DNA of 64,000 bases, taken from Methylobacterium haplocladii. Its GTDB lineage: Bacteria; Pseudomonadota; Alphaproteobacteria; Rhizobiales; Beijerinckiaceae. The stretch covers positions 1 through 64,000 of the forward strand of contig NZ_BJZT01000029.1 in assembly GCF_007992175.1 (NCBI RefSeq), read 5' to 3'. Positions 1 through 64,000 of the stretch are shown piece after piece. The position numbers and the translations under genes were made by a program. Every line of letters begins with the position of its first letter. The first letter of the stretch is position 1. The notes under the pieces were generated by a model. It searched no databases, had not been told where the DNA came from, and saw only the letters and a program-made list of their open reading frames with translations.

Positions 1-90
1 GAAGGCCGGAGGCCGCTGCTCCGCTCTCGACGCGAACCGGATTGCGTCCGCCGCGTCTCGGCGGATGTACAGGCCCTGACGAAGCCGTCG

Positions 91-645
91 TCAGCCTCCG
101 GCGTGCTGTACGTGATCCTGTGGAGAGCGCTCCCGGGCTGCGTTCGTCCTGGTCGCCGCGCCGGTCCGAATGCGATCGAGGGCATCGCCGGCCTGACGGG
201 CGAGCGCCTCGGCACGAAACACCGTCGCCTCATCCAGGAAGACGAGGGCGCACCAGTAGGCGCCGAGGGCGGCAACCGGCTCGGGCGAGCCAACGGGAAC
301 CATCACGAGGCTGCTGATCGACTTGTTGCGGTATGGCGCGACCGGGACGCGGGGATCGAGGGTGACGTCGGGCACGACGACCGTCTCGTCGTTCAGCATC
401 GCCCAACCCGACACGCAGGCTTCGAGCGGGAAGCGTTGGCCTTTCCAAAGCGGCTCGATCGCATCCTCGGCGACGTAGTGGCAGCAACCGTCCTCACGCA
501 GGACGACGGCCACTCCGTCGGCGCCGATCAGCCGCCGTGCGGATTGACGCAGGACGGAGACGACGTCGTCGAGCGAACGAGCCGCCGCGAAGCGTTCGCC
601 GGTACGCTCCCATCGGTGTTCGGGTTCGAGGCCATCGTCTGACAT
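91..645 (-). CDS. GAF domain protein
   Basis: The 184-residue protein is mostly one GAF sensor fold. After a short helical lead (about residues 1-25) come the beta strands and loops typical of the family, including the ADGVAVVLRE strand near residue 43 and the segment around residues 105-120 (RNKSISSLVMVPV) that lines the ligand pocket. There is no output domain, so it is probably a stand-alone sensor acting with a separate kinase or regulator. The start is an ATG with only a weak ribosome binding site. It is transcribed leftward, behind the small gene at 710-940. The ligand cannot be told from sequence. Confidence 0.8.
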   Translation of the reverse strand: MSDDGLEPEHRWERTGERFAAARSLDDVVSVLRQSARRLIGADGVAVVLREDGCCHYVAEDAIEPLWKGQRFPLEACVSGWAMLNDETVVVPDVTLDPRVPVAPYRNKSISSLVMVPVGSPEPVAALGAYWCALVFLDEATVFRAEALARQAGDALDRIRTGAATRTNAARERSPQDHVQHAGG

Positions 646-709
646 CCATGCAAGCTAAGGTGCGCGCAGGGTGCCGTCCAGCCGGGCGTGGCTGCCTCGC
701 AAAACTGTC

Positions 710-940
710 TCAGGTCGTCTCGGCGTTCTGCTCGTCCATCCGGAGGGTCCAAAGCAGGTTGCCCTCCTTGTCCGTCAGCCAGGCGAGGTTGGTGCCCTCG
801 ATCAACAGGGTATCGGCATTGCTGAGGAGGGCGCCGATGGCCTCGCGAAGGTTGGCGACCTCAATGGTCTCGTCGCGGGCCGGCGGCCGGACGATGCCAC
901 GCTTATCTCGGAAGGCGACTCGAAGGCGGTAAGTGTGCAC
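710..940 (-). CDS. Small conserved-looking hypothetical protein
   Basis: A 76-residue soluble protein beginning at a GTG with a GAGAG-like site upstream. It is rich in charged residues, with a beta-strand pattern at the start (TYRLRVAFRDKRG), a helix in the middle, and an acidic tail. There is no signal peptide or membrane segment. It lies just upstream of, and on the same strand as, the GAF gene, separated by about 64 bases, so the two may be co-transcribed. I do not recognise a family. The codon pattern and strand arrangement favour a real gene. Confidence 0.55.
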   Translation of the reverse strand: MHTYRLRVAFRDKRGIVRPPARDETIEVANLREAIGALLSNADTLLIEGTNLAWLTDKEGNLLWTLRMDEQNAETT

Positions 941-1001
941 GGTGCTCTCGAACGGATCGGTGCCGTGGCTCCGAGGGTGGCGCTACGTCGCCGGCCGAAC
1001 C

Positions 1002-1013
1002 GTACGATCGTAC
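1002..1013. promoter_or_regulatory. 12-bp perfect palindrome between divergent genes
   Basis: GTACGATCGTAC is self-complementary. It sits in the 220-base gap between the leftward gene starting at 940 and the rightward gene starting at 1161. This is where a dimeric regulator could control both. The role is inferred from position and symmetry only. Confidence 0.25.
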
Positions 1014-1160
1014 ACATTTGATAAGAAGATGAAGCAAGGTCGCTTGTTCGGCAACCACCAAGCGTCACTGGGCGGATTTGACCCCATGGTGGACCGCTGC
1101 CACGGTGCTAGGTTCGTGCGTATGTAGGCCGGCAGCGGCCGGTACCAGAGCGGACCGACG

Positions 1161-3869
1161 ATGAGCGAGGCCGAAACGGCGACCTCAGACGCACCACGCG
1201 ATCCAGCACGGACGATTCTCGATCGGCTCGTGGTCCGGGCGCGGGCGGCGGGGCTGTTCGAGCGACTCTGGCCGGTGCTGTGGCGCGGGGCGGTGGTGGC
1301 CCTCGCCTTCCTGGCAGTCTCCTGGCTCGGGCTCTGGCTCGACCTGCCGCCACTCTGGCGGATGGTGGGTCTCGCCGCGTTCGCTGTCGCAGCCGGCGTG
1401 GCACTGGTTCCGCTCTTTAGGGTTACCCGACCCGACCGTCGGCAGGCGTTGGCGCGGATCGACCGCGAATCCGCGCGGACAGGGCGGGCCGGGGGCGCGG
1501 AGGTGCACGATCCGGCGTCCGCCATCGAGGATACGCTCGCCGTCGGCACCGCCGATCCGGCGACGAAGGCGCTCTGGGCCTTGCACCAGCGCCGGGCGGC
1601 AACGGCCGTCGCGAGCCTGCGGGTCGGGGCACCCAGGCCCGACATGCCGAGGCACGACCCTTTCGCCCTGCGGGCCGGCTTCGTCGTGGCCGCGATCGCC
1701 GCCCTGTTCGTGGCCGGCCCCGAATGGCGCGAGCGCGTCGGCGCCGCCTTCGACTGGCGCGAGCCGCCGGTAGCCGCCCCGAGCTTCCGCGTGGACGGCT
1801 GGGTCGACCCACCGCTCTACACCCGGCTGCCGCCGCTGATCGTGACGATGTCCGGCAGCGGCGCGGCCAAGCCCGCCGAGCAGCGCCTGCGTGCGCCGGT
1901 GAATTCGACGCTGATCGTGCGCATCGCCGGTCGCGGCGAGGCGGTGCTGACGCCGAATTCGGCGCTTGAGCCGATCCGCAAGGATGCCAAGGCCGATGCA
2001 GGCGCGCGCAAGGCACCCCCGAGCGGCGTGCCCTCCAAGACGGCGCAGTCCGACCTGCGTGAAGAGCGGTTTCGGCTCGTCGGCGGCACCGCGGAACTGA
2101 AGATCGCCACCGAGGGTGCCGAACCGCAGCGGCTCGTCATCGAGAGCATTCCCGACACCGCGCCGGAGGTCGAGCGCATCGGGAATCTCGACGTCAACGG
2201 CCGCGGCACCTTCAACCTGACCTATCGCGCCAAGGACGATTACGGGATCGCGTCCGCCGAGGGGCTGCTCGAGCCGCTGAAGGCCGGCCGCTCGCTCGTG
2301 CCGGTGCCGAAGCTCAATCTCGCCCTGCCGGCCGATGCCACCGGCGCGACCGATACGAAGACGCTCGTCGACCTCACCGACAATCCCTGGTCGGGTGCGC
2401 GGGTACGGCTGACCCTCGTGGTGAAGGACGAGGCCGGACAGGAGGGGCGCACGGCGCCCGCCGAGATCACGCTCCCGGCCCGCCCCTTCATCCAGCCACT
2501 CGCCCGCGCGCTGGCGGAAGAGCGCCGCCGCCTCGTCACGGCGCCGGACGACGACCGGAAGCGGGTGCAGATCGCCATCGACGCGCTGATGATCGCGCCC
2601 GACCGCTTCACGCCGCAGCCCGGCATTTTCCTGGGACTCAAGACGGCGTCGGACCGTCTGCGGGTGGCAAAGTCCGACGAGGACCTGACCGCGGTGGCCG
2701 ACCTTCTCTGGGAGATGGCCCTCAAGATCGAGGACGGCGATCTGTCAGACGCCGAAAAATCCCTGCGCGCGGCTCAGGACCGCCTCAAGGAGGCGATGGA
2801 GCGGGGAGCACCGGACGAGGAGATCAAGAAGCTCACCGACGACCTCAAGAAGGCCCTCGACCGCTTCATGAAGGAGTTCGCCGAGCGCCAGAAGCAGGAC
2901 CCGAAGAGCGGCCAGCAGCAGGCCGAGAAGCAGCAGGGCCAGCAGAAGACCGTCACGCCGGACCAGCTCCAGAAGATGATCCAGGAGATGCAGGAGGCGA
3001 TGAAGCGCGGCGACACCGCCGAGGCTCAGCGCAAGCTCGAAGAACTGCGCAACATCCTCGAGAACCTGCAGAGCGCTCAGAAGGATCAGAAGCAGAACCA
3101 GCAGCAGTCGCAGATGAACAAGCAGGCGCAGGAGCTCGACCAGATGTCGCGCGACCAGCAGAAGCTGCGCGACCAGACCTTCAAGGACAGCCAGGAACAG
3201 CAGGACAAGCCTCGCCAGGGCCAGCGCGCCCCACGCGGCCAGAAGCAGCCGGGCCAGCAGGAGCAGGGCAAGAACGGCCAGCAGCAGGAGGGTCAGAAGG
3301 GCGGCCAACAGGGCCAGGGCGGCCAGGGTCAGAAGGGCGGCCAGCCTGGGCAGCCGCCGGGCCAGGGCAGTACGGGCCAGCAGCAGCAGGCCCTGCGCGA
3401 GCAGCTGCAGGATCTGCAGAAACGCATGAAGGAGCAGGGTCTCGAGGGCGAGCAGGGCCTGTCCGACGCCGAGCAGGCCATGAAGGAAGCCGAGGACGCG
3501 CTGGGCCGCGGCCAGGGCGATCAGGCGGTGGACGCGCAGGGCCGTGCCCTTGACGGCCTCAAGAAGGGCGCCGAAGGCATGCAGCAGCAGATGCAGCAGC
3601 AGGCCGAAGCCGACGGCCAGGGCCAGGGCCAGCAGGACGGCGAGAGCCCCGGCCAGCAGGGCCAGACGGGCGCGGCCGACGACGACCCGCTCGGCCGCCC
3701 GACCAAGGGCCGCGATCTCTCGAACGGCAATGTCCGCGTGCCCACCGCCGACGAATCGGCGGTTCAGCGGACCCGCCGGATCATGGAGGAGCTGCGGCGC
3801 AAGCTCGGCGACCCGACGCGTCCGCAGGAAGAGCTGGATTACTTCGAGCGTCTGCTCCGCCGGAATTAA
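1161..3869 (+). CDS. TIGR02302 / DUF4175 family membrane protein
   Basis: A 902-residue protein that matches the alphaproteobacterial TIGR02302 (DUF4175) family in length and layout. Two membrane helices lie near residues 38-58 and 69-87, and a third near 172-188. A large periplasmic-looking region of beta and helical segments follows. From roughly residue 575 to 860 the chain becomes extremely rich in Gln, Gly, Lys and Glu, with many GQQ-type repeats and predicted coiled coil. The far C-terminus (about residues 865-902) returns to ordinary helical sequence. The function of the family is unknown; a cell-envelope role is a guess from topology. The start is the ATG at 1161. Confidence 0.85.
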   Translation: MSEAETATSDAPRDPARTILDRLVVRARAAGLFERLWPVLWRGAVVALAFLAVSWLGLWLDLPPLWRMVGLAAFAVAAGVALVPLFRVTRPDRRQALARIDRESARTGRAGGAEVHDPASAIEDTLAVGTADPATKALWALHQRRAATAVASLRVGAPRPDMPRHDPFALRAGFVVAAIAALFVAGPEWRERVGAAFDWREPPVAAPSFRVDGWVDPPLYTRLPPLIVTMSGSGAAKPAEQRLRAPVNSTLIVRIAGRGEAVLTPNSALEPIRKDAKADAGARKAPPSGVPSKTAQSDLREERFRLVGGTAELKIATEGAEPQRLVIESIPDTAPEVERIGNLDVNGRGTFNLTYRAKDDYGIASAEGLLEPLKAGRSLVPVPKLNLALPADATGATDTKTLVDLTDNPWSGARVRLTLVVKDEAGQEGRTAPAEITLPARPFIQPLARALAEERRRLVTAPDDDRKRVQIAIDALMIAPDRFTPQPGIFLGLKTASDRLRVAKSDEDLTAVADLLWEMALKIEDGDLSDAEKSLRAAQDRLKEAMERGAPDEEIKKLTDDLKKALDRFMKEFAERQKQDPKSGQQQAEKQQGQQKTVTPDQLQKMIQEMQEAMKRGDTAEAQRKLEELRNILENLQSAQKDQKQNQQQSQMNKQAQELDQMSRDQQKLRDQTFKDSQEQQDKPRQGQRAPRGQKQPGQQEQGKNGQQQEGQKGGQQGQGGQGQKGGQPGQPPGQGSTGQQQQALREQLQDLQKRMKEQGLEGEQGLSDAEQAMKEAEDALGRGQGDQAVDAQGRALDGLKKGAEGMQQQMQQQAEADGQGQGQQDGESPGQQGQTGAADDDPLGRPTKGRDLSNGNVRVPTADESAVQRTRRIMEELRRKLGDPTRPQEELDYFERLLRRN

Positions 3870-3872
3870 TTT

Positions 3873-3894
3873 GTCCGCCAGCGCCTTGGCGGAC
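3873..3894 (+). terminator. Hairpin after the TIGR02302 gene
   Basis: GTCCGCCA pairs with TGGCGGAC around a six-base loop, three bases after the stop codon region. There is no clear U tract, so termination may be weak. Confidence 0.4.
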
Positions 3895-3944
3895 GGGTCG
3901 CGCCTGCTCTAGGAGGCGCTGACACAAGTCCAGGGACGTCTGTC

Positions 3945-4130
3945 ATGTCCACCAACACCATCGTGCTCGCCGCCTGCCTCGCGGTCGCCGCGGTGCTCCT
4001 CCTCGGCCTCGCCAACATGATGCGCGGCGGCAGCGCCAATCTCTCGCAGCGGCTGATGCGGCTGCGCGTGCTTCTGCAGTTTCTGGCCATCGTGGTGATC
4101 ATGGGCGTGCTGTGGTGGCGCTCGGCCTGA
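3945..4130 (+). CDS. Twin-transmembrane small protein (HIG1-like)
   Basis: A 61-residue protein made of two membrane helices (about residues 5-24 and 41-58) joined by a short basic, polar loop around residues 26-40 (MRGGSANLSQRLMRLRV). This hairpin layout, with a conserved basic segment before the second helix, is typical of bacterial HIG1-domain twin-TM proteins. In alphaproteobacteria these are often encoded immediately before a cobalamin adenosyltransferase gene, and one lies downstream here at 4996. A HIG1-type role around respiratory complexes is known for mitochondrial relatives, but the bacterial function is not established. Confidence 0.75.
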   Translation: MSTNTIVLAACLAVAAVLLLGLANMMRGGSANLSQRLMRLRVLLQFLAIVVIMGVLWWRSA

Positions 4131-4246
4131 CCTGTTGCGGGCAAGTCGCACTCTTCGGCGAACGTACCCGCAAGGGATGAATCCCGGTCCCCGGCAAGCA
4201 TGGCCGTGATAGGTGGTAAGGCCTGACAAGTCCGGATCGGTCGCCG

Positions 4247-4873
4247 ATGCACGCCACGCTCACCCGCCTCCTCGCCGGCGCCCTCGCCCTCACCTCCGTC
4301 GCCCAGGCGACCCAGGCGGCCGACCTGGGCTACGCCCGTCAGCCGGCGCCCCTGCCCTACCTCGCGCCCGTGAAGCCCTACAGCATCGTCTCCGAGGTCC
4401 GGATCGGCGGCGCGGTGCAGGATCCCGGCAGCGCCGAGGGCGGAACCAACAACATCAACGGCGAAATCCTGTTCGCCAAGCCGCAGGTGTTCCAGGACGA
4501 GTTCTGGCAGCGCGCGATTCCCCGCCCGACCGTCGGCGGCAGCTACAATTTCGGCGGACGCACCAGCTACGCCTATATCGGCGGCACCTGGACGGTGGAC
4601 CTCTTCCCCGAGACGCTGAACAACTTCGTATTCCTCGAAGGCTTCTTCGGCGCGGCCGCGCATAACGGCCAGACCGGCGAGAAGGTGCCCGGCAACATCA
4701 CCATGAACGCGCTGGGCTGCAGTCCGCTGTTCCGCGAGGCGGCGGCCCTCGGCTTCCGGCTCACCGAGCATTGGAGCATCATGGCCACCGTCGAGCACAT
4801 GTCGAATGCAGGCCTCTGCGTGAACAACCGCGGCCTCACCAACTTCGGCGGCAAGCTGGGTTACACGTTCTAA
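4247..4873 (+). CDS. Acyloxyacyl hydrolase / PagL-like lipid A deacylase
   Basis: A 208-residue secreted barrel protein. A signal peptide covers about residues 1-24 (cleavage near ATQAA). The C-terminus ends in alternating beta strands with a terminal aromatic (GKLGYTF), as expected for an outer-membrane beta barrel. The HxS motif of the PagL family is present as EHMSNAGL, giving His184 and Ser186 as likely catalytic residues. PagL removes the 3-O-linked acyl chain from lipid A and so remodels the outer leaflet. The gene is inserted between the twin-TM gene and the adenosyltransferase and is followed by a strong hairpin terminator. Confidence 0.8.
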   Translation: MHATLTRLLAGALALTSVAQATQAADLGYARQPAPLPYLAPVKPYSIVSEVRIGGAVQDPGSAEGGTNNINGEILFAKPQVFQDEFWQRAIPRPTVGGSYNFGGRTSYAYIGGTWTVDLFPETLNNFVFLEGFFGAAAHNGQTGEKVPGNITMNALGCSPLFREAAALGFRLTEHWSIMATVEHMSNAGLCVNNRGLTNFGGKLGYTF

Positions 4874-4934
4874 GCTTCGCGATGCTGCCGGGCGCGCTGG
4901 TCGCACCCGACGGACGGACTTCTGCCTTGCAAAG

Positions 4935-4974
4935 GCCCGCCGCGCGCGAGACACCCGCGTCCGGCGGGCTTTTT
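4935..4974 (+). terminator. Rho-independent terminator after the PagL-like gene
   Basis: GCCCGCCG (4935-4942) pairs with CGGCGGGC (4962-4969) and is followed at once by TTTTT. The loop is about 19 bases. It separates the PagL-like gene from the adenosyltransferase gene that starts 22 bases later. Confidence 0.7.
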
Positions 4975-4995
4975 GTCGGCACGAGGGGACAGGCC

Positions 4996-5568
4996 GTGGT
5001 CAAGCTCAACAAGATCTACACCCGCACCGGCGACAAGGGCACGACGGGCCTCGCCAACGGCGAGCGGCGCTCCAAGGCGGACCTCCGGGTCGAGGCCTAT
5101 GGCTGCGTCGACGAGACCAACGCCTGCGTCGGCCTCGCACGGCTCCACGCCGATCCGCAGATCGACGCGATGCTGGCGGCGATCCAGAACGACCTCTTCG
5201 ATCTCGGCGCCGACCTCGCCACACCACCGAGCGACAAGCCGCTGGAATACGAGCCCCTACGCGTCGTCGCCTCGCAGGTCGCGCGGATCGAGACCGACAT
5301 CGACGCGCTGAACGCCGATCTCGCGCCGCTCACGTCCTTCGTCCTTCCGGGCGGCTCGGCCTTCTCGGCGGCCTTGCACCTTGCCCGCACGGTGTGCCGC
5401 CGGGCCGAGCGCGTCACGGTAGCGCTCGCCGCCATCGACTCGGAAAAGATCTCGCCGGAGGCCGTGCAGTATCTCAACCGGCTGTCGGATTTTCTTTTCG
5501 TCGCCTCCCGCGTCGCCAACGCAAACGGCGCCGACGACGTGCTCTGGGTGCCCGGCAAGAACCGCTGA
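4996..5568 (+). CDS. Cob(I)yrinic acid a,c-diamide adenosyltransferase (PduO type)
   Basis: A 190-residue enzyme that transfers the adenosyl group of ATP to cob(I)alamin, making coenzyme B12 for mutases such as methylmalonyl-CoA and ethylmalonyl-CoA mutase. The N-terminal ATP-binding motif TRTGDKGTTGL is clear at residues 9-19, followed by the family signatures VDETNA and, near the C-terminus, LNRLSDFLFVASR. The start is the GTG at 4996, preceded by AGGGGACAGG. A longer in-frame reading from 4771 overlaps the preceding gene and the terminator and is unlikely. Methylotrophs using the ethylmalonyl-CoA route need this cofactor. Confidence 0.92.
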   Translation: MVKLNKIYTRTGDKGTTGLANGERRSKADLRVEAYGCVDETNACVGLARLHADPQIDAMLAAIQNDLFDLGADLATPPSDKPLEYEPLRVVASQVARIETDIDALNADLAPLTSFVLPGGSAFSAALHLARTVCRRAERVTVALAAIDSEKISPEAVQYLNRLSDFLFVASRVANANGADDVLWVPGKNR

Positions 5569-5667
5569 CGAACGCTCGCCACCCCTATCCGGGCCGCTGC
5601 GGCATAGCGGAAGTCGCTCCGCAGAAGGGGTCCGGCGAAACCAGCCGGAGAACCAGGTTTAGCCGGT

Positions 5668-5916
5668 TCAGGAGGCGCTCAACCGCACGGTATTCGCCGC
5701 CACGTGCTCCCGGTAGCGCGCGACCACCGTCTCGGCCGAACCGCCGGTCATCAGCGTGCCGAACGCTTCGATCGAGGCATTGATCTTTTCCGCGACCATC
5801 GACTGGATCTCGTCCTGTCCAGCCTGTCCGCCCCAGGCGATCCGGACGAGGCGCAGTTCGATGACCTTCTGGGCTTCGATGCTCAACATCATTGCGCTGT
5901 GAAAGGGATTGTACAT
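5668..5916 (-). CDS. Conserved-looking hypothetical protein
   Basis: An 82-residue protein starting MYNPFHSAMM. The ATG at 5916 has an excellent site, AGGAGTCGGA, directly upstream, which rules out the longer reading from 5979. The sequence is a run of amphipathic helices (about residues 5-70) with no signal peptide. The size and helical make-up recall small phasin-like or other short alphaproteobacterial proteins, but no motif allows a firm assignment. It is transcribed towards the adenosyltransferase gene, from which it is separated by about 100 bases. Confidence 0.65.
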   Translation of the reverse strand: MYNPFHSAMMLSIEAQKVIELRLVRIAWGGQAGQDEIQSMVAEKINASIEAFGTLMTGGSAETVVARYREHVAANTVRLSAS

Positions 5917-6329
5917 TCCGACTCCTGGTGAGCGTGCGCCGAATTTGACGGCGGCTGCGGCCATTGTGCGTTGCAACATAATAGCACGTGTAACGCGCCG
6001 CGCACGCGAAAAGGCGACGCATGGCAGCTACGCGGGCGCGGAGTCCGCGGACGGCAGCCGGCGCAGACCCGGTCGGTTTTCTTCGGGAGATGCGGCTGGC
6101 CGACCCGGGAACGGCGTTCCATCGCAACCGGAAGTGGCGCGCGTCGCGTAAGTGGTTGGCCGTACGCCATCTCTTGGAAGGTCTGCGACAGACCGGCCGT
6201 CACGTGCTAACGCGCAGTCCGGTCGGCACGCAGTCGCACCCTATCGCCTCACTTGACCGCCCGGCGCAGTTTGCCCGAACGATTGGTGCGGCATGGTGGT
6301 GCGACAGGCATCGTCGGGGCGGCACACGC
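5917..6329. other. Gene-free 413-base interval with divergent promoters
   Basis: This lies between the leftward 82-residue gene and the rightward histidine kinase. The kinase reading frame stays open back to 6021, but that stretch has no convincing site or homology, so it is treated as leader DNA. A short inverted repeat, GGAAC-GGC-GTTCC, lies near 6109-6121. Nothing else is recognisable. Confidence 0.4.
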
Positions 6330-8780
6330 ATGATCATGACCGACATCGAGACAGAGCGCGCGTCGCAGGCGGCCGCGACGGCGGCGCGCCTCGAAGCGCT
6401 CGACCGCTACGCCATCCTCGACACCAGCCCCGAGAAAGGCTTCGACGACATCGTGCTGCTGGCCTCGCGGATCTGCGCGACGCCGGTGGCCCTGGTCAGC
6501 CTCGTCGCCGGCGACCGGCAATGGTTCAAGGCGCGCATCGGCTTCGACACTTGCCAAACGCCGCTCTCGCAATCGGTCTGCTCCTACGCGCTGCTGCAGC
6601 CGGGCCTTCTGGTCATCCCCGACCTGGCGGCCGATCCGCGCACCCGCGGCAACACACTCGTCACCGGCGAGCCCTTCATCCGGTTCTACGCCGGCGCCCG
6701 GTTGGAGACGCCCGAGGGCATCGCGCTGGGTTCCCTCTGCGTCATCGACACGGCGCCCCGCCCCGGGGGCCTGACGGAGGAGCAGGCGGGATCCCTCGAA
6801 GCGCTGGCCCGGCAGGTCATGACGCTGATGGAACTGCGCCGGGCGCAGGATTCGCTCCGGGCGGTGAACGTCTCCCTCGAAGCGCAGGTCGTCGAGCGCA
6901 CCCGCGAGCGCAACAGGACCTGGGAGGTCAGCCCCGACCTCCTCGGCGTGGTCAACGCACAGGGACATTTCGAGACGTCGAATCCGGCTTGGCAGACCGT
7001 GCTCGGCTGGTCGTCCGAGGATGTGGCCGCGACGTTCTATGCCGACTTTCTCCACCCGGACGACGTCGAGCGGACGGACGCCGTCTGGCAGTCCCTGCAG
7101 GCCGGTCAGCCCGTCGTCAGCTTCGAGAACCGCTATCGCCGGACGGACGGCACCTATCGCTGGCTGTCCTGGGTCAGCGTGCCGGAGGGCGGCAAGGCCT
7201 ATTGCAGCGGGCGCGACGTCACGGCCGAGAAGGCGCAGGCCGAGGAGCTGGCCGCGCGCACCATGGAGCGCGACCGCCTCTGGCGCAGCGCACAGGACCT
7301 GCACCTGATTCTCGATCCGGAGGGCCGCATCGTCTCGGCGAATCCGGCCGCGGCCACGCTGCTCGACCTTGATCCCGCCGAGATGGTGGGTCGGCCCGTC
7401 TTCGATTTCGTCGTGCCCGACGATGTGACCGTGACCCGGGACGCGCTGGCTCAGGCCGAGCGCGACGTGCTGCCGAGCTTCGAGAACCGCTTCTCCCACA
7501 AGGACGGCGACCCGCGCTGGTTCTCCTGGGTGGCGGCACCGGAGGGCGGACTGGTCTTCGCCACGGGGCGGCACATCACCGAGGAGAAGAAGTCCGCCGC
7601 CGCGCTCGCGGCGATCGAGGAGGCCCTGCGCCAGTCGCAGAAGCTCGAAGCGGTCGGCCAGCTCACCGGCGGCGTGGCGCACGACTTCAACAATCTTCTG
7701 ACCGTCATCAAGTCGTCGACCGATCTCCTCAAACGGCCCGAACTCTCCGAGGAGCGCCGGATCCGCTATATCGGCGCGATCTCCGACACGGTGGAGCGCG
7801 CGGCCAAGCTCACGGGCCAGCTTCTCGCCTTCGCCCGCCGGCAGGCCCTGCGGCCGGAGGTGTTCGATGCCGCCCAGAGTGTTCGGTCGATCAGCGAGAT
7901 GGTCGGCACGCTGACCGGCGCCCGCATCCAGGTCACCCTCAGCGTGCCCGACGAGCCCTGCTACATCGATGCGGATTCGAGCCAGTTCGATACGGCACTC
8001 GTCAACATGGCGGTCAATGCCCGCGACGCCATGAACGGCGAGGGCCGCCTGACCATCGGCGTCGCCTGCACCGCGGGGATGCCGGCGATGCGCGCGCTTC
8101 CGGCCGTATCCGGCTCGTTCGTAGCGGTGTCGATTACCGATTCCGGGTCGGGCATCGCACCGGCGCAGCTCGACCGCATCTTCGAGCCGTTCTTCACCAC
8201 CAAGGGCGTCGGCCAGGGCACCGGGCTCGGCCTTTCCCAGGTCTTCGGCTTCGCCAAGCAGTCCGGCGGCGAGATCATGGTCGAGAGCGCTGTCGGCCGG
8301 GGCTCGACCTTCACGCTCTACCTCCCGCGCGCGGACCGCACCGGCGAGGGGGCCGAGGAGGTCGCCGAGGCCGAACCGGTGACGAACGGCATGGGCACCT
8401 GCGTGCTGCTGGTCGAGGACAATCGCGAGGTCGGCCGCTTCGCCGCCGAGACGCTGGCCGAACTCGGCTATAGTACCATCTGGGCCGCGAATGCCGACGA
8501 GGCGCTCGCGGAACTGGAGAAGATCCCGTTCCGGTTCGAAGTGGTCTTCTCGGATGTGGTGATGCCGGGCCGCGACGGCATCGACCTCGCCCGCGAGATC
8601 CAGCGCCGCCGCCCCGACCTGCCGGTGGTCCTGGCGAGCGGGTACAGCCACGTGCTCGCCCGCGAGGGCGCACACGGGTTCGAGCTGCTCCAGAAGCCGT
8701 ATTCGGTCGAGGAGCTGGCGCGCGTGCTGAACAAGGCTGTGGGCCGCCGCCGGCGGCGGCAGAGCGTATCGCCGACGTGA
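6330..8780 (+). CDS. GAF-PAS-PAS hybrid sensor histidine kinase with receiver domain
   Basis: An 816-residue cytoplasmic hybrid kinase. A GAF domain covers about residues 25-165. A short coiled linker follows, then two PAS domains (about 195-305 and 315-430) that resemble each other closely. The HisKA dimerisation helix has the H-box GGVAHDFNNLL with phospho-accepting His451. The HATPase_c domain carries DSGSGIAP and GTGLGLS. A C-terminal receiver (about 690-810) has acceptor Asp742 in FSDVVMPGRDG. The chosen start MIMTDIE has a GGGGCGG stretch upstream; the frame is open further back. No transmembrane segment is visible, so it senses an internal signal. No partner regulator is adjacent. Confidence 0.85.
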   Translation: MIMTDIETERASQAAATAARLEALDRYAILDTSPEKGFDDIVLLASRICATPVALVSLVAGDRQWFKARIGFDTCQTPLSQSVCSYALLQPGLLVIPDLAADPRTRGNTLVTGEPFIRFYAGARLETPEGIALGSLCVIDTAPRPGGLTEEQAGSLEALARQVMTLMELRRAQDSLRAVNVSLEAQVVERTRERNRTWEVSPDLLGVVNAQGHFETSNPAWQTVLGWSSEDVAATFYADFLHPDDVERTDAVWQSLQAGQPVVSFENRYRRTDGTYRWLSWVSVPEGGKAYCSGRDVTAEKAQAEELAARTMERDRLWRSAQDLHLILDPEGRIVSANPAAATLLDLDPAEMVGRPVFDFVVPDDVTVTRDALAQAERDVLPSFENRFSHKDGDPRWFSWVAAPEGGLVFATGRHITEEKKSAAALAAIEEALRQSQKLEAVGQLTGGVAHDFNNLLTVIKSSTDLLKRPELSEERRIRYIGAISDTVERAAKLTGQLLAFARRQALRPEVFDAAQSVRSISEMVGTLTGARIQVTLSVPDEPCYIDADSSQFDTALVNMAVNARDAMNGEGRLTIGVACTAGMPAMRALPAVSGSFVAVSITDSGSGIAPAQLDRIFEPFFTTKGVGQGTGLGLSQVFGFAKQSGGEIMVESAVGRGSTFTLYLPRADRTGEGAEEVAEAEPVTNGMGTCVLLVEDNREVGRFAAETLAELGYSTIWAANADEALAELEKIPFRFEVVFSDVVMPGRDGIDLAREIQRRRPDLPVVLASGYSHVLAREGAHGFELLQKPYSVEELARVLNKAVGRRRRRQSVSPT

Positions 8781-8846
8781 TCCGTCTCGCGTAACCGTCC
8801 TGCCGCCCCGGTCGAATGCTCTGCAGCAACCCGCGAGAGGTGCCGC

Positions 8847-11033
8847 GTGGACGCAGGACCAGCCGATACCGAGCGTCCCCAGCGATCCCGTATCGGGGTG
8901 GTGCTCCGTTGGGTGTGGCGGGCCTATGCGCGGCTCGTGCGCCTGCTGGTCATGGCGGTCGTCGGCACGCTGCTCCTGGCCTTCGGCGTGCTCTTCATCA
9001 ACTACGTCGTGCTCTCGACTCCGACCGCGACGGCCTATCGCAACCTCGACCCGGCCCTGCCCGCCTGCCGCGACGGGCTCGCCCAGGGTTGGACGATCCT
9101 GGCCGATCTCGGGCGCGACACGCTGCGCGACGCGAGCGTGCCCGACGACGGCGGTTGGGAGGATTCCAGCAACGACGAGCGCGCCGCCGTTTCCAAGGAC
9201 CCGGCCTGGCGTACGCGGCTACGCTGCGCGCTGCAGCGCCACGTAGTGCCGTCGACGAAGGCCGAGGGAAAGCCGCTGGATTACCATCTCGGCTTCCTCG
9301 AATTCCAGGAGACCGGCGAGCCCTATGCGCTGATCTCGCAGAACGCACGCGGCAGCGACGCGGCGATGACCTCGGCGATGCTGCGCGACCGGATGCACGA
9401 CGCGTCCCGGCCCTCCGTCCCGGACGCGCAGCCGGTCATCACCCAGCTCGATGCGCTGAAGCAGCACCTCTCCAACGGCTCGCACTACGTCATCGTCTTC
9501 ATCCACGGCTGGCGGCACGACGCCCGCATCGGCGACGGCAACGTCGCGGACATCAGACTCTACGCGGCCCATGCGGCGCGCTTTCTGCGGGAGCGCTGCC
9601 CGATCGATCCGAGCGCCTGCGCAATGAAGGTCACGGCGATCTATATCGGCTGGCGCGGCGCCCGCGTCGACGAGAAGGGCCTCAAGGCGGATTTCGGCGA
9701 GGCTGTCGGCGGGTTTCTCGGCAATCTGTCGGCCGGGGCGACGCTGTTCGACCGCAAGCCGGTGAGCGAGGCGATCGCACCGGCCGCGGTCTCGGCTTTG
9801 CGCACTTTGGAGGGCGTCCTGGCGCCCCCGCTCGGACATAGACCGGACGATCCGCGCGCGCATAACCGGATGGTGATCGCCGGCCACAGCCTCGGCGGCA
9901 ACATGCTCGCCACCGGCCTCAAGGACGATCTCGTCAAGGCGGTGCGGCGGCACAAACCCGGCCAGATCATGCCGCCGGTCCTCGGCAACCTCGTGCTCCT
10001 GATCAACCCCGCTTCCGAGGCGACCAAGTGGACGGCGATCCAGCGCGAGGTCTGGAGCCGCACCGCGACGCATGCCGACCCCAACACGCCGCTCGCAGAG
10101 GTCCAGCGCGACACCGGCTTCTTCCCGGCCGTCCAGAAGCCGCTGGTGGTCTCGGTGACGGCCGCCCTCGCCTTCCCGGCCGGCGGGCTGCGCGCGGGCG
10201 ACTGCGCCTGGATCGGGCTCGACCTCGACGACGACTACAAGGAGGCGCGGGCGCGGATCCGCGACCGGCTCAAGAGCACCGACACCATGTTCGATGCCGG
10301 CGTCGACTACGACTGGGCGACGCACGACCTGTTCCCGACCTTCAAGTTCGATTACCGCCCCGCCGCCGGCTGGCTCGGCCGGGCCGCTGCCCGCATCGAG
10401 CGGCGTCGGCCGGATGGCGAGAGCTGCACGCGCCCGCCGCCGGCGGACTGGCTCTCACGGATCGAGACGCTCCCGATCCGCGCGCTCGCGCTGCTCGCTC
10501 GGACCTTCCCGTTCCAGGATTCGTCCCGCGAGGACTCGCACACGATCGGCAACCTCGACCCGCCGCGACCGGCCGCCGGCGTGCTGGCGGACGCGCAGCC
10601 TTCGGCCTCCCCGTTCGGCACCACGCACGAGCTCCTCGGCCTCAACGCCTCGGGCGCGGAGCGGCATCACCCCTACGCGACGCTGGCGGACGCCCCGATC
10701 CCGTGCCCCCCGACCAATCGCTGGCTCACCCGCGCACGGGCGGCGCAGGCGAACCAGTTCGGGCTGTTCTGGGACAGCGAGGCCCTCGCGCCCGCCGATC
10801 GCGGCGTGCGCGGCCAGGGCGTTCCCGCGGCGGAATTTCTGCACGGTCTGCAATTCACCGGCATCGCGCCGATCACCGCCGCCAACGACCCGTTCTGGAA
10901 CGTGCGCGCCTTCGACAACGCCCTCTCGCGCCACGACGGCTACCGCTTGTCGTCGTTCATCTGCGCCATGAACCAGCTCGTCCTCGACGACATCACCGGC
11001 GTGCCGGCGGACATGATCAGCACCATGCGGTGA
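8847..11033 (+). CDS. Membrane-anchored alpha/beta hydrolase-fold protein
   Basis: A 728-residue protein with one N-terminal membrane helix (about residues 33-56) and a long extracytoplasmic part. The nucleophile elbow GHSLGG lies near residue 350, preceded by the strand VIVFIHGWRHDA near residue 213, where the oxyanion-hole residues are expected. Both features mark an alpha/beta hydrolase fold of esterase or lipase type. The last 250 residues have no recognised domain. The start is a GTG with GAGAGG eight bases upstream. The substrate is unknown. It follows the kinase by 66 bases in the same direction and could be co-transcribed. Confidence 0.7.
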   Translation: MDAGPADTERPQRSRIGVVLRWVWRAYARLVRLLVMAVVGTLLLAFGVLFINYVVLSTPTATAYRNLDPALPACRDGLAQGWTILADLGRDTLRDASVPDDGGWEDSSNDERAAVSKDPAWRTRLRCALQRHVVPSTKAEGKPLDYHLGFLEFQETGEPYALISQNARGSDAAMTSAMLRDRMHDASRPSVPDAQPVITQLDALKQHLSNGSHYVIVFIHGWRHDARIGDGNVADIRLYAAHAARFLRERCPIDPSACAMKVTAIYIGWRGARVDEKGLKADFGEAVGGFLGNLSAGATLFDRKPVSEAIAPAAVSALRTLEGVLAPPLGHRPDDPRAHNRMVIAGHSLGGNMLATGLKDDLVKAVRRHKPGQIMPPVLGNLVLLINPASEATKWTAIQREVWSRTATHADPNTPLAEVQRDTGFFPAVQKPLVVSVTAALAFPAGGLRAGDCAWIGLDLDDDYKEARARIRDRLKSTDTMFDAGVDYDWATHDLFPTFKFDYRPAAGWLGRAAARIERRRPDGESCTRPPPADWLSRIETLPIRALALLARTFPFQDSSREDSHTIGNLDPPRPAAGVLADAQPSASPFGTTHELLGLNASGAERHHPYATLADAPIPCPPTNRWLTRARAAQANQFGLFWDSEALAPADRGVRGQGVPAAEFLHGLQFTGIAPITAANDPFWNVRAFDNALSRHDGYRLSSFICAMNQLVLDDITGVPADMISTMR

Positions 11034-11227
11034 CGACGGGTCGGCAGATCCGGCAGAATCGCAGCCCTGGCCGCCACCTCTCGGCCGGCGGCCTGCGTTG
11101 ACAAGCGCGAAATGGCCTCGTTACGGTCCGCGCCCTAATTCAACCATGGTTGATCATCGTCGACGGTGCCGGCCGCCCGTTTCAGAGCGCCGGACCCTGC
11201 CGCGACGTGCCGGAGGAAGCTGCACCC

Positions 11228-11977
11228 ATGAAGGTTCTCGTGCCCGTCAAGCGGGTTGTCGACTACAACGTCAAGATCCGCGTGAAGGCCGACGGTTCGG
11301 GCGTCGAACTCGCCAACGTCAAGATGTCGATGAATCCCTTCGACGAGATCGCCGTCGAGGAGGCGATCAAGCTCAAGGAAGCAGGCAAGGTCACCGAGGT
11401 GATCGCCGTCTCGATCGGGCCGGAGAAGGCCCAGGAAACCCTGCGCACCGCGCTGGCCATGGGTGCCGACCGCGCCATTCTGGTGAAGACCGACGTGACC
11501 ACCGAGCCGCTGGCCGTCGCCAAGCTCCTCAAGGCCGTCGTCGAGAAGGAGAGCCCGGGGCTCGTCATCCTCGGCAAGCAGGCGATCGACGACGATTGCA
11601 ACCAGACCGGCCAGATGCTCGGCGCCCTTCTCGGCTGGCCGCAGGGCACCTTCGCCTACAAGCTCGCGTTCGAGAGCGAGAGCATCGACGTGACGCGCGA
11701 GGTCGATGGCGGCCTGCAGACCGTGAAGCTGAAGCTTCCGGCCATCGTCACCACCGATCTGCGACTGAACGAGCCGCGCTACGCCTCGCTGCCGAACATC
11801 ATGAAGGCGAAGAAGAAGCCCCTCGACATCCTCTCGGCGGACGATCTCGGCGTCGACGTCACCCCGCGGCTCAAGGTCATCAAGACCACCGAGCCTCCGG
11901 GCCGCTCCGCCGGCGTCAAGGTCGGGTCGGTGTCGGAGCTCGTCTCGAAGCTCAAGAACGAAGCCGGCGTCCTCTAG
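11228..11977 (+). CDS. etfB: Electron transfer flavoprotein beta subunit
   Basis: A 249-residue EtfB. With EtfA it forms the FAD- and AMP-containing heterodimer that takes electrons from acyl-CoA dehydrogenases and passes them to ETF:quinone oxidoreductase. The opening [14 protein letters not shown] and the signature [16 protein letters not shown] (about residues 36-51) are diagnostic, as is the conserved [15 protein letters not shown] segment near residue 116. The ATG at 11228 has GGAGGAAG upstream, so the longer reading from 11150 is rejected. etfA follows after 76 bases, as in most proteobacteria. Confidence 0.95.
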
Positions 11978-12053
11978 TATTTTTGGCCGTTTTGCGCCGC
12001 TCCCGCCCTGTGGTCGAGCGGCGCGCCCATCCACTGACCGTGAGAACCGACCG

Positions 12054-13004
12054 ATGACCACGCTCCTCTACGTCGAGCACGCCAATTCCGAGATCAAGGA
12101 CGGCACGCTCAAGGCCCTCACCGCCGCCAAGGACCTCGGCGCCCCCATCCACGCCCTGGTGCTCGGCACCGGCAGTAAGGCGGCGGCCGAGGCCGCAGGC
12201 CGCCTCGACGGCGTCGAGAAGGTCCTGAACGCCGAAGACGCCGTCTACGACCACGACATGGCCGAGCCGATCGCCGCGCTCATCGCCAAGATCGCCGGCC
12301 CCTACGACGCGATCGTCTCGTCCGCGACCACCACCGGCAAGAACATCCTGCCGCGCGTCGCGGCGCTGCTCGACGTCGCCCAGGTCTCCGACATCATCAA
12401 GGTGGTTTCGCCCGACACCTTCGAGCGGCCGATCTATGCCGGCAACGCCATCCAGACGGTGCAGGCGCCGGACGGCAAGAAGGTCATCACCGTGCGCGGC
12501 GCCTCCTTCAAGGCTGCCGGCGAAGGCGGCTCGGCCGCGCCTGTCGAGGCCGTCCCCGAGGGCGCGCAGGAGTCCGGCGGCTCCGCCTACAAGAGCGAGG
12601 AGATCGCCAAGTCCGACCGTCCCGAATTGGCGTCGGCCAAGATCATCGTCTCCGGCGGCCGTGCGCTCGGTTCGTCGGACAAGTTCAAGGAGGTCATCGA
12701 GCCCCTGGCCGACGCCTTCGGCGCCGGTGTCGGTGCCTCGCGCGCGGCGGTGGATGCCGGCTACGCCCCGAACGACTGGCAGGTCGGCCAGACCGGCAAG
12801 GTCGTGGCGCCCGACCTCTACGTCGCGGTGGGTATTTCCGGCGCGATCCAACACTTGGCCGGCATGAAGGATTCGAAGGTTATCGTCGCCATCAACAAGG
12901 ACGAGGACGCGCCGATCTTCCAGGTCGCCGATTACGGCCTCGTGGGCGATCTCTTCCAGATCGTGCCGGAACTGCAGGCCGAAGTCGCCAAAGCCAAGGG
13001 CTGA
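12054..13004 (+). CDS. etfA: Electron transfer flavoprotein alpha subunit
   Basis: A 316-residue EtfA, the FAD-binding partner of EtfB. The N-terminal domain begins [21 protein letters not shown]. The C-terminal FAD-binding domain contains [13 protein letters not shown] near residue 200, the [22 protein letters not shown] region, and [18 protein letters not shown] near residue 262, which together bind the flavin. The gene is directly downstream of etfB and is followed by a stable hairpin, then by the 3-hydroxybutyryl-CoA dehydrogenase gene. The three gene products therefore supply beta-oxidation-like and C4 acyl-CoA steps. Confidence 0.95.
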
Positions 13005-13060
13005 ATCCGAGATTGATCCGACCCGCGATTCGGGTTTGAGAAATTTCGTATACTACTGGA

Positions 13061-13082
13061 CCTTCGGGGGGCTCCCCGAAGG
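13061..13082 (+). terminator. Hairpin between etfA and hbd
   Basis: CCTTCGGGG and CCCCGAAGG form a perfect nine-base-pair stem around a GGCT loop. There is no U tract, so it may attenuate transcription or protect mRNA rather than fully terminate. Confidence 0.5.
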
Positions 13083-13187
13083 CCTGAAATACTCTATGAC
13101 GCACGTTTGACGTCATTGTTGCGCTGCCGCATTGTGATCGATGGATTACGCGGCGCGGCCGCAATGTCTGAGGATTCGGGAACGGCA

Positions 13188-14069
13188 ATGGCCCTCGATA
13201 TCAGGACCGTCGGCATCATCGGCGCCGGACAGATGGGCAACGGCATTGCCCATGTCTGTGCTGCAGCCGGCCTCGACGTGCGGCTGAACGACCGCGACCC
13301 CGACCGTATCACGGCCGGCCTCTCGCTCATCGAAGGCAACCTGACCCGGCAGGTTCAGAAGGGCACGCTCAGCGAGGACCAGCGCCGCGGCGCCCTCGAC
13401 CGCATCGGCGCGGCCCGCGGCTACAAGGATCTCGAAGCCTGCGATCTCGTCATCGAGGCCGCCACCGAGGACGAGGGTACCAAGCGCCAGATCTTCCAGG
13501 CCCTGTGTCCGTCGCTGCGCCCGGACACGCTGATCGCCACCAACACTTCGTCGATCTCGATCACGCGACTCGCCGCCTCGACCGACCGGCCGGAGCGCTT
13601 CATCGGTATCCACTTCATGAATCCGGTTCCGCTGATGCAGCTCGTCGAGCTGATTCGCGGCATCGCCACGGAAGATCCGACCTACGAATCGGCGAAGCGC
13701 TTCATCGCCAAACTGGGCAAGATCTCGACGATGTCGGAGGATTTCCCGGCCTTCATCGTCAACCGCATTCTGTTGCCGATGATCAACGAGGCGATCTACA
13801 CGCTGTACGAGGGCGTCGGCTCGGTCGAATCCATCGACACCGCGATGAAGCTCGGCGCGAACCACCCGATGGGTCCGCTCCAGTTGGCCGATTTCATCGG
13901 CCTCGATACCTGCCTCTCGGTGATGCAGGTGCTCTACGAAGGGCTGGCCGATTCGAAGTACCGCCCCTGCCCGCTGCTCGTGAAGTACGTCGAGGCCGGC
14001 TGGCTCGGCCGCAAGACCAAACGCGGATTCTACGATTATCGCGGCGAAACGCCTGTCCCGACACGCTGA
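13188..14069 (+). CDS. hbdA: 3-hydroxybutyryl-CoA dehydrogenase
   Basis: A 293-residue NAD(P)-dependent enzyme interconverting 3-hydroxybutyryl-CoA and acetoacetyl-CoA. The N-terminal Rossmann motif GIIGAGQMGNGIAHVCAAAG is plain. The catalytic His sits in IHFMNPVPLMQLVELIRG (about residue 143), and the conserved Asn in FIVNRILLPMINEAI. The C-terminal domain carries the dimerisation signature MKLGANHPMGPLQLADFIGLD. The ATG at 13188 has CGGGAAC upstream and gives the usual family length; an alternative ATG at 13164 would add eight residues. In methylotrophs this enzyme links C4 metabolism to the ethylmalonyl-CoA pathway and polyhydroxybutyrate. Confidence 0.93.
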   Translation: MALDIRTVGIIGAGQMGNGIAHVCAAAGLDVRLNDRDPDRITAGLSLIEGNLTRQVQKGTLSEDQRRGALDRIGAARGYKDLEACDLVIEAATEDEGTKRQIFQALCPSLRPDTLIATNTSSISITRLAASTDRPERFIGIHFMNPVPLMQLVELIRGIATEDPTYESAKRFIAKLGKISTMSEDFPAFIVNRILLPMINEAIYTLYEGVGSVESIDTAMKLGANHPMGPLQLADFIGLDTCLSVMQVLYEGLADSKYRPCPLLVKYVEAGWLGRKTKRGFYDYRGETPVPTR

Positions 14070-14102
14070 GCAAGTCTCCTAGTGACGGGGGATGGATGAA
14101 AG

Positions 14103-14122
14103 CGCCGGCCTCACGGCCGGCG
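14103..14122. terminator. Bidirectional hairpin between convergent genes
   Basis: CGCCGGCC pairs with GGCCGGCG around a TCAC loop, placed between the end of hbd and the end of the leftward small membrane protein gene. Its symmetry lets it serve both transcripts. Confidence 0.5.
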
Positions 14123-14129
14123 TCGGACA

Positions 14130-14354
14130 TCAATTCTGCTTTTTCTCGGCTGGAGCCTGCGTCGGATTGGTGGCGGTCGAACGGGCAGCCTCGGTGCTCT
14201 GGCTCCCGTGATCATTCGGTGAGACCGATCCCTGCCAGGTCAGCACGCCGGCTCCGGCGACGATCGCCAGGATAACGGCGGCGACCAGCACGTAGAGAAC
14301 CGGCTTTCCCTTCTCACCCTGACGTGACTCTTTTCCCGTCTCGACCTGTGCCAT
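14130..14354 (-). CDS. Small single-pass membrane protein
   Basis: A 74-residue protein with a short basic N-terminus (about residues 1-17), one hydrophobic helix (about residues 18-38) and a polar Ser/Thr/Gln-rich tail, probably outside the membrane. The ATG at 14354 has GAGGAA immediately upstream at good spacing; a TTG one codon earlier is too close to that site. No family is recognised. It stands alone between convergent hbd and the quinone oxidoreductase gene upstream. Confidence 0.6.
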   Translation of the reverse strand: MAQVETGKESRQGEKGKPVLYVLVAAVILAIVAGAGVLTWQGSVSPNDHGSQSTEAARSTATNPTQAPAEKKQN

Positions 14355-14472
14355 CAATTCCTCAACTCACGCGACGCCACGACACCCGTGACGGGCAGCC
14401 AACGTCGCATGGAGTCGCGTGTTCCTCATCCCGGCGCGTGGCAATAAGCCCGGATCCTGCTGGCGATCGGGC

Positions 14473-15477
14473 TCAGCGCCCGGTCACCAGCATGATCTTC
14501 CCGAGATGGGCGCTCGACTCCATCAGCGCATGCGCCTTGGCCGCGTCTTCCAGCGGGAACGTCTCGTGGACGATCGGCTTGATCGTGCCTGCCTCGACCA
14601 GCGGCCAGATCTCGGCGCGAAGCTTGTCGGCGATGGCCGCCTTGTTCTCCTTCGGCTGGGCGCGAAGCGTCGCGCCTGTGATGGTGAGACGCTTCAACAT
14701 GATCGGCGTCAGGTTCACGCTCTCGGCCTTGTAGCCCTTCATGAAGGCGATCTGGACGAGGCGGCCCTCGACGGCGAGCGATGCGATGTTCTTGGCGAGA
14801 TAGGCTGCGCCGACCATGTCGAGGATCACGTCGACACCCTGGCCGTCGGTGAGCCGCTTGATCTCCTCGGCGAAGTCGGCCTCGCGGTAGTCGATCGCCG
14901 CATCCGCCCCGAGCTGTTCGCAGAACCGGCATTTCTCGGCCGAGCCGGCGGTGGCGTAGACGCTGGCGCCGTGCGCCTTGGCGATCTGGATCGCGGTGGA
15001 GCCGATGCCGCTCGAACCGCCATGGACCAGAAAGCGCTCGCCCTTCTGCAGCCGCCCGCGCTGGATGACCGTCGAGTAGACCGTGAACACCGTCTCCGGC
15101 AGCGCTGCCGCCTCGATCAGTGAGAGCGGACCGGGCTTCGGCAGCACCTGACCCGCTTCCGCGACGACGAACTCGGCATATCCGCCGCTGATCACCAGCG
15201 CGCAGACCTCGTCCCCCTCCGAGAAGCCCGAAACGCCGTCCCCGAGCGCCGTGATCCGGCCGCCGACTTCGAGGCCGGGGATCTCGGTCGCCCCCTTCGG
15301 CGGCGGATAGTTGCCCTGCCGCTGCATCACGTCCGGCCGGTTCACGCCGGCGGCGACGACCTCGATCAACACCTGCCCCGGGCCGGGCTTCGGCACCGGC
15401 ACCGTCTCCACCGCCATGACCTCGGGACCTCCCGAGCCGTCGAAACGGATCTGGCGCATGGTGTCGGGTACGGGCAT
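14473..15477 (-). CDS. NAD(P)H quinone oxidoreductase, zinc-independent MDR family
   Basis: A 334-residue medium-chain dehydrogenase/reductase of the quinone oxidoreductase (PIG3/Qor-like) subgroup. The first half carries the GroES-like fold with GVNRPDVMQRQGNYPPPKGA (about residues 46-65), typical of this subgroup and lacking catalytic zinc ligands. The NADPH-binding loop VHGGSSGIGSTAIQIAKAHG lies near residue 145. It likely reduces quinones or similar electrophiles using NADPH. The ATG at 15477 has GAGGAGACTCC upstream, which fixes the start and excludes a 51-residue extension. Upstream on the same strand is upp. Confidence 0.88.
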   Translation of the reverse strand: MPVPDTMRQIRFDGSGGPEVMAVETVPVPKPGPGQVLIEVVAAGVNRPDVMQRQGNYPPPKGATEIPGLEVGGRITALGDGVSGFSEGDEVCALVISGGYAEFVVAEAGQVLPKPGPLSLIEAAALPETVFTVYSTVIQRGRLQKGERFLVHGGSSGIGSTAIQIAKAHGASVYATAGSAEKCRFCEQLGADAAIDYREADFAEEIKRLTDGQGVDVILDMVGAAYLAKNIASLAVEGRLVQIAFMKGYKAESVNLTPIMLKRLTITGATLRAQPKENKAAIADKLRAEIWPLVEAGTIKPIVHETFPLEDAAKAHALMESSAHLGKIMLVTGR

Positions 15478-15536
15478 CGGAGTCTCCTCGAAAGTGTGTC
15501 TCCCTAGTTGCGGCCCGCGCGCTCTGCGGCAAGGGG

Positions 15537-16169
15537 TCACCGCGTGCCGTACATGCGGTCTCCCGCATCGCCGAGGCCCGGCACGATGTAGCCGTGGTCG
15601 TTGAGGTGGCTGTCGATCGCCGCGGTCCAAACCGGCACCTCGGGATGGGCCTGCTGCAGCCGGGCGAGGCCTTCCGGTGCTGCGAGCAGGCAGACGAAGC
15701 GCAGGTCGCGGGCACCGCGGCTCTTCAGACGGTCGATGGCGGCCACCGCGGAATTCGCCGTGGCGAGCATGGGGTCGAGCACCAGCACGGTGCGGTCGGC
15801 GAGGTCCGACGGGCTCTTGAAGTAGTATTCGACCGCTTGGAGGCTCTCGGGATCCCGGTAGATGCCGACATGGGAAACGCGGGCGGCCGGCATCAGCGAG
15901 AGCATGCCGTCGAGGAAGCCGACACCGGCCCGCAGGATCGGCGCCAGCACGAGCTTCTTGCCGGCGATCCGCCTCCCCTCCGTCGCCTCGATCGGCGTCT
16001 CGATGATGACGGGTTCGAGCGGCAGGTCGCGGGTGACCTCGTAGGCCAACAGCATGCCGATTTCGTTGAGAAGCTCGCGAAAGCCCTTCGTGGAGCGGTC
16101 GCGATCCCGCATCAGCGTCAGCTTGTGCTGGACGAGGGGGTGATCGACCACCGTGACCGTCGCCGCCAT
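15537..16169 (-). CDS. upp: Uracil phosphoribosyltransferase
   Basis: A 210-residue enzyme joining uracil to PRPP to give UMP in pyrimidine salvage. The family features are in order: [13 protein letters not shown] near the N-terminus, the [14 protein letters not shown] loop around residue 76, the PRPP-binding loop [14 protein letters not shown] near residue 130, and the uracil-binding [10 protein letters not shown] at the C-terminal end. The ATG at 16169 has AGGGAA upstream and gives the usual family length, so the eleven-residue extension is rejected. Confidence 0.95.
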
Positions 16170-16268
16170 ATCACCGGGTTCCCTGGTTCTGCGCGCCTGC
16201 ACTCCTTATGCGCCGAATCCGCACGGGAGCGAGCCCGCGATGCAGGCGTCGCGCCAGCGTCGAGGCCG

Positions 16269-16610
16269 TCAGGCGGAGCCGAAAGTCGGCGGCAAACGGC
16301 CGATGCGTTCGATGCGCACGCCGGCATAGCAGTCGCGCTGCCAGGCAAGCCTCACCTGGAACACGAAATCGCGCCCGTTGACCTTGAACAGGAAGGTCTC
16401 CGGTAGCGCGCAACCGCGCGGAATGCCGAGTTTCGCGCCGGATTTGGAGACGTCCTTGACCACGCAGCGGATATCGCTCCCGTCGGGAAGGCGGATCACG
16501 GCGATCAGGTTCGCCTCGGTGCGCTCCTCCCGGCGGTCGACGTGGAAATCGCGCACGGGAGCGTCGTCTCCGGCACTCATCCCCACCCAATCCAGCATCG
16601 CCTCGGACAT
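16269..16610 (-). CDS. PilZ domain protein
   Basis: A 113-residue protein consisting mainly of a PilZ fold. The cyclic-di-GMP-binding elements are visible as the N-terminal RREERTEAN (an RxxxR-like box, about residues 27-35) and VKDVSKSGAKLGI (a D/NxSxxG box, about residues 52-64). It may respond to cyclic di-GMP and affect motility or surface behaviour, which fits its place beside the flagellin genes, although the RxxxR box is not textbook. The ATG at 16610 has GGAAGG upstream; a TTG nine codons earlier is less likely. Confidence 0.8.
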   Translation of the reverse strand: MSEAMLDWVGMSAGDDAPVRDFHVDRREERTEANLIAVIRLPDGSDIRCVVKDVSKSGAKLGIPRGCALPETFLFKVNGRDFVFQVRLAWQRDCYAGVRIERIGRLPPTFGSA

Positions 16611-16695
16611 CTCGCGCCCAGCCTTCCGCGTGTCCAAAGAACTCTATATCTGCAGGCGTTACCTGTTCTCTAATGCTGGCTCTTACAACGAAAAC

Positions 16696-16717
16696 AGCCG
16701 AGGCTAACGCCTCGGCT
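16696..16717 (-). terminator. Terminator of the first flagellin gene
   Basis: AGCCGAGGC and GCCTCGGCT form a nine-base-pair stem around a TAAC loop. Read leftward the stem is followed by TGTTTTCGTTG, giving a U-rich tail. Confidence 0.7.
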
Positions 16718-16742
16718 CGATTGAATGGTTTTATACGGTCGA

Positions 16743-17945
16743 TTACTGGAGAAGTTTCAGGATGCCCTGCTGCGCCTGGTTGGCCAGCGACAGGGCGGAG
16801 ATGCCGAGCGACTGGCGGGTGGTCAGGGCCTGGGAGTTGGCCGCTTCCTCGTTGAGGTCGGCGTTCGTCAGGTTGGCCGAACCCGTCTCCAGCACGTTGA
16901 TGATGTTCTTGGTGAAGTCCTGGCGGTTCTGCACGACCGAGAGGTTCGAACCGAAGGTCGAAGCCTGGGAGCGCAGGGTATCGCTCGCCTGGGTCAACGT
17001 CGTGGTCGTCGTCTTGATGTCGGCGTCGAGCAGGAAGTTGCCCTGTCCGACGTTCGTGCCGGAGAGGCCGGCTACCGCGCTGAGTTTGAGACCGGCAGAT
17101 GTCGAATCGACGCCCTGGATGTCGATGTTGGACGTGTCGCGTTCATTGAACGAGATGTGCAGCTTGTTGGTGATGTTGTTGCTCGACAGCAGGTTGACGC
17201 CGTTGAAGCTGGCGTCCTTGGCGAGCTGGTCGATCTGGGTCAGCAGGCTGTTGTACTGGGCGGCGAGCGTCGCGCGGGTCGTCACGCCGGTGACGTTCAG
17301 GTCCGGGCTCTTGCCCACCGTCGTGACCGGAGTGCCCACGGTGCCGTAAGTCGGGCCGGCGCCCGTGCCGGCGGCAAAGCCGAGATTGGTCTGATCGGCG
17401 GCGGCACCGAACTCGATGTCGACGCTGCCGTTCAGCACCAGCTTCGTGCCCGTTGTGTCCTTGGAGAAGGCCGCCGAGCCGACGGCGGTGTTGAGCGCCG
17501 TTATAGCCTGGTCGATGGTCGCGTTCGCCGGGATCGTCGCAGGCTTCGCCGTGCCGTTGACGTAGAGGCTGACCGTGCCGCCCGCCGTCAGGAACGCGGC
17601 CGAGGGCGTGCTCGACGCCGAACCCGTCGTGGTGATCTGCGTCGCGAGCGCCTGGTTGGCCGTCGATTTCGCCGAATCGACGAGCTTCTGGATCGAGGTG
17701 ATGCCCTGGTTCGCTGCCTGGATCGTCTGCACGCCGTTGGAAATCCCGTCGAGCAACGTGCCGAGATCGGCCGAGCGGTTGTTGAAGCTCTGCGCCGTGA
17801 AGAAGTTCACCGGGTTGTCGAGGGCCGACGACACCTTCTTGCCCGTCGAGAGCCGGTTCTGGGTCGTCGACGTGAGCGCGGCAGTGTCCTGCAGCGAGAG
17901 GAGGTTCTGCCGTGTTGCGGCGGAGAGGGTGACGTCCGAGGACAT
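16743..17945 (-). CDS. fliC: Flagellin
   Basis: A 400-residue flagellin, the subunit of the flagellar filament. The conserved N-terminal D0/D1 helices run from about residue 5 to 110 (LSAATRQNLLSLQDTAAL, then LDNPVNFFTAQSFNNRS). The conserved C-terminal D1/D0 helices occupy about the last 95 residues (FGSNLSVVQNRQDFTKNI, ending ANQAQQGILKLLQ). The middle is Thr/Gly-rich and variable. There is no signal peptide, as expected for type III export. It is a tandem paralogue of the gene at 18127-19317, with its own terminator. Translation is probably controlled by FlbT through the 5' leader. Confidence 0.95.
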   Translation of the reverse strand: MSSDVTLSAATRQNLLSLQDTAALTSTTQNRLSTGKKVSSALDNPVNFFTAQSFNNRSADLGTLLDGISNGVQTIQAANQGITSIQKLVDSAKSTANQALATQITTTGSASSTPSAAFLTAGGTVSLYVNGTAKPATIPANATIDQAITALNTAVGSAAFSKDTTGTKLVLNGSVDIEFGAAADQTNLGFAAGTGAGPTYGTVGTPVTTVGKSPDLNVTGVTTRATLAAQYNSLLTQIDQLAKDASFNGVNLLSSNNITNKLHISFNERDTSNIDIQGVDSTSAGLKLSAVAGLSGTNVGQGNFLLDADIKTTTTTLTQASDTLRSQASTFGSNLSVVQNRQDFTKNIINVLETGSANLTNADLNEEAANSQALTTRQSLGISALSLANQAQQGILKLLQ

Positions 17946-18078
17946 GGCTGCGATCCGTCCAGCGTTTGCGAAGCGTTAGCGTTAATGAACCATGAAGTTC
18001 TTGCGGTTTGGTTAACGGGTTGTGGTGCTTGTGAAAAACGCGATGCGCCGCCTCATCCCGGCGGGCGCACAAACGAAA

Positions 18079-18102
18079 ACGGCCGGGCGTGAGCCCGGCC
18101 GT
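18079..18102 (-). terminator. Terminator of the second flagellin gene
   Basis: ACGGCCGGGC and GCCCGGCCGT form a perfect ten-base-pair stem around a four-base loop. Read leftward it runs into TTTTCGTTTG. It separates the two flagellin transcription units. Confidence 0.75.
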
Positions 18103-18126
18103 CTCGCCGTCGAGCGCGGTAAGCGC

Positions 18127-19317
18127 TCAGCGGAGGAGCTGGAGAACGCCCTGCTGAGCTTGGTTGGCGAGCGAGAGCGCCGAGATGCCGAGGGACTGAC
18201 GGGTGGTCAGGGCCTGGGAGTTCGCGGCCTCTTCGTTCAGATCCGCGCTGGTCAGGTTGGACGAGCCGGTGTCGAGAACGTTGATGATGTTCTTGGTGAA
18301 GTCCTGACGGTTCTGCACGACCGAGAGGTTCGAGCCGAAGGTCGAGGACTGCGAGCGCAGCGTGGTCGACGCCGTATTGATCGTGTTCAGCGTCGCGGTT
18401 ATGTCGGCGTCGAGCAGGAAGTTGCCGACGTTGGCGTTGGGGCCGGAGTCCTTGGTGGTCGCCTTCAGGCCGAGACCTGTGGAAGTCGCGTCCGCGCCCT
18501 GCACGTCGATGTTCGACGTGTCTTTCTCATTGAACGAGATGTGCAGCTTGTTGGAGGTGGCGCTGTTCGCGATCAGGTTGACGCCGTTGTAGGACGCGTC
18601 CTTCGCGAGCTGGTCGATCTGGGTCAGCAGGCTGTTGTACTGGGCAGCCAGGTTGGCCCTCTCCTTGACACCGCTGACCGTGAGGTCGGCGCTCTGAGCC
18701 ACACCTGCGACGGCGGTGGTGGTGGTGCCGTAGGAGACTGCAGTGCCGGTGCCGGCGGCGAAACCCAGAGCGGTTTGGCTTCCTGCGTCCTTGAACTCGA
18801 TGTCGGCGCTCGCGTTCAACACCAGCTTCTTGCCGGTGGTGTCCTTTGAGAAAGCCGTCGAGCCGACAGCGGTGTTCAACTTGGCGATGGTCGTGTCGAT
18901 CGTGTCCGTGGCGGTCAAGGTGGCCGTCACGGCGCTGCCGTTTACGAAAAGGTTCACCGTGCTAGCGGACGCTGCGAACGCGGTCGAAGCGGTGCCGGAC
19001 GTGGTGATCTGGGTCGAAAGCGCCTGGTTGGCCGTGGACTTGGCCGAGTCGGTGAGCTTCTGGATCGAGGTGAGACCCTGGTTGGCGGCCTGAATGGTCT
19101 GGATGCCGTTCGAGATGCCGTCGAGGAGCGAGCCGAGATCCGAGGAGCGGTTGCTGAGGGCCTGCGAGGTGAAGAAGTTGACCGGGCTGTCGAGAGCCGA
19201 GTTGACCTTCTTGCCCGTGGACAGGCGGCTCTGGGTGGTGGAGGTCAGCGACGACGTGTCCTGCAGGGAGAGCAGGTTCTGACGGGTCGCGGCGGAAAGG
19301 GTCACGCTGGAGGACAT
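18127..19317 (-). CDS. fliC: Flagellin
   Basis: A 396-residue flagellin closely related to its neighbour at 16743-17945. The first hundred and last ninety residues are almost identical between the two, while the central domain (about residues 120-300) has diverged. The N-terminal LSAATRQNLLSLQDTSSL and the C-terminal LSLANQAQQGVLQLLR are the polymerisation ends. Having two filament subunits in tandem is common in alphaproteobacteria, which build complex filaments. The flbT gene is read in the opposite direction just upstream; flaF, often found with these genes, is not visible here. Confidence 0.95.
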   Translation of the reverse strand: MSSSVTLSAATRQNLLSLQDTSSLTSTTQSRLSTGKKVNSALDSPVNFFTSQALSNRSSDLGSLLDGISNGIQTIQAANQGLTSIQKLTDSAKSTANQALSTQITTSGTASTAFAASASTVNLFVNGSAVTATLTATDTIDTTIAKLNTAVGSTAFSKDTTGKKLVLNASADIEFKDAGSQTALGFAAGTGTAVSYGTTTTAVAGVAQSADLTVSGVKERANLAAQYNSLLTQIDQLAKDASYNGVNLIANSATSNKLHISFNEKDTSNIDVQGADATSTGLGLKATTKDSGPNANVGNFLLDADITATLNTINTASTTLRSQSSTFGSNLSVVQNRQDFTKNIINVLDTGSSNLTSADLNEEAANSQALTTRQSLGISALSLANQAQQGVLQLLR

Positions 19318-19508
19318 TGGTTTCGATCTTTCTGATCTGATGCACCCCGTTCTGGAGTGACCCGATCAAGCACCGCCGCACCCTTCCCAAATCTTACTGC
19401 GATCGATCGGAATTGCTCTGGCGCTTGGCTCTCATCGAGCTTGGTTAACCCGATCTTAGGGTGCTCCCGGAAGGGTGGTCGGCGCCCAAGAGCCCGGGAC
19501 TGCGCGCC

Positions 19509-19916
19509 ATGCCCCTGAAGATCGAACTCAAGCCGAACGAGCGGCTGATCATCGGCAATGCCGCGATCCGCAACGGCGATCGCCGGTCGAGCTTCCTGCT
19601 GGAGACGAACACGCGCTTTCTGCGCGAGAGCGACATCATCACCGAGAGCGAGGCCGACACGCCGTGCAAGCAGCTCTACGTGCTGCTTCAGGTGATGTAT
19701 CTCGTGGACAATCCCTTCGAGGCCGAGACCGCCTTCATGGCGCTGGCCAACGAGGTGATGCAGGCCGTGCCGAGCATGGGCCCGCGCATTGCCGCGATCC
19801 ACGACGCCACCAGTGCCAACGAGCGCTACAAGGCACTCAAGCTCGGCCGCGAGCTCATCGCCTACGAGCAGGAGGTTCGCGGTCGCGGACCCGCGACGGA
19901 GCCGCCGGCCGCCTGA
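19509..19916 (+). CDS. flbT: Flagellin translation regulator FlbT
   Basis: A 135-residue FlbT. In Caulobacter and relatives this protein binds the 5' leader of flagellin mRNA and limits its translation until the hook is complete; in some relatives it instead activates. The family pattern is clear: MPLKIELKPNERLIIGNAAI at the start, then NTRFLRESDIITE and the helix-rich C-terminal half with LYVLLQVMYL. The start is the ATG at 19509; the sixteen-residue extension has no homology. It is divergent from the flagellin genes it likely controls, and its stop codon abuts that of the convergent glgX. Confidence 0.9.
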   Translation: MPLKIELKPNERLIIGNAAIRNGDRRSSFLLETNTRFLRESDIITESEADTPCKQLYVLLQVMYLVDNPFEAETAFMALANEVMQAVPSMGPRIAAIHDATSANERYKALKLGRELIAYEQEVRGRGPATEPPAA

Positions 19917-22034
19917 TCACGCCGTGCCGCCGCATTCGTCGGCGGAAGGGACCGGGGGCGCCTTGAGGACGAGGATGTTGCGCGGCGCGATGACGACCGT
20001 TCCGCCCTCCCTCACGGTCGGGACGGTGTTCGGAGGCACCGTTCCGGTTGCCAGCGTGGTGTCGAACACCCGCCGCCAGGGGCCTCCGATGACGGTCGGC
20101 AGGCGAAAGTCGCACGGGGTCTCGGCCGCGTTCATCAGCACGAGCACCCGCTGCGCGCCATCGATGTCGTTGCCGATCTGCATGCCGAAGCATTGCCGGC
20201 CGCCGTCGTTCCAGGCGTCCCCGTCCATCTCGGTGCCGTCCGGCGAGAGCCAGTGCACGTCGCGGAGTTCCGTGCCGTCGACCTTGGCGCCGATCAGGAA
20301 GTGACGGCGGCGCAGCGACGGGCAGCGCCGGCGAAGACTTGAGAGGTTGCCGACGAATATCGCGAGTTCCGGGTCGGGGTCGTGCGCCCAGTCCATCCAG
20401 CTGACCGCGTTGTCCTGGCAATAGGCGTTGTTGTTGCCGGCTTGGCTCCGCCCGCGCTCGTCACCCATCAGCAGCATCGGCACGCCCTGCGCGAGGAACA
20501 CCGTGGCCAGCATGTTGCGGGTCTGGCGGGCGCGCAGGCCCAGAATCGCGGAATCGTCGCTCGGACCCTCGATTCCGTAATTGCAGCTCAGGTTATGCCC
20601 GTGGCCGTCGCGGTTCTCCTCGCCGTTGGCGTGGTTGTGCTTGCTCTCGTAGGCGGATACGTCGGCGAGCGTGTAACCGTCATGCGAGGCGGCGTAGTTG
20701 ATGCTCGCCTGCGGGGCGCGGCCCGACGGCGAGAATATCTCGCGCGAGCCCGAAAGCCCCTGCGTCAGCTTGCCGAGGGTGCCGGAATCGCCGCGCCAGA
20801 AACCGCGCAGTGTGTCGCGAAACTGGTCGTTCCACTCGCTCCAACCATAGGGATAGCCGCCGAGGCGATAGCCGCCGTGGCCGATATCCCAGGGCTCGGC
20901 GATGAGCTTGACCCGGGCGAGCGCCGGGTCCTGCCTCAAGGCCTGGAAGAAGGCGGCCCGGTGCGAGAAATCGTAGGGCGCCCGGCCGAGGCTCGTGGCG
21001 AGATCGAAGCGGAAGCCCGCGACGCCGTAGGACTGCACCCAGTGCCGCAGGCTGTCGAGCACCATCTGCATCACACGCGGATTGGCGACGTCCAGAGTGT
21101 TGCCGCAGCCGGTGCAGTCGACGTCCTCGCGCAGGTTCTCGGGCTTGAGCTTGTAGTAGCTGTGATTGTCGATGCCGCGGAACGAGAGCGTCGGCCCGGT
21201 ACGGTCGCCCTCGGCGGTATGGTTGTAGACGACATCCAGCAGCGTCTCGATCCCGGCGGCGGCGAGTTCGCGGATAGCGAAGCGCAGGCCTCCCGTCCCG
21301 CCCTCGCCGAGATAGCGCGGCTCCGGCGCGAAGTAGTTGTAGGGCTGGTAGCCCCAGAAATTGACGAGGCCCTTCTCGACCAGGAAGCGGTCGTCGGCGA
21401 AGGCCTGGATCGGCAGCAGTTCCAGCGCCGTGACGCCGAGTTTGAGCAGGTGCTCGATGATTGCCGGATGGGCGAGGCCGAGATAGGTGCCGCGTTCGGC
21501 CGCCGTGAGCGCCGGATGCGTCATGGTCAGCGCCTTGACGTGCGCCTCGTAGATCACGGTCTCGGAGAGCGGGCGGTGGGTCTGGGTCGGCGTGAAATCC
21601 GGGATGTCGGTGCGTGTGACGACGCCGCGCGGCATCATGGGCGCACTGTCGCGCCGGTCGATGACGTCTTCGCGCTGAAGTCCGCGACGATAGCCGTAGA
21701 CCGAGTCGTTCCAGCGGATGTGCCCGGCGATCTCGCGGGCATAGGGGTCGATGACGAGCTTGGCCGGATTGAAGCGATGCCCGTGCGCCGGCTCCCAGGG
21801 GCCGTGTACCCGGTATCCGTAATGCTGCCCCGGCAGTACCCCGTGCAGGTAGCCGTGGAAGACGTCGTCGGTCCGGCAGGGTAGCCGGATGACGTGCCGC
21901 TCATGCCGCTCGCCCGGGTCGAACAGGCAGAGATCGACGGCGGTGGCGTGCTGCGAGAACAGGGCGAAGTTGACGCCCCTGCCATCGAAGTGCGCGCCGA
22001 GCGGCGCTGGCACGCCCTCTTCGATGACGATCAT
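19917..22034 (-). CDS. glgX: Glycogen debranching enzyme (isoamylase type)
   Basis: A 705-residue GH13 enzyme that hydrolyses alpha-1,6 branches of glycogen. An N-terminal CBM48-like domain (about residues 10-100) precedes the catalytic barrel. The GH13 motifs are present: DVVYNHTAEGD, then GFRFDLATSLG with the nucleophile Asp, LIAEPWDIG with the acid/base Glu, and NYAASHDGYTL with the third carboxylate. The ATG at 22034 has AGGG upstream. otsA lies upstream on the same strand after an 80-base gap, so glycogen breakdown and trehalose synthesis are grouped, as is common in rhizobiales. Confidence 0.94.
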   Translation of the reverse strand: MIVIEEGVPAPLGAHFDGRGVNFALFSQHATAVDLCLFDPGERHERHVIRLPCRTDDVFHGYLHGVLPGQHYGYRVHGPWEPAHGHRFNPAKLVIDPYAREIAGHIRWNDSVYGYRRGLQREDVIDRRDSAPMMPRGVVTRTDIPDFTPTQTHRPLSETVIYEAHVKALTMTHPALTAAERGTYLGLAHPAIIEHLLKLGVTALELLPIQAFADDRFLVEKGLVNFWGYQPYNYFAPEPRYLGEGGTGGLRFAIRELAAAGIETLLDVVYNHTAEGDRTGPTLSFRGIDNHSYYKLKPENLREDVDCTGCGNTLDVANPRVMQMVLDSLRHWVQSYGVAGFRFDLATSLGRAPYDFSHRAAFFQALRQDPALARVKLIAEPWDIGHGGYRLGGYPYGWSEWNDQFRDTLRGFWRGDSGTLGKLTQGLSGSREIFSPSGRAPQASINYAASHDGYTLADVSAYESKHNHANGEENRDGHGHNLSCNYGIEGPSDDSAILGLRARQTRNMLATVFLAQGVPMLLMGDERGRSQAGNNNAYCQDNAVSWMDWAHDPDPELAIFVGNLSSLRRRCPSLRRRHFLIGAKVDGTELRDVHWLSPDGTEMDGDAWNDGGRQCFGMQIGNDIDGAQRVLVLMNAAETPCDFRLPTVIGGPWRRVFDTTLATGTVPPNTVPTVREGGTVVIAPRNILVLKAPPVPSADECGGTA

Positions 22035-22114
22035 CGCAACCCTAAGCGTCCGCTTTCATACCGAGCCAAGCTTGAGACTTGCCCGATTTTACGCGTCGGC
22101 GAAAGGAGGATGTT

Positions 22115-23536
22115 CTACTCGGCCGCAGCGACGGTGGCCGGCGGGGAGCGATCGAGCGTCCGAAAATTCTCCAGCTCGGTCATGAAGTTGCGCGCCCACC
22201 AGTCGACGTCCTCGCGCTTCATGCGCTCGTTCATCGGCTTCCAGCGGGCAAGCCGCTCCTCGCGCGGCATGTAGAGCGCCTCGCGGATCGCCTCGGCCAT
22301 CTCGAAGCGGTCGTAGGGGTTGACCAGTAGCGCCTCGGGCATCTGCCGGGCGGCGCCGGCGAACTTCGAGAGCACGAGCACGCCGGGATCGTCCTCGCTC
22401 TGCGCGACGACGTATTCCTTGGCGACGAGGTTCATGCCGTCGCGCATCGGCGTGACGAGGCCGACCCTGGCTGCGCGGTACAGGCCCGCGAGGACCGGGC
22501 GCGGATAGGCCTTGGTGACGTACTGGATCGGGGTCCAAGCCGGCTCGCCGAGCATGCCGTTGATGTCGCCGACCTTCTCGTTCACGTCACGCGACAGTTG
22601 TTCGTATTCCGGCACCTCGCTGCGCGATTTCGGCGTGATCTGGATGTAGACCACGTTGCCGCGCTGGTCCGGGTTCGAGGCGAAGAACCGGTCCACCGCC
22701 TCCATGCGCTCGGGCACGCCCTTCGAATAGTCGAGCCGGTCCACGCCGATCAGCAGCTTCCTGGTGCGCAGGCCCGCCATGGTCTCGCGCACGATCTTGT
22801 TGGTGCCAGCCTTGTCGGCTGCCTCCTTGAAGCCCGTGACATCGATGCCAATGGGGAAACTGCGGATGCGGGTGCGGCGTCCGTCGACCATCAGCGAGCC
22901 GCCGCCGAGGGGGATCGCGCGCAGGTCGTCGATGAGGTTGCGAGAGAGGTTCTGCACATCCGGATCGGTTTGCAGGCCGATCAGGTCGTAATCCGCGATG
23001 GCACGCAGCAGATCGCCGCTGGCGGGCAGCGTGTTGAACACATCGGCACCGGGCCAGGGGATGTGATGGAAGTAGCCGATCGGGTTGTCGACGCCCTGCC
23101 CGCGCAACTCGCTCGCGAGCGGGATCAGGTGGTAGTCGTGAACCCAGACTAGATCGTCGGGCTCGAGCAGCTTGGCGAGTGCCCGGGCGAACAGCCGATT
23201 GACGCGCTGGTAGCCCGAATAATCGGAGCGCGAATAGCTTCCGAGGCCCACGCGATAATGCATGATCGGCCAGAGCGCTCGGTTGGCGAAGCCGGCGTAG
23301 TATTCCTTGTAGTCCTGCGGCGAGAGGTCGAGGACGGCATATTGCACCCGACCGCGGTCGATCAGTCTTGGTTCGGGATCCGGGTTTTCCGTGATCTCGC
23401 CGCTCCAGCCGAACCAAAGCCCCTCATAGGCGGAGAACGCCTCGTTGACCGCGACGGCGAGGCCGCCTGCGGATACGAGGCCCTTGCCCTCCGCGGGGAT
23501 CGCGACGCGGTTCGATACGATGACGAGACGTGACAC
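22115..23536 (-). CDS. otsA: Trehalose-6-phosphate synthase
   Basis: A 473-residue GT20 enzyme joining UDP-glucose and glucose-6-phosphate into trehalose-6-phosphate. Recognisable pieces are the N-terminal strand [20 protein letters not shown], the sugar-binding [15 protein letters not shown] near residue 133, the nucleotide-binding [20 protein letters not shown] near residue 268, and the [11 protein letters not shown] segment near residue 370. It starts at a GTG with GGAG upstream. Trehalose protects against osmotic stress and drying, which suits the adjacent run of stress-type membrane proteins. otsB (the phosphatase) is not seen in the window. Confidence 0.95.
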
Positions 23537-24000
23537 GAAGTCGGACTCCGGTCCTCAACGGCTCGGTCGCGTTGTTCGCGCCCGGCCCGTATTGACGATG
23601 TGAGATGAAAACGCACGGGGGAGGCGCGTGATCCGTCGTGGGACGGACGAGCGCAGTCGAACCTCGCGGTTCAGGATGGCTGCATCAGACGTCCCCCGAT
23701 CCCCATGCCCGTTCGGCACTGCAACCTTACCTGGGAAGGCTCGGTTCCGCCATGCTCGACGAACGATCGTTCACCGATGACGATTGTCGCGGCCAACTTG
23801 AGCATACCAAGCTGAACGGGTGCTGACGGGCCGGGGCTTGCACAGTGGCCGAGTGGCCTGCCGTCCCGATCGTGCCGAGGACGGCGGAACCGGCTGAGCC
23901 CGCCGATGTTACTCAGCCGAAGCGTGCCGCCCTGCCAAGTTCCGATGGCGGGACGGAGCGCGCCCCCTTCCCGATCCGTGTCGTCCGAGGAGTACCGCCC
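23537..24000. other. 464-base divergent promoter region between otsA and the stress-protein genes
   Basis: No gene of its own is supported. It must hold the promoter of leftward otsA and of the rightward cluster beginning at 24001. A candidate general-stress promoter lies at 23886-23910 and is listed separately. The long leftward reading frame through this region is a GC-rich shadow. Confidence 0.45.
23886..23910 (+). promoter_or_regulatory. Candidate EcfG-type general stress promoter
   Basis: GGAAC at 23886-23890 is followed, after 16 bases, by TGTT at 23907-23910. The alphaproteobacterial EcfG sigma factor recognises GGAAC-N16/17-CGTT, so one base of the -10 element differs. It lies about 90 bases before the first stress-type gene. 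This is a pattern match only. Confidence 0.3.
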
Positions 24001-24462
24001 ATGACCGATTCCGCAGCCCACGGTCAGGCGAGCGATCCCGGCGACTTGAAGGACCTCAAGCGGGACGTCGAGGACACGGTGGACGTGGCCGTCGAGCGTG
24101 GCCGCGGTTTCGCTGCCGCGGCTCGCACGCATGCCGTGAACCTCGCCGAGAGCCGCAAGGCAGAGGCCGCGAAATCGGTCTCCGGCCTCGCGCATTCCCT
24201 CCGCGATTCCGGCCGGACGTTCGACGACCGCCCGAACGTCAAGGCGTTCTTCGACAGTGCCGCCGAGGGGCTCGACGATCTGGCCGGCTCGATCGAGACG
24301 CGCTCGTTCAACGAGTTCTATCAGGACGCCGAAGCTTTCGCCCGGCGCTCCCCCGTCGCTGTCGCCGTGGCGACGTTCGCCGCCGGCTTCCTTCTCGCCC
24401 GTTTCGTGAAGTCGTCCGGCGAGCGCCAGATCGACGGCGCGTTCGACCGTGAGCGGGTCTGA
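24001..24462 (+). CDS. Nutrient-stress type membrane-associated helical protein
   Basis: A 153-residue protein of charged amphipathic helices (about residues 15-110) ending in one hydrophobic segment (about 120-138, VAVAVATFAAGFLLARF) before a short polar tail. This layout resembles DUF883/ElaB-like and nutrient-deprivation-induced proteins. The ATG at 24001 has CGAGGAGTACC upstream. It is the first of four consecutive rightward genes of similar character and probably heads an operon, the next gene starting 10 bases after its stop. Its function is not known. Confidence 0.7.
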   Translation: MTDSAAHGQASDPGDLKDLKRDVEDTVDVAVERGRGFAAAARTHAVNLAESRKAEAAKSVSGLAHSLRDSGRTFDDRPNVKAFFDSAAEGLDDLAGSIETRSFNEFYQDAEAFARRSPVAVAVATFAAGFLLARFVKSSGERQIDGAFDRERV

Positions 24463-24472
24463 GGGCGCACAG

Positions 24473-24868
24473 ATGTCGAATCCTCCCCCCGGCAGCATCC
24501 AGGGCCTGATCGGCGACGCCCTCCGCGAGACCGGCGATCTTGCCCGCAAGGAGATTGCGCTGTTTCGCACCGAGATGGTGAGCAACGTCCGCACGTTGTT
24601 CATCGGCCTCGCGATGATGGTGGCGGCTGCGGTGTTCGCAGTGGTATCGCTGCTCGTCCTGATCGGCGCCTTCGTCAAGTTCGTGGCGACGCTCGTCCAT
24701 TCCGACTGGCTGGCGGCCTTGATCGTCGGCGGTGTCCTGCTTCTCGTCGCCGTCATCCTCGGTGTCGTCGGCGCCAGGGCGATGTCGTTGTCCAATCTCG
24801 CGCCGACGCGCACCTCGCGGCAGGTCCGCCAGGACGCGCGCGCCTTGTCCGAGAGGGTTTCGGGATGA
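24473..24868 (+). CDS. Phage holin superfamily III-like (holin-X) membrane protein
   Basis: A 131-residue protein of the Actinobacteriophage holin-X / DUF1469 family, widespread in non-phage chromosomal settings. An N-terminal amphipathic helix (about residues 8-38, LIGDALRETGDLARKEIALF) is followed by two hydrophobic helices (about 42-68 and 78-100). The last 30 residues are polar and basic. The ATG at 24473 has GAGGGC upstream. The stop codon overlaps the start of the next gene, so the two are translationally coupled. Despite the family name there is no lysis gene nearby, so a stress or envelope role is more likely. Confidence 0.75.
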   Translation: MSNPPPGSIQGLIGDALRETGDLARKEIALFRTEMVSNVRTLFIGLAMMVAAAVFAVVSLLVLIGAFVKFVATLVHSDWLAALIVGGVLLLVAVILGVVGARAMSLSNLAPTRTSRQVRQDARALSERVSG

Positions 24869-25242
24869 GTGGTTCGCTGTCCGATCTCGAGAAGGATATC
24901 GAGGCCAGCCGTGCGCGCCTCGACGAAACGATCGACAGGATCCAGAACCGGCTCTCGCCGGTCAATCTGGTGGACGAAATGCTCGGCTCGGCCCGTAGCA
25001 CGCCGCTGAACAGCGTCTATGACGACGCGCTCGCGGTCGTGCGGCGCAATCCGCTGCCGGTTCTTCTGATCGTGGCCGGTGTGGGCATGCTGATGAAGAA
25101 ACTGGCGCAAGGTCCTCGTGTTGCTGCCGTTCGGCCGGTGCCGGTCGAGCCGGCTCCCGGCGTCGGCGTCGAGCGGGCCTACGATCCGGACCAGCCCGGC
25201 GGGCGCCCGACCCGGACGTTGACCGAGGAGGCGACGGCCTGA
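24865..25242 (+). CDS. DUF3618 family protein
   Basis: A 125-residue protein with the typical DUF3618 opening, LSDLEKDIEASRARLDETID (about residues 5-24), which forms a long amphipathic helix. A hydrophobic segment follows near residues 66-84 (NPLPVLLIVAGVGMLMKKL), then a Pro-rich polar tail. Members usually lie next to holin-X genes, as here, where the ATGA overlap with the upstream stop shows coupling. The function is unknown; the family is linked to stress and membrane genes by context only. Confidence 0.8.
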   Translation: MSGSLSDLEKDIEASRARLDETIDRIQNRLSPVNLVDEMLGSARSTPLNSVYDDALAVVRRNPLPVLLIVAGVGMLMKKLAQGPRVAAVRPVPVEPAPGVGVERAYDPDQPGGRPTRTLTEEATA

Positions 25243-25398
25243 GTTCGCTCCGGGCAGGTCCCTCCGGCCAGTTGGCGGATCGAGCCGGCGTCCCCTGCGC
25301 GGAACGAATGCGGTCGCCTCGGCACTGAATGAACGAGACCGAGCTTCCCGGCGCGCCGTGGAAGCGTCGAACACATACAACCAAATCGGAGTGGCGTG

Positions 25399-26118
25399 AT
25401 GAGCGACAATCAGATCCACGGAGACGGCAGCCGGTCGTTGCCAGACGACATCGCGGCCAAAGCCGGACTGCCTCGCCAGGAAGATGTCGCGCATTCGCTG
25501 CACGACTTCGGCGACCGGGCCGAGCGCGAGGCCAAAGAGGCACTCTCAGCGGCCCGCGACGTGCGGGAAGATGCCAAGGGAACGGCCGAGACCGCTGCTC
25601 GCGATGCCGCCAATGCCGCCTCCGACGTCCGGGATCGCGTTTCGGACGCGGCACAGACGGCGCGCGGACGTGTCGAGGACACCGTCGACCGCGTGCGTGA
25701 GCAGGCTGCCGACGCCTATGACGACGTGCGCTCCTGGGCAGCCGACCGCGTCGACGTACATGGCCGCCGCGCTGCCGACCTCGCCGATCGTGGATACATC
25801 CGCCTGCGCGAGAGCCGCAGCGCTACGGAAGCCTTCGTTTCGGACAATCCGCTGCTCGTCGGCGTCGTCGGGCTCGCCGCCGGCCTGTTGCTCGGTGCCC
25901 TGCTGCCGCGCACGCGCCGCGAGGACGAAGCACTCGGCCCCTGGGCCGACGAGGTCCGCGACCAGGGCCTGCGCTACGCGCGCGAGATGACGCATCGCGG
26001 CCGCGAATACGTCGAGGCCGCCCTCGATCCGGACAACCTCGACGCCGCCGTGCGTCGCGCCGATGCGCCGGACGACGAGGGTTACGAGGGACCGGAGCGC
26101 ACCTCCCACCGTCTCTGA
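25399..26118 (+). CDS. LEA/apolipoprotein-like stress protein with membrane helix
   Basis: A 239-residue protein whose first 130 residues are an Ala/Glu/Asp/Arg-rich repetitive helix (for example REAKEALSAARDVREDAKGT), like late-embryogenesis-abundant and apolipoprotein-like proteins. A hydrophobic segment (about residues 150-170) follows, then an acidic tail. Such sequences often protect membranes during drying. The ATG at 25399 is placed seven bases after GGAG. It ends the group of four stress-type genes that sit opposite otsA, separated from the previous gene by about 156 bases, so it may have its own promoter. Confidence 0.7.
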   Translation: MSDNQIHGDGSRSLPDDIAAKAGLPRQEDVAHSLHDFGDRAEREAKEALSAARDVREDAKGTAETAARDAANAASDVRDRVSDAAQTARGRVEDTVDRVREQAADAYDDVRSWAADRVDVHGRRAADLADRGYIRLRESRSATEAFVSDNPLLVGVVGLAAGLLLGALLPRTRREDEALGPWADEVRDQGLRYAREMTHRGREYVEAALDPDNLDAAVRRADAPDDEGYEGPERTSHRL

Positions 26119-26164
26119 ACGGGCGGCTTTACCAGCGGTGGCCGGCGCGGTTACGGGTGGTGCG

Positions 26165-26890
26165 ATGACCCGTCGGCCTCCTCGCCTCCTGCCCTGCGGC
26201 GACACCGCCTTCACCATCGAGTTCGGCGACGCCATCGATGCCGACCTCAACGCTGCCGTCCTCGCCCTCGACGCCGTGCTCGCCGAGGCCGCGCTGCCGG
26301 GTGTCGTCGAGACCGTACCGACCTACCGCTCGCTAACCGTGCATTGCGACCCCGTCGCGGTCGATCCGGCCGAACTCGGCCAAGAGATTCTCGCGCTCGC
26401 CCGGTCCGACCTGACGCCGCCGCACGCCGGCCGGATCTGGCGCATTCCGGTCGTCTATGGCGGCGAATTCGGCGCCGATCTCGACGCCGTCGCCGAGCAT
26501 CATGGCCTGTCCTCCGGTGACGTGATCGCGCGTCACGCCGAGCCGGACTACCGTGTCGCGATGCTCGGCTTCCTGCCCGGCTATGCCTATCTCAGCGGTC
26601 TCGATCCGACGCTCGCCCTGTCGCGTCGTCCCAGCCCGCGCCCGATCACGCCGGCCGGGACCATTTCAATCGGCGGCGCGCAGGCTCTCGTGGCGAGCAT
26701 TGCAGCGCCGAGCGGCTGGCACCTCCTGGGCCGCACGCCGGTGCGCAGCTTCATGCCTGGGCGCGACCCGATTTTCTTGCTGGCGCCCGGCGATCGGGTG
26801 CGGTTCGAGCCCGTCGACCCCGGCCGCTGGACTGTCCTCGACGAAGCCGCCGCCGCCGGAGAACTCGTGGCCGAGCGGCTGGATGGATGA
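26165..26890 (+). CDS. pxpB: 5-oxoprolinase subunit PxpB (KipI-like)
   Basis: A 241-residue protein of the KipI/PxpB family. PxpA, PxpB and PxpC together form a bacterial ATP-dependent 5-oxoprolinase that opens pyroglutamate to glutamate. The family core is seen at LPCGDTAFTIEFGD (N-terminal domain) and in the C-terminal cyclophilin-like domain at LGFLPGYAYLSGLD, SIGGAQALVASIAAPSGWHLLGRTP. The start ATG at 26165 removes 34 residues of unrelated lead-in. Its stop overlaps the start of pxpC by four bases, so the pair is coupled. Confidence 0.9.
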   Translation: MTRRPPRLLPCGDTAFTIEFGDAIDADLNAAVLALDAVLAEAALPGVVETVPTYRSLTVHCDPVAVDPAELGQEILALARSDLTPPHAGRIWRIPVVYGGEFGADLDAVAEHHGLSSGDVIARHAEPDYRVAMLGFLPGYAYLSGLDPTLALSRRPSPRPITPAGTISIGGAQALVASIAAPSGWHLLGRTPVRSFMPGRDPIFLLAPGDRVRFEPVDPGRWTVLDEAAAAGELVAERLDG

Positions 26891-27909
26891 GCGTCGTTCT
26901 CGTCGTCCTATCCTGTGGCGCCGCGACCACCCTTCAGGATGGTGGCCGCCGTGGCTACCTGCGCTACGGCCTTTCCGCTTCCGGCCCGATGGACTGCATC
27001 GCCCACGCCGGCGCCAACATCCTCGTCGGTAATGTCGCGGATGCATCCGCGATCGAGTTCGGCCTCGGCGGCGGCCGCTTTCGCATCGAGGGGGGTGCCG
27101 TGCGGCTGGCGCTCGCCGGAGCCCCCTGCCCGATCCGCCTCGACGGCGAGCCGGTCGCGCATCACCGCTCGCTCGTTTTGCGCGAGGGCTCGGAACTCTC
27201 CATCGACCGGCCGCGCGAGGGCGTCTTCGCAACCCTGGCGTTGGCGGGCGGTATCGCGGTGGAGCCCGTCCTGAGCAGCGCCTCGTTGCACCTTCGTGCG
27301 GCATTGGGCGGTCTCGACGGCCGCCCGCTGCACGAAGGCGACCGGCTCCCGCTGGCTCCGCCGCCGCTGTCTGGTGAACCCGAATGCTGTCTCGACCCCG
27401 TGCCAATCGAGCGCGACCGGCCCATCCGCGTCGTGCTCGGGCCGCAGGCGGATCGCTTCACCGAAGCCGGCATCGACACCCTGCTGAATGCCGCCTTCAC
27501 CGTCTCCAACCGCGCCGACCGCATGGGCTACCAGCTCGACGGCCCCGAGATCGCGCATGGCCTGGGCGGCTTCAACATCGTCTCGGACGGCACCGTCGCC
27601 GGTGCGATCCAGGTGCCCGGCAGCGGCCGGCCGATCGTACTGCTCGCCGACCGCCAGACCACCGGGGGCTACCCGAAGATCGCCACCGTGATCTCCGCAG
27701 ATCTCCGGCGCCTCGCCCAGCGCCGGCCCGGGGAGACCGTGCGGTTCGAAAGCATTCCGCTTCGGGAGGCGGTGCGGCAGGCTCGCGAGCGCGCCGCCGC
27801 GATCGCGGAGCTGCCGACGCGAGCGCGACTCGTCGCCGACGCGCCCGACCGCCTGCTTGGCGCGAACCTTGCCGGCAATGCCGTCGATGCGTTCGACGAG
27901 CGGGACTGA
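26887..27909 (+). CDS. pxpC: 5-oxoprolinase subunit PxpC (KipA-like)
   Basis: A 340-residue protein of the KipA/PxpC (biotin-dependent carboxyltransferase-like) family, partner of PxpB. Recognisable features are TTLQDGGRRGYLRYGLSASG near residue 15, the SASLHLRAALGGLDGR segment near residue 137, and the C-terminal GAIQVPGSGRPIVLLADRQT with TGGYPKIATVISAD. It overlaps pxpB by ATGA. The third subunit gene, pxpA (a LamB/YcsF protein), often adjacent in other genomes, does not follow here. Confidence 0.9.
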   Translation: MSVVLVVLSCGAATTLQDGGRRGYLRYGLSASGPMDCIAHAGANILVGNVADASAIEFGLGGGRFRIEGGAVRLALAGAPCPIRLDGEPVAHHRSLVLREGSELSIDRPREGVFATLALAGGIAVEPVLSSASLHLRAALGGLDGRPLHEGDRLPLAPPPLSGEPECCLDPVPIERDRPIRVVLGPQADRFTEAGIDTLLNAAFTVSNRADRMGYQLDGPEIAHGLGGFNIVSDGTVAGAIQVPGSGRPIVLLADRQTTGGYPKIATVISADLRRLAQRRPGETVRFESIPLREAVRQARERAAAIAELPTRARLVADAPDRLLGANLAGNAVDAFDERD

Positions 27910-28000
27910 CCGACCTCCGTTCGGCTGAGACCAGCGAATTCCCTTGGTCGAAGCCGTTGAAAGCGGACCAAAGTCAGTCCAACACTTCGCTTCCCGACTC

Positions 28001-28231
28001 ATGGATGCGAACATGGCGCTCGTTCACGTCGTCCCGCTGGCCGAGGCCGCTGCCTTCACGATCGGCTGCGCAGTCCTGAATGCACGGCGGTTCGATCCCG
28101 AGCGGGTCGGCGTTGTCCTGATGGTGTTGGTCGTGGCGCTCTGCTTCGCCCTGCTCGTCGTCGGCACGGCCACCGGCGACATCGCGGTGGCCGTGCCGGG
28201 GCCGGACGATCCGTACGCCGTGGTGGAATGA
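28001..28231 (+). CDS. Small two-helix membrane protein
   Basis: A 76-residue protein with two hydrophobic segments (about residues 8-25 and 36-57) separated by a short basic loop (LNARRFDPERVG) and ending in a Pro/Asp-rich tail. The start is uncertain: ATG codons at 28001 and 28013 are both possible and neither has a strong binding site. It follows pxpC in the same direction by about 90 bases. No family is recognised. Confidence 0.45.
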   Translation: MDANMALVHVVPLAEAAAFTIGCAVLNARRFDPERVGVVLMVLVVALCFALLVVGTATGDIAVAVPGPDDPYAVVE

Positions 28232-28237
28232 GCCGGT

Positions 28238-29137
28238 TCAGCCGGCGGCCGCGTCGCAGAAGCGGTCGAGCTCGGCTTTCGTGGGGAAGGCATCGAACGC
28301 GCCGAAGCGGCAGGCGGTGATGGCGCCGCAGGCCGCCGCCCGGACCAGCGCTTCCCCAACCGGCCGGCCCTCCAGCAGGCCCACCGCAAAGCCCGCGGAG
28401 AAGGCGTCGCCGGCGCCGATCGTGTCGATGACCGCGACCGGGAAGGCCGCCTGACGGCAGGCCGTCTCGTCACGCTGGAAGACAACGGCGCCTTCTTCCC
28501 CCAGCGTCACCACGACGATCGCCGGGCCGGCCCGCAGCAGCGCTTGCGCCGTCCCGGCATCGGCCACGTCGAGACCGAGATCGGCGGCCTCGACGCGATT
28601 GACAACGAGAATCGCCGTATCGGCCAGGATTCGCGGATCGATGGGACGGCTCGGCGACGGGTTGAGCAGCGTGCGGATGCCGCGCGAACGGGCCTGCGCG
28701 AAGGCCTCGGCGATCGGCGCGTCCGGCGATTCGAAGGTCGCCATGACGAAGTCGGCTCGGGCGATCCGGGCCCGGTCGACGTCGCCGGCCCCGAGCAACC
28801 GGTTCGCACCGAGGTTCACGGCGAGGCAGTTCTCGCCGGCTTGATCGACGAAGCCGACGCCGGCTCCGGTCGAGCCGCTACGCGTGACGAGCATGTCGGT
28901 GGCGAGGCCCGCTCCCTCGAAGGCCGAGACGGCGACGGCGGCGAAGGGGTCGTCGCCGATGGCGAACACACCTTCTATGCTCGCGCCGAGGCGGTGCGCG
29001 GCGAGCGCGAGGTTGAAGCCCTTGCCGCCCGGCTCTGACACGAAGTCCTGAGCGTCGAGGGACTCACCGGCGCGCGGAAGCCGTGCTACCTTGACCGAGC
29101 AGGCGACCACGAAGCTTCCGACGACGAAGATCTGCAC
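28238..29137 (-). CDS. PfkB-family sugar kinase (ribokinase-like)
   Basis: A 299-residue kinase of the PfkB fold. The first PfkB signature region is seen as EPGGKGFNLALAAHRLGA (about residues 36-53). The second is the catalytic DTIGAGDAFSAGFAVGLLEG (about 237-256), whose Asp is the base that activates the acceptor hydroxyl. It probably phosphorylates ribose or a related sugar or nucleoside. I place the start at the GTG at 29137; a TTG at 29167 would extend it by ten residues. It faces the GntR regulator across a very short gap. No sugar transporter is nearby. Confidence 0.85.
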   Translation of the reverse strand: MQIFVVGSFVVACSVKVARLPRAGESLDAQDFVSEPGGKGFNLALAAHRLGASIEGVFAIGDDPFAAVAVSAFEGAGLATDMLVTRSGSTGAGVGFVDQAGENCLAVNLGANRLLGAGDVDRARIARADFVMATFESPDAPIAEAFAQARSRGIRTLLNPSPSRPIDPRILADTAILVVNRVEAADLGLDVADAGTAQALLRAGPAIVVVTLGEEGAVVFQRDETACRQAAFPVAVIDTIGAGDAFSAGFAVGLLEGRPVGEALVRAAACGAITACRFGAFDAFPTKAELDRFCDAAAG

Positions 29138-29199
29138 GAACGATGACCCGGTAGCGCAACGTGGCAAGCAGGAAATCAGCCGGAGGGTTCCGCTCGGAC

Positions 29200-29982
29200 A
29201 TGACCGCCACGGTCGTCCCCCTCCATCTCGATCGCCCGTCGCTGATGTCGCTCCTGCGGCTGCGCGACGACACCGCCATGCCGCTCTACCAGCAACTGGA
29301 AGAGCAGATCCACGCGCTGATCATGTCCGGGGCGCTGCCCACGGGTGCGGTTCTGCCGGCCGAGCGGCAACTCGCCGAGAACCTCGGGGTCAGCCGCGTA
29401 ACCATTCAGCGCGCCTATGCGGCGCTCCGCCAGCGCAATTTGCTGTCGTCGCAGGGGCGCAAGGGGTTCCTGGTCCGCACCCGGCCCGAGCAGGTGCATC
29501 CCGGCATGGATCGCCTGAAGGGCTTCACCGAGGAGATGCGCGAACTCGGCAAGGTGCCCTCCTCCTCCATCGCCGAGCGGGCCATCGTGCAGGACCGTTC
29601 GATCTCCTCGATCTTCGGGCTGCCCTCGACCACGCCGATCCTGAAGCTAACCCGTATCCGCTACGGCGACGACATCGCCATGTCGCGGGAGGTCGCCTGG
29701 TACAATCTCAAGGCCGTGCCGGCACTGGAGCATGGCGACCTCTCCGGGTCCGTATACGCCTTCCTCGCCGAGGAGGGCGGCGCCCGCCTCGTCACCTGCG
29801 AGCAGACCATCGAGGCGACGATGCCCACCGAGGAGGAATGCCGCATCTTCGATTTCGACGAGCCGAGCCCCTGCCTGCTGATCAAGCGCCACAGCTTCTC
29901 GGATGCCGGTGTGATGATCGAATACGTCGAGGGCCTGTTTCGCGGCGACATGTACAGCTACCGGCTCAAGCTGCGGACCTGA
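29200..29982 (+). CDS. GntR family transcriptional regulator (HutC/UTRA subgroup)
   Basis: A 260-residue repressor. The N-terminal winged helix-turn-helix covers about residues 25-95, with PLYQQLEEQIHALI, the recognition part PAERQLAENLGVSRVTIQRA, and the wing QGRKGFLVR. The C-terminal UTRA ligand domain (about 110-255) has the pattern LPSTTPILKLTRIRYGDD and MIEYVEGLFRGDMYSY. UTRA regulators sense sugars or amino-sugar phosphates. It is divergent from the PfkB kinase gene, the likely target. The start could also be the GTG at 29161, but the ATG at 29200 has GGAGGG upstream, although 12 bases away. Confidence 0.88.
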   Translation: MTATVVPLHLDRPSLMSLLRLRDDTAMPLYQQLEEQIHALIMSGALPTGAVLPAERQLAENLGVSRVTIQRAYAALRQRNLLSSQGRKGFLVRTRPEQVHPGMDRLKGFTEEMRELGKVPSSSIAERAIVQDRSISSIFGLPSTTPILKLTRIRYGDDIAMSREVAWYNLKAVPALEHGDLSGSVYAFLAEEGGARLVTCEQTIEATMPTEEECRIFDFDEPSPCLLIKRHSFSDAGVMIEYVEGLFRGDMYSYRLKLRT

Positions 29983-30099
29983 GGGCTCTCGCGGGAACAA
30001 GGGCCTCGTTTCACGACGTTCTTGTCCTCGAAACGTCCGGTTGATCGAAGCACTCGTTTCCATGGGGACCCTGCCTCGGCCGGCTCGCGTTGTCGGGCC

Positions 30100-31170
30100 A
30101 TGACAGCCTCCACATCCCGCCTCGGCTTCTGCTGCACCTTCATCCCCGACGAGCCGCCCGGCGGCTATCCGACCCGCAAGGCCGAGCGCGAGGCCTTGCA
30201 GGCGATGAACCTGACCAGCACGACAATGACCCATCTCGCGGGTCTCTCCCCGGCCGCACGGCGGGCGAAGCTCGAAGGAATCGCCCGGCACAACCTCGCG
30301 GCGCTGGGACGCCAGATCGCCTGGGTCGCCGCCCGACCCTCGGCGGAGCGGCTTCTGCGCATCGCCAGTTCCCTGCTGCCCGGCTTCACCCATCCGATCG
30401 CCAAGGATCTCTATGCCGAGCCCGGCCTGCGTAGCCTGATCGAAGCCGGTCTCGGGCGGCTCGGGGACCTGGCGCGGGCCGGCGGCGTGCGGCTGAGCAT
30501 GCATCCGGGTCAGTTCTGCCTCATCGCCTCGCGGAGCCCGTCGGCGCAGGAGAACGGCATCGCTGAACTCGAATACCATGCCGAGGCGATGGCGATGCTC
30601 GGCTACGGTGGCGGCTGGCATCCGCACGGCGCCCACATCAACATCCATGTCGGCGGACGCGAGCCCGGCATCGAGGGGTTTCGCGCCGGCCTCCGGCTGA
30701 TCTCCGAGACCGCGAGAAACCTGCTGACGGTGGAGAACGACGAGACCTGCCACGGCCTCGATGCCGTGTTGCGGCTGGCCGACACCGTACCCGTCGTCCT
30801 CGACCTGCACCATCACTGGGTCGAGAGCGGCGGCGCGTATCTCGAGCCCGACGATCCCCGCATCGCCCGCATCCGCGGGTCGTGGCGCGGGACCCGGCCG
30901 CTGAGCCATATCAGCGTGTCGCGCGAAGCCCTCCTCGCCGGCCACGATACGGCTGCTCTGCCCGACTTCGCCGCGCTCACGGATGCCGGCCATTCCCGGC
31001 GCGATCTCGCTGCGCATTCGGACCTGATGTGGAACGCCGGCATCAACGCGCTGGTGGCCCGTCACCTCGCCTGGACCGATTTCGAGGTCGAGGCCAAGGG
31101 AAAGAACCGCGCCTCGACCGCCCTCGCGGCCTGGATCGCCACAGCCCCGCCGGTGAGCGCCGCCGCTTGA
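30100..31170 (+). CDS. uvsE: UV damage endonuclease UvsE
   Basis: A 356-residue TIM-barrel repair nuclease. UvsE (UVDE) cuts the strand 5' to cyclobutane dimers and 6-4 photoproducts, giving an excision route independent of UvrABC. The opening RLGFCCTFIP is characteristic. The metal-binding pattern can be followed as LSMHPGQFCLIASR, NIHVGGR, LTVENDETCHG and VVLDLHHHWVE, then the AHSDLMWNAG His near the end. The start ATG at 30100 is preceded by GTCGGGCC. The gene suits a leaf-surface organism exposed to sunlight. A small hydrolase gene follows in the same direction after 32 bases. Confidence 0.92.
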   Translation: MTASTSRLGFCCTFIPDEPPGGYPTRKAEREALQAMNLTSTTMTHLAGLSPAARRAKLEGIARHNLAALGRQIAWVAARPSAERLLRIASSLLPGFTHPIAKDLYAEPGLRSLIEAGLGRLGDLARAGGVRLSMHPGQFCLIASRSPSAQENGIAELEYHAEAMAMLGYGGGWHPHGAHINIHVGGREPGIEGFRAGLRLISETARNLLTVENDETCHGLDAVLRLADTVPVVLDLHHHWVESGGAYLEPDDPRIARIRGSWRGTRPLSHISVSREALLAGHDTAALPDFAALTDAGHSRRDLAAHSDLMWNAGINALVARHLAWTDFEVEAKGKNRASTALAAWIATAPPVSAAA

Positions 31171-31202
31171 TCGTCCCGCGCCCCAGGCGATAGGGAGGCG
31201 GC

Positions 31203-31754
31203 ATGAAGACGGGCGATTGCGATATCCTGATCCTGCCGGGCTATGCCGGCTCCGGGGACGAGCACTGGCAGGCGCGCTGGGCCGGGCGCCTGCGCACCGG
31301 GCGGGTCGTCGAGCAGGCCGACTGGCACCATCCCGATCCGGAGGATTGGCGCGCGCGCATCGTCGCGGCGGTGCAGGAGGCGACGCGCCCCGTCGTGCTG
31401 ATCGCCCACAGCCTCGGTGTGGTCGCAGCGGTGGAGGCGGCGCCGTGCCTACCCGCAGGCATCGTGCGCGGCGCGATGCTGGTCGCCTTCCCCGACATCG
31501 AGACCTGCCGGAACCTGCCGGCCAGCGTCTGCTCCTTCGCGCCGGTGCCGCGCGATCCCCTGCCCTTTCCGTCGTTGCTCGTGGCGAGCCGCACCGATCC
31601 GCATTGCAGCTACGCACGGGCCGAAGAATTCGGCGCGGCCTGGGGGGCGAGCGTGGTCGATGCGGGCGAAGCCGGACACATCAACGTCGCCAGCGGTCAC
31701 GGCCCCTGGCCCGAGGGCCTGATGCGGCTTGCCGGGTTCATGACGACGCTCTGA
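31203..31754 (+). CDS. RBBP9/YdeN-type small alpha/beta hydrolase
   Basis: A 183-residue serine hydrolase of the RBBP9/YdeN family. The triad can be assigned: Ser in AHSLGVVAAVEA near residue 69, Asp in VASRTDPHC near residue 128, and His in AGEAGHINVASGHG near residue 160. The opening LILPGYAGSGDEHWQARW is typical of the family. The substrate is unknown; relatives are esterases or aminopeptidase-like. It sits directly behind uvsE with GGGAGGCGGC before the ATG and is probably co-transcribed with it. Confidence 0.85.
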   Translation: MKTGDCDILILPGYAGSGDEHWQARWAGRLRTGRVVEQADWHHPDPEDWRARIVAAVQEATRPVVLIAHSLGVVAAVEAAPCLPAGIVRGAMLVAFPDIETCRNLPASVCSFAPVPRDPLPFPSLLVASRTDPHCSYARAEEFGAAWGASVVDAGEAGHINVASGHGPWPEGLMRLAGFMTTL

Positions 31755-31778
31755 AGCGCGGGGTTCGAAACGGCCGTA

Positions 31779-32147
31779 TCAGTTGATCAGGCAGAATCCC
31801 GTGCCCGCGCCGGCGATCCGGCCGCTCGGACACCATGGCTCGGCCGATTTCTTGACCGCGGCCGGGACCGGCGGCATGGGCGGGATCGGCGACGTCTCGT
31901 CCGTCGCCCCGGCCGTCATGACGCTGCGCGTTACGATGCTCGCATCGGGTCGGGTCGGATCGAACAGGCCGATGGCTCCGACGGTGGCGATCGTGGGCAC
32001 GGGGCGGGTCGTTGTGACACGTGCCGTCGCCGACCGATGCGGTATCGCGAAGCCGGAGCCCCGCAGCCGGAAGCCGCGGGCTTCCGCCCCTGCGATGCTG
32101 CCCGCGAGCGTCAGTGCCGACAAAGCCACGACGGTGAGCGTTCTCAT
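31779..32147 (-). CDS. Secreted hypothetical protein
   Basis: A 122-residue protein with a signal peptide (about residues 1-23, ending AEARG). The mature part is Thr/Pro/Ala-rich and low in complexity, with two cysteines near the C-terminus (EPWCPSG and GFCLIN) that could form a disulphide. The ATG at 32147 has CAGGAGGTGGAGA upstream, an excellent site, so the gene is likely real. No family is recognised. It ends close to the convergent hydrolase gene. Confidence 0.65.
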   Translation of the reverse strand: MRTLTVVALSALTLAGSIAGAEARGFRLRGSGFAIPHRSATARVTTTRPVPTIATVGAIGLFDPTRPDASIVTRSVMTAGATDETSPIPPMPPVPAAVKKSAEPWCPSGRIAGAGTGFCLIN

Positions 32148-32262
32148 GTCTCCACCTCCTGCTGCCCGGCAGGGTATCGGCGGAGTCTTAAGGGCGTGTC
32201 CGAGACATCGGTCGCAGTTTAGCGGTGGTCCGGCGTTGGGATAACAGCGGGGACAAGTGCCG

Positions 32263-32898
32263 TCAGATCGCGGCGAGCCCCCGCTGGACGGCGGGCCGTG
32301 CGAGCAGGGCGTCCAACCAGCGCGCGACGTTGGGGTAGGTCACGACATCGACGCCCTGCTTGTCGTGGAACTTCGCCCAGGTGAGCGTGGCGATGTCGGC
32401 GATGGAGTAATCGCCGGCGATATGTTCGCGGCCCTCTAACCGACGTTCGAGCACGCCGTAGAGTCGCTTGGCCTCCTCGGTGTAGCGCTCTACCGCGTAG
32501 GGGATCTTCTCCTTGGCGTAGATGCGGAAATGGTGGGCCTGTCCCAGCATCGGCCCGAGGCCGCCGACCTGCCAGAACAGCCATTCGTCGACGGCGACGC
32601 GGGCACGCTCGTCGGACGGGTAGAGGCAGCCGGTCTTGCGCCCGAGATATTGCAGGATCGCACCGGATTCGAAGACCGTGATCGGCTGCCCGCCGGGGCC
32701 CTCGGGGTCGACGATCGCCGGGATCTTGTTGTTCGGCGAGATCGCCAGGAAATCGGGCGCCATCTGCTCGCCCTTGCCGATATTCACCGGCACCACCCGG
32801 TAGGGCAGCCCGCATTCCTCCAGCATGATCGGGATCTTCCAGCCGTTCGGCGTGCTCCAGGTGTGCACGTCGATCGCACCGGCTGTCGTCTGCGCCAT
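32263..32898 (-). CDS. Glutathione S-transferase, YfcG/Nu-class-like
   Basis: A 211-residue GST. The N-terminal thioredoxin-like domain begins VHTWSTPNGWKIPIMLEECG, where the TPNG turn is typical of YfcG/Ure2-like (Nu) enzymes that act as disulphide reductases. The glutathione-binding NNKIPAIVD and the ESGAILQYLG loop follow. The C-terminal all-helical domain ends with DYSIADIATLTWAKFHD, the N-capping box of GSTs. The ATG at 32898 has GGAGCAGGCC upstream. The reading frame stays open far upstream, but that lead-in has no homology. Confidence 0.92.
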   Translation of the reverse strand: MAQTTAGAIDVHTWSTPNGWKIPIMLEECGLPYRVVPVNIGKGEQMAPDFLAISPNNKIPAIVDPEGPGGQPITVFESGAILQYLGRKTGCLYPSDERARVAVDEWLFWQVGGLGPMLGQAHHFRIYAKEKIPYAVERYTEEAKRLYGVLERRLEGREHIAGDYSIADIATLTWAKFHDKQGVDVVTYPNVARWLDALLARPAVQRGLAAI

Positions 32899-33130
32899 GG
32901 CCTGCTCCGCGATCCGGCCCGCCGCGCTTTCCGGCGGGTCCGCCGATCGCGCGGAGTAGACCGCATTCGCGACCCCGTGAACAGGCGGAGCGCGGCGTTG
33001 CGACGTCGAAGCACGATGCAACTCCCCTGCGGACTGGCCCGTTCTGGCCTTGCCCTTTCCCTGAGATTGCGGCTGTGATTGCCCCAACCCGCTCTCGGAT
33101 GCGGGAATTTGTCTCCCTGAGGTTGCCGGA

Positions 33131-33385
33131 ATGTCGCTTCGTCTCGCCGCCTCTTTCGCCGCGGTGCTCTGTCTGGCCATGCCGGGATTCGCGGGCGAAG
33201 CGAGGGCCAAGCCGGCGGCCGCCATGCGCGACAAGGAGCCGGCCCTCTCGCCGGCGCGTGAGCGCCAGAAGCGCTGCGGCATCGAGTGGCGCGGCCTTTC
33301 GACGACGGACAAGACCGCCAAGGGACCGACCTGGCCGCAATTCTACAGCAAGTGCGTGAAGCGCCTGAAGGCAACGAAGGCCTGA
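33131..33385 (+). CDS. Small secreted basic protein
   Basis: An 84-residue protein with a signal peptide (about residues 1-21, ending FAGEA) and a short basic mature part containing two cysteines (RCGIEWRG and SKCVKRL). The segment RQKRCGIEWRG...GPTWPQFYSKCVKRL resembles a small periplasmic motif common in Methylobacteriaceae and relatives, loosely like PsiF. Its role is unknown. GAGG stands eight bases before the ATG. It is the first rightward gene before the FUSC transport group. Confidence 0.65.
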   Translation: MSLRLAASFAAVLCLAMPGFAGEARAKPAAAMRDKEPALSPARERQKRCGIEWRGLSTTDKTAKGPTWPQFYSKCVKRLKATKA

Positions 33386-33461
33386 TCGCCCGTTTCGGGC
33401 GAACCGTGGCGGCGATGGGGCGTTGCCTGCCGGGATCGAGGGACGGACGAGGACGGGAGCG

Positions 33462-33899
33462 ATGCAGGGTGAGCGGCGGCTGTTGCAGCGGGTGGTCGCG
33501 GTAGCGGCGCTCCTGCCGATCGCGGCCGGCCTCTACGGCGTTCTGGCCGGCATCGACGGCATCGGCACCGACCGCATCGTCAACATCTCGGCCGACAGCC
33601 ATTTTCGCTACTTGTCCGGCCTGCTCGCCGGCATCGGCATCTTATTCCTCACGTGCGTGCCGGGGATCGAGCACAAGACCGGATTGTTCCGGTTCCTGAC
33701 CATGGTGGTGGTGCTCGGCGGCCTCTCGCGCCTGCTCGGCCTCTACCTCACCGGCTTGCCGTCGCTGGTCATGCTCGGTGCCCTCGCGTTCGAGCTCGGA
33801 GTGACGCCTCTGCTCTGCCTGTGGCAGGCGCGCGTCGCCCATCTCGCGGGCTCCGACAGTCCCGCCATCGTCGACCTGACACGCGAGGGCGCCGTGTGA
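33462..33899 (+). CDS. DUF4345 family membrane protein
   Basis: A 145-residue protein with four hydrophobic helices (about residues 10-30, 48-66, 74-94 and 98-118) and the DUF4345 pattern: a GIDGIGTDRIVNISADSHFRYLSGLLAGIG segment joins helix 1 and 2 with conserved Asp, Ser and Arg residues. The ATG at 33462 has GGGAGCG directly upstream. Its stop overlaps the GTG start of the FUSC gene, so it is coupled to the efflux group. The biochemical function of the family is unknown. Confidence 0.75.
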   Translation: MQGERRLLQRVVAVAALLPIAAGLYGVLAGIDGIGTDRIVNISADSHFRYLSGLLAGIGILFLTCVPGIEHKTGLFRFLTMVVVLGGLSRLLGLYLTGLPSLVMLGALAFELGVTPLLCLWQARVAHLAGSDSPAIVDLTREGAV

Positions 33900-35920
33900 C
33901 GACGGCTGCGCCACCCCTCGCCGACCGCCTGATCGACCGCCTCGACGCCATCGTGCCGCCGCCCTCCGCCTGGTTCTTCGGCCTGCGGATCTGGTTGGCG
34001 ATGATGATCGCGCTATACGCCGCGTTCTGGCTCCAGCTCGACAGCGCCTCCTCCGCTGCGACCTGCGTCGCAATTCTCGCCCAGCCCAAGCGCGGGCAGG
34101 CGCTCTCGAAGGCCGGCTACCGCTTCCTCGGCACCATCGTCGGCGGCGTCGTCGCGATCGTCCTGATGGGGCTGTTCAACGGGGACCGGGTGCTCCTGCT
34201 CGTGTCCTTCACGGTCTGGCTCGGCCTCTGCGTCTTCGTCGCGCAGTACCTGCAGGATACCCGCGCCTATGGGGCGATGCTGTCGGGCTACACCGTCGGC
34301 ATCATCGCGCTCGCCAACATCGACACGCCGCAGAACACTTTCGATGTCGCCCTCGGGCGTGTGGCGGCCATCGCCATCGGCATCGTCGCAATCACGTTCA
34401 TCAACGACGCGCTGGCCTCGCCCAGCACGTGGCGCTCCCTGCGGCCGACACTGGCCAAGGCCTACGGCGCGACACGCGCCTTCGTGCGTGACGCGCTGAT
34501 GCACGGCGATCCCGGCGACGAGAGAACAGCGGACCTCATCCAGAAAATCGCGGCGATGCGGGCCGATACCAGCGCGATCGGGGGCGAACTCGATGACGGC
34601 CGGAACCGCGCGGCCGGCGCGCGCAGCGCCATCGCCGCGCTCTACGTGATGGGCGCGGCGAGCCGCGGCTTCGCCCTGGCCTGCGACCGCATCCGCCACC
34701 CGACGCCGGCTTTGGCCGAGGCGCGCCGCCTCTGCCTGCGCGCCATCAGCGGCGATATCGCCGAGCCCGGCGCCGAGCGGTTGGCCCGAGACGACGAACG
34801 CCTGCGCGATCTCGTCGACGCCGCAATCCGCGACCCCACGCGCGCCCTCGATGAAACCATGGCGCTCCAGCGCGCGCTCGACCTGCACAACGCCGCCACC
34901 TTCGCCGATGACGGCCTGCGCGCCCTCTCCGACGGGCACGCCCCGCTGCGCGACGTCGCCCTGCCGACGCACCGCGATTTTCAGGTCGCCCTGCGCGGAG
35001 CCCTGCGTGTGGCCATCGCCTTCGCCATAACGGCGAGCGTGTTCATCTTCGCCGGCCTGCCTCAGGCGTCCTTCGCCCTGGTGCAGGTCTCGGCGACGGC
35101 CGCGCTTTCCTCGGTGACGCCGGACCCGAAGAAATTCGCCGTCGGCGTGCTGATGGGGATGCCGCTCGCGGCCTTGTTCGCGGGTATCATCCTGTTCGTG
35201 GTCCTCAACGGCAACCAGGGCTTTCCGCTGCTCGCCATCGCCATGGCGCCGGTGGTGTTCTTCGGTTGCTTCCTCTCGCTGAACCCCAAGACCTTCACCG
35301 TGGGCTTCATCTCGCTGGTGTTCACCCCGGTGCTGCTGTCGCCGACGAACCCACAGAGCTACAATCCGCAGACCTTCCTGATGAACGCCTATCTCGTGGT
35401 CGCCGCGTCGGTGATCCTGTTCCTCGTCGTGCGGCTCGTCCTGCCGATCTCGAACTCCCGGCACCGGTTCTACGCGCTCGAAGAGGCGCGCCGCGACACC
35501 GCCGACGCGCTGATCGGCGAAGGGGGCGACGCCACCACGCGCACCAGCCTGAACGCGGACCGCCTGTTTCAGTTCTCGCAATGGAACTCGGGCAGCGGCA
35601 CCGTGCGGCGCGCGAGCCTCGCCCACGCCTTCGCCCTCTCTCGCCTCGAATCATCCGCCGCCCGGGCGCATGCGCAGATGCGCCTGCTCTGGTGCGCCGA
35701 CGGCCTTCGGGCGAGCATCCGGAGCGGCCGCGAGGCCCTGGCCCGCGGCAATGCCTGGGGGCTGGAGGATGCCGCGCGCGCCATGCTCACGGCCGGGCGT
35801 CAGCAAGACCGCGACACGCGCCTGCGCATTGCGCGCGCCGCGACCGATCTGGCGACGGCCTCGCAGGTGATCCGCCGGCACGGACGCTTCTTCCGCCGCC
35901 TCGCCCTCCCGAGCAGCTGA
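33896..35920 (+). CDS. FUSC-family aromatic acid exporter (AaeB-like)
   Basis: A 674-residue inner-membrane protein of the fusaric-acid-resistance/AaeB family. It has the usual duplicated architecture: six membrane helices in the first 170 residues, a cytoplasmic helical domain (about 175-360), six more helices (about 365-500), and a second cytoplasmic domain. The motif AILAQPKRGQALSKAGYRFLGTIVGG near residue 60 is typical. Such proteins export hydroxylated aromatic acids and similar compounds. The GTG start overlaps the previous stop. DUF1656 and HlyD partner genes follow, completing the AaeXAB-like set. Confidence 0.9.
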   Translation: MTTAAPPLADRLIDRLDAIVPPPSAWFFGLRIWLAMMIALYAAFWLQLDSASSAATCVAILAQPKRGQALSKAGYRFLGTIVGGVVAIVLMGLFNGDRVLLLVSFTVWLGLCVFVAQYLQDTRAYGAMLSGYTVGIIALANIDTPQNTFDVALGRVAAIAIGIVAITFINDALASPSTWRSLRPTLAKAYGATRAFVRDALMHGDPGDERTADLIQKIAAMRADTSAIGGELDDGRNRAAGARSAIAALYVMGAASRGFALACDRIRHPTPALAEARRLCLRAISGDIAEPGAERLARDDERLRDLVDAAIRDPTRALDETMALQRALDLHNAATFADDGLRALSDGHAPLRDVALPTHRDFQVALRGALRVAIAFAITASVFIFAGLPQASFALVQVSATAALSSVTPDPKKFAVGVLMGMPLAALFAGIILFVVLNGNQGFPLLAIAMAPVVFFGCFLSLNPKTFTVGFISLVFTPVLLSPTNPQSYNPQTFLMNAYLVVAASVILFLVVRLVLPISNSRHRFYALEEARRDTADALIGEGGDATTRTSLNADRLFQFSQWNSGSGTVRRASLAHAFALSRLESSAARAHAQMRLLWCADGLRASIRSGREALARGNAWGLEDAARAMLTAGRQQDRDTRLRIARAATDLATASQVIRRHGRFFRRLALPSS

Positions 35921-35925
35921 CCGCC

Positions 35926-36120
35926 ATGCGTCACGAACTCCAGATCGGCGGCGTCCTGCTCTCGCCCTTCGTCGCCTACGCGATTGGTGCGCTCGCGATC
36001 CTGATCCTGCTCAGGATCGTCTTCCGGAAAATCCGGTTCAGCCGCTATGTCGCGAATGCGCCGCTCGCCGAGGCCGGAATCTATGTCTGCGTCCTCGCAC
36101 TCCTGATCGTTTTCTTTTGA
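35926..36120 (+). CDS. DUF1656 small membrane protein (AaeX-like)
   Basis: A 64-residue protein with two membrane helices (about residues 12-33 and 46-63) and the family opening HELQIGGVLLSPFVAYAI. DUF1656 proteins such as AaeX are almost always encoded between a FUSC exporter and its HlyD-type adaptor, as here. The start is the ATG at 35926, six bases after the FUSC stop. Its precise role in the pump is not known. Confidence 0.9.
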   Translation: MRHELQIGGVLLSPFVAYAIGALAILILLRIVFRKIRFSRYVANAPLAEAGIYVCVLALLIVFF

Positions 36121-36151
36121 GGGCCCCACCGGGGACCACGGATATTGCCCG

Positions 36152-37201
36152 ATGGCCGACGAGGACGATCCCAGGACAGCAGATGCCGCGCGCCGGGCGG
36201 CGCCCGACGATCCGCCCAAGATCGAGGCCGAGCGTCCTGCCCCGGCACGGCGCGGCCGGGCGGCGAAGCTAGCGCGCCTCGCCGCCACCGGCGTGATCCT
36301 GGCCGCCGCCGCGGTCGCTGCCTTCGTGGTCTGGCAGTTCTACGTCACCGCGCCCTGGACGCGTGACGGCCGGGTCCGCGTACAGGTCGCCAACATCGCG
36401 CCGCAGGTGTCGGGCGCGATCGTCGAGGTCAAGGTCGTCGACAACCAGCCGGTCAGGAAGGGCGACGTGCTCTACGTGATCGACCCGTTCGACTTTCAGG
36501 TCGCGATCGACTCGGCCGAGGCCGAGATGAAGAACCGCGAGGCCGACCTGCAGGTGAAGAACGCGCAGTCCGCCCGGCGGCAGGAGCTGACCACGGTCTC
36601 GACCTCGATCGAGGAGAAGCAGCAATTCGCCGGCACGGCGAAGATCGCCCAGGCGGCCCTCGACACGGCGAAGTCGCAGCTCTCGCAGGCGCAGGTCAAT
36701 TTGAAGCGCACGACGGTGCGCTCGCCCGTCAACGGACGCGTCACCAACCTGCTGATGCGCGTCGGCGACTATGCCACGACCGGCACGCCCAACGTCCGCG
36801 TCATCGACACCGACAGCTTCTGGATCGACGGCTATTTCGAGGAGACGAAGATGCCGCATATCCGCGTCGGCGCCCCCGCCGAGATGGCGCTGATGGGCTA
36901 CGGCGCTTCGCTGCGCGGCACGGTGGAGAGCGTCACGCTCGGCATCTCGACGGCGAACGCGACCCCGAGCACGCAGGGGCTGCCCGACGTCGACCCGGTC
37001 TATACCTGGGTGCGCCTGGCGCAGCGCGTGCCGGTCCGCATCCGCATCGACCACGTGCCGCCGGAGGTGACCCTGGTGGCCGGCATGACCGCCACCGTCG
37101 TCGTCGGCGAAGGCACCGCGGCGGCACCCGCCTGGTTCATGGACCTGCGCCGTAGGATCGTCGGCGAGCCCGCTTCCGCCGCCGCCGACGGTAAACCGTG
37201 A
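36152..37201 (+). CDS. HlyD-family periplasmic adaptor (AaeA-like)
   Basis: A 349-residue membrane-fusion protein. A polar N-terminal tail (about residues 1-40) precedes one membrane helix (about 43-66). The lipoyl half-motifs follow as VRVQVANIAPQVSGAIVEVK and VRSPVNGRVTNLLMRVGDY, flanking a coiled-coil hairpin (about residues 115-185). The beta barrel includes FWIDGYFEETKMPHIRVG. It should link the FUSC exporter to an outer-membrane channel; no TolC-type gene is in the window. It is the last gene of the four-gene group. Confidence 0.92.
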   Translation: MADEDDPRTADAARRAAPDDPPKIEAERPAPARRGRAAKLARLAATGVILAAAAVAAFVVWQFYVTAPWTRDGRVRVQVANIAPQVSGAIVEVKVVDNQPVRKGDVLYVIDPFDFQVAIDSAEAEMKNREADLQVKNAQSARRQELTTVSTSIEEKQQFAGTAKIAQAALDTAKSQLSQAQVNLKRTTVRSPVNGRVTNLLMRVGDYATTGTPNVRVIDTDSFWIDGYFEETKMPHIRVGAPAEMALMGYGASLRGTVESVTLGISTANATPSTQGLPDVDPVYTWVRLAQRVPVRIRIDHVPPEVTLVAGMTATVVVGEGTAAAPAWFMDLRRRIVGEPASAAADGKP

Positions 37202-37420
37202 GCCGATGAGCGGGCGGCTTCCGGACATCCTCTCGCCTTCTGGTGAGGTGCTGTCATCGAAAGCGGTGGCCCCCGGCAGGCCTCGTCAACCTTACGAACG
37301 GTTAGCTGGGCACAAAGCTTTTGCCGCAGCCGATTCGAAACCCGTTTCGCGCTAGCCTCTTGCCGTGTTCCGACCGCCGCGCGCGACGTTGCGCCGGTGG
37401 GCGATCGATGAGGCCGGAGC

Positions 37421-38758
37421 GTGGCGTCGGCGGTTCAGTTCTTTTCGCGGGTCCGTGCGACCGCTGAGCGCCCGACGAGCGTCGCGGCACGCGGCGACGT
37501 GCCCGACGTTCTGCGCATCGCGCTCGTCGGGGCGTGCATCCTGGCATTCTGGAATCACACGCCGCTCGCAGATCTCAGCGACCGCGACATCCTCGAGACC
37601 TCCACCGCCGGAAGCTGGACGACGCAGGTCCTGTTCCTCGGCCTCGGCCTCGCCATGGCGGCGGCGCTGCGCCGGCTCGGTATCGAGAAGCTGCGCCCGC
37701 TCCTGACCTGGCCGCTGATCGCCCTGGCCGGCTGGATGGCGCTGACGTTGCTCACCTCCGTCGAGCCGCTGCTCTCGATCCGCCGCATCGTGCTCTTCGC
37801 CATCGTGACCATGCTGGCGACCGGCATCCCGGTGGTGATGCGCTCCGTGCGACAGTTCGCGCTGACGCTCGCCATCGCCGCGCTGATCATCCTCGTCTCC
37901 TCCTACCTCGCCGTAGCCTTCCTGCCCCAGCTCGCAATCCACTCGGCCGATTTCGATCTGATCAACGAGCCTGAGCACGAGGGGCTCTGGCGCGGGATCT
38001 TCGCGCACAAGAACGAGGCCGGCGGCGCCATGGCGCTGATGATCCTCACCGGCCTGTTCGTCGCTTCGGCGCTGAGCCGGTTCTGGGGCATCACCATCGT
38101 GCTGCTCGCCGCCGTGTTCCTCGCGGCGACGAACTCGAAATCGGTGACGGCGCTGCTGCCCTTCATCATCCTGGCGCCGAGCCTGTGCGGCCTCGTGCGC
38201 AGCCGCTGGCTCCGCGCGGGGATCCTGGTCGGGCCGGTGGCGCTGGTCTCGCTCCTCTCCCTCGGTTCCGTGTTCTTCCCGCCGATCCGGGACGGGTTGA
38301 GCGGCATCCTGCCGGACACGTCCTTCACCGGCCGCACCGAGATCTGGGAATTCGCCGCCGGCCACATCGCCGAACGGCCGATCTTCGGCTGGGGCTTCGG
38401 CGCCTTCTGGGGCACCGAGCGGACCCGGTTCGGCACCTCGGACGCCTTCAGCTGGGTCACCAAGACCAGCCAGGCGCACAACACCTATCTCGACATCTGC
38501 CTGATCATGGGGCTCCCGGGCCTCGTGATGACGCTGGCCGCCTTTGTGCTCGCGCCCCTGCGCGATCTCCAGCGCATCGCGCCGGCCGGGCGGATCGATC
38601 CGGCCACGCTGTATTTCCTGCGGCTCTGGTTGCTGGCCTTGGCCGGCGGCTCGTTCGAGACCGTGCTCTACACCCCGAACGCCGCGATCTGCTGCATGTT
38701 CATGCTCGCCGTGTTCGGATTGCGGCTGCGCGCGTCCTACCGGACCGTGCAGGGCTGA
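37421..38758 (+). CDS. O-antigen ligase / polymerase-like (Wzy/WaaL) membrane protein
   Basis: A 445-residue protein with about ten to twelve membrane helices. The large periplasmic loop near residues 285-350 has the O-antigen ligase family pattern: SFTGRTEIWEFAAGHI, ERPIFGWGFGAFW and SQAHNTYLDICLIMGLPGL, with the conserved Arg and His. It most resembles ExoQ-type polysaccharide polymerases. The start is a GTG with GAGGCCGGAG upstream. An acyltransferase and a GH10 xylanase gene follow closely in the same direction, so the three may act on one surface polysaccharide. Confidence 0.85.
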   Translation: MASAVQFFSRVRATAERPTSVAARGDVPDVLRIALVGACILAFWNHTPLADLSDRDILETSTAGSWTTQVLFLGLGLAMAAALRRLGIEKLRPLLTWPLIALAGWMALTLLTSVEPLLSIRRIVLFAIVTMLATGIPVVMRSVRQFALTLAIAALIILVSSYLAVAFLPQLAIHSADFDLINEPEHEGLWRGIFAHKNEAGGAMALMILTGLFVASALSRFWGITIVLLAAVFLAATNSKSVTALLPFIILAPSLCGLVRSRWLRAGILVGPVALVSLLSLGSVFFPPIRDGLSGILPDTSFTGRTEIWEFAAGHIAERPIFGWGFGAFWGTERTRFGTSDAFSWVTKTSQAHNTYLDICLIMGLPGLVMTLAAFVLAPLRDLQRIAPAGRIDPATLYFLRLWLLALAGGSFETVLYTPNAAICCMFMLAVFGLRLRASYRTVQG

Positions 38759-38771
38759 TCCTCACCGGGAC

Positions 38772-40058
38772 ATGATGATGGGCCTCGCGAGACCTCTCGA
38801 TACGGCGGCACCGGCGCCGGCCACGCCCGCGTCCGAGGCGCGTGCGCATCCGCCGACCACGCCGCTGCCCGTCCTGACGGCGTTGCGCTTCTTCGCGGCG
38901 TTCTACGTGCTGGTCTTCCACTACGACCGCTTCTTCTTCCCCGATGCGACGCGGAACACCGTGATCCTGCTCGGCCATACCGGCGTGACGTTCTTCTTCA
39001 TCCTTTCGGGCTTCATCCTCGCCTACACCTACCACGCGGTCGATCTGGGAGACCGGTTGGCGCGCAGGCGCTACCTGTGGGCGCGCTTCGCCCGGGTCTA
39101 TCCCGCCTTCCTGCTCTCGCTGGCGATCAGCCTGCCGTGGTTCGCCGCCTGGGTGCTCAAGACCGCGCCGCCGCTGAAATGGGCCATGGCCTCGGGGGCG
39201 GTGCTCGCGCCCCTCGGCCTCCATGCCTGGGTCCCGGGCGCCGCCTGCTCGTTGAACTGCGCGAGCTGGTCGATCTCGGTCGAGGTTTTCTTCTACCTGC
39301 TGTTTCCGTTGCTGCTGCCGCTGGTCCTCCGCAGACCCACGGAGTACGCGCTGGCGGCCTTAGGCCTCTGGGCGGTGTTCGGCGCCTTCTGCACCATGCT
39401 CTGGAACCGGTACGCGCCGGGCGTCTCGCTGATCGAGCCGGAGCCGGCCGGCACCGTTGCGGTGCTGCTCGCGCAGGGTATCAAGTACAATCCGCTGCTG
39501 CGCCTGCCCGAATTCATCGCCGGCCTCGTGCTGTTCGCGGGCTGGCAATGGATGCGGAGGCCTGCATCCGCGAATGGCGTCCCGCCCCGCGGTCGCGCCG
39601 GTCCGTTCCTGGCCGCCGCCGCTCTGGCGGCGCTCGTACTCGTCCTGATCGAACCCTACGTGCCGGCGCCGCTGATGCATAACGGCCTGACCGTGCTGGC
39701 CTGGGCTCCCCTCGTTCTGGCAGGCGCGGATCTGCGCGGCGGTTTTCTCGCCAGCGCTCCGCTGGTGTTCCTCGGAAGGATCTCCTTCGCCCTCTATCTC
39801 CTGCACATGCCGGCCTATGCCGTCGTGAACACCGTCGACCGCGCCCTGCATGGCGCGATCTCGGGCGTCTCGCCTTGGCTGGCGGCCGGAGCGGCGACCC
39901 TTCTGGCACTCGTCGCGGCGAGCCTCGTCCACCTCCTCGTCGAGGAGCCGGCCCGACGCCTGCTGCTGCGCGCGACGTTCGCACCGAGGCTGCCAGCGCT
40001 GTTCTCCCGATCCGCCACGCCCGGTATCCGGCCGTCCGCGAGTCCGGGCCGGCGATGA
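38772..40058 (+). CDS. Acyltransferase 3 (OafA/YrhL-like) membrane protein
   Basis: A 428-residue integral membrane acyltransferase with ten or so helices. The family signatures are LPVLTALRFFAAFYVLVFHYDRFFF (helix 1, with the catalytic-type His), GHTGVTFFFILSGFILAYTY, and the RRYLWARFARVYPAFLL loop. Such enzymes add O-acetyl groups to polysaccharides or lipid-linked sugars. It starts 13 bases after the ligase-like gene. Its TGA overlaps the ATG of the xylanase gene, so the two are coupled. Confidence 0.9.
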   Translation: MMMGLARPLDTAAPAPATPASEARAHPPTTPLPVLTALRFFAAFYVLVFHYDRFFFPDATRNTVILLGHTGVTFFFILSGFILAYTYHAVDLGDRLARRRYLWARFARVYPAFLLSLAISLPWFAAWVLKTAPPLKWAMASGAVLAPLGLHAWVPGAACSLNCASWSISVEVFFYLLFPLLLPLVLRRPTEYALAALGLWAVFGAFCTMLWNRYAPGVSLIEPEPAGTVAVLLAQGIKYNPLLRLPEFIAGLVLFAGWQWMRRPASANGVPPRGRAGPFLAAAALAALVLVLIEPYVPAPLMHNGLTVLAWAPLVLAGADLRGGFLASAPLVFLGRISFALYLLHMPAYAVVNTVDRALHGAISGVSPWLAAGAATLLALVAASLVHLLVEEPARRLLLRATFAPRLPALFSRSATPGIRPSASPGRR

Positions 40059-41218
40059 CGGTGCGCGGCCCGAACCGCCGCGCGGTTCTCGCCGGCGGAG
40101 CGCTCGCATTCACCGGTGCCGCCACGGCTGCACCCTCCCCGCTCGGCTCCCCGTCTTGGGCGGGCGACGGGCTCCACGCCGCCGCCGCGGCCAAGGGGCT
40201 CGCCTACGGCACGGCGGTGCCGATCACGCGCTTCCGGCAGGATCCGCGCTGGCGCGAGCTCGCCGCCCGCGAATGCGGAATTCTGGTGTGCGAGAACGCG
40301 ATGAAGTTCGTCGCCGTCGCGCCGAACCCGGCCACGCTCGACTTCGCGGCCGCCGACGAGACGCTCCGCTTCGCGCGCGGCAACGGCCAACGCATGCGGG
40401 GGCATTGCCTCGTCTGGCACGAGGGTCTGCCGCCCTGGGCGCTGGCCGCGCTCGCGAGTGGCAATCCCGCGCGGGCCGAGCTGACGATGCGGCAATGGAT
40501 CGAAGCCGTGGTCCGGCGCTACCAGGGGTCTATCGCGGTCTGGGACGTGCTCAACGAGATCGTCTCGCCCGCCGACGGCCGTCCCGACGGCCTGCGCGCG
40601 ACGCCCTGGCTGAAGGCCATCGGCCCCGGCTACGTCGACCTCGCCTTCCGCATCATGAAAGACGCCGATCCCGGCGCCGCTGCGCTCTGGAACGAGAACG
40701 ATTGCGAGCATCGGGCGGATTGGATCGACGAACGCCGCACCGCGATCCTGAAGACGCTGGAGGGGCTGCTGCGACGTGGCGTGCCGATCGACCGCTTCGG
40801 CATCCAGGCACACCTCTTCACCACCCTGCCTTTCGCGGAGGCGGGTTTTCGGCGTTTCCTGCGCGAGATCGCCGAGATGGGGCTCGCGATCGAGATCACC
40901 GAGTTCGATGTCGACGACCGCGCCTTCCCTGCCGATATCGCGGCGCGCGACAGGGGCGTGGCCGACCTTGCGCGGCGCTTCCTCGACACGGCACTGGACG
41001 AGGCGGCCGTGCTCAACGTGGTGAGCTGGGACCTCTACGATCCCGATACCTGGCTGAACGCCTCGCCGGCCCGCAAGCGGCCGGACGGCCTGCCGCAGCG
41101 GGCCCTGCCCTTCGATGCGGGGTATCGGCGCAAGCCCCTCTGGCGGGCGATGCATGAGGCCTTCCGCGACGCGCCCGATCACCGGGCGGCGCGCGCGCGG
41201 CTCAGAGCCAAGGTCTGA
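40055..41218 (+). CDS. GH10 endo-1,4-beta-xylanase, secreted
   Basis: A 387-residue glycoside hydrolase family 10 enzyme. A twin-arginine-like signal (NRRAVLAGGALAFTGAATA, about residues 7-25) directs export. The catalytic barrel has the acid/base Glu168 in WDVLNEI and the nucleophile Glu283 in ITEFDVDD, with the conserved HCLVWHE near residue 117 and NENDCEH near 213. GH10 enzymes cut beta-1,4-xylan. Its ATG overlaps the stop of the acyltransferase gene, so it is probably made together with a polysaccharide polymerase and acylase. A role on self-made polysaccharide or on plant xylan are both possible. Confidence 0.92.
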   Translation: MTVRGPNRRAVLAGGALAFTGAATAAPSPLGSPSWAGDGLHAAAAAKGLAYGTAVPITRFRQDPRWRELAARECGILVCENAMKFVAVAPNPATLDFAAADETLRFARGNGQRMRGHCLVWHEGLPPWALAALASGNPARAELTMRQWIEAVVRRYQGSIAVWDVLNEIVSPADGRPDGLRATPWLKAIGPGYVDLAFRIMKDADPGAAALWNENDCEHRADWIDERRTAILKTLEGLLRRGVPIDRFGIQAHLFTTLPFAEAGFRRFLREIAEMGLAIEITEFDVDDRAFPADIAARDRGVADLARRFLDTALDEAAVLNVVSWDLYDPDTWLNASPARKRPDGLPQRALPFDAGYRRKPLWRAMHEAFRDAPDHRAARARLRAKV

Positions 41219-41228
41219 CCGGCGTGCC

Positions 41229-41525
41229 TCAGCGCCGCGGGAAGCGGCTCGGGGGCTCGTTGTAGAGCGGGGTCTCGGTGGTTCGCGGCAGGTACGCCTG
41301 GATCAGATCCACCGGCGGCCCGAATTGCGGCCCGCGCCGGCGCGGCGAGTGATAGCGCGGATCGCGGTAGCGGATCTCCGGCGGCAACGTCCGTGCGAAG
41401 GCGTGGCGGTGATCATCGCGGCTCTGTGCGAAGCCGGGGCCGCGCTCGCCATGGCCTTCCGCCCGAGCGGCCCCGGCGATGGCGAGGCTGGCCAGGATTG
41501 CGGCGACGGCGGGCTTCAGCGGCAT
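41229..41525 (-). CDS. Small secreted hypothetical protein
   Basis: A 98-residue protein with a signal peptide (about residues 1-22, ending ARAEG). The mature chain is Arg/His/Pro/Tyr-rich (for example YRDPRYHSPRRRG), with little predicted secondary structure. The ATG at 41525 has AGGACCG upstream. No family is recognised. It converges with the xylanase gene, with only ten bases between stops, and is downstream of the outer-membrane protein gene on its own strand. Confidence 0.6.
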   Translation of the reverse strand: MPLKPAVAAILASLAIAGAARAEGHGERGPGFAQSRDDHRHAFARTLPPEIRYRDPRYHSPRRRGPQFGPPVDLIQAYLPRTTETPLYNEPPSRFPRR

Positions 41526-41560
41526 GGGTTCGGTCCTGAGATCGGGGGCTGCCAGCGGGC

Positions 41561-42466
41561 TCAGAACTTGTAGGCGGCACCGCCGCGGACGGTGTTGATA
41601 TTGATCTTGTGCCCGTCGAAGTCGTTTAGCAGCACGTACTGGTATTCGCCGCGCAGCAGGATGTTCGAGGTGATTGCGTATTCGAGGCCCGCACCGAGGG
41701 TGAAGCCGCCCACGACCTTGGTCTTGCGCGAGCCGTAGCTGTTCGCGGGGGCTGGTACACCTGCGCCCGGGTTTGTCGGGTCGAATGAGCTGTAACCGTA
41801 CCGGCCGACATAGGCCGACTGAGAATTTGTGACGTTCGACTGGTAGGTGGTCCTGTCGTAGGCGTAGGCCTGGACGTCGACCGAGTCGCCGATCCGTGCC
41901 CGACCGATGGCGAGACCGCCGGTCACGAAGGGCAGGAAGCTGCCGATCGCATATCCAGCGCGTGCCCGGATGGTGCCCAGATCCTCGATCTTCGTGCGCG
42001 ACGTGCCGGACAGGATCGCCGTGCTCTGGTAGCCGTCCGTCGTCACCTTGGTGCGCCCGATTGCGTCGGCGCTAACGCCTGCGATGTCGAAGCGTGAGTA
42101 ATCGAACTCGATGCCGACGACGGCTTCGTCGAACTGCATATTGTAGCCGGCGAAAACGCCGTAACTGGTTCCGCCCTTTCGCACGTCGTGAGTGCTCAAG
42201 AGACTCGACGCGCTCATATCGCTCTCGATCACGGTGGCGCGCAGAGCATTTGCGACGATCGGCTGGAAGACGTTCTTGAACCCAAACGCGGAGGAGCTGT
42301 ACCCGCCATGCCCACCGACGTAGCCGCCGCTCCAGTCGATGATCTGCGTCGTCACCGGCTCGTATTCCGGCCCACGCAGATAGTCGTAGTCGAGATCAGC
42401 GGCCTGGGCGGTGGAGAGGCAACCGAGCGTCGTGGCCGCCAGGAAACCGATGGTGAGGGTACGCAT
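41561..42466 (-). CDS. Outer-membrane beta-barrel protein (Omp25/RopB-like)
   Basis: A 301-residue outer-membrane protein. A signal peptide (about residues 1-21) precedes the DxxYLRGPEYEP linker, then IIDWSGGYVGGHGGY, the opening found in alphaproteobacterial Omp25/Omp31-like porin-family proteins. Alternating strands run to the C-terminus, which ends in RGGAAYKF with the terminal Phe needed for barrel insertion. The start ATG at 42466 begins a normal signal peptide; the 63-residue extension upstream reads into a palindromic repeat and is rejected. Its partner barrel gene lies upstream on the same strand. Confidence 0.88.
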   Translation of the reverse strand: MRTLTIGFLAATTLGCLSTAQAADLDYDYLRGPEYEPVTTQIIDWSGGYVGGHGGYSSSAFGFKNVFQPIVANALRATVIESDMSASSLLSTHDVRKGGTSYGVFAGYNMQFDEAVVGIEFDYSRFDIAGVSADAIGRTKVTTDGYQSTAILSGTSRTKIEDLGTIRARAGYAIGSFLPFVTGGLAIGRARIGDSVDVQAYAYDRTTYQSNVTNSQSAYVGRYGYSSFDPTNPGAGVPAPANSYGSRKTKVVGGFTLGAGLEYAITSNILLRGEYQYVLLNDFDGHKININTVRGGAAYKF

Positions 42467-42630
42467 CGCAATCGTCCTTTGGGCAGCAAGACGGATCACC
42501 GTGCCTTGCCCATGAGATTGTCTTACTTGAGTAACCTTAATGGTCTGTTGCGGGATCGGTTTTCGCATTGGCCCGAAACGATGCCGGACTTGCCGAGGCC
42601 GTTTCCGAACGATCGCCTCGGAGCGTTTTC

Positions 42631-42720
42631 CGTCATTGCGAGCGCAGCGAAGCAACCCAGGGCCACACCCGTGAGGTCGGCAAATCGGCCCTCGGTTGCT
42701 TCACTGCGATTGCGATGACG
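42631..42720. repeat. REP-like palindromic intergenic element
   Basis: The left arm begins CGTCATTGCGAGCGCAGCGA and the right arm ends GCGATTGCGATGACG. With GAAGCAACC and GGTTGCTTC further in, the two arms are complementary over more than 20 bases with a few mismatches. Elements beginning TCATTGCGAGCGCAGCGAAG are dispersed in many Hyphomicrobiales genomes. It may form a large cruciform or mRNA hairpin. It is AT-neutral and non-coding. Confidence 0.7.
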
Positions 42721-42787
42721 AAGGTGGGGTCGATATCCCGGTTCCGCTGATATCGTTTCGATCGAATGCCGACGGCATCATGCAAGA

Positions 42788-42816
42788 AAACGGCGCGGAT
42801 CCGATCCACGCCGTTT
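42788..42816 (-). terminator. Terminator of the second barrel gene
   Basis: AAACGGCGCGGATC and GATCCACGCCGTTT are complementary with one mismatch. Read leftward the stem ends in GCCGTTTTCTTG, giving a U-rich tail. It begins 26 bases past the stop of the gene at 42842. Confidence 0.65.
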
Positions 42817-42841
42817 CGATTTTCGACGGAAAGTGCGTCGA

Positions 42842-43705
42842 TCAGTACTTGGTGATGAGCGGGCCGGGCTCGTAGACGGGCGGCAGCGGGGCGGCGACGC
42901 CGCCGCCGAGGAGGTAGCGCAGGCCGATCTTGACGTCGTGCGAGGTGATCTCGCTGACCTTGTAGCTCGCGAAGGAGCAGGTCGGGTCGTTGACGCAGGT
43001 CACCGGGGCGGTCTTGGCGCTGCCCATGTTGAGGTAGCGGTAGCCGACGTCGACCTTGAAGTTCGGGGTCACGTCGTAGGTGATGCCGGCCTGGGCCGCC
43101 CAGGCGAGGCTGGTGGTGTTCTTGGTCGGCGCCGTGCCGAAGCCGCCCGCCGCAAATCCGGCGCCCTGGTCGGTGTAGCCGCTGATCTGGTTGAACGCCG
43201 CGCCGACGCCGCCGCCGATATACGGCGTGAGGCACCACCACGTGCCGAGATCGATGTAGCCGTTCGCCATGGTGACGATCGACCGGAACTTGCCGGAATT
43301 GACATCGATGCCGGTGCCGCCGTTGAGCGGGAAGCGCTCCGTGTAGTGGATGTTTCCACCACCGCGGTATTCGCCGGTGATGTCGCCGCGCAGGAAGCTG
43401 TTGAACTGGTAGCCGAAGCCGGCGCCGGCGAAGAACTGGTCGTCCATGCGCTGATCGGTGATCCGATAACCGGCCGGGAGGGCGGCACCGGTGACGCCGA
43501 GCGTCGTCGTGACCTTCTCGTACTGAGCAGCGCCGACGCCGACATCGCCGCGCAGGTACCAGCCGCCACCGACATCGATGGGCGGCGGAGGGGGCGGAGG
43601 CGGGGGCGGCGGAAGCAGGTCCGCAGCATGTGCGAGGCAGGGCGCTCCGACGCTCGCCAGGAGCGTGAGGGAGCGCGCCAAGGCGATAAGCTTGGAGCGG
43701 CCCAT
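42842..43705 (-). CDS. Outer-membrane porin-family protein with polyproline linker
   Basis: A 287-residue outer-membrane barrel protein. A signal peptide (about residues 1-27) is followed by eleven consecutive prolines (about residues 32-42) and then GGGWYLRGDVGVG, the first barrel strand. The strands continue through EYRGGGNIHYTERF, GGGVGAAFNQ and KVDVGYRYLNMG. Two cysteines near residue 248 to 254 (VTCVNDPTCSF) may form a loop disulphide. It belongs to the Omp25-like family, like the gene at 41561. The polyproline run needs EF-P for smooth translation. Confidence 0.85.
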   Translation of the reverse strand: MGRSKLIALARSLTLLASVGAPCLAHAADLLPPPPPPPPPPPIDVGGGWYLRGDVGVGAAQYEKVTTTLGVTGAALPAGYRITDQRMDDQFFAGAGFGYQFNSFLRGDITGEYRGGGNIHYTERFPLNGGTGIDVNSGKFRSIVTMANGYIDLGTWWCLTPYIGGGVGAAFNQISGYTDQGAGFAAGGFGTAPTKNTTSLAWAAQAGITYDVTPNFKVDVGYRYLNMGSAKTAPVTCVNDPTCSFASYKVSEITSHDVKIGLRYLLGGGVAAPLPPVYEPGPLITKY

Positions 43706-43933
43706 GGGATTTCCTTCACTCTTCGATATGTGCCGGAAACCGCGAAGGGCCGGCGAGGAGAACGAAGGCCATGATGCTGGGGGAAGGTTAAATCGCGCTT
43801 AACGTAAAAAATTAGCCTTGCCAAAGTGTTGATGTTTCGAGGATGCGACTTTCATCAAGTCATCGCCGACGTTGCACCGAAACGTCGGCGAGCGTGTGCA
43901 AAGGTCGCCGGCGAAGTTCGGGTCCGGCCCGCG

Positions 43934-45277
43934 TCAGGCGGCGGCGCGGGTGACCGCGTCGACCACCTCGTCCACGACCTCGTTGACGAGGGCGCGGTCG
44001 TCGCCCTCGGCCATCACGCGGATCACCGGCTCGGTGCCGGAGGGGCGGATGACGAGTCGGCCGGAATTGCCGAGTCGCGCCTCGGCGTGGGCGATGGCGG
44101 TGACGACCGAGTCCGCGCGCAGCGGCTCGCCGGAGCGGTAGCGCACGTTCTTCAGGATCTGCGGCAGCGGGTCGAAGCAGTGGCAGACCTCGCTCACAGG
44201 CCGCTCCTGGCGCTTGATCACGCTCAACAGTTGCAGCGCTGCGACGAGGCCGTCGCCGGTCGTGGCATAGTCCGACATGATGATGTGGCCGGATTGCTCG
44301 CCGCCGAGGTTGTAGCCGTGCTCGCGCATGTGCTCGAGCACGTAGCGATCGCCCACGGCGGTGCGCGCGAGGTTGAGCCCCAGGCCGCCGAGGAACCGCT
44401 CCAGGCCGAGATTGGACATGATGGTCGCCACCAGCCCCGGCTGCGTCAGCCGCTCATCTTCCTTCCAGGAGCGCGCGACGACGGCCATGAGCTGGTCGCC
44501 GTCGACCTTCTGGCCCTTCTCGTCGACGATGAGCACCCGGTCGGCGTCGCCGTCGAGGGCGATGCCGACATCGGCGCGCAGCTCTCGCACCTTGTTGATG
44601 AGAGCGTTCGGCGCCGTCGAGCCGACGTCGTCGTTGATGTTGAAGCCGTCGGGCTCGACGCCGATGGCGATGACCTCGGCGCCGAGCTCCCAAAGGGTCT
44701 CCGGCGCGACGCGATAGGCGGCGCCGTTGGCGCAGTCGACGACGACGCGCAGGCCCTCCAGCGTCACGTGGCGCGGCAGGGTGCGCTTGGCGAACTCGAT
44801 GTAGCGGGCATGCACGCTCTCGATGCGCTTGGCGCGGCCGAGATCCCGGGCGCCGGCGAGATGCTTCGTCATCGCCCCGTCGATCAGCGCCTCGATCTCG
44901 TGCTCGACCTCGTCGGAGAGCTTGAAGCCGTCCGGGCCGAACAGCTTGATGCCGTTATCCTCGAACGGGTTGTGCGAGGCCGAAATCATCACGCCGAGAT
45001 CGGCGCGCATGGAGCGGGTCAACATGGCGACGGCCGGCGTCGGCATCGGCCCGAGCAGCATCACGTCCATGCCGACCGAGGTGAAGCCGGCAACCAGCGC
45101 CGTCTCGATCATGTAGCCCGACAGGCGCGTGTCCTTGCCGATGACGACGCGGTGGCGATGGTCGCCGCGCATGAACGCCAAGCCGGCCGCCTGCCCGACC
45201 TTCAGCGCCAGTTCCGGCGTGATGACGACGTTGGCCCGTCCGCGGACGCCGTCCGTGCCGAAATACTTTCGCGACAT
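43934..45277 (-). CDS. glmM: Phosphoglucosamine mutase
   Basis: A 447-residue alpha-D-phosphohexomutase that converts glucosamine-6-phosphate to glucosamine-1-phosphate for peptidoglycan and lipopolysaccharide. The opening [14 protein letters not shown], the active-site loop [13 protein letters not shown] with phospho-Ser101, the metal-binding ALDGDADR near residue 240, the sugar-binding GGEQSGHI near residue 325 and the phosphate-binding [12 protein letters not shown] near the end are all present. The start ATG at 45277 gives the standard family length. ftsH lies upstream on the same strand, a conserved neighbour. Confidence 0.97.
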
Positions 45278-45465
45278 CGCGGTCCCATTCCTGTCGTTCG
45301 GCTGCCCTAAGTCGTCCTTGTAGAGACGCGTGCTCGCGGACAGGCGGATGAATCGTGCCTTTTGCGGCGAGAATACCCGCGAAGATTGAAAAGGCCCTTG
45401 CGGACTAGGCCCCAAACCCAGCGATCGCGCGGCGTCGTTAGCACTTGCTTGCGCCCCCCGAACGG

Positions 45466-45493
45466 CACGAGCCCGCCGAAGGGCGGGCTCGTG
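45466..45493 (-). terminator. Hairpin at the end of ftsH
   Basis: CACGAGCCCGCC and GGCGGGCTCGTG form a perfect 12-base-pair stem around a GAAG loop, 24 bases past the ftsH stop. There is no U tract, so it may act with Rho or stabilise the mRNA end. Confidence 0.55.
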
Positions 45494-45516
45494 GTCTCAA
45501 AGGTCGGGACCGATCT

Positions 45517-47445
<1,929 letters not shown>

Positions 47446-47578
47446 CGACCAATCATCCCAGGACGAGCGCTGCCGGCCGTCCGCTCCTGCCTCGCAGCGA
47501 CTGCTCCAACCGGACACGACCCGATATTCGTTTCTCCCCAAGGAGATACGAACATGGTCGCCGTTCGGTGAAGGCCTG

Positions 47579-48700
47579 TCACTCCGGGCACGCTGGGCCA
47601 ATGTAAGCGGCACCCTCTCCCTTGCCAAGTAAATCGGCAGGCCCTGCGACGCGGCTGCCGTGCAGGGTCCGCGCGGAGGCCCGCCGCGGCGGGGCCGGGG
47701 CCAGCACGACGGTGCCGTCCGGCGTGGTCTCGACCAAGACGCCGCGCAGCGTCCGGCGCAGCCGAAGGCCCTGCGCGAGGGCCGGCAGCAGGGCATCGAG
47801 GACGAGGCGTTCCAGCCGTTCGAGCCGGCGCGGCACCGCGCGCTGCGGGTCCGGCTGGATGGCCTCGATCGCAAGGTCGAGCACGCGCAGGGCCAGCGCT
47901 GCGGGCGCGGCCAGAAGCGCTCCTCCGTCGAGAGCGAAGGCACCCGGTGCCGCCGGCCGGCGGGCTGCGTCGAGCAGGTCTGCAGCGGCTTGCGAAAGCG
48001 CCGCTTCGTCGCGGGCGAGGCGCTCGGCGAGGCGCCTGAGCCGGTCCGGCGTCAGCCCCTCGGCGGCGAGGGCCGGCAGGAGACGGCGCAGCCTTGCCCG
48101 GGCGAAGCGGTCGTCGGCGTTCGAGGGGTCTCGTGCGAAGGGCAAGGCGCGCGTCTCGCAATAGGCGACGAGCATGGCCTTCGGCAGGTCGAGGAAGGGC
48201 CGCACGAGACGGATGCCGCCCGCAAGCGCTCGTTCGCGTCGCATCCCGGCGAGCCCCGCCGGGCCGCTTCCGGCGACGAGGCGCATCAGCACGGTCTCGG
48301 CCTGGTCGTCGGCGGTGTGCGCGGTAAGGACGATGCGAGCGCCGATCTCGGCAGCGTGGGCGGCCAGAAACCGGTACCGCGCGGCGCGGGCCGCCGCCTG
48401 GATGCCGCCGCGCGGCGGCGTTTCCCAGCGCAGGATGCGGTGCCGCAAGCCGAGTTGTTTGGCGCGTTCGCCGACAGCCTCGGCCTCGTGGGCAGATTCG
48501 GGCCGCAGGCCGTGATCGACGGTGGCGACCCAAAGCGCGATGTCGCTGCCCGCACAAGCCGCTGCATGCATCAGCGCCGTGGAGTCGGGGCCGCCGGAGA
48601 CGGCGAGCAGTATGCCGCTGAGACAGGCCGGATCGGGGGTCAGGTAGGGGGCGAGGGCGCGGGCGAGCCTGTCGCCGCCGCCGTCGTCCCGGGAGGTCAC
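47579..48700 (-). CDS. tilS: tRNA(Ile)-lysidine synthase
   Basis: A 373-residue N-type ATP pyrophosphatase that puts lysidine on C34 of tRNA-Ile(CAU), changing its codon choice and charging. The PP-loop SGGPDS is at residues 35-40, with the follow-on motifs [14 protein letters not shown] near residue 62 and [17 protein letters not shown] near 125. The GTG start overlaps the stop of the upstream cpoB gene (GTGA). ftsH follows downstream. This tilS-ftsH order is conserved in alphaproteobacteria. Confidence 0.93.
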
Positions 48701-49701
48701 GCCGCGCAGCGCGCGCGCTTCTGCTCGCGCTCCACGCCCTGGCGGACGGAGGCCGTCGCGCCCGGATACTTGCGTTCGATCTCGGCGAGGGTCGCGCAGG
48801 CCTGGGCCTTGGCGCCGAGCGCATTCAACGAGGTGCCGAGCTTCAGCATCGCCTCGGGTGCGACGGTCGAGCCCGCGAAGTCGGTCGACACCTTCAGGAA
48901 CTGCTCGGCGGCCTCGCGGGAGCGGTTGCGCTGGAGATAGCTCTCGCCGAGCCAGTAGGTCGCCTTCGGCACCAGCTTGTCGCGGGGATGCGACTGGATG
49001 AACTGGCGCAGGCTCATCTCGGCCTGTTCGTATTGCCGGCTCTGCACGAGGGCGTAGGCCGTCTCGAAATCGCTCTTCGCATCACCGCTGCCGGTGGCGG
49101 CGATGCTGGTCGAGGGCTGCGGCTCGATGGCGCCGGTGGTCGGGACGGCGGGCGGCGGCGACAGGTCGACCGGCGCGCCGGGGCCGGCATCCGGGTCTTC
49201 GTCCGCGCCCTCGTAATCGACCGCGGCCGGGAGCTGGCGCGGGGCCGCGGCCTCGCGGGAGACCGGCGGGGGGGAGGCCACCGGCGGTGGGATCGCGAGC
49301 GGTGCCGAGGGCGCCGCCATGCCGATTTGGCGCGGTGCACCCGGAGCGCCGGGATTGTGCTCGGGATCGAAGGCGTCGCCGCGCTTGCCGGGGCGGCCGT
49401 CGCCGGGATTGGTGCCGGAGGCGCCGGGCGCGGCGGCAGGCGCGCGCTTGGCCGCCCCTCCCCCGCTACCCTTGCTTTCCTGCAGGCGGAATTCGACGTC
49501 CTCCTGGAACTTCCGCAGCTGCTCCTTGAGCTGGCGGTTCTCGTATTGGAGCTGCTCGATCTGCCCCGAGAGAGTGCGCGTGACGTTCTCGACGCGGTTG
49601 AGGCGCACCACGACGTCCGCCGCGTCCTGCGCGTGGGCCGGAAGCCCCGCGGAGACGAGGCCGATCGCGACGGAGGATGCGAGGAGCAGGCGACGGAGCA
49701 T
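48697..49701 (-). CDS. cpoB: Cell division coordinator CpoB (YbgF)
   Basis: A 334-residue periplasmic protein that couples Tol-Pal action to septal peptidoglycan synthesis. A signal peptide (about residues 1-24) is followed by a trimerising coiled coil (about 38-75, IEQLQYENRQLKEQLRKFQ), a long Pro/Ala/Gly-rich linker (about 80-200), and TPR repeats (about 210-330) with the YLVQSRQYEQAEMSLRQFI-like pattern. The start ATG at 49701 begins the signal peptide. tilS is coupled to its stop codon; pal lies upstream. Confidence 0.9.
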   Translation of the reverse strand: MLRRLLLASSVAIGLVSAGLPAHAQDAADVVVRLNRVENVTRTLSGQIEQLQYENRQLKEQLRKFQEDVEFRLQESKGSGGGAAKRAPAAAPGASGTNPGDGRPGKRGDAFDPEHNPGAPGAPRQIGMAAPSAPLAIPPPVASPPPVSREAAAPRQLPAAVDYEGADEDPDAGPGAPVDLSPPPAVPTTGAIEPQPSTSIAATGSGDAKSDFETAYALVQSRQYEQAEMSLRQFIQSHPRDKLVPKATYWLGESYLQRNRSREAAEQFLKVSTDFAGSTVAPEAMLKLGTSLNALGAKAQACATLAEIERKYPGATASVRQGVEREQKRARCAA

Positions 49702-49808
49702 GGCGGAGGGCACCGGTCGGAAAACGTGCGCGCGGGATGCGGATCGCTCCCGCGCCGTAACAGAGACCCCGGTTCGCAGCAAAACGCGGGGGGCTGGCCG
49801 GACCGGTT

Positions 49809-50312
49809 CTACGAGCCGGCGCGGCCGCCGTCGAGGACGCTCACCGCGCGGCGGTTCTGCGACCAGCACGAGATGTCGTTGCAGACCGCCACCGGGCGCT
49901 CCTTGCCGTAGGAGACCGTGCGCATGCGGTTGGCGCCGATACCGCGCGAGGCGAGGTAGTCGTTGACCGTCTGTGCGCGGCGGGCGCCGAGGGAATAGTT
50001 GTACTCGCGGGTGCCGCGCTCGTCGGCATGGCCCTCGATCAGGAAGGTGTAGCGCGGGTAGCGCTGCAGCCAGGAGGCCTGCTTGTCGAGGGTGGCGGTG
50101 GCGGTGGGGGTCAGGTCCGTCGAGTCGGATTCGAAGAAGACGCGGTCGCCGACATTCACCACGAAGTCCTGGGCGCTGCCGGGGGTCGCCGCGCCGGCGC
50201 CGAAGGCAGAGGCGTCCGCGAGGTCCTTGTCGTTGGAGCAGGCTGCGACGCTGAGCGCCGCGCAGAGCGCGACCGCCAGGGGCAAGGCACGGAAGCGTGC
50301 GGGTTTCGACAT
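49809..50312 (-). CDS. pal: Peptidoglycan-associated lipoprotein
   Basis: A 167-residue outer-membrane lipoprotein of the Tol-Pal complex. The lipobox is LSVAAC with acylated Cys25. The OmpA-like domain has VFFESDSTDLTPTATATLDK and the peptidoglycan-binding EGHADERGTREYNYSLGARRA, including the Asp and Arg that hold diaminopimelate. The ATG at 50312 has GAGGAGACGAG upstream. The tolQRAB genes usually found just upstream are absent here; a histidine phosphotransfer gene lies there instead. Confidence 0.95.
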   Translation of the reverse strand: MSKPARFRALPLAVALCAALSVAACSNDKDLADASAFGAGAATPGSAQDFVVNVGDRVFFESDSTDLTPTATATLDKQASWLQRYPRYTFLIEGHADERGTREYNYSLGARRAQTVNDYLASRGIGANRMRTVSYGKERPVAVCNDISCWSQNRRAVSVLDGGRAGS

Positions 50313-50576
50313 GGTCTCGTCTCCTCGCGCGGTCGGATCTGATGCCGATCGCGCCAAAATTGCTTCGTCCGGTCCGTTTTACGGCCTCACGGTTAAGCGA
50401 AGGTTCGATCAACCTTGACGGTAGCTTTCCGTCTGCCCGTTCGGGGGCGAATGCGGTGCGCGCCCGCACCCGCCAGCGCGAAACGAGCACTTCGGCGGTC
50501 GACCGCTACGGCGCCGTGGTCTTCACGCCGCGATTGCGGCAGACGGGTGGTCGCAAGGGCCTCGACAGGGTGCCAA

Positions 50577-50607
50577 CAGCTTGCTGTTGTAACGCAACAA
50601 CAAGCTG
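50577..50607 (-). terminator. Hairpin at the end of the HPt gene
   Basis: Read leftward, CAGCTTGTTGTTG pairs with CAACAGCAAGCTG through 13 base pairs (one G-U) around CGTTA. It lies four bases past the stop of the gene at 50612 and ahead of the pal promoter region. Confidence 0.55.
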
Positions 50608-50611
50608 CTGG

Positions 50612-50974
50612 TCAGGCGCTGCCGGCGCGCAGCTTCGCGATCACGGGCCGCGCCCGCGTGGCTTCGGCCTGTGCGGCCTGCAATGGCCCGGCGACGTCGC
50701 CGTTCTCGAGACAGGCCCGCTCCAGCGCCATACAGGCGCGCGACAAATCCGAGAAACCGAGGGTGCCGCTCACCGAGACGAGGGCGTGGGCGTCGGCACC
50801 GAGGCCGGCGGTGTCCGCCGTCGCCGTCTCCAGGCGCAGGACGATCTCCGCGTCGAGCCCGCCGAGCAGGTGCCCAAGCCGCTCCCGGCCGAACACATCC
50901 GCGAGGTCGGCCAATGTCTCGGGATCGCAGATTACCGTCTCCGCGCCGTCCAGGGCCTCGTTCTCGCCGCTCAT
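50612..50974 (-). CDS. Histidine phosphotransfer (HPt) protein
   Basis: A 120-residue helical protein with the HPt signature AHALVSVSGTLGFSDLSRACMALE (about residues 62-85), where His is the phosphorylation site. The rest forms the four-helix bundle. It should relay phosphate from a hybrid kinase to a response regulator. The ATG at 50974 has GGAACGG upstream. It is read divergently from a single-domain response regulator gene at 51050, and the two likely act together. Confidence 0.8.
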   Translation of the reverse strand: MSGENEALDGAETVICDPETLADLADVFGRERLGHLLGGLDAEIVLRLETATADTAGLGADAHALVSVSGTLGFSDLSRACMALERACLENGDVAGPLQAAQAEATRARPVIAKLRAGSA

Positions 50975-51049
50975 CAACCGTTCCGCATCGTTCGAACCCT
51001 GTCCGTATTCGCAGCCCGTTTATCAAACATTAACCATTTCGGCAGCGTC

Positions 51050-51478
51050 ATGCGGATTCCTGCAACTGGGTCGACACCGATGGCTCCCGCGCCGAGCGTC
51101 CTCATCGTCGAGGACAATTATCTCCTGCTCGAGATGCTCACCAGCCTGTGCGAACAGCAGGGCATCCGGGTGCTCGCCGCATCGAGCGGCGAGGCGGCGC
51201 TGACCATGCTGCGCCAGCGCGCCGACGAGATCGACTGGCTGTTCACCGACATCAGCCTGCCCGGCCTGATCGACGGCTGGGAGGTGGCGAGCGCCTATCG
51301 CGAGCGCCATCCGCGCCGCCCGGTGATCTATGCCTCGACAACCGCGCAGATCGCCCGGCGCTCGGTGCCGGGCAGCATCTTCGTGCACAAGCCCTTCCAG
51401 GTCCGCGAGATTCTCTCGCTCGCCCGCATGATGGCCAGCGCCGCCGGCCAGGACGAGCTTTTACGCGCCGCCGGCTGA
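51050..51478 (+). CDS. Single-domain response regulator
   Basis: A 142-residue CheY-like receiver with no output domain. The acidic pocket is VLIVEDN near the N-terminus, the phospho-acceptor Asp lies in WLFTDISLPGLIDGWEV (about residue 64), and the conserved Lys in FVHKPFQV (about residue 114). The start may be the ATG at 51050 or the one at 51080; neither has a strong site. It is divergent from the HPt gene, with a 75-base shared promoter region. Confidence 0.85.
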   Translation: MRIPATGSTPMAPAPSVLIVEDNYLLLEMLTSLCEQQGIRVLAASSGEAALTMLRQRADEIDWLFTDISLPGLIDGWEVASAYRERHPRRPVIYASTTAQIARRSVPGSIFVHKPFQVREILSLARMMASAAGQDELLRAAG

Positions 51479-52399
51479 CGTGAAGAGCGCGCGGATCTCC
51501 GGGTCGCTGCGCCACGCCGTCACCCGAGCCGCGGTCAACCGCTCACGCGGCACGCGCGCATACACCGCAAAGCTTTCCGCGATGAAGGCCGGCAGGTCGA
51601 GCAGCCTCGGCGGCCCGCCCCTGACGGGTCTCGCCCGGAACAGGAACTCCGCGGGCACGCCGTAGCGCTCGGCGATCTCCGGGTAGACCGGCCACATCGA
51701 CTCGTCGACCAGGGCGTCCGGCAGGTAGTCCTCCACCCTCAGGTCGAGCGGCCGCAGGGCCGCCTCCACGGCGAGGCGCCGGGCGATGTCGCCGAGAACC
51801 GGGAGCTTCGGATGGTTGGCATCGTGCATGAAGCAGCCGCGTCGCGACCACCGGGCGAGTTCCGGCTCCAGGCCGAACTGCATGTCGCGCGCCGACTTCA
51901 GCAGGTACGCGGCCCCCTCGTCCCAGGCCCGGTCGTAGCCGAGCCGTTCGAACACCGCACCGCTGTAGAGCCCGAGCGCCGCCTCGACGCTCAGGCCTTC
52001 CAGGAAGGCGCAGAGCGCGATCGCCGAATGCGACGGGCCGACCGGCCCCTGCACCAGCTTCGACAGCCGGAGTCCCGCCACGTCGCCGACATAGACGACG
52101 TCGGGGTGGAACGCCGGGAAGACGATGGTCGGGAACAGCCGCAGATGCGGCACCTGCTTCTGTAGCGCGAGCACGTTGCCGCCCGGCAGGAACCCGTCTG
52201 GGAAGAAGTGCGAAAAGACGTGGTCGGCGTCGCGTAGATGGCGCGCGAACCCGCCGAGATCGCGGAAGCGCCGCTTCAGATAGGCGATGGGCTGGGTCTC
52301 GACCCGCGCGTCCGGGAGCAGCAGGCGCAACGCCTGCGCCGTGCCCACGGCCTGGCAATTGCCGATGACGACGATCCGCGGCCCGTGCCTCTCCGTCAC
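51461..52399 (-). CDS. WcbI-family polysaccharide biosynthesis protein
   Basis: A 312-residue protein of the WcbI family, SGNH-like putative acetyltransferases of capsule synthesis. The family opening is IVVIGNCQAVGTAQALRLLL (about residues 9-28). Conserved parts include ADHVFSHFF near residue 58 and the PTIVFPAFHPDVVYV stretch near residue 90, then GPVGPSHSAIALCAFLEG near 122. It ends just inside the convergent response-regulator gene (18-base overlap of the reading frames). A GSCFA gene is read in the opposite direction upstream. Confidence 0.85.
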   Translation of the reverse strand: MTERHGPRIVVIGNCQAVGTAQALRLLLPDARVETQPIAYLKRRFRDLGGFARHLRDADHVFSHFFPDGFLPGGNVLALQKQVPHLRLFPTIVFPAFHPDVVYVGDVAGLRLSKLVQGPVGPSHSAIALCAFLEGLSVEAALGLYSGAVFERLGYDRAWDEGAAYLLKSARDMQFGLEPELARWSRRGCFMHDANHPKLPVLGDIARRLAVEAALRPLDLRVEDYLPDALVDESMWPVYPEIAERYGVPAEFLFRARPVRGGPPRLLDLPAFIAESFAVYARVPRERLTAARVTAWRSDPEIRALFTSAGGA

Positions 52400-52535
52400 G
52401 GACGGACGGGAGCGCCACGGTGTCGCCCAGGATGGAATCGAGAAGGTCAGGGCGTAAAGCGCGCCGGGCTGGTCCGGGTCCGGGCAAGGGCGCCGACGGG
52501 CCTGCTGCCGTTGCGGATGAGGAGACGGGTCGATC

Positions 52536-53603
52536 GTGGCGACGAACCCCTACAGCGATCTACCGGCCGAGCGATTCTGGCGCAAGGCCGTGGTCAACCT
52601 GCCGCCCTTCGCAGTCGATCCGCGGCCGAAGGCGGCCTTCACCATCGGTGTGAACGACCGCGTCGCCACGGGCGGCTCCTGCTTCGCCCAGCGCGTGGCC
52701 GAGGCCCTGCGCGAGGCCGGCTTCAACTACTACGTCACCGAGACCGCCCCCGAGGGCACGCTCCGTACCGAGGCCGAGGCACGCCAGTTCGGCACCTTCT
52801 CGGCTCGCTACGGCAATCTCTACTACACGCGCCAATTCGTGCAGCTCTTCGACCGTGCCTACGGCCGCTTCGATCCCGAGCTCAAGTCCTGGCAGCGCGA
52901 GGATGGGCGCTACGTCGATCCGTTCCGCCCGACGATCGAGCCGGGCGGCTTCGCCAGCGAAGAGGAGGTCATCGCGGCGCGCGACACACACTTCGCCCAG
53001 GTGCGCCACCTGTTCGAGACCCTCGACGTGTTCGTGCTGACGCTCGGCCTCACCGAGGGCTGGCGTTGGCGGGCCGATGGAGCCGCCCTGCCCCTGGCCC
53101 CGGGCGTCGCCGGCGGGAGCTTCGATCCCTCGCTCTACACCTGCGTCAACGCGGGTGCGGCCGAGGTGCTCGGCGACCTGCGCGGCTTCCTGGAGCGGCT
53201 GCGCAGCGTCAATCCGGGCGCCCGGGTGATCTTCACGGTCTCGCCGGTTCCGATGATCGCCACCTACATGGACCGCCACGTGATGGAATCGAACAGCTAC
53301 TCGAAGTCCGTCCTGCGGGTCGCGGCGGGCGAGGTCTGCGATGGCTCGGACCCGAACGCGGTCTACTTCCCCGCCTACGACGTGGTGACCAGCAACGTGA
53401 ATGCCGGGCGCTATTACAACGACGACCAGCGCACCATCAACGATGCCGGCGTGCGCCACGTGATGCGCTCGTTCCTCGCCACCTTCGCCCCCGATCGCAC
53501 CGGCGCAGCCGCCCGCCCCGCGGCGTATGCGACGCAGGCCGAGTTCGTAGGTGTGTCGGGCGTGATCTGCGACGAGGAGGAGATCGAGCGCAGCGTGGCG
53601 TGA
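52536..53603 (+). CDS. GSCFA family protein
   Basis: A 355-residue protein with the GSCFA motif as TGGSCFAQRVAEAL near residues 46-58, where Ser and Cys are the family hallmark. GSCFA proteins are distant SGNH-hydrolase relatives thought to modify glycans or lipids. Other conserved parts are FGTFSARYGNLYYTRQFVQL near 87 and LTLGLTEGWRWRADG near 168. The start is a GTG with GAGGAGACGGG upstream. It is divergent from the WcbI gene, and the two families often appear together in surface polysaccharide loci. Confidence 0.85.
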   Translation: MATNPYSDLPAERFWRKAVVNLPPFAVDPRPKAAFTIGVNDRVATGGSCFAQRVAEALREAGFNYYVTETAPEGTLRTEAEARQFGTFSARYGNLYYTRQFVQLFDRAYGRFDPELKSWQREDGRYVDPFRPTIEPGGFASEEEVIAARDTHFAQVRHLFETLDVFVLTLGLTEGWRWRADGAALPLAPGVAGGSFDPSLYTCVNAGAAEVLGDLRGFLERLRSVNPGARVIFTVSPVPMIATYMDRHVMESNSYSKSVLRVAAGEVCDGSDPNAVYFPAYDVVTSNVNAGRYYNDDQRTINDAGVRHVMRSFLATFAPDRTGAAARPAAYATQAEFVGVSGVICDEEEIERSVA

Positions 53604-53636
53604 GCGCATTTAGGTAAAATTGGCAGGCACTTCGCC

Positions 53637-53762
53637 CCTCATGCTGAGGTGCCGCGTCAGCGGCCTCGAAGCACTGCCGCCACTCGTCCCACCCGCCCGC
53701 ACCGCCTCCGGGATATGTCGCTGGGTCCTTCGAGGCTGCTACGCAGCACCTCAGGATGAGGG
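53637..53762. repeat. REP-like palindromic intergenic element
   Basis: The left arm has CCTCATGCTGAGGTGC, then GCCTCGAAGCA. The right arm has GGTCCTTCGAGGCTGCTACG and ends GCACCTCAGGATGAGG. The arms are complementary in the same order, with a roughly 55-base unpaired centre. Similar CTCAGGATGAGG elements are dispersed in Hyphomicrobiales. It lies between the GSCFA gene and hemC. Confidence 0.7.
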
Positions 53763-53813
53763 CCGCCGAGGGTGCGGGCTGCCGCAATGCCGATCGGCAC
53801 TCGACCAGCACCC

Positions 53814-54743
53814 TTACTGCAGATGCTTGAAATACGTGTCGCCCGCCGCGCGCTTGAGCTCGGCCCCGGCATCCTGGCCGATCGCCGCCGCGTCGCTGGC
53901 TGCGCCCTCGCGCGTCACTCCCCAATGCCGGCTGCCGTCGGGCAGGAAGAGCAGGCCGTCGAGGGTGAGCCGGTCGCCTTCGATCCGCGCCAGCGCCGCG
54001 ATCGGCGTGCGGCAGGAGCCGTCGAGTTCGGCGAGAAGGCCGCGTTCCGCGTCGAGGGCCGTGGTGGTCCTAGCGCAGGCGATGGGAGCCAGCAGCGCAC
54101 GGACGGCATCGTCGCCGATCCGCGTCTCGATGCCGAGCGCGCCCTGCGCCACCGCCGGCAGCATTTCGTCCACGCCAAGCACGCTCCGGGCGACGTCTTC
54201 CATGCCGAGGCGCTGAAGGCCGGCGAGCGCCAGCAGCGTCGCGTCGCACTCGCCCGCTTCGAGCTTGCGCATCCGGGTGTTGGCGTTGCCGCGCAGGGGC
54301 ACGATCTTGAGGTCGGGCCGGCGCATCAGCACCTGCGCGGCGCGGCGCAGCGAGGAGGTGCCGATCCGCGAACCCGCTTTCAGATCGGCGAACCCGTCGG
54401 CGCCGTTGGCGGAGAGGAAGGCGTCGCGCGGGTCGTCGCGCTCCAGGATGCAGGCGATGGCGAGGCCGTCCGGCAGCCAGGTCTCGACGTCCTTCATCGA
54501 GTGGACGGCCACATCCACCTCGTCGGCGAACAATGCCTGCTCCAGCTCCTTCGTGAACAGGCCCTTGCCGCCGATCTCGGAGAGCGGCCGGTCGAGGATC
54601 CGGTCGGCCACCGTCGAGACGACGACGATCTCGGTCTCCAGCCCCGGATTGGCCGCGACGATCTTGTCGCGGACCATGCCGGTCTGGGCAAGCGCCATCG
54701 GGCTGCCGCGGGTGCCGATTCGGAGGGGACGTGACAGGCTCAT
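53814..54743 (-). CDS. hemC: Hydroxymethylbilane synthase
   Basis: A 309-residue porphobilinogen deaminase that joins four porphobilinogens into hydroxymethylbilane for heme, chlorophyll and cobalamin. The opening RIGTRGSPMALAQ, the catalytic AVHSMKDV with Asp near residue 85, the substrate-binding GTSSLRRAAQ near 128 and RGNANTRMRKL near 151 are typical. The dipyrromethane cofactor is held by Cys244 in DGSCRTPIA. The start is the ATG at 54743. Its downstream end adjoins a palindromic repeat. Confidence 0.97.
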   Translation of the reverse strand: MSLSRPLRIGTRGSPMALAQTGMVRDKIVAANPGLETEIVVVSTVADRILDRPLSEIGGKGLFTKELEQALFADEVDVAVHSMKDVETWLPDGLAIACILERDDPRDAFLSANGADGFADLKAGSRIGTSSLRRAAQVLMRRPDLKIVPLRGNANTRMRKLEAGECDATLLALAGLQRLGMEDVARSVLGVDEMLPAVAQGALGIETRIGDDAVRALLAPIACARTTTALDAERGLLAELDGSCRTPIAALARIEGDRLTLDGLLFLPDGSRHWGVTREGAASDAAAIGQDAGAELKRAAGDTYFKHLQ

Positions 54744-54802
54744 GAAGAGCGTCGTAGCCGACGCGGCCGCGGGCTGTCACGCCTCTGTACCCGGTTGCTC
54801 AC

Positions 54803-55102
54803 TCAGAAAGCCTCGAGCACCAGTTCCGTATGCTCCACCTGCGGCGGCCCCTCGAAATACGGGGAGACCAGGGCGCGGTAGTCCTTCCAGGGTTGCGAGC
54901 CGGTGAAATCCTGGGTGTGGGCCTCCAGGGTCTCCCACTCGATCAGCAGCCGGTAACGCTGCGGCTTCTCGATGGAGCGACGGAGCTGGAAGCTGCGGCA
55001 GCCGGCTGCGGCCTTGAACAGCGCCGAGGCCGTCGTAATGCCGGCCTCGAACGCGGCCTCCGAGCCGACTTTCACGTCGATCTGCGCGATTTCGAGGATC
55101 AT
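54803..55102 (-). CDS. Antibiotic biosynthesis monooxygenase (ABM) domain protein
   Basis: A 99-residue protein of the ABM dimeric alpha-beta barrel family. The pattern ILEIAQIDVKVGSEAAFEAG, then CRSFQLRRSIEKPQRYRLLIEWETLEAHTQDF, is characteristic of this group, which includes quinol monooxygenases and heme-degrading relatives but also many uncharacterised members. It sits upstream of hemC on the same strand with a 59-base gap. No catalytic residue pair can be assigned from sequence. Confidence 0.82.
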   Translation of the reverse strand: MILEIAQIDVKVGSEAAFEAGITTASALFKAAAGCRSFQLRRSIEKPQRYRLLIEWETLEAHTQDFTGSQPWKDYRALVSPYFEGPPQVEHTELVLEAF

Positions 55103-55189
55103 GATCGGCGTTGGTCCCTGCTGCTCGTCCGGACGGCGGTCATAGCGCCTCGGCCGCCTTCATCACAGCCGATCCTCTCGGCTCTGAGC

Positions 55190-56527
55190 TCATCGTCCCG
55201 TACCGGCCCCCATCCCTGGTAGCGCCATCGGAACGTCGAAGCTTCCGCGCGGGCGGATCTCGGTGACCTTCCCCCCATCCACCATGACCTCCGCCGGCGT
55301 CGGATGGCTGAGGAAGCCGACTGGGCTCGCCGTCAGCCCGTAGGCGCCGGATTGCAGGATCGCGATCAGCTCGCCGGCCTGGCAGTCGGGAAGCGCCGCC
55401 TGTCGCGCGAGGGTGTCGAGCGGCGTGCAGAGTGGGCCGACGACGGTGCAGAGCGCGGTCTCGCGGCCGCGCGGCGTGGCGGCGACGATGGGATAGTCGC
55501 GCTTGATCACCTGTCCGAGATTGCCCGAGGCGGCGAGGTGGTGATGCATGCCGCCGTCGAGCACGAGGAAGCGCGTGCCCCGCGAGACCTTGGAGGCCAG
55601 CACCTGCGCCACGTAGAGCCCGGCCGGGCCGACGAGGAAGCGACCGGGCTCGATCACGATCGCGGCGTCGCGGATCAACGGCTCGTCGCGCACGACCGCG
55701 ACGAGGTCGCCGACGCGTTCTTTCAGCCGCGCGAGGTCGAGCGCCGTCTCGCTCGAAAAATAGGGGATGCCGAGGCCGCCGCCGAGGTCGATCGTCTCCA
55801 GCGGCCGGCCGAGATGCCGTGCCGCCCGCGCCGCCAGCCGCAGGCCGTGGAGCCACTGGCCGGCGAGCACGTCCGCGTCGAGGATCTGGGTGCCGGCGAA
55901 GAGGTGGATGCCGGTGAGGCGGAGCGCCGGCTGCGCCGTCACCGTGTCGATGACGGTTTCGAGCTCCTCCTCGTCGAAGCCGAAGGGCGACGGCTTTCCG
56001 CCCATCCGCATCGCACCGCCTTGAGCCGCGGCCGAGGGGTTGATGCGCACGGCGACCGATACCGGCCGGCCGAGCGCCGCGCCGATCGCGGCGACGCGCG
56101 CAATCTCCTCGGCGCATTCGAGATGGATCTCGCCGATACCGTGCTCGATCACGTAGGCGAGCTCGTCCGGGCGCTTGCCGGGGCCGGCAAAGAGAATGCG
56201 CTCCGGTGTGGCGCCCGCCGCACGCGCCGCGATGTATTCGGCCGCCGAGGCGATCTCGATCCCTGCCCCCTCCCCCACGAAAACGCGGGCGACGGCCGGG
56301 TTCGGGTTGGCCTTGATCGAGTAGTAGATGCCGGCGAAACCCGCGACGGCCTCGCTCAGCGCGCGGTAGCTCTCACGCATGCGCTCGGCATCGTAGACGT
56401 AGAGCGGCGTGCCGTGGCGCTCGGCCAGCGTCGTGAGCGACACGCCGCCAACCGCGAGTTCTCCGTCCGACCAGCCAAACGCGGCGGCGAGCCGTTCGGC
56501 CGGTGTGCTGCCCTCGGGCTGCGGCAT
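55190..56527 (-). CDS. Fold-type III PLP-dependent decarboxylase
   Basis: A 445-residue enzyme of the LysA/ornithine decarboxylase fold. The PLP lysine is in IYYSIKANPNPAVARVF (about residue 73). The Gly-rich phosphate loop GGGLGIPYF lies near 249, and the C-terminal catalytic GPLCTPLD contains Cys near residue 362. The closing SGAYGLTASPVGFLSHPTPAEVMV resembles decarboxylases linked to exosortase or polysaccharide loci, rather than housekeeping LysA. The ATG at 56527 has AGGA upstream. Its substrate is unknown. Confidence 0.85.
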   Translation of the reverse strand: MPQPEGSTPAERLAAAFGWSDGELAVGGVSLTTLAERHGTPLYVYDAERMRESYRALSEAVAGFAGIYYSIKANPNPAVARVFVGEGAGIEIASAAEYIAARAAGATPERILFAGPGKRPDELAYVIEHGIGEIHLECAEEIARVAAIGAALGRPVSVAVRINPSAAAQGGAMRMGGKPSPFGFDEEELETVIDTVTAQPALRLTGIHLFAGTQILDADVLAGQWLHGLRLAARAARHLGRPLETIDLGGGLGIPYFSSETALDLARLKERVGDLVAVVRDEPLIRDAAIVIEPGRFLVGPAGLYVAQVLASKVSRGTRFLVLDGGMHHHLAASGNLGQVIKRDYPIVAATPRGRETALCTVVGPLCTPLDTLARQAALPDCQAGELIAILQSGAYGLTASPVGFLSHPTPAEVMVDGGKVTEIRPRGSFDVPMALPGMGAGTGR

Positions 56528-56694
56528 TCACGATCCTGTCAGGCGGAGTCGGCTAAGCCCGTCACGCCGGAATAGCAGACGAAGCCGCCCGCCTCCACGG
56601 CGGCATCGTACGCGTGAAACCCGCCGTGCAACCAACCTTGAGTATACGCGTTTAAAGTCAAGCTTAGCGTGGCCTTGCGCCCTGGATCTTCCCC

Positions 56695-56775
56695 ATGACA
56701 CTCCTCACCCTTCTCGTCCTCGGCAACCTCGCCCTCGCCGGCGCCTTCTCCTGCGTCGCCCTGCTGGCAGATTGA
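56695..56775 (+). CDS. Possible 26-residue membrane peptide
   Basis: An ATG at 56695 opens MTLLTLLVLGNLALAG and continues to a TGA at 56773, giving 26 residues, nearly all hydrophobic. There is no strong binding site upstream, only GATCTTCCCC. It sits between the divergent decarboxylase promoter and the end of flhA. It could be a real small membrane protein or chance. Confidence 0.3.
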   Translation: MTLLTLLVLGNLALAGAFSCVALLAD

Positions 56776-56787
56776 GCGGCGGGTCGC

Positions 56788-58926
56788 TCAGACCGATCCC
56801 ACCGTCCGCAGCCGCGCGCGCGAATGGATCTCCGCCTGACTCATCACCGGGGTCTCGCGCCGGAAGCGCTCGATGATCGAGCGTACGAACGGCCGTGACT
56901 GGACGGACGTGACGAGGACCGGCATCTCGCCCATGCGGGCAGCCTGCTCGAAGCGGTCGCGGACCATGTTGACGAAGTCCGAGAGCTTCGACGGCTGCAT
57001 GGCGAGATAGCGCTCCTCGCGCTCGCCCACGATCGATTCCATGAAGGCCTGCTCCCAGGCGGGCGACAGGGTGATGATCGGCAGCGTGCCGTCCGGCCCC
57101 TGGTACTGCGCGCAGATCTGGCGGCCGAGCCGCGCGCGAACGTGCTCGACGATGTCTCGCGGATTCTTCACGTGGCCGGCGACCTCGGCGATGCCCTCGA
57201 CGATGGCGCCGAGATCGCGGATCGAGACCCGCTCGGCGAGCAGCAATTGCAGCACGCGCTGGATGCCGGTGGTGGCGATCTGTGCCGGCACGACCTCTTT
57301 CACGAGTTCGCCGTGCTCCTTGGAGAGCTCGCGCATCAGCTTCTGGACCTCGACATGGTTCAGGAGCTCCGAGACATGCGCCTTGATGGTCTCGGTGAGG
57401 TGCGTCGAGATCACGGTGGCCGCATCGACCACGGTGTAGCCCTTGAGCTGAGCCTGATCGCGCAAGGACGCATCGATCCAGGTCGCCGGCAGGCCGAAGG
57501 TCGGCTCCACCATGTGCTGGCCCGGCAGCTGGACCTGGCCGCCCATCGGGTCCATCGCCATGAACTGACCCGGAAAGACCTGTCCCGCCCCGGCCTCGAT
57601 CTCCTTCACGCGCACGACGTAGGCGTTGGCCTCCAGCGCCACGTTGTCGAGGATGCGCACCGAGGGCATCACGAAGCCGAGTTCGGCCGCGAGCTGGCGA
57701 CGGAGCGCCTTGATCTGGTCGGTGAGCCGGTCCTGCCCTTCGCCGTTGACCAGCGCCAGGAGCGCGTAGCCCATCTCCAGCTTGAGGTCGTCGAGCTTGA
57801 GCAGGTCGGTGACTGTTTCCTCGGCCGGCGCAGCGCCGGCGGCGGGCGCCGGCGAGCCGTCGGCCTGCACGGGGGGCGCCTCGCGGGCAGTCTTGGCGAA
57901 CTTCCAGGCGGCGTAGCCGGCGGCGCCACCGAGGAGGGCGAAGGGGATCAGCGGCATGCCGGGCAGGAGCGCGATCAGGCCCATGACGCCGGCCGACATG
58001 CCGAGTGCCTTCGGGTAGTTCGCGAGCTGCTTGCCGAGCGCCTTGTCGGCCGAGCCCTTCACGCCCGCCTTCGAGACGAGGATGCCGGCCGCCGTCGAGA
58101 CGATCAGGGCCGGCACCTGGGATGCGAGACCGTCGCCGATGGTCAGCAGCGTGTAGGTCTTGGCCGCCTCGCCGAACGCCATGTTCTGCTGCGCGACGCC
58201 GATGATGATGCCGCCGACGACGTTGATGCCGGTGATGAGGAGCGCTGCGATCGCGTCGCCGCGCACGAATTTCGAGGCGCCGTCCATGGCGCCGAAGAAC
58301 GAGGATTCCTCCTCCAGCGCCGAGCGTCGGGCCTTGGCCGCCTTCTCGTCGATGAGGCCGGCGGAGAGGTCGGCGTCGATCGCCATCTGCTTGCCGGGCA
58401 TGGCGTCGAGGGTGAAGCGGGCCGCGACCTCGGCGATCCGGCCCGAGCCCTTGGTGATGACCACGAAGTTCACGATGATCAGGATCGCGAACACGATGAT
58501 CCCGATCACGAAGTTGCCGCCCATCACGAAGTGCCCGAAGGCCTCGATGACGTGGCCCGCCGCCGCCGTACCTTCGTGGCCGTGGCCGAGGATCAGCCGG
58601 GTCGAGGCGAGGTTCAGCGCGAGCCGCAGCAGGGTCGCGACGAGCAGCAGCGTCGGAAAGACCGTGAATTCGAGCGGGTTGTCGATGAACAGGCCCGTCA
58701 TCATGATCAGCACGGACATGATGATCGACACGGCCAGCAGCATGTCGAGCAGCATCGCCGGCAGCGGGAAGATCAGCACCGTCAGGATGCCCATCACCGC
58801 GGTGGCGAAGAACAGGTCGGTGCGCCGGCCGAGCGCCTGCCAGTTCGCGCGGGTGGGCATGGCGAAGCCGCCGAAGGCGGAAGCACCGCTCCCGGCGCCG
58901 GGGGCGGCGCTGGCGATCTCGCTCAT
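56788..58926 (-). CDS. flhA: Flagellar export gate protein FlhA
   Basis: A 712-residue inner-membrane protein that forms the nonameric export gate of the flagellar type III system. The first about 330 residues hold eight membrane helices with the FHIPEP signature region around LRLALNLASTRLIL (about residue 95) and the cytoplasmic FHIPEP loop with GKQMAIDADLSAGLID near 177-192. The C-terminal cytoplasmic domain (about 370-712) binds chaperone-substrate complexes. The start MSEIASA is an ATG at 58926. No other fli/flh export gene is adjacent, unlike the usual flhBA order. Confidence 0.96.
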   Translation of the reverse strand: MSEIASAAPGAGSGASAFGGFAMPTRANWQALGRRTDLFFATAVMGILTVLIFPLPAMLLDMLLAVSIIMSVLIMMTGLFIDNPLEFTVFPTLLLVATLLRLALNLASTRLILGHGHEGTAAAGHVIEAFGHFVMGGNFVIGIIVFAILIIVNFVVITKGSGRIAEVAARFTLDAMPGKQMAIDADLSAGLIDEKAAKARRSALEEESSFFGAMDGASKFVRGDAIAALLITGINVVGGIIIGVAQQNMAFGEAAKTYTLLTIGDGLASQVPALIVSTAAGILVSKAGVKGSADKALGKQLANYPKALGMSAGVMGLIALLPGMPLIPFALLGGAAGYAAWKFAKTAREAPPVQADGSPAPAAGAAPAEETVTDLLKLDDLKLEMGYALLALVNGEGQDRLTDQIKALRRQLAAELGFVMPSVRILDNVALEANAYVVRVKEIEAGAGQVFPGQFMAMDPMGGQVQLPGQHMVEPTFGLPATWIDASLRDQAQLKGYTVVDAATVISTHLTETIKAHVSELLNHVEVQKLMRELSKEHGELVKEVVPAQIATTGIQRVLQLLLAERVSIRDLGAIVEGIAEVAGHVKNPRDIVEHVRARLGRQICAQYQGPDGTLPIITLSPAWEQAFMESIVGEREERYLAMQPSKLSDFVNMVRDRFEQAARMGEMPVLVTSVQSRPFVRSIIERFRRETPVMSQAEIHSRARLRTVGSV

Positions 58927-59070
58927 GAACGGACGTTCCCTGCCGCAGCGGATGCGGACCCGGCAAGATTTGCCGGGCTCTTGGTTAGCGGCGCGTTAAC
59001 GCCGGCGCCGGAACCATGGGGAGGCCGGCTGCTTGAGGGGTGGTAGGCTCCGCTCCACTCGAAGATCGTC

Positions 59071-59370
59071 ATGCGCACCCCGCTCGCTCTCGCCGTCCTG
59101 TTGTCGCTCCTCGCCCCGGCCTTCGCCGACAGCGGCGTCGATCCGCATGGGCTGAAGCCGCATGAAAAGGGCGCCGTTGGCGAACCGTTGGAGCCCGGCT
59201 CCAACAGCTTCACCGAGGCGCAGGTGCGGGAGAAGTTCGGCAAGATGGGGTTTGGCGAGGTCACCGAGTTGAAGAAGGACGATCGTGGCATCTGGCACGG
59301 CAAGGCCGTACACGCCGGAAAGACGCTCTCGATCGGCATGGACTTCAAGGGCAACGTCGCCGCCGAGTGA
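59071..59370 (+). CDS. Small secreted hypothetical protein
   Basis: A 99-residue protein with a signal peptide (about residues 1-19, ending PAFADS). The mature domain has NSFTEAQVREKFGKMGFGEVTELKKDDRGIWHGKA, which looks like a single PepSY-type module: a helix followed by a beta hairpin. The role is unknown; PepSY domains often inhibit or sense. It is divergent from flhA. A larger gene begins 41 bases after its stop. Confidence 0.7.
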   Translation: MRTPLALAVLLSLLAPAFADSGVDPHGLKPHEKGAVGEPLEPGSNSFTEAQVREKFGKMGFGEVTELKKDDRGIWHGKAVHAGKTLSIGMDFKGNVAAE

Positions 59371-59411
59371 CGCCGCCGACACGAACGCAAAGACACGCTG
59401 GAGGACTCGCC

Positions 59412-60110
59412 ATGGCTGCTCGCGCCATCACCGCCCTGTTCGACGACTACGAAGAGGCCGCCAAGGCGGTCGACCGGATCGAGGCGGAGGGCGTGCCGCA
59501 TGCGGACATCGCGATCGTCGCGAGCAACGAAGGCGAGCGTCATCTCGGCCGGCTACCGCCCGCGGCCTCCGCCTCCGCGCAGGAGAGCGATGCCGCGGAC
59601 GGCGCGGGTGCGGGCGCGACGGTGGGCACGGTGCTAGGCGGCGGCGCCGGGCTACTCGCCGGGCTCGGTCTTCTGGCCATTCCCGGCGTCGGCCCGGTCG
59701 TGGCCGCGGGCTGGCTCGTCGCGGCGGTCACCGGGGCCGGCGTCGGCGCGGCGGCCGGAGGCCTGCTCGGCGCGCTCACCGGGGCGGGCCTCAGCCACTC
59801 CGATGCCGAGACCTATGCCGAGGGCGTACGCCGTGGCGGCACGCTGGTCACGGTGCGGGCCGAGGATGACAAGGCCGACCGCGTGATGAGCCTCCTGCAG
59901 AAGAGCGGCTCGATCGATCTCGACGAGCGTGCCGAGGGCTGGCGCGCGCAGGGCTGGACCGGCGGCAGCATCGGCGACGGCGGCGTCACCCCCGTAACGG
60001 GCCACGAGGTCGCCGGCAGCGATCCGCTCGTGCCCGGAGCCGAACCGAGGCCCTCCGCCGATCCCGAGACGGCGCCGCCGACGCGCCTGCCGCCGGGCGG
60101 CATCCGCTGA
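59412..60110 (+). CDS. General-stress-type Gly-rich membrane-interacting protein
   Basis: A 232-residue protein beginning ITALFDDYEEAAKAVDRIEA, the ferredoxin-like N-terminal module of general stress protein 17M/YflT-like families. A long Gly/Ala-rich hydrophobic region (about residues 63-130, including GGGAGLLAGLGLLAIPGVGP) follows, then a second module with YAEGVRRGGTLVTVRAED, typical of heat-induced and DUF1269-like proteins. The tail is Pro-rich. The ATG at 59412 has GGAGGACTCG upstream. Probably a stress protein; its mechanism is unknown. Confidence 0.75.
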   Translation: MAARAITALFDDYEEAAKAVDRIEAEGVPHADIAIVASNEGERHLGRLPPAASASAQESDAADGAGAGATVGTVLGGGAGLLAGLGLLAIPGVGPVVAAGWLVAAVTGAGVGAAAGGLLGALTGAGLSHSDAETYAEGVRRGGTLVTVRAEDDKADRVMSLLQKSGSIDLDERAEGWRAQGWTGGSIGDGGVTPVTGHEVAGSDPLVPGAEPRPSADPETAPPTRLPPGGIR

Positions 60111-60119
60111 GGCTGTCGG

Positions 60120-61361
60120 TTATGCCGTGTACTTTCGGAACATCACGGCGCAGGCGAAGGCGGCGAGAGAGCCGGCGGCGATCAAGCTGATCATCAGCAT
60201 CCGCCGCGGCTGCGTGGCCGATTCGGCGAGGACTGGTTCGACCACGGTGCTGAAGAACTCGATCTGGCGCGCCGCCACGATCCGCGCGCGCTCGTTGGCG
60301 GCGAGCACCTTGGCGAAGTACTTCTCCGCATCCATGCGCTCGTTCTCGTAGGCCTCGAACTGCGACATCGCCGCCGAGATGACCTTGCGTTTCTCGGGGT
60401 CCAGGCTCGTCGCCTCACGCTCGATACGCGCGATGTTCTCGTCGAGGTTGGCGATCTGCGCCTTCATGTCCTGGATGCGGCGTGTTTCCGGCGCGAGGTC
60501 GCGCAGGGACATGGTGAGCTGGACCTGCAGCTCGATCCGCGCCTTGCGCAGCTCGCCGATGATCTTGAGGTTGGTCTCGTTTGTCTTCGAGGCGTCGAGC
60601 ATGCCCTCGCGGTTGCGCAGGTCGCGCATGGCGAAGCGGACCTTGTTCATGCGCTCCTCGGCATGGACGAGTTCACGCTTGCTCTCGGCGAGCCCGTCGT
60701 CGCGCAGCTTCTGCGAGAGCTCGTTCACCTTGCGCTCGCTCTCCTTCATCACGGCCTGAGTGAGCGCGAGGGATTCGTGCGGATCGAAGGCCTCGACGGT
60801 GAGCGTGACGATGCCGGAGCCGGTCTCGATGTTCGTCTTGACCCGGTCGTGCCAGTACTTGACGAGCTTCTCGATCGGCTTGTTGGCCTTGAACCGGGAA
60901 AACCAGTCGATGTCCTCGCGCGAGAACATCGCGCGCACCGGCATCATGCCCTCGATCGTCTCGATCATCGGGCGGCTCTCGATGTAGTTCGTGGTGATGA
61001 TCGTGTCCTGGGCGATCATCGCCTTCGGCACGCCGTTGCCGGTGCCGACCTCGTCGGACGAGGCCTTCTCCGCACCGCCGATCGCTGGCCGGATCGCGAA
61101 GCGCGCCTCGGTGACGTAGCGGTCCGAGGCGATCAGGCCGAAATACAATGCGCCGACGACCGTCGGCACCACGCAGAGCAGTACGAACAGGATCGGCAGC
61201 AGCGGGTCGCTGCGGACGTGGCTCTGGTAGGACCGGATGCCCTTGTTGCGGTCGGCGAACCGCGAGGCCCGCGCCATCTGCTTCAGGGATTCGGCGACGG
61301 CGTTCGAGCGGTCGGCGGTGGTGAGCGCCTGGCCCTGCGGATTGCGAATCTCGACGGTCAT
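60120..61361 (-). CDS. kpsE: Capsule polysaccharide export inner-membrane protein (KpsE/Wzz-like)
   Basis: A 413-residue polysaccharide co-polymerase/export protein. An N-terminal membrane helix (about residues 54-76) follows a basic region, and a second helix (about 388-407) is near the C-terminus. Between them a long periplasmic region contains coiled coils (about 215-350, ESERKVNELSQKLRDDGLAES, IARIEREATSLDPEKR). This is the KpsE/CtrB/BexC layout of ABC-transporter-dependent capsule export. The ABC ATPase gene lies upstream on the same strand. The permease gene (kpsM) is not between them. Confidence 0.88.
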   Translation of the reverse strand: MTVEIRNPQGQALTTADRSNAVAESLKQMARASRFADRNKGIRSYQSHVRSDPLLPILFVLLCVVPTVVGALYFGLIASDRYVTEARFAIRPAIGGAEKASSDEVGTGNGVPKAMIAQDTIITTNYIESRPMIETIEGMMPVRAMFSREDIDWFSRFKANKPIEKLVKYWHDRVKTNIETGSGIVTLTVEAFDPHESLALTQAVMKESERKVNELSQKLRDDGLAESKRELVHAEERMNKVRFAMRDLRNREGMLDASKTNETNLKIIGELRKARIELQVQLTMSLRDLAPETRRIQDMKAQIANLDENIARIEREATSLDPEKRKVISAAMSQFEAYENERMDAEKYFAKVLAANERARIVAARQIEFFSTVVEPVLAESATQPRRMLMISLIAAGSLAAFACAVMFRKYTA

Positions 61362-61469
61362 GCGCCTGAATGGTCCGTTCGGTTCGAAGCCCCGGCCCCA
61401 AGGCCGCGCCCCGTCTTCACCTGTCTGACTCGTGCCTCATGACCGACCCGAACGGCGAAACCGTGTCCG

Positions 61470-62123
61470 TCAGGTGTTGAGGCGCCGGTACACCTCGATC
61501 GCCTCGTTGACGTCCTCGTAGACGATGGCCCGGCCGCCGACGAGGATCAGCGCCTGCGAACAGTATTGCCGGATCGTCTCCATGTCGTGCGAGATCAGGA
61601 TGACGTCGGCGGTCTCGCGGCGCTGGTTGAACACGTCCGCGCAGCGCTTGGCGAAGCGCGCGTCGCCGACCGCCAGCGTCTCGTCGATCAGGTAGCAGTC
61701 GAACGGGATCGCCATGCTCATCCCGTAGGCGAGGCGTGCGCCCATACCGGAGGAGTAGGTCTTGATCGGCACGTCGAGATAGCTGCCGAGCTCCGAGAAC
61801 TCCTCGACGAACTCCAGCACCCGGCGCGGGTCCTCGCCGTAGATGCGCGCCACGAAGATGATGTTGTCGCGCCCCGTCATCAGCGGGTGGAAACCGCCGG
61901 CGAAGCCGAGCGGCCAGGACACCCGCAGACCCCGGTGCACGCTGCCGCGGGTCGGCTCCTCTGTGCCGGCGATCAGGCGCATCGTGGTCGACTTGCCGGC
62001 GCCGTTGATGCCCATGATGCCGTAGCTGGTACCCGGCTTGAGCGTGAACGACACGCGGTCGAGGATCGTCCGCCGCTGGCCGTTGGTGCGATAGACCTTC
62101 GTGACGTTCTCGAACCGGATCAC
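61470..62123 (-). CDS. kpsT: Capsule polysaccharide ABC transporter ATPase (KpsT-like)
   Basis: A 217-residue ABC ATPase. The Walker A is GINGAGKST (about 38-46), the signature is YSSGMGARLAYGMS (about 127-140), and Walker B is CYLIDETLAVGD with the following H-loop ISHDME. These fit the KpsT/Wzt group that drives export of lipid-linked capsule or O-antigen. The start is the GTG at 62123 with AAGGGTCGGG upstream, giving VIRFENVTKVYRT; an extension to 62243 has no homology. kpsE follows after 108 bases. No kpsM-like permease is present in the window. Confidence 0.9.
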   Translation of the reverse strand: MIRFENVTKVYRTNGQRRTILDRVSFTLKPGTSYGIMGINGAGKSTTMRLIAGTEEPTRGSVHRGLRVSWPLGFAGGFHPLMTGRDNIIFVARIYGEDPRRVLEFVEEFSELGSYLDVPIKTYSSGMGARLAYGMSMAIPFDCYLIDETLAVGDARFAKRCADVFNQRRETADVILISHDMETIRQYCSQALILVGGRAIVYEDVNEAIEVYRRLNT

Positions 62124-62292
62124 GGTCGCCCGACCCTTGCCCTGCCGCGCCGCGGGTACCTGCAGCAGCAGGCGGCTCGATCCACCCGGAAAGCGGCGAA
62201 TCTGAGGATCGCCCGCCACGCCCGCGCCCGCCCTCACCCACAACGCGCCGAGCGCCTTGCCAGCCGTAGCCGCAGCGGGTTACAGGACCCGC

Positions 62293-62313
62293 GTCCGCCG
62301 TTGAACGGCGGAC
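62293..62313. other. Hairpin just upstream of tRNA-Ser
   Basis: GTCCGCCGT and ACGGCGGAC form a perfect nine-base-pair stem with a TGA loop, two bases before the tRNA gene. It could be a processing signal or a fold of the precursor. Confidence 0.4.
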
Positions 62314-62315
62314 CT

Positions 62316-62405
62316 GGAGGGGTGGCCGAGTGGTTGAAGGCGCACGCCTGGAAAGTGTGTATGCGGGAAACCGTATCGCGGGTTCGAATCCCGCCTCCTC
62401 CGCCA
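62316..62405 (+). tRNA. tRNA-Ser (GGA)
   Basis: The acceptor GGAGGGG (62316-62322) pairs with CTCCTCC (62395-62401), followed by the discriminator G and encoded CCA. The anticodon arm is CACGC-CTGGAAA-GTGTG, so the anticodon is GGA, reading UCC/UCU serine codons. A long variable arm follows, typical of class II tRNA-Ser, and the T arm is GCGGG-TTCGAAT-CCCGC. Its 3' end borders the recombinase remnant and the base-composition change, which is the usual arrangement at an integrated island. Confidence 0.97.
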
Positions 62406-62478
62406 CCATATAATCGAAAAACTCAAATTCGTGACTTCAGGCCGGCTCCTGACGTCCCATGCTTTGATGGGGCATGAC

Positions 62479-62800
62479 ATGGCCCAGCGAAACGTCCAAC
62501 GGTTGCATGCCGATGAACGATCGACACACGCCGACTACCTGACCGCACGGGCCGGGATCTGGCATTACGCCAGGCCTGCCCCGGTTGCCTTCACCGAACT
62601 CGACCCGCGCGGCGTCATCCGGCAATCCATCACAGATCCACGTCACCGACGACCCGACGATGGTGCGAGGCTCGCGCGCTGCTGCCACGATCGATGCATC
62701 GCCGATCCCGATCCCTATTTCGAAGAGGACGGTGCAGATGACAGACGGCAACGGCGATAGGCTACTGCCACGGTGGCGATCGTCACGTTCATTCCGATAG
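62479..62800 (+). pseudogene. Truncated, frameshifted tyrosine recombinase (integrase) remnant
   Basis: The frame from ATG 62479 reads THADYLTARAGIWHYARP, then FTELDPRGVIRQS. This resembles the N-terminal arm-binding segment of phage-type integrases in related bacteria (pattern: GxWxYxRRVPxxFxxLDxRGxxRxS). At about 62630 the match jumps to the next frame, IHVTDDPTMVRGSRAAATID, again integrase-like, so a one-base shift is inferred. The core-binding and catalytic domains are missing. It begins about 74 bases past the tRNA-Ser end and reads away from it, as integrases at tRNA sites do. The identification is by eye and needs a profile search. Confidence 0.55.
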
Positions 62801-62851
62801 CAAGACAGAGCTGATTTATCCCAGGCAGTCGCATCGTCATTTAGCATTAAT

Positions 62852-62882
62852 TCTGCAGAATGAACCAAAATTGTCTGCAGAA
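62852..62882. repeat. Pair of 9-bp direct repeats, 22 bp apart
   Basis: TCTGCAGAA occurs at 62852-62860 and again at 62874-62882, offset by 22 bases (two helical turns). The inner TCTGCAGA is itself a palindrome. The site lies between the recombinase remnant and the 3' end of the TIR gene. It could be a binding site or chance. Confidence 0.3.
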
Positions 62883-62904
62883 GCGAGGTAATATCATTGA
62901 TTGA

Positions 62905-64000
62905 TTAGTTTCTCATATATGCCAGCAAGGCATCGTTAAAGTGAAGGTGCTCTAAGAGTTTTGGAGGCGGAGCGATTGGCGGACCCTCGATCGGTATGGG
63001 TTGAATAAACGGAGGTCTATCTTCGGTATTCATCTTGAGGTTAAGGGCATATTCGATCTCTTTGGATACCCATTCAGAGTCCGCGGCAGAATGCGACCAA
63101 AACAACAAAAACACGTCGCATTTATCGATTTCTTTATACAATTGTTGGTTCCACCGATCTCCCGGGGCGAGACTCAATACATCTTGAAATATTTCTATTC
63201 CGGCAATCTTGAATGCCTGAACGCGCCGTAAAACCTCCGCTCGATCTTTGGATGCATATGACACAAATGCTCGCTTATAGCGTTGTATTTGTATTTCTTG
63301 TTGAGCGTACTGATTATCTTTTGAAATTTGTTTGCTTATTTTCAATATAAATCGAATTGCTCCAACCGGGACTCCTGAAACCGAAATTCTTATCCGGCCG
63401 ATGCTTTGTGGCATGGTAACAGTTTTTGGGACTGTGACCTCAAATTGAGTGACAACCGGTAGACCTTTCCAAACAATTACGCCGTCTGGTTCCAATATTT
63501 GCAGATGGTCTATCTCCGCTCTAAATTCGACACGCGTGCCAGACGGAATATCAAGTGGAAATGAGAAAACACCTTTCTTTACGGCATCGGGATCAGACAG
63601 TTTGATAAGTTTAGACGCCGCTTTTTCGAAGCCGGGCGAGTAAATGCATACTTGTAAAAGGAAGTCTGTTCCGGCTTGGACCTCGGGCGGACAAAAAACT
63701 GCCGCATCGACCGGGCAAAGATCGATTTCCTTTGGTATACGGTTAGATTTGCGTGCGCTGCGCGCAATGTCAGCTGCTGAATTTCCTGCTGTTTTTGCTG
63801 ATCGACTTGTCTTATTGTCAATTATCTCTTGTGAACGCAAGAACGCTGGGATGTCGAGTTCATCATCGGCCGTCACTCGTGGTTGCGATGTGGATCCGCG
63901 TGTTCCGGGAGAGGATCGCTCTCGAGGATGTGGCCCATCATCCTGAGAAGCATTTTCTTCACGGCGTCCCCCGAAGCCGACACTACTCAGGCGGCCCAAC
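62905..64000 (-). CDS. TIR domain protein with FtsZ-like C-terminal peptide in its N-terminal part (partial, runs off the window)
   Basis: The frame is open from the window edge to 62905; the visible 364 residues lack the true start, since no in-frame ATG occurs in the first 195. In order: a disordered Ser/Arg/Gly/Pro linker (visible residues 1-44); DDELDIPAFLRSQ (45-57, genomic 63829-63867), matching the FtsZ conserved C-terminal peptide; a basic linker; a beta-rich domain (about 94-224); and a TIR domain (about 241-364) with FVSYASKDR, a BB-loop region DVLSLAPGDRW, and SEWVSKEIEYAL, where Glu314 is the likely NADase residue. Base composition is clearly lower in GC than the rest. The whole protein is either an FtsZ-TIR fusion or a TIR effector with a tail mimic. 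Confidence 0.75.
   Translation of the reverse strand, partial: LGRLSSVGFGGRREENASQDDGPHPRERSSPGTRGSTSQPRVTADDELDIPAFLRSQEIIDNKTSRSAKTAGNSAADIARSARKSNRIPKEIDLCPVDAAVFCPPEVQAGTDFLLQVCIYSPGFEKAASKLIKLSDPDAVKKGVFSFPLDIPSGTRVEFRAEIDHLQILEPDGVIVWKGLPVVTQFEVTVPKTVTMPQSIGRIRISVSGVPVGAIRFILKISKQISKDNQYAQQEIQIQRYKRAFVSYASKDRAEVLRRVQAFKIAGIEIFQDVLSLAPGDRWNQQLYKEIDKCDVFLLFWSHSAADSEWVSKEIEYALNLKMNTEDRPPFIQPIPIEGPPIAPPPKLLEHLHFNDALLAYMRN

Follow-up and report, generated by a model that had tools for sequence, protein, structure and literature searches.

Locus and gene organisation

The window analysed here is a stretch of 64,000 nucleotides of Methylobacterium haplocladii DNA, corresponding to bases 1-64000 of a contig of 115,381 bases in a genome of 4.63 Mb. 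Its last part was found to hold the 3' portion of a gene for a TIR protein, situated within a region of low GC content that begins at a tRNA gene:

62316..62405, + strand: tRNA-Ser (GGA) (positions 2317-2406 of locus L002); a stretch private to this genome starts at its 3' end
62406..64000 in the window (contig approximately 62406-65194), no strand: low-GC stretch with the TIR gene, GC 0.51, flanks 0.67 and 0.70
62905..64000, - strand: in-window 3' part of the TIR gene (open reading frame and translation), with an ATG at contig position 64359 or 64377

The gene had been thought to begin beyond the window, and its frame does run past position 64000 to these ATG codons. It lies whole on its contig and encodes a protein of 484 aa (ATG 64359) or 490 aa (ATG 64377), with the former looking the likelier start due to a GGAG directly upstream. 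From its N-terminus the protein runs through a membrane helix, a linker predicted to be disordered and a beta-sandwich into a TIR domain. The helix is single and strongly hydrophobic; it spans residues 14-37, and its highest Kyte-Doolittle mean over 19 residues is 2.99. Positive charges come directly after it, which suggests that the protein C-terminal of the helix is placed in the cytoplasm. The linker is approximately 180 residues long, with the stretch before the beta domain predicted to be disordered. Pfam searches at E values up to 1 identified TIR families only, with no match to an FtsZ/tubulin GTPase, FtsZ_C or ZU5.

Among the matches listed, those of three genus genomes stop exactly at the last base of the tRNA-Ser, and both flanks of the low-GC stretch match genus relatives. 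A GC content of 0.51 between richer flanks, together with a boundary at the end of a tRNA-Ser, fits mobile acquisition of the stretch. A repeat of the tRNA end that might serve as a second attachment site was not found in the stretch checked. Upstream of the TIR gene on the - strand, contig positions 64719-64849 (approximately 4720-4850 of L002) resemble what we take to be the end of an IS5-type transposase. The TIR protein was identified in one of 111 genus genomes, its own, its absence from the other 110 resting on a search of the 111 at E 1e-9.

TIR domain and UPA-like domain

The C-terminal half of the protein consists of the following elements:

62938..63267, - strand: TIR domain (Pfam TIR_2), residues 371-480, 68.4 bits against a cut-off of 28
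63058..63060, - strand: Glu440 in a WVxKE context, invariant in a 29-row module alignment
63292..63741, - strand: UPA-like beta-sandwich domain, modelled stretch, residues 213-362

Glu440 is presumably the catalytic glutamate of TIR NADases, as judged from its role in SARM1, and a glutamate was found at this position by pattern in 37 of 38 relatives. The TIR fold resembles those of SPARTA, AbTir and SARM1. The match to Pfam ThsB_TIR scored 20.9 bits against a cut-off of 21.2, while the PADLOC ThsB model was matched at E 1e-6 via the TIR part. With PADLOC the protein matched only parts of TIR-bearing families, through the TIR region.

The beta-sandwich preceding the TIR domain resembles, in predicted fold, the UPA domains of NLRP1, UNC5/UNC5b and ankyrins, with a sequence identity of only 7-13%. 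In NLRP1, UNC5 and ankyrins the UPA adjoins a death-fold domain, whereas in the window protein a TIR domain follows the UPA-like part, and no ZU5 precedes it according to Pfam. Fusion of a bacterial UPA-like beta domain to TIR was observed at 63292-63741 of the window and at loci L046-L082. As a membrane-anchored bacterial TIR protein, the window protein is of a kind that has been linked to anti-virus suicide. Passages on ZU5/UPA in PMC8195603 describe no bacterial UPA-like domain joined to TIR.

FtsZ-tail motifs in the linker

An FtsZ C-terminal peptide, DDELDIPAFLRSQ, had been reported within the TIR protein in the initial annotation, and it was confirmed here at 63829-63867 (- strand). The linker was found to contain not one but two FtsZ-tail motifs in the same order as in FtsZ, VLLGRLSSVGFGGRREE followed by DDELDIPAFLRSQ. 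The first of these spans the window edge and only the second had been noticed earlier:

63955..64000 in the window (contig 63955-64014), - strand: FtsZ linker motif RRTVLLGRLSSVGFGGRREE, residues 122-141; profile 32.5 bits over residues 99-154
63829..63867, - strand: FtsZ end-peptide motif DDELDIPAFLRSQ, residues 171-183 (45-57 of the frame visible in the window); profile 14.1 bits over residues 164-183

The end peptide L(D/E)IPAFLR and the genus-type linker motif LLxRLAxVGFGGRR are thus both present. With a profile built on 15 FtsZ tails from within the genus, P0001 (the TIR protein) being left out, the TIR protein scored 45.6 bits (E 2.4e-12 for 5000 sequences) in these two matched stretches, the top score among 5000 shuffles of the linker being 9.2 bits. 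An order-wide profile (32 of 35 tails; L038, L101 and L103 omitted as cut or out of frame) gave the TIR protein 24.0 bits, the runner-up among 40 module proteins reaching 3.2. As judged by these scores, the FtsZ-tail likeness of the TIR protein exceeds chance.

Short linker motifs can arise by chance, and the linker of one relative (L069, of genome G060) contains SELEIPDLLGTRR. This LEIPDLL was rejected as an FtsZ tail and judged to be a chance likeness, due to its score of 5.0 bits and to the own FtsZ of G060 ending in VEFPEFLHRNNN. For the window protein, two motifs in the correct order and in a genus-specific form, at 45.6 bits against at most 9.2 for shuffles and with relatives scoring far lower, argue against such an origin. 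An assembly error joining an ftsZ tail to a TIR gene is disfavoured by the unbroken frame and by codons that are unlike those of ftsZ (only 10 of 22 equal to own ftsZ), with both flanks matching genus relatives among the matches listed. Chance likeness or assembly error can together be regarded as exceedingly improbable.

The copy departs from a genuine FtsZ end in several respects. The end peptide is internal and followed by 307 residues, one conserved Arg of FLRRQ is replaced by Ser, and the two motifs are separated by 29 residues rather than the approximately 52 of the FtsZ encoded in the same genome. A two-part layout is also seen for the ClpXP sites of E. coli FtsZ, which according to the accessible part of PMC3983244 lie in the linker approximately 30 residues from the end and near the C-terminus. 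The two motifs could on this ground be a ClpXP substrate signal, keeping the level of the TIR protein low until ClpXP is blocked. These sites are known from E. coli FtsZ and may not be the genus motifs, and the peptide is internal here, making a degradation signal a very doubtful explanation.

Source of the tail

The FtsZ of this genome is a protein of 565 aa encoded on contig C45, as is ftsA. It carries KRMSLLRRLATVGFGGRREE in its linker and, approximately 52 residues further, ends in DDDHLEIPAFLRRQAN. This normal ftsZ accounts for the sole FtsZ_C match in the genome and is located on a contig other than that of the TIR gene.

The motif GFGGRR was found in 15 of 16 FtsZ tails of the genus, the remaining one having GFGGKR, and in none of 33 FtsZ tails of other families (2 of the 33 being incomplete). 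Among 35 FtsZ frames of the order, 21 have an IPAFLR end and 26 an LLxRLA-like linker motif, with GFGGRR present in the own FtsZ only; a second row of the same genus (L038) is interrupted at GFGGRR, with the motif found in another frame. With GFGGRR being genus-specific, the FtsZ of the genus would be the model for the copied tail, by descent or by close fitting.

Two further observations were made on these FtsZ sequences. The helix-like motif LLxRLAxVG is conserved in FtsZ linkers of many families of the order (L003, L084-L113; 26 of 35 match a loose pattern). In addition, the ftsZ tail of G008 (L038) is divided between two frames, by either a sequencing error or a true frame change.

The stretch between the two motifs of the TIR protein showed a likeness to FtsZ no better than that of its own shuffles, suggesting that the motifs alone have been conserved in the linker. 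At the 22 identical residues, 10 codons were the same as in own ftsZ against 5.4 expected (p 0.023), and the highest of 15 codon comparisons with ftsZ gave 12 of 22 (p 0.0016). Agreement is slightly above expectation, and descent of the motifs from ftsZ is possible but not proven. The motifs might be a functionless relic, left by an ftsZ 3' end that shuffling had brought into the linker; the slightly high codon agreement and the occurrence of the motifs in one genome only would suit this. Retention of the motifs where the likeness between them is gone is unexpected for a neutral relic, and the remainder of the TIR gene is intact, so that a relic appears quite unlikely.

A search of 99 genus genomes with an FtsZ-tail alignment (5 rows, the tail of the TIR protein being one) gave matches in 97 and none in 2. 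Two matches each were obtained for twelve genomes besides the own genome (G000); these were taken as a single FtsZ in two pieces, due to the length of its linker, a change of frame or the end of a contig, and all matches apart from the TIR protein were read as FtsZ. A search of 99 relatives at E 0.001 matched 25 genomes, with 15 of the fetched loci being FtsZ tails and the others TIR parts.

UPA-like/TIR module family

The UPA-like beta domain and TIR were identified as a unit at 38 loci of named genomes by searching with a module alignment; a search of genome contigs with the single TIR protein gave no relative. Alignments A4, A5 and A6 cover 28 of the 38 loci along with the window protein, and one further module analysis covers 36 of the 38. 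Hosts include cyanobacteria, Accumulibacter, Acidobacteria and Alphaproteobacteria. Within the order, three of 397 genomes had the module at E 1e-25, the own genome among them; a search of 385 genomes of the class at E 1e-30 gave the own genome alone. Its distribution is sporadic. Two plasmid records were matched, one with the entire module, and a cyanobacterial plasmid copy adjoins caspase-family genes. The module gave no match among phages, and two relatives (L115 and L116) were identified on viral contigs. One of these (L115:1305-2753) is a TIR-beta-TIR protein adjoining apparent phage tail-protein genes. No FtsZ tail was found in a search of viral contigs.

Pfam, applied to 10 of the 38 relatives, identified LRR, protein kinase and PilM domains, pentapeptide repeats and a second TIR as N-terminal ends, while caspase/CHAT-like parts and single membrane helices were recognised by eye. 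From these sequences the N-terminal ends of the module are interchangeable. In an Acidobacteria MAG, a degenerate PilM is fused to the module (L065:3126-5804), with a normal PilM elsewhere in the same MAG (L118). The normal PilM scored 236.9 bits and the fused one 49.1 and 24.9 bits, at 20% identity. The fused copy has SAS at the position where the normal PilM has SGG, a change that presumably marks a dead ATP site.

When the FtsZ-tail profile was applied to 40 module proteins, the 45.6 bits of the window protein were followed at a distance by the 7.9 of L079, such that none of the 39 relatives had a comparable score; among the 39, L071 and L083 are without an N-terminal part, ORFs L048, L050, L058 and L077 leave their contigs, and L079 was scored in a single frame. 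The tail as a family-wide trait was excluded on this basis. As a separate observation, the TIR relative of G117 (L036/L042, L079) has its membrane helix and TIR part in different frames.

The initial annotation had offered two readings of the peptide, an FtsZ-like GTPase fused to TIR or a TIR protein carrying the tail as bait or sensor. The former was ruled out, as the sequence extended past 64000 contains no Tubulin/FtsZ domain by Pfam, its N-terminal part being helix and linker, and the only FtsZ_C match of the genome is the normal ftsZ. The latter gained support from the FtsZ linker motif being present beside the end peptide. The full protein lacks a GTPase domain and the relatives lack the peptide; this refutes a GTPase fusion and a family-wide rule. 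The tail itself is not refuted, and it has the look of a motif pair specific to the genus that was acquired in one genome.

Proposed role of the tail

The FtsZ tail in this immune-type TIR protein is most likely a bait or tether, and a bait or sensor role is the likeliest of several readings. We give about even chances to an inner-membrane, immune-type UPA-like/TIR protein whose linker copy of the host genus's FtsZ tail is a decoy or a division tripwire. The tail would sit in the cytoplasm beneath the membrane, where it could be gripped by any FtsZ-tail binder. This would be FtsA as long as the cell is healthy; it could also be a protein with which a phage or mobile element attacks division via FtsZ. 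Once such an intruder binds, or the normal partner is lost or clusters, TIR domains would be brought together, perhaps via the UPA-like part, and TIR assembly would cleave NAD+ and stop or kill the infected cell.

The decoy reading is favoured by both motifs being kept alone, in FtsZ order and with the genus-specific linker form; by FtsA being encoded in the genome, on the ftsZ contig; and by a TIR domain above its Pfam cut-off, with a fold like that of SPARTA, AbTir and SARM1. It is also favoured by a module that has varied N-terminal ends and lies beside caspase-family and viral tail-protein genes, by the relative that carries a diverged PilM in a MAG which also has a normal one, and by the precedents of CapRel-Ebc and of host-module uptake, as given in the accessible parts of PMC13423816 and PMC7159879. 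It is weakened by the occurrence of the tail in one genome only (1/111 in the genus), with relatives lacking it, and by the peptide being terminal in FtsZ but followed here by 307 residues, with Ser for one Arg of FLRRQ. CapRel-Ebc working without the FtsZ linker (PMC13423816, accessible part) and PADLOC matching only parts of TIR-bearing families via the TIR region weaken it further. No evident defence partner was noticed by eye among the genes next to it.

Alternatively, the tail may be a tether only, through which FtsA would place the TIR protein where the cell divides, or which competes for FtsZ partners and poisons division, with the trigger being sensed elsewhere. FtsA, the gene for which is present, is the first expected binder of the tail, and the membrane helix plus linker of the window protein resembles the layout of ZipA. 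A tether gives no account of the varied, mostly non-division N-terminal ends of the relatives, though none is required, and we consider this explanation unlikely.

The decoy reading can be tentatively extended to an integrated-decoy receptor, in which the tail of the own genus's FtsZ is built in and phage or mobile-element proteins that seize FtsZ tails would provoke NAD+ loss; the guarding of host machines by built-in copies, the degenerate PilM included, may be a habit of the family. Such a receptor holds a copy of a host target within an immune-type protein, and here FtsZ motifs and TIR occur together. Integrated decoys exist in plant receptors, and the window protein would, if this is true, be a bacterial counterpart. 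The state of the division ring would then be linked to NAD+ loss, and the protein may watch, or be steered by, the division machinery. The swappable ends of the UPA-like/TIR family may likewise name host machines attacked by phages. A single gene, FtsA and a short peptide would be enough to approach the question.

Comparison with known systems

A search of open-licence papers, mostly of titles and the beginnings of abstracts, gave no recognised account of a TIR protein that carries the tail of FtsZ. The C-terminal tail of FtsZ itself has a linker motif and an end peptide in the order seen in the window protein, which in contrast has no GTPase domain, an internal peptide, a spacer of 29 rather than approximately 52 residues, a membrane anchor and an attached TIR. 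According to the accessible part of PMC9939409, the FtsZ end peptide binds FtsA, ZipA, SlmA, SepF, ZapD, MinC and MapZ. Thoeris ThsB and the TIR-APAZ of SPARTA share the TIR fold with its glutamate but differ from the window protein in their sensor parts.

Immune proteins that sense phage proteins are known from bacteria, lately also one that senses a phage protein on FtsZ. The accessible part of PMC13423816 describes various modes of FtsZ block by phages, with T7 Gp0.4 bound to FtsZ as the trigger of CapRel-Ebc; deletion of the FtsZ linker had no effect in this case, suggesting that the linker part is not used. The window protein would resemble CapRel-Ebc in being of antiphage type with an FtsZ-linked trigger, FtsZ being a host division protein attacked by phages. 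CapRel-Ebc differs in sensing the FtsZ body in trans and in having a RelA-like toxin, whereas the window protein has the FtsZ tail built in and a TIR output. In the accessible part of PMC7159879, conflict systems are described that acquire host modules, mostly inactive and including division proteins, which were proposed to be decoys. The window protein is similar to these in having taken up a module of a host machine as a proposed decoy. The systems described there comprise MoxR-vWA, GTPase and allied multi-gene ones, which have taken up whole domains, in rare cases FtsZ/tubulin, whereas here a single TIR protein carries the tail motifs only.
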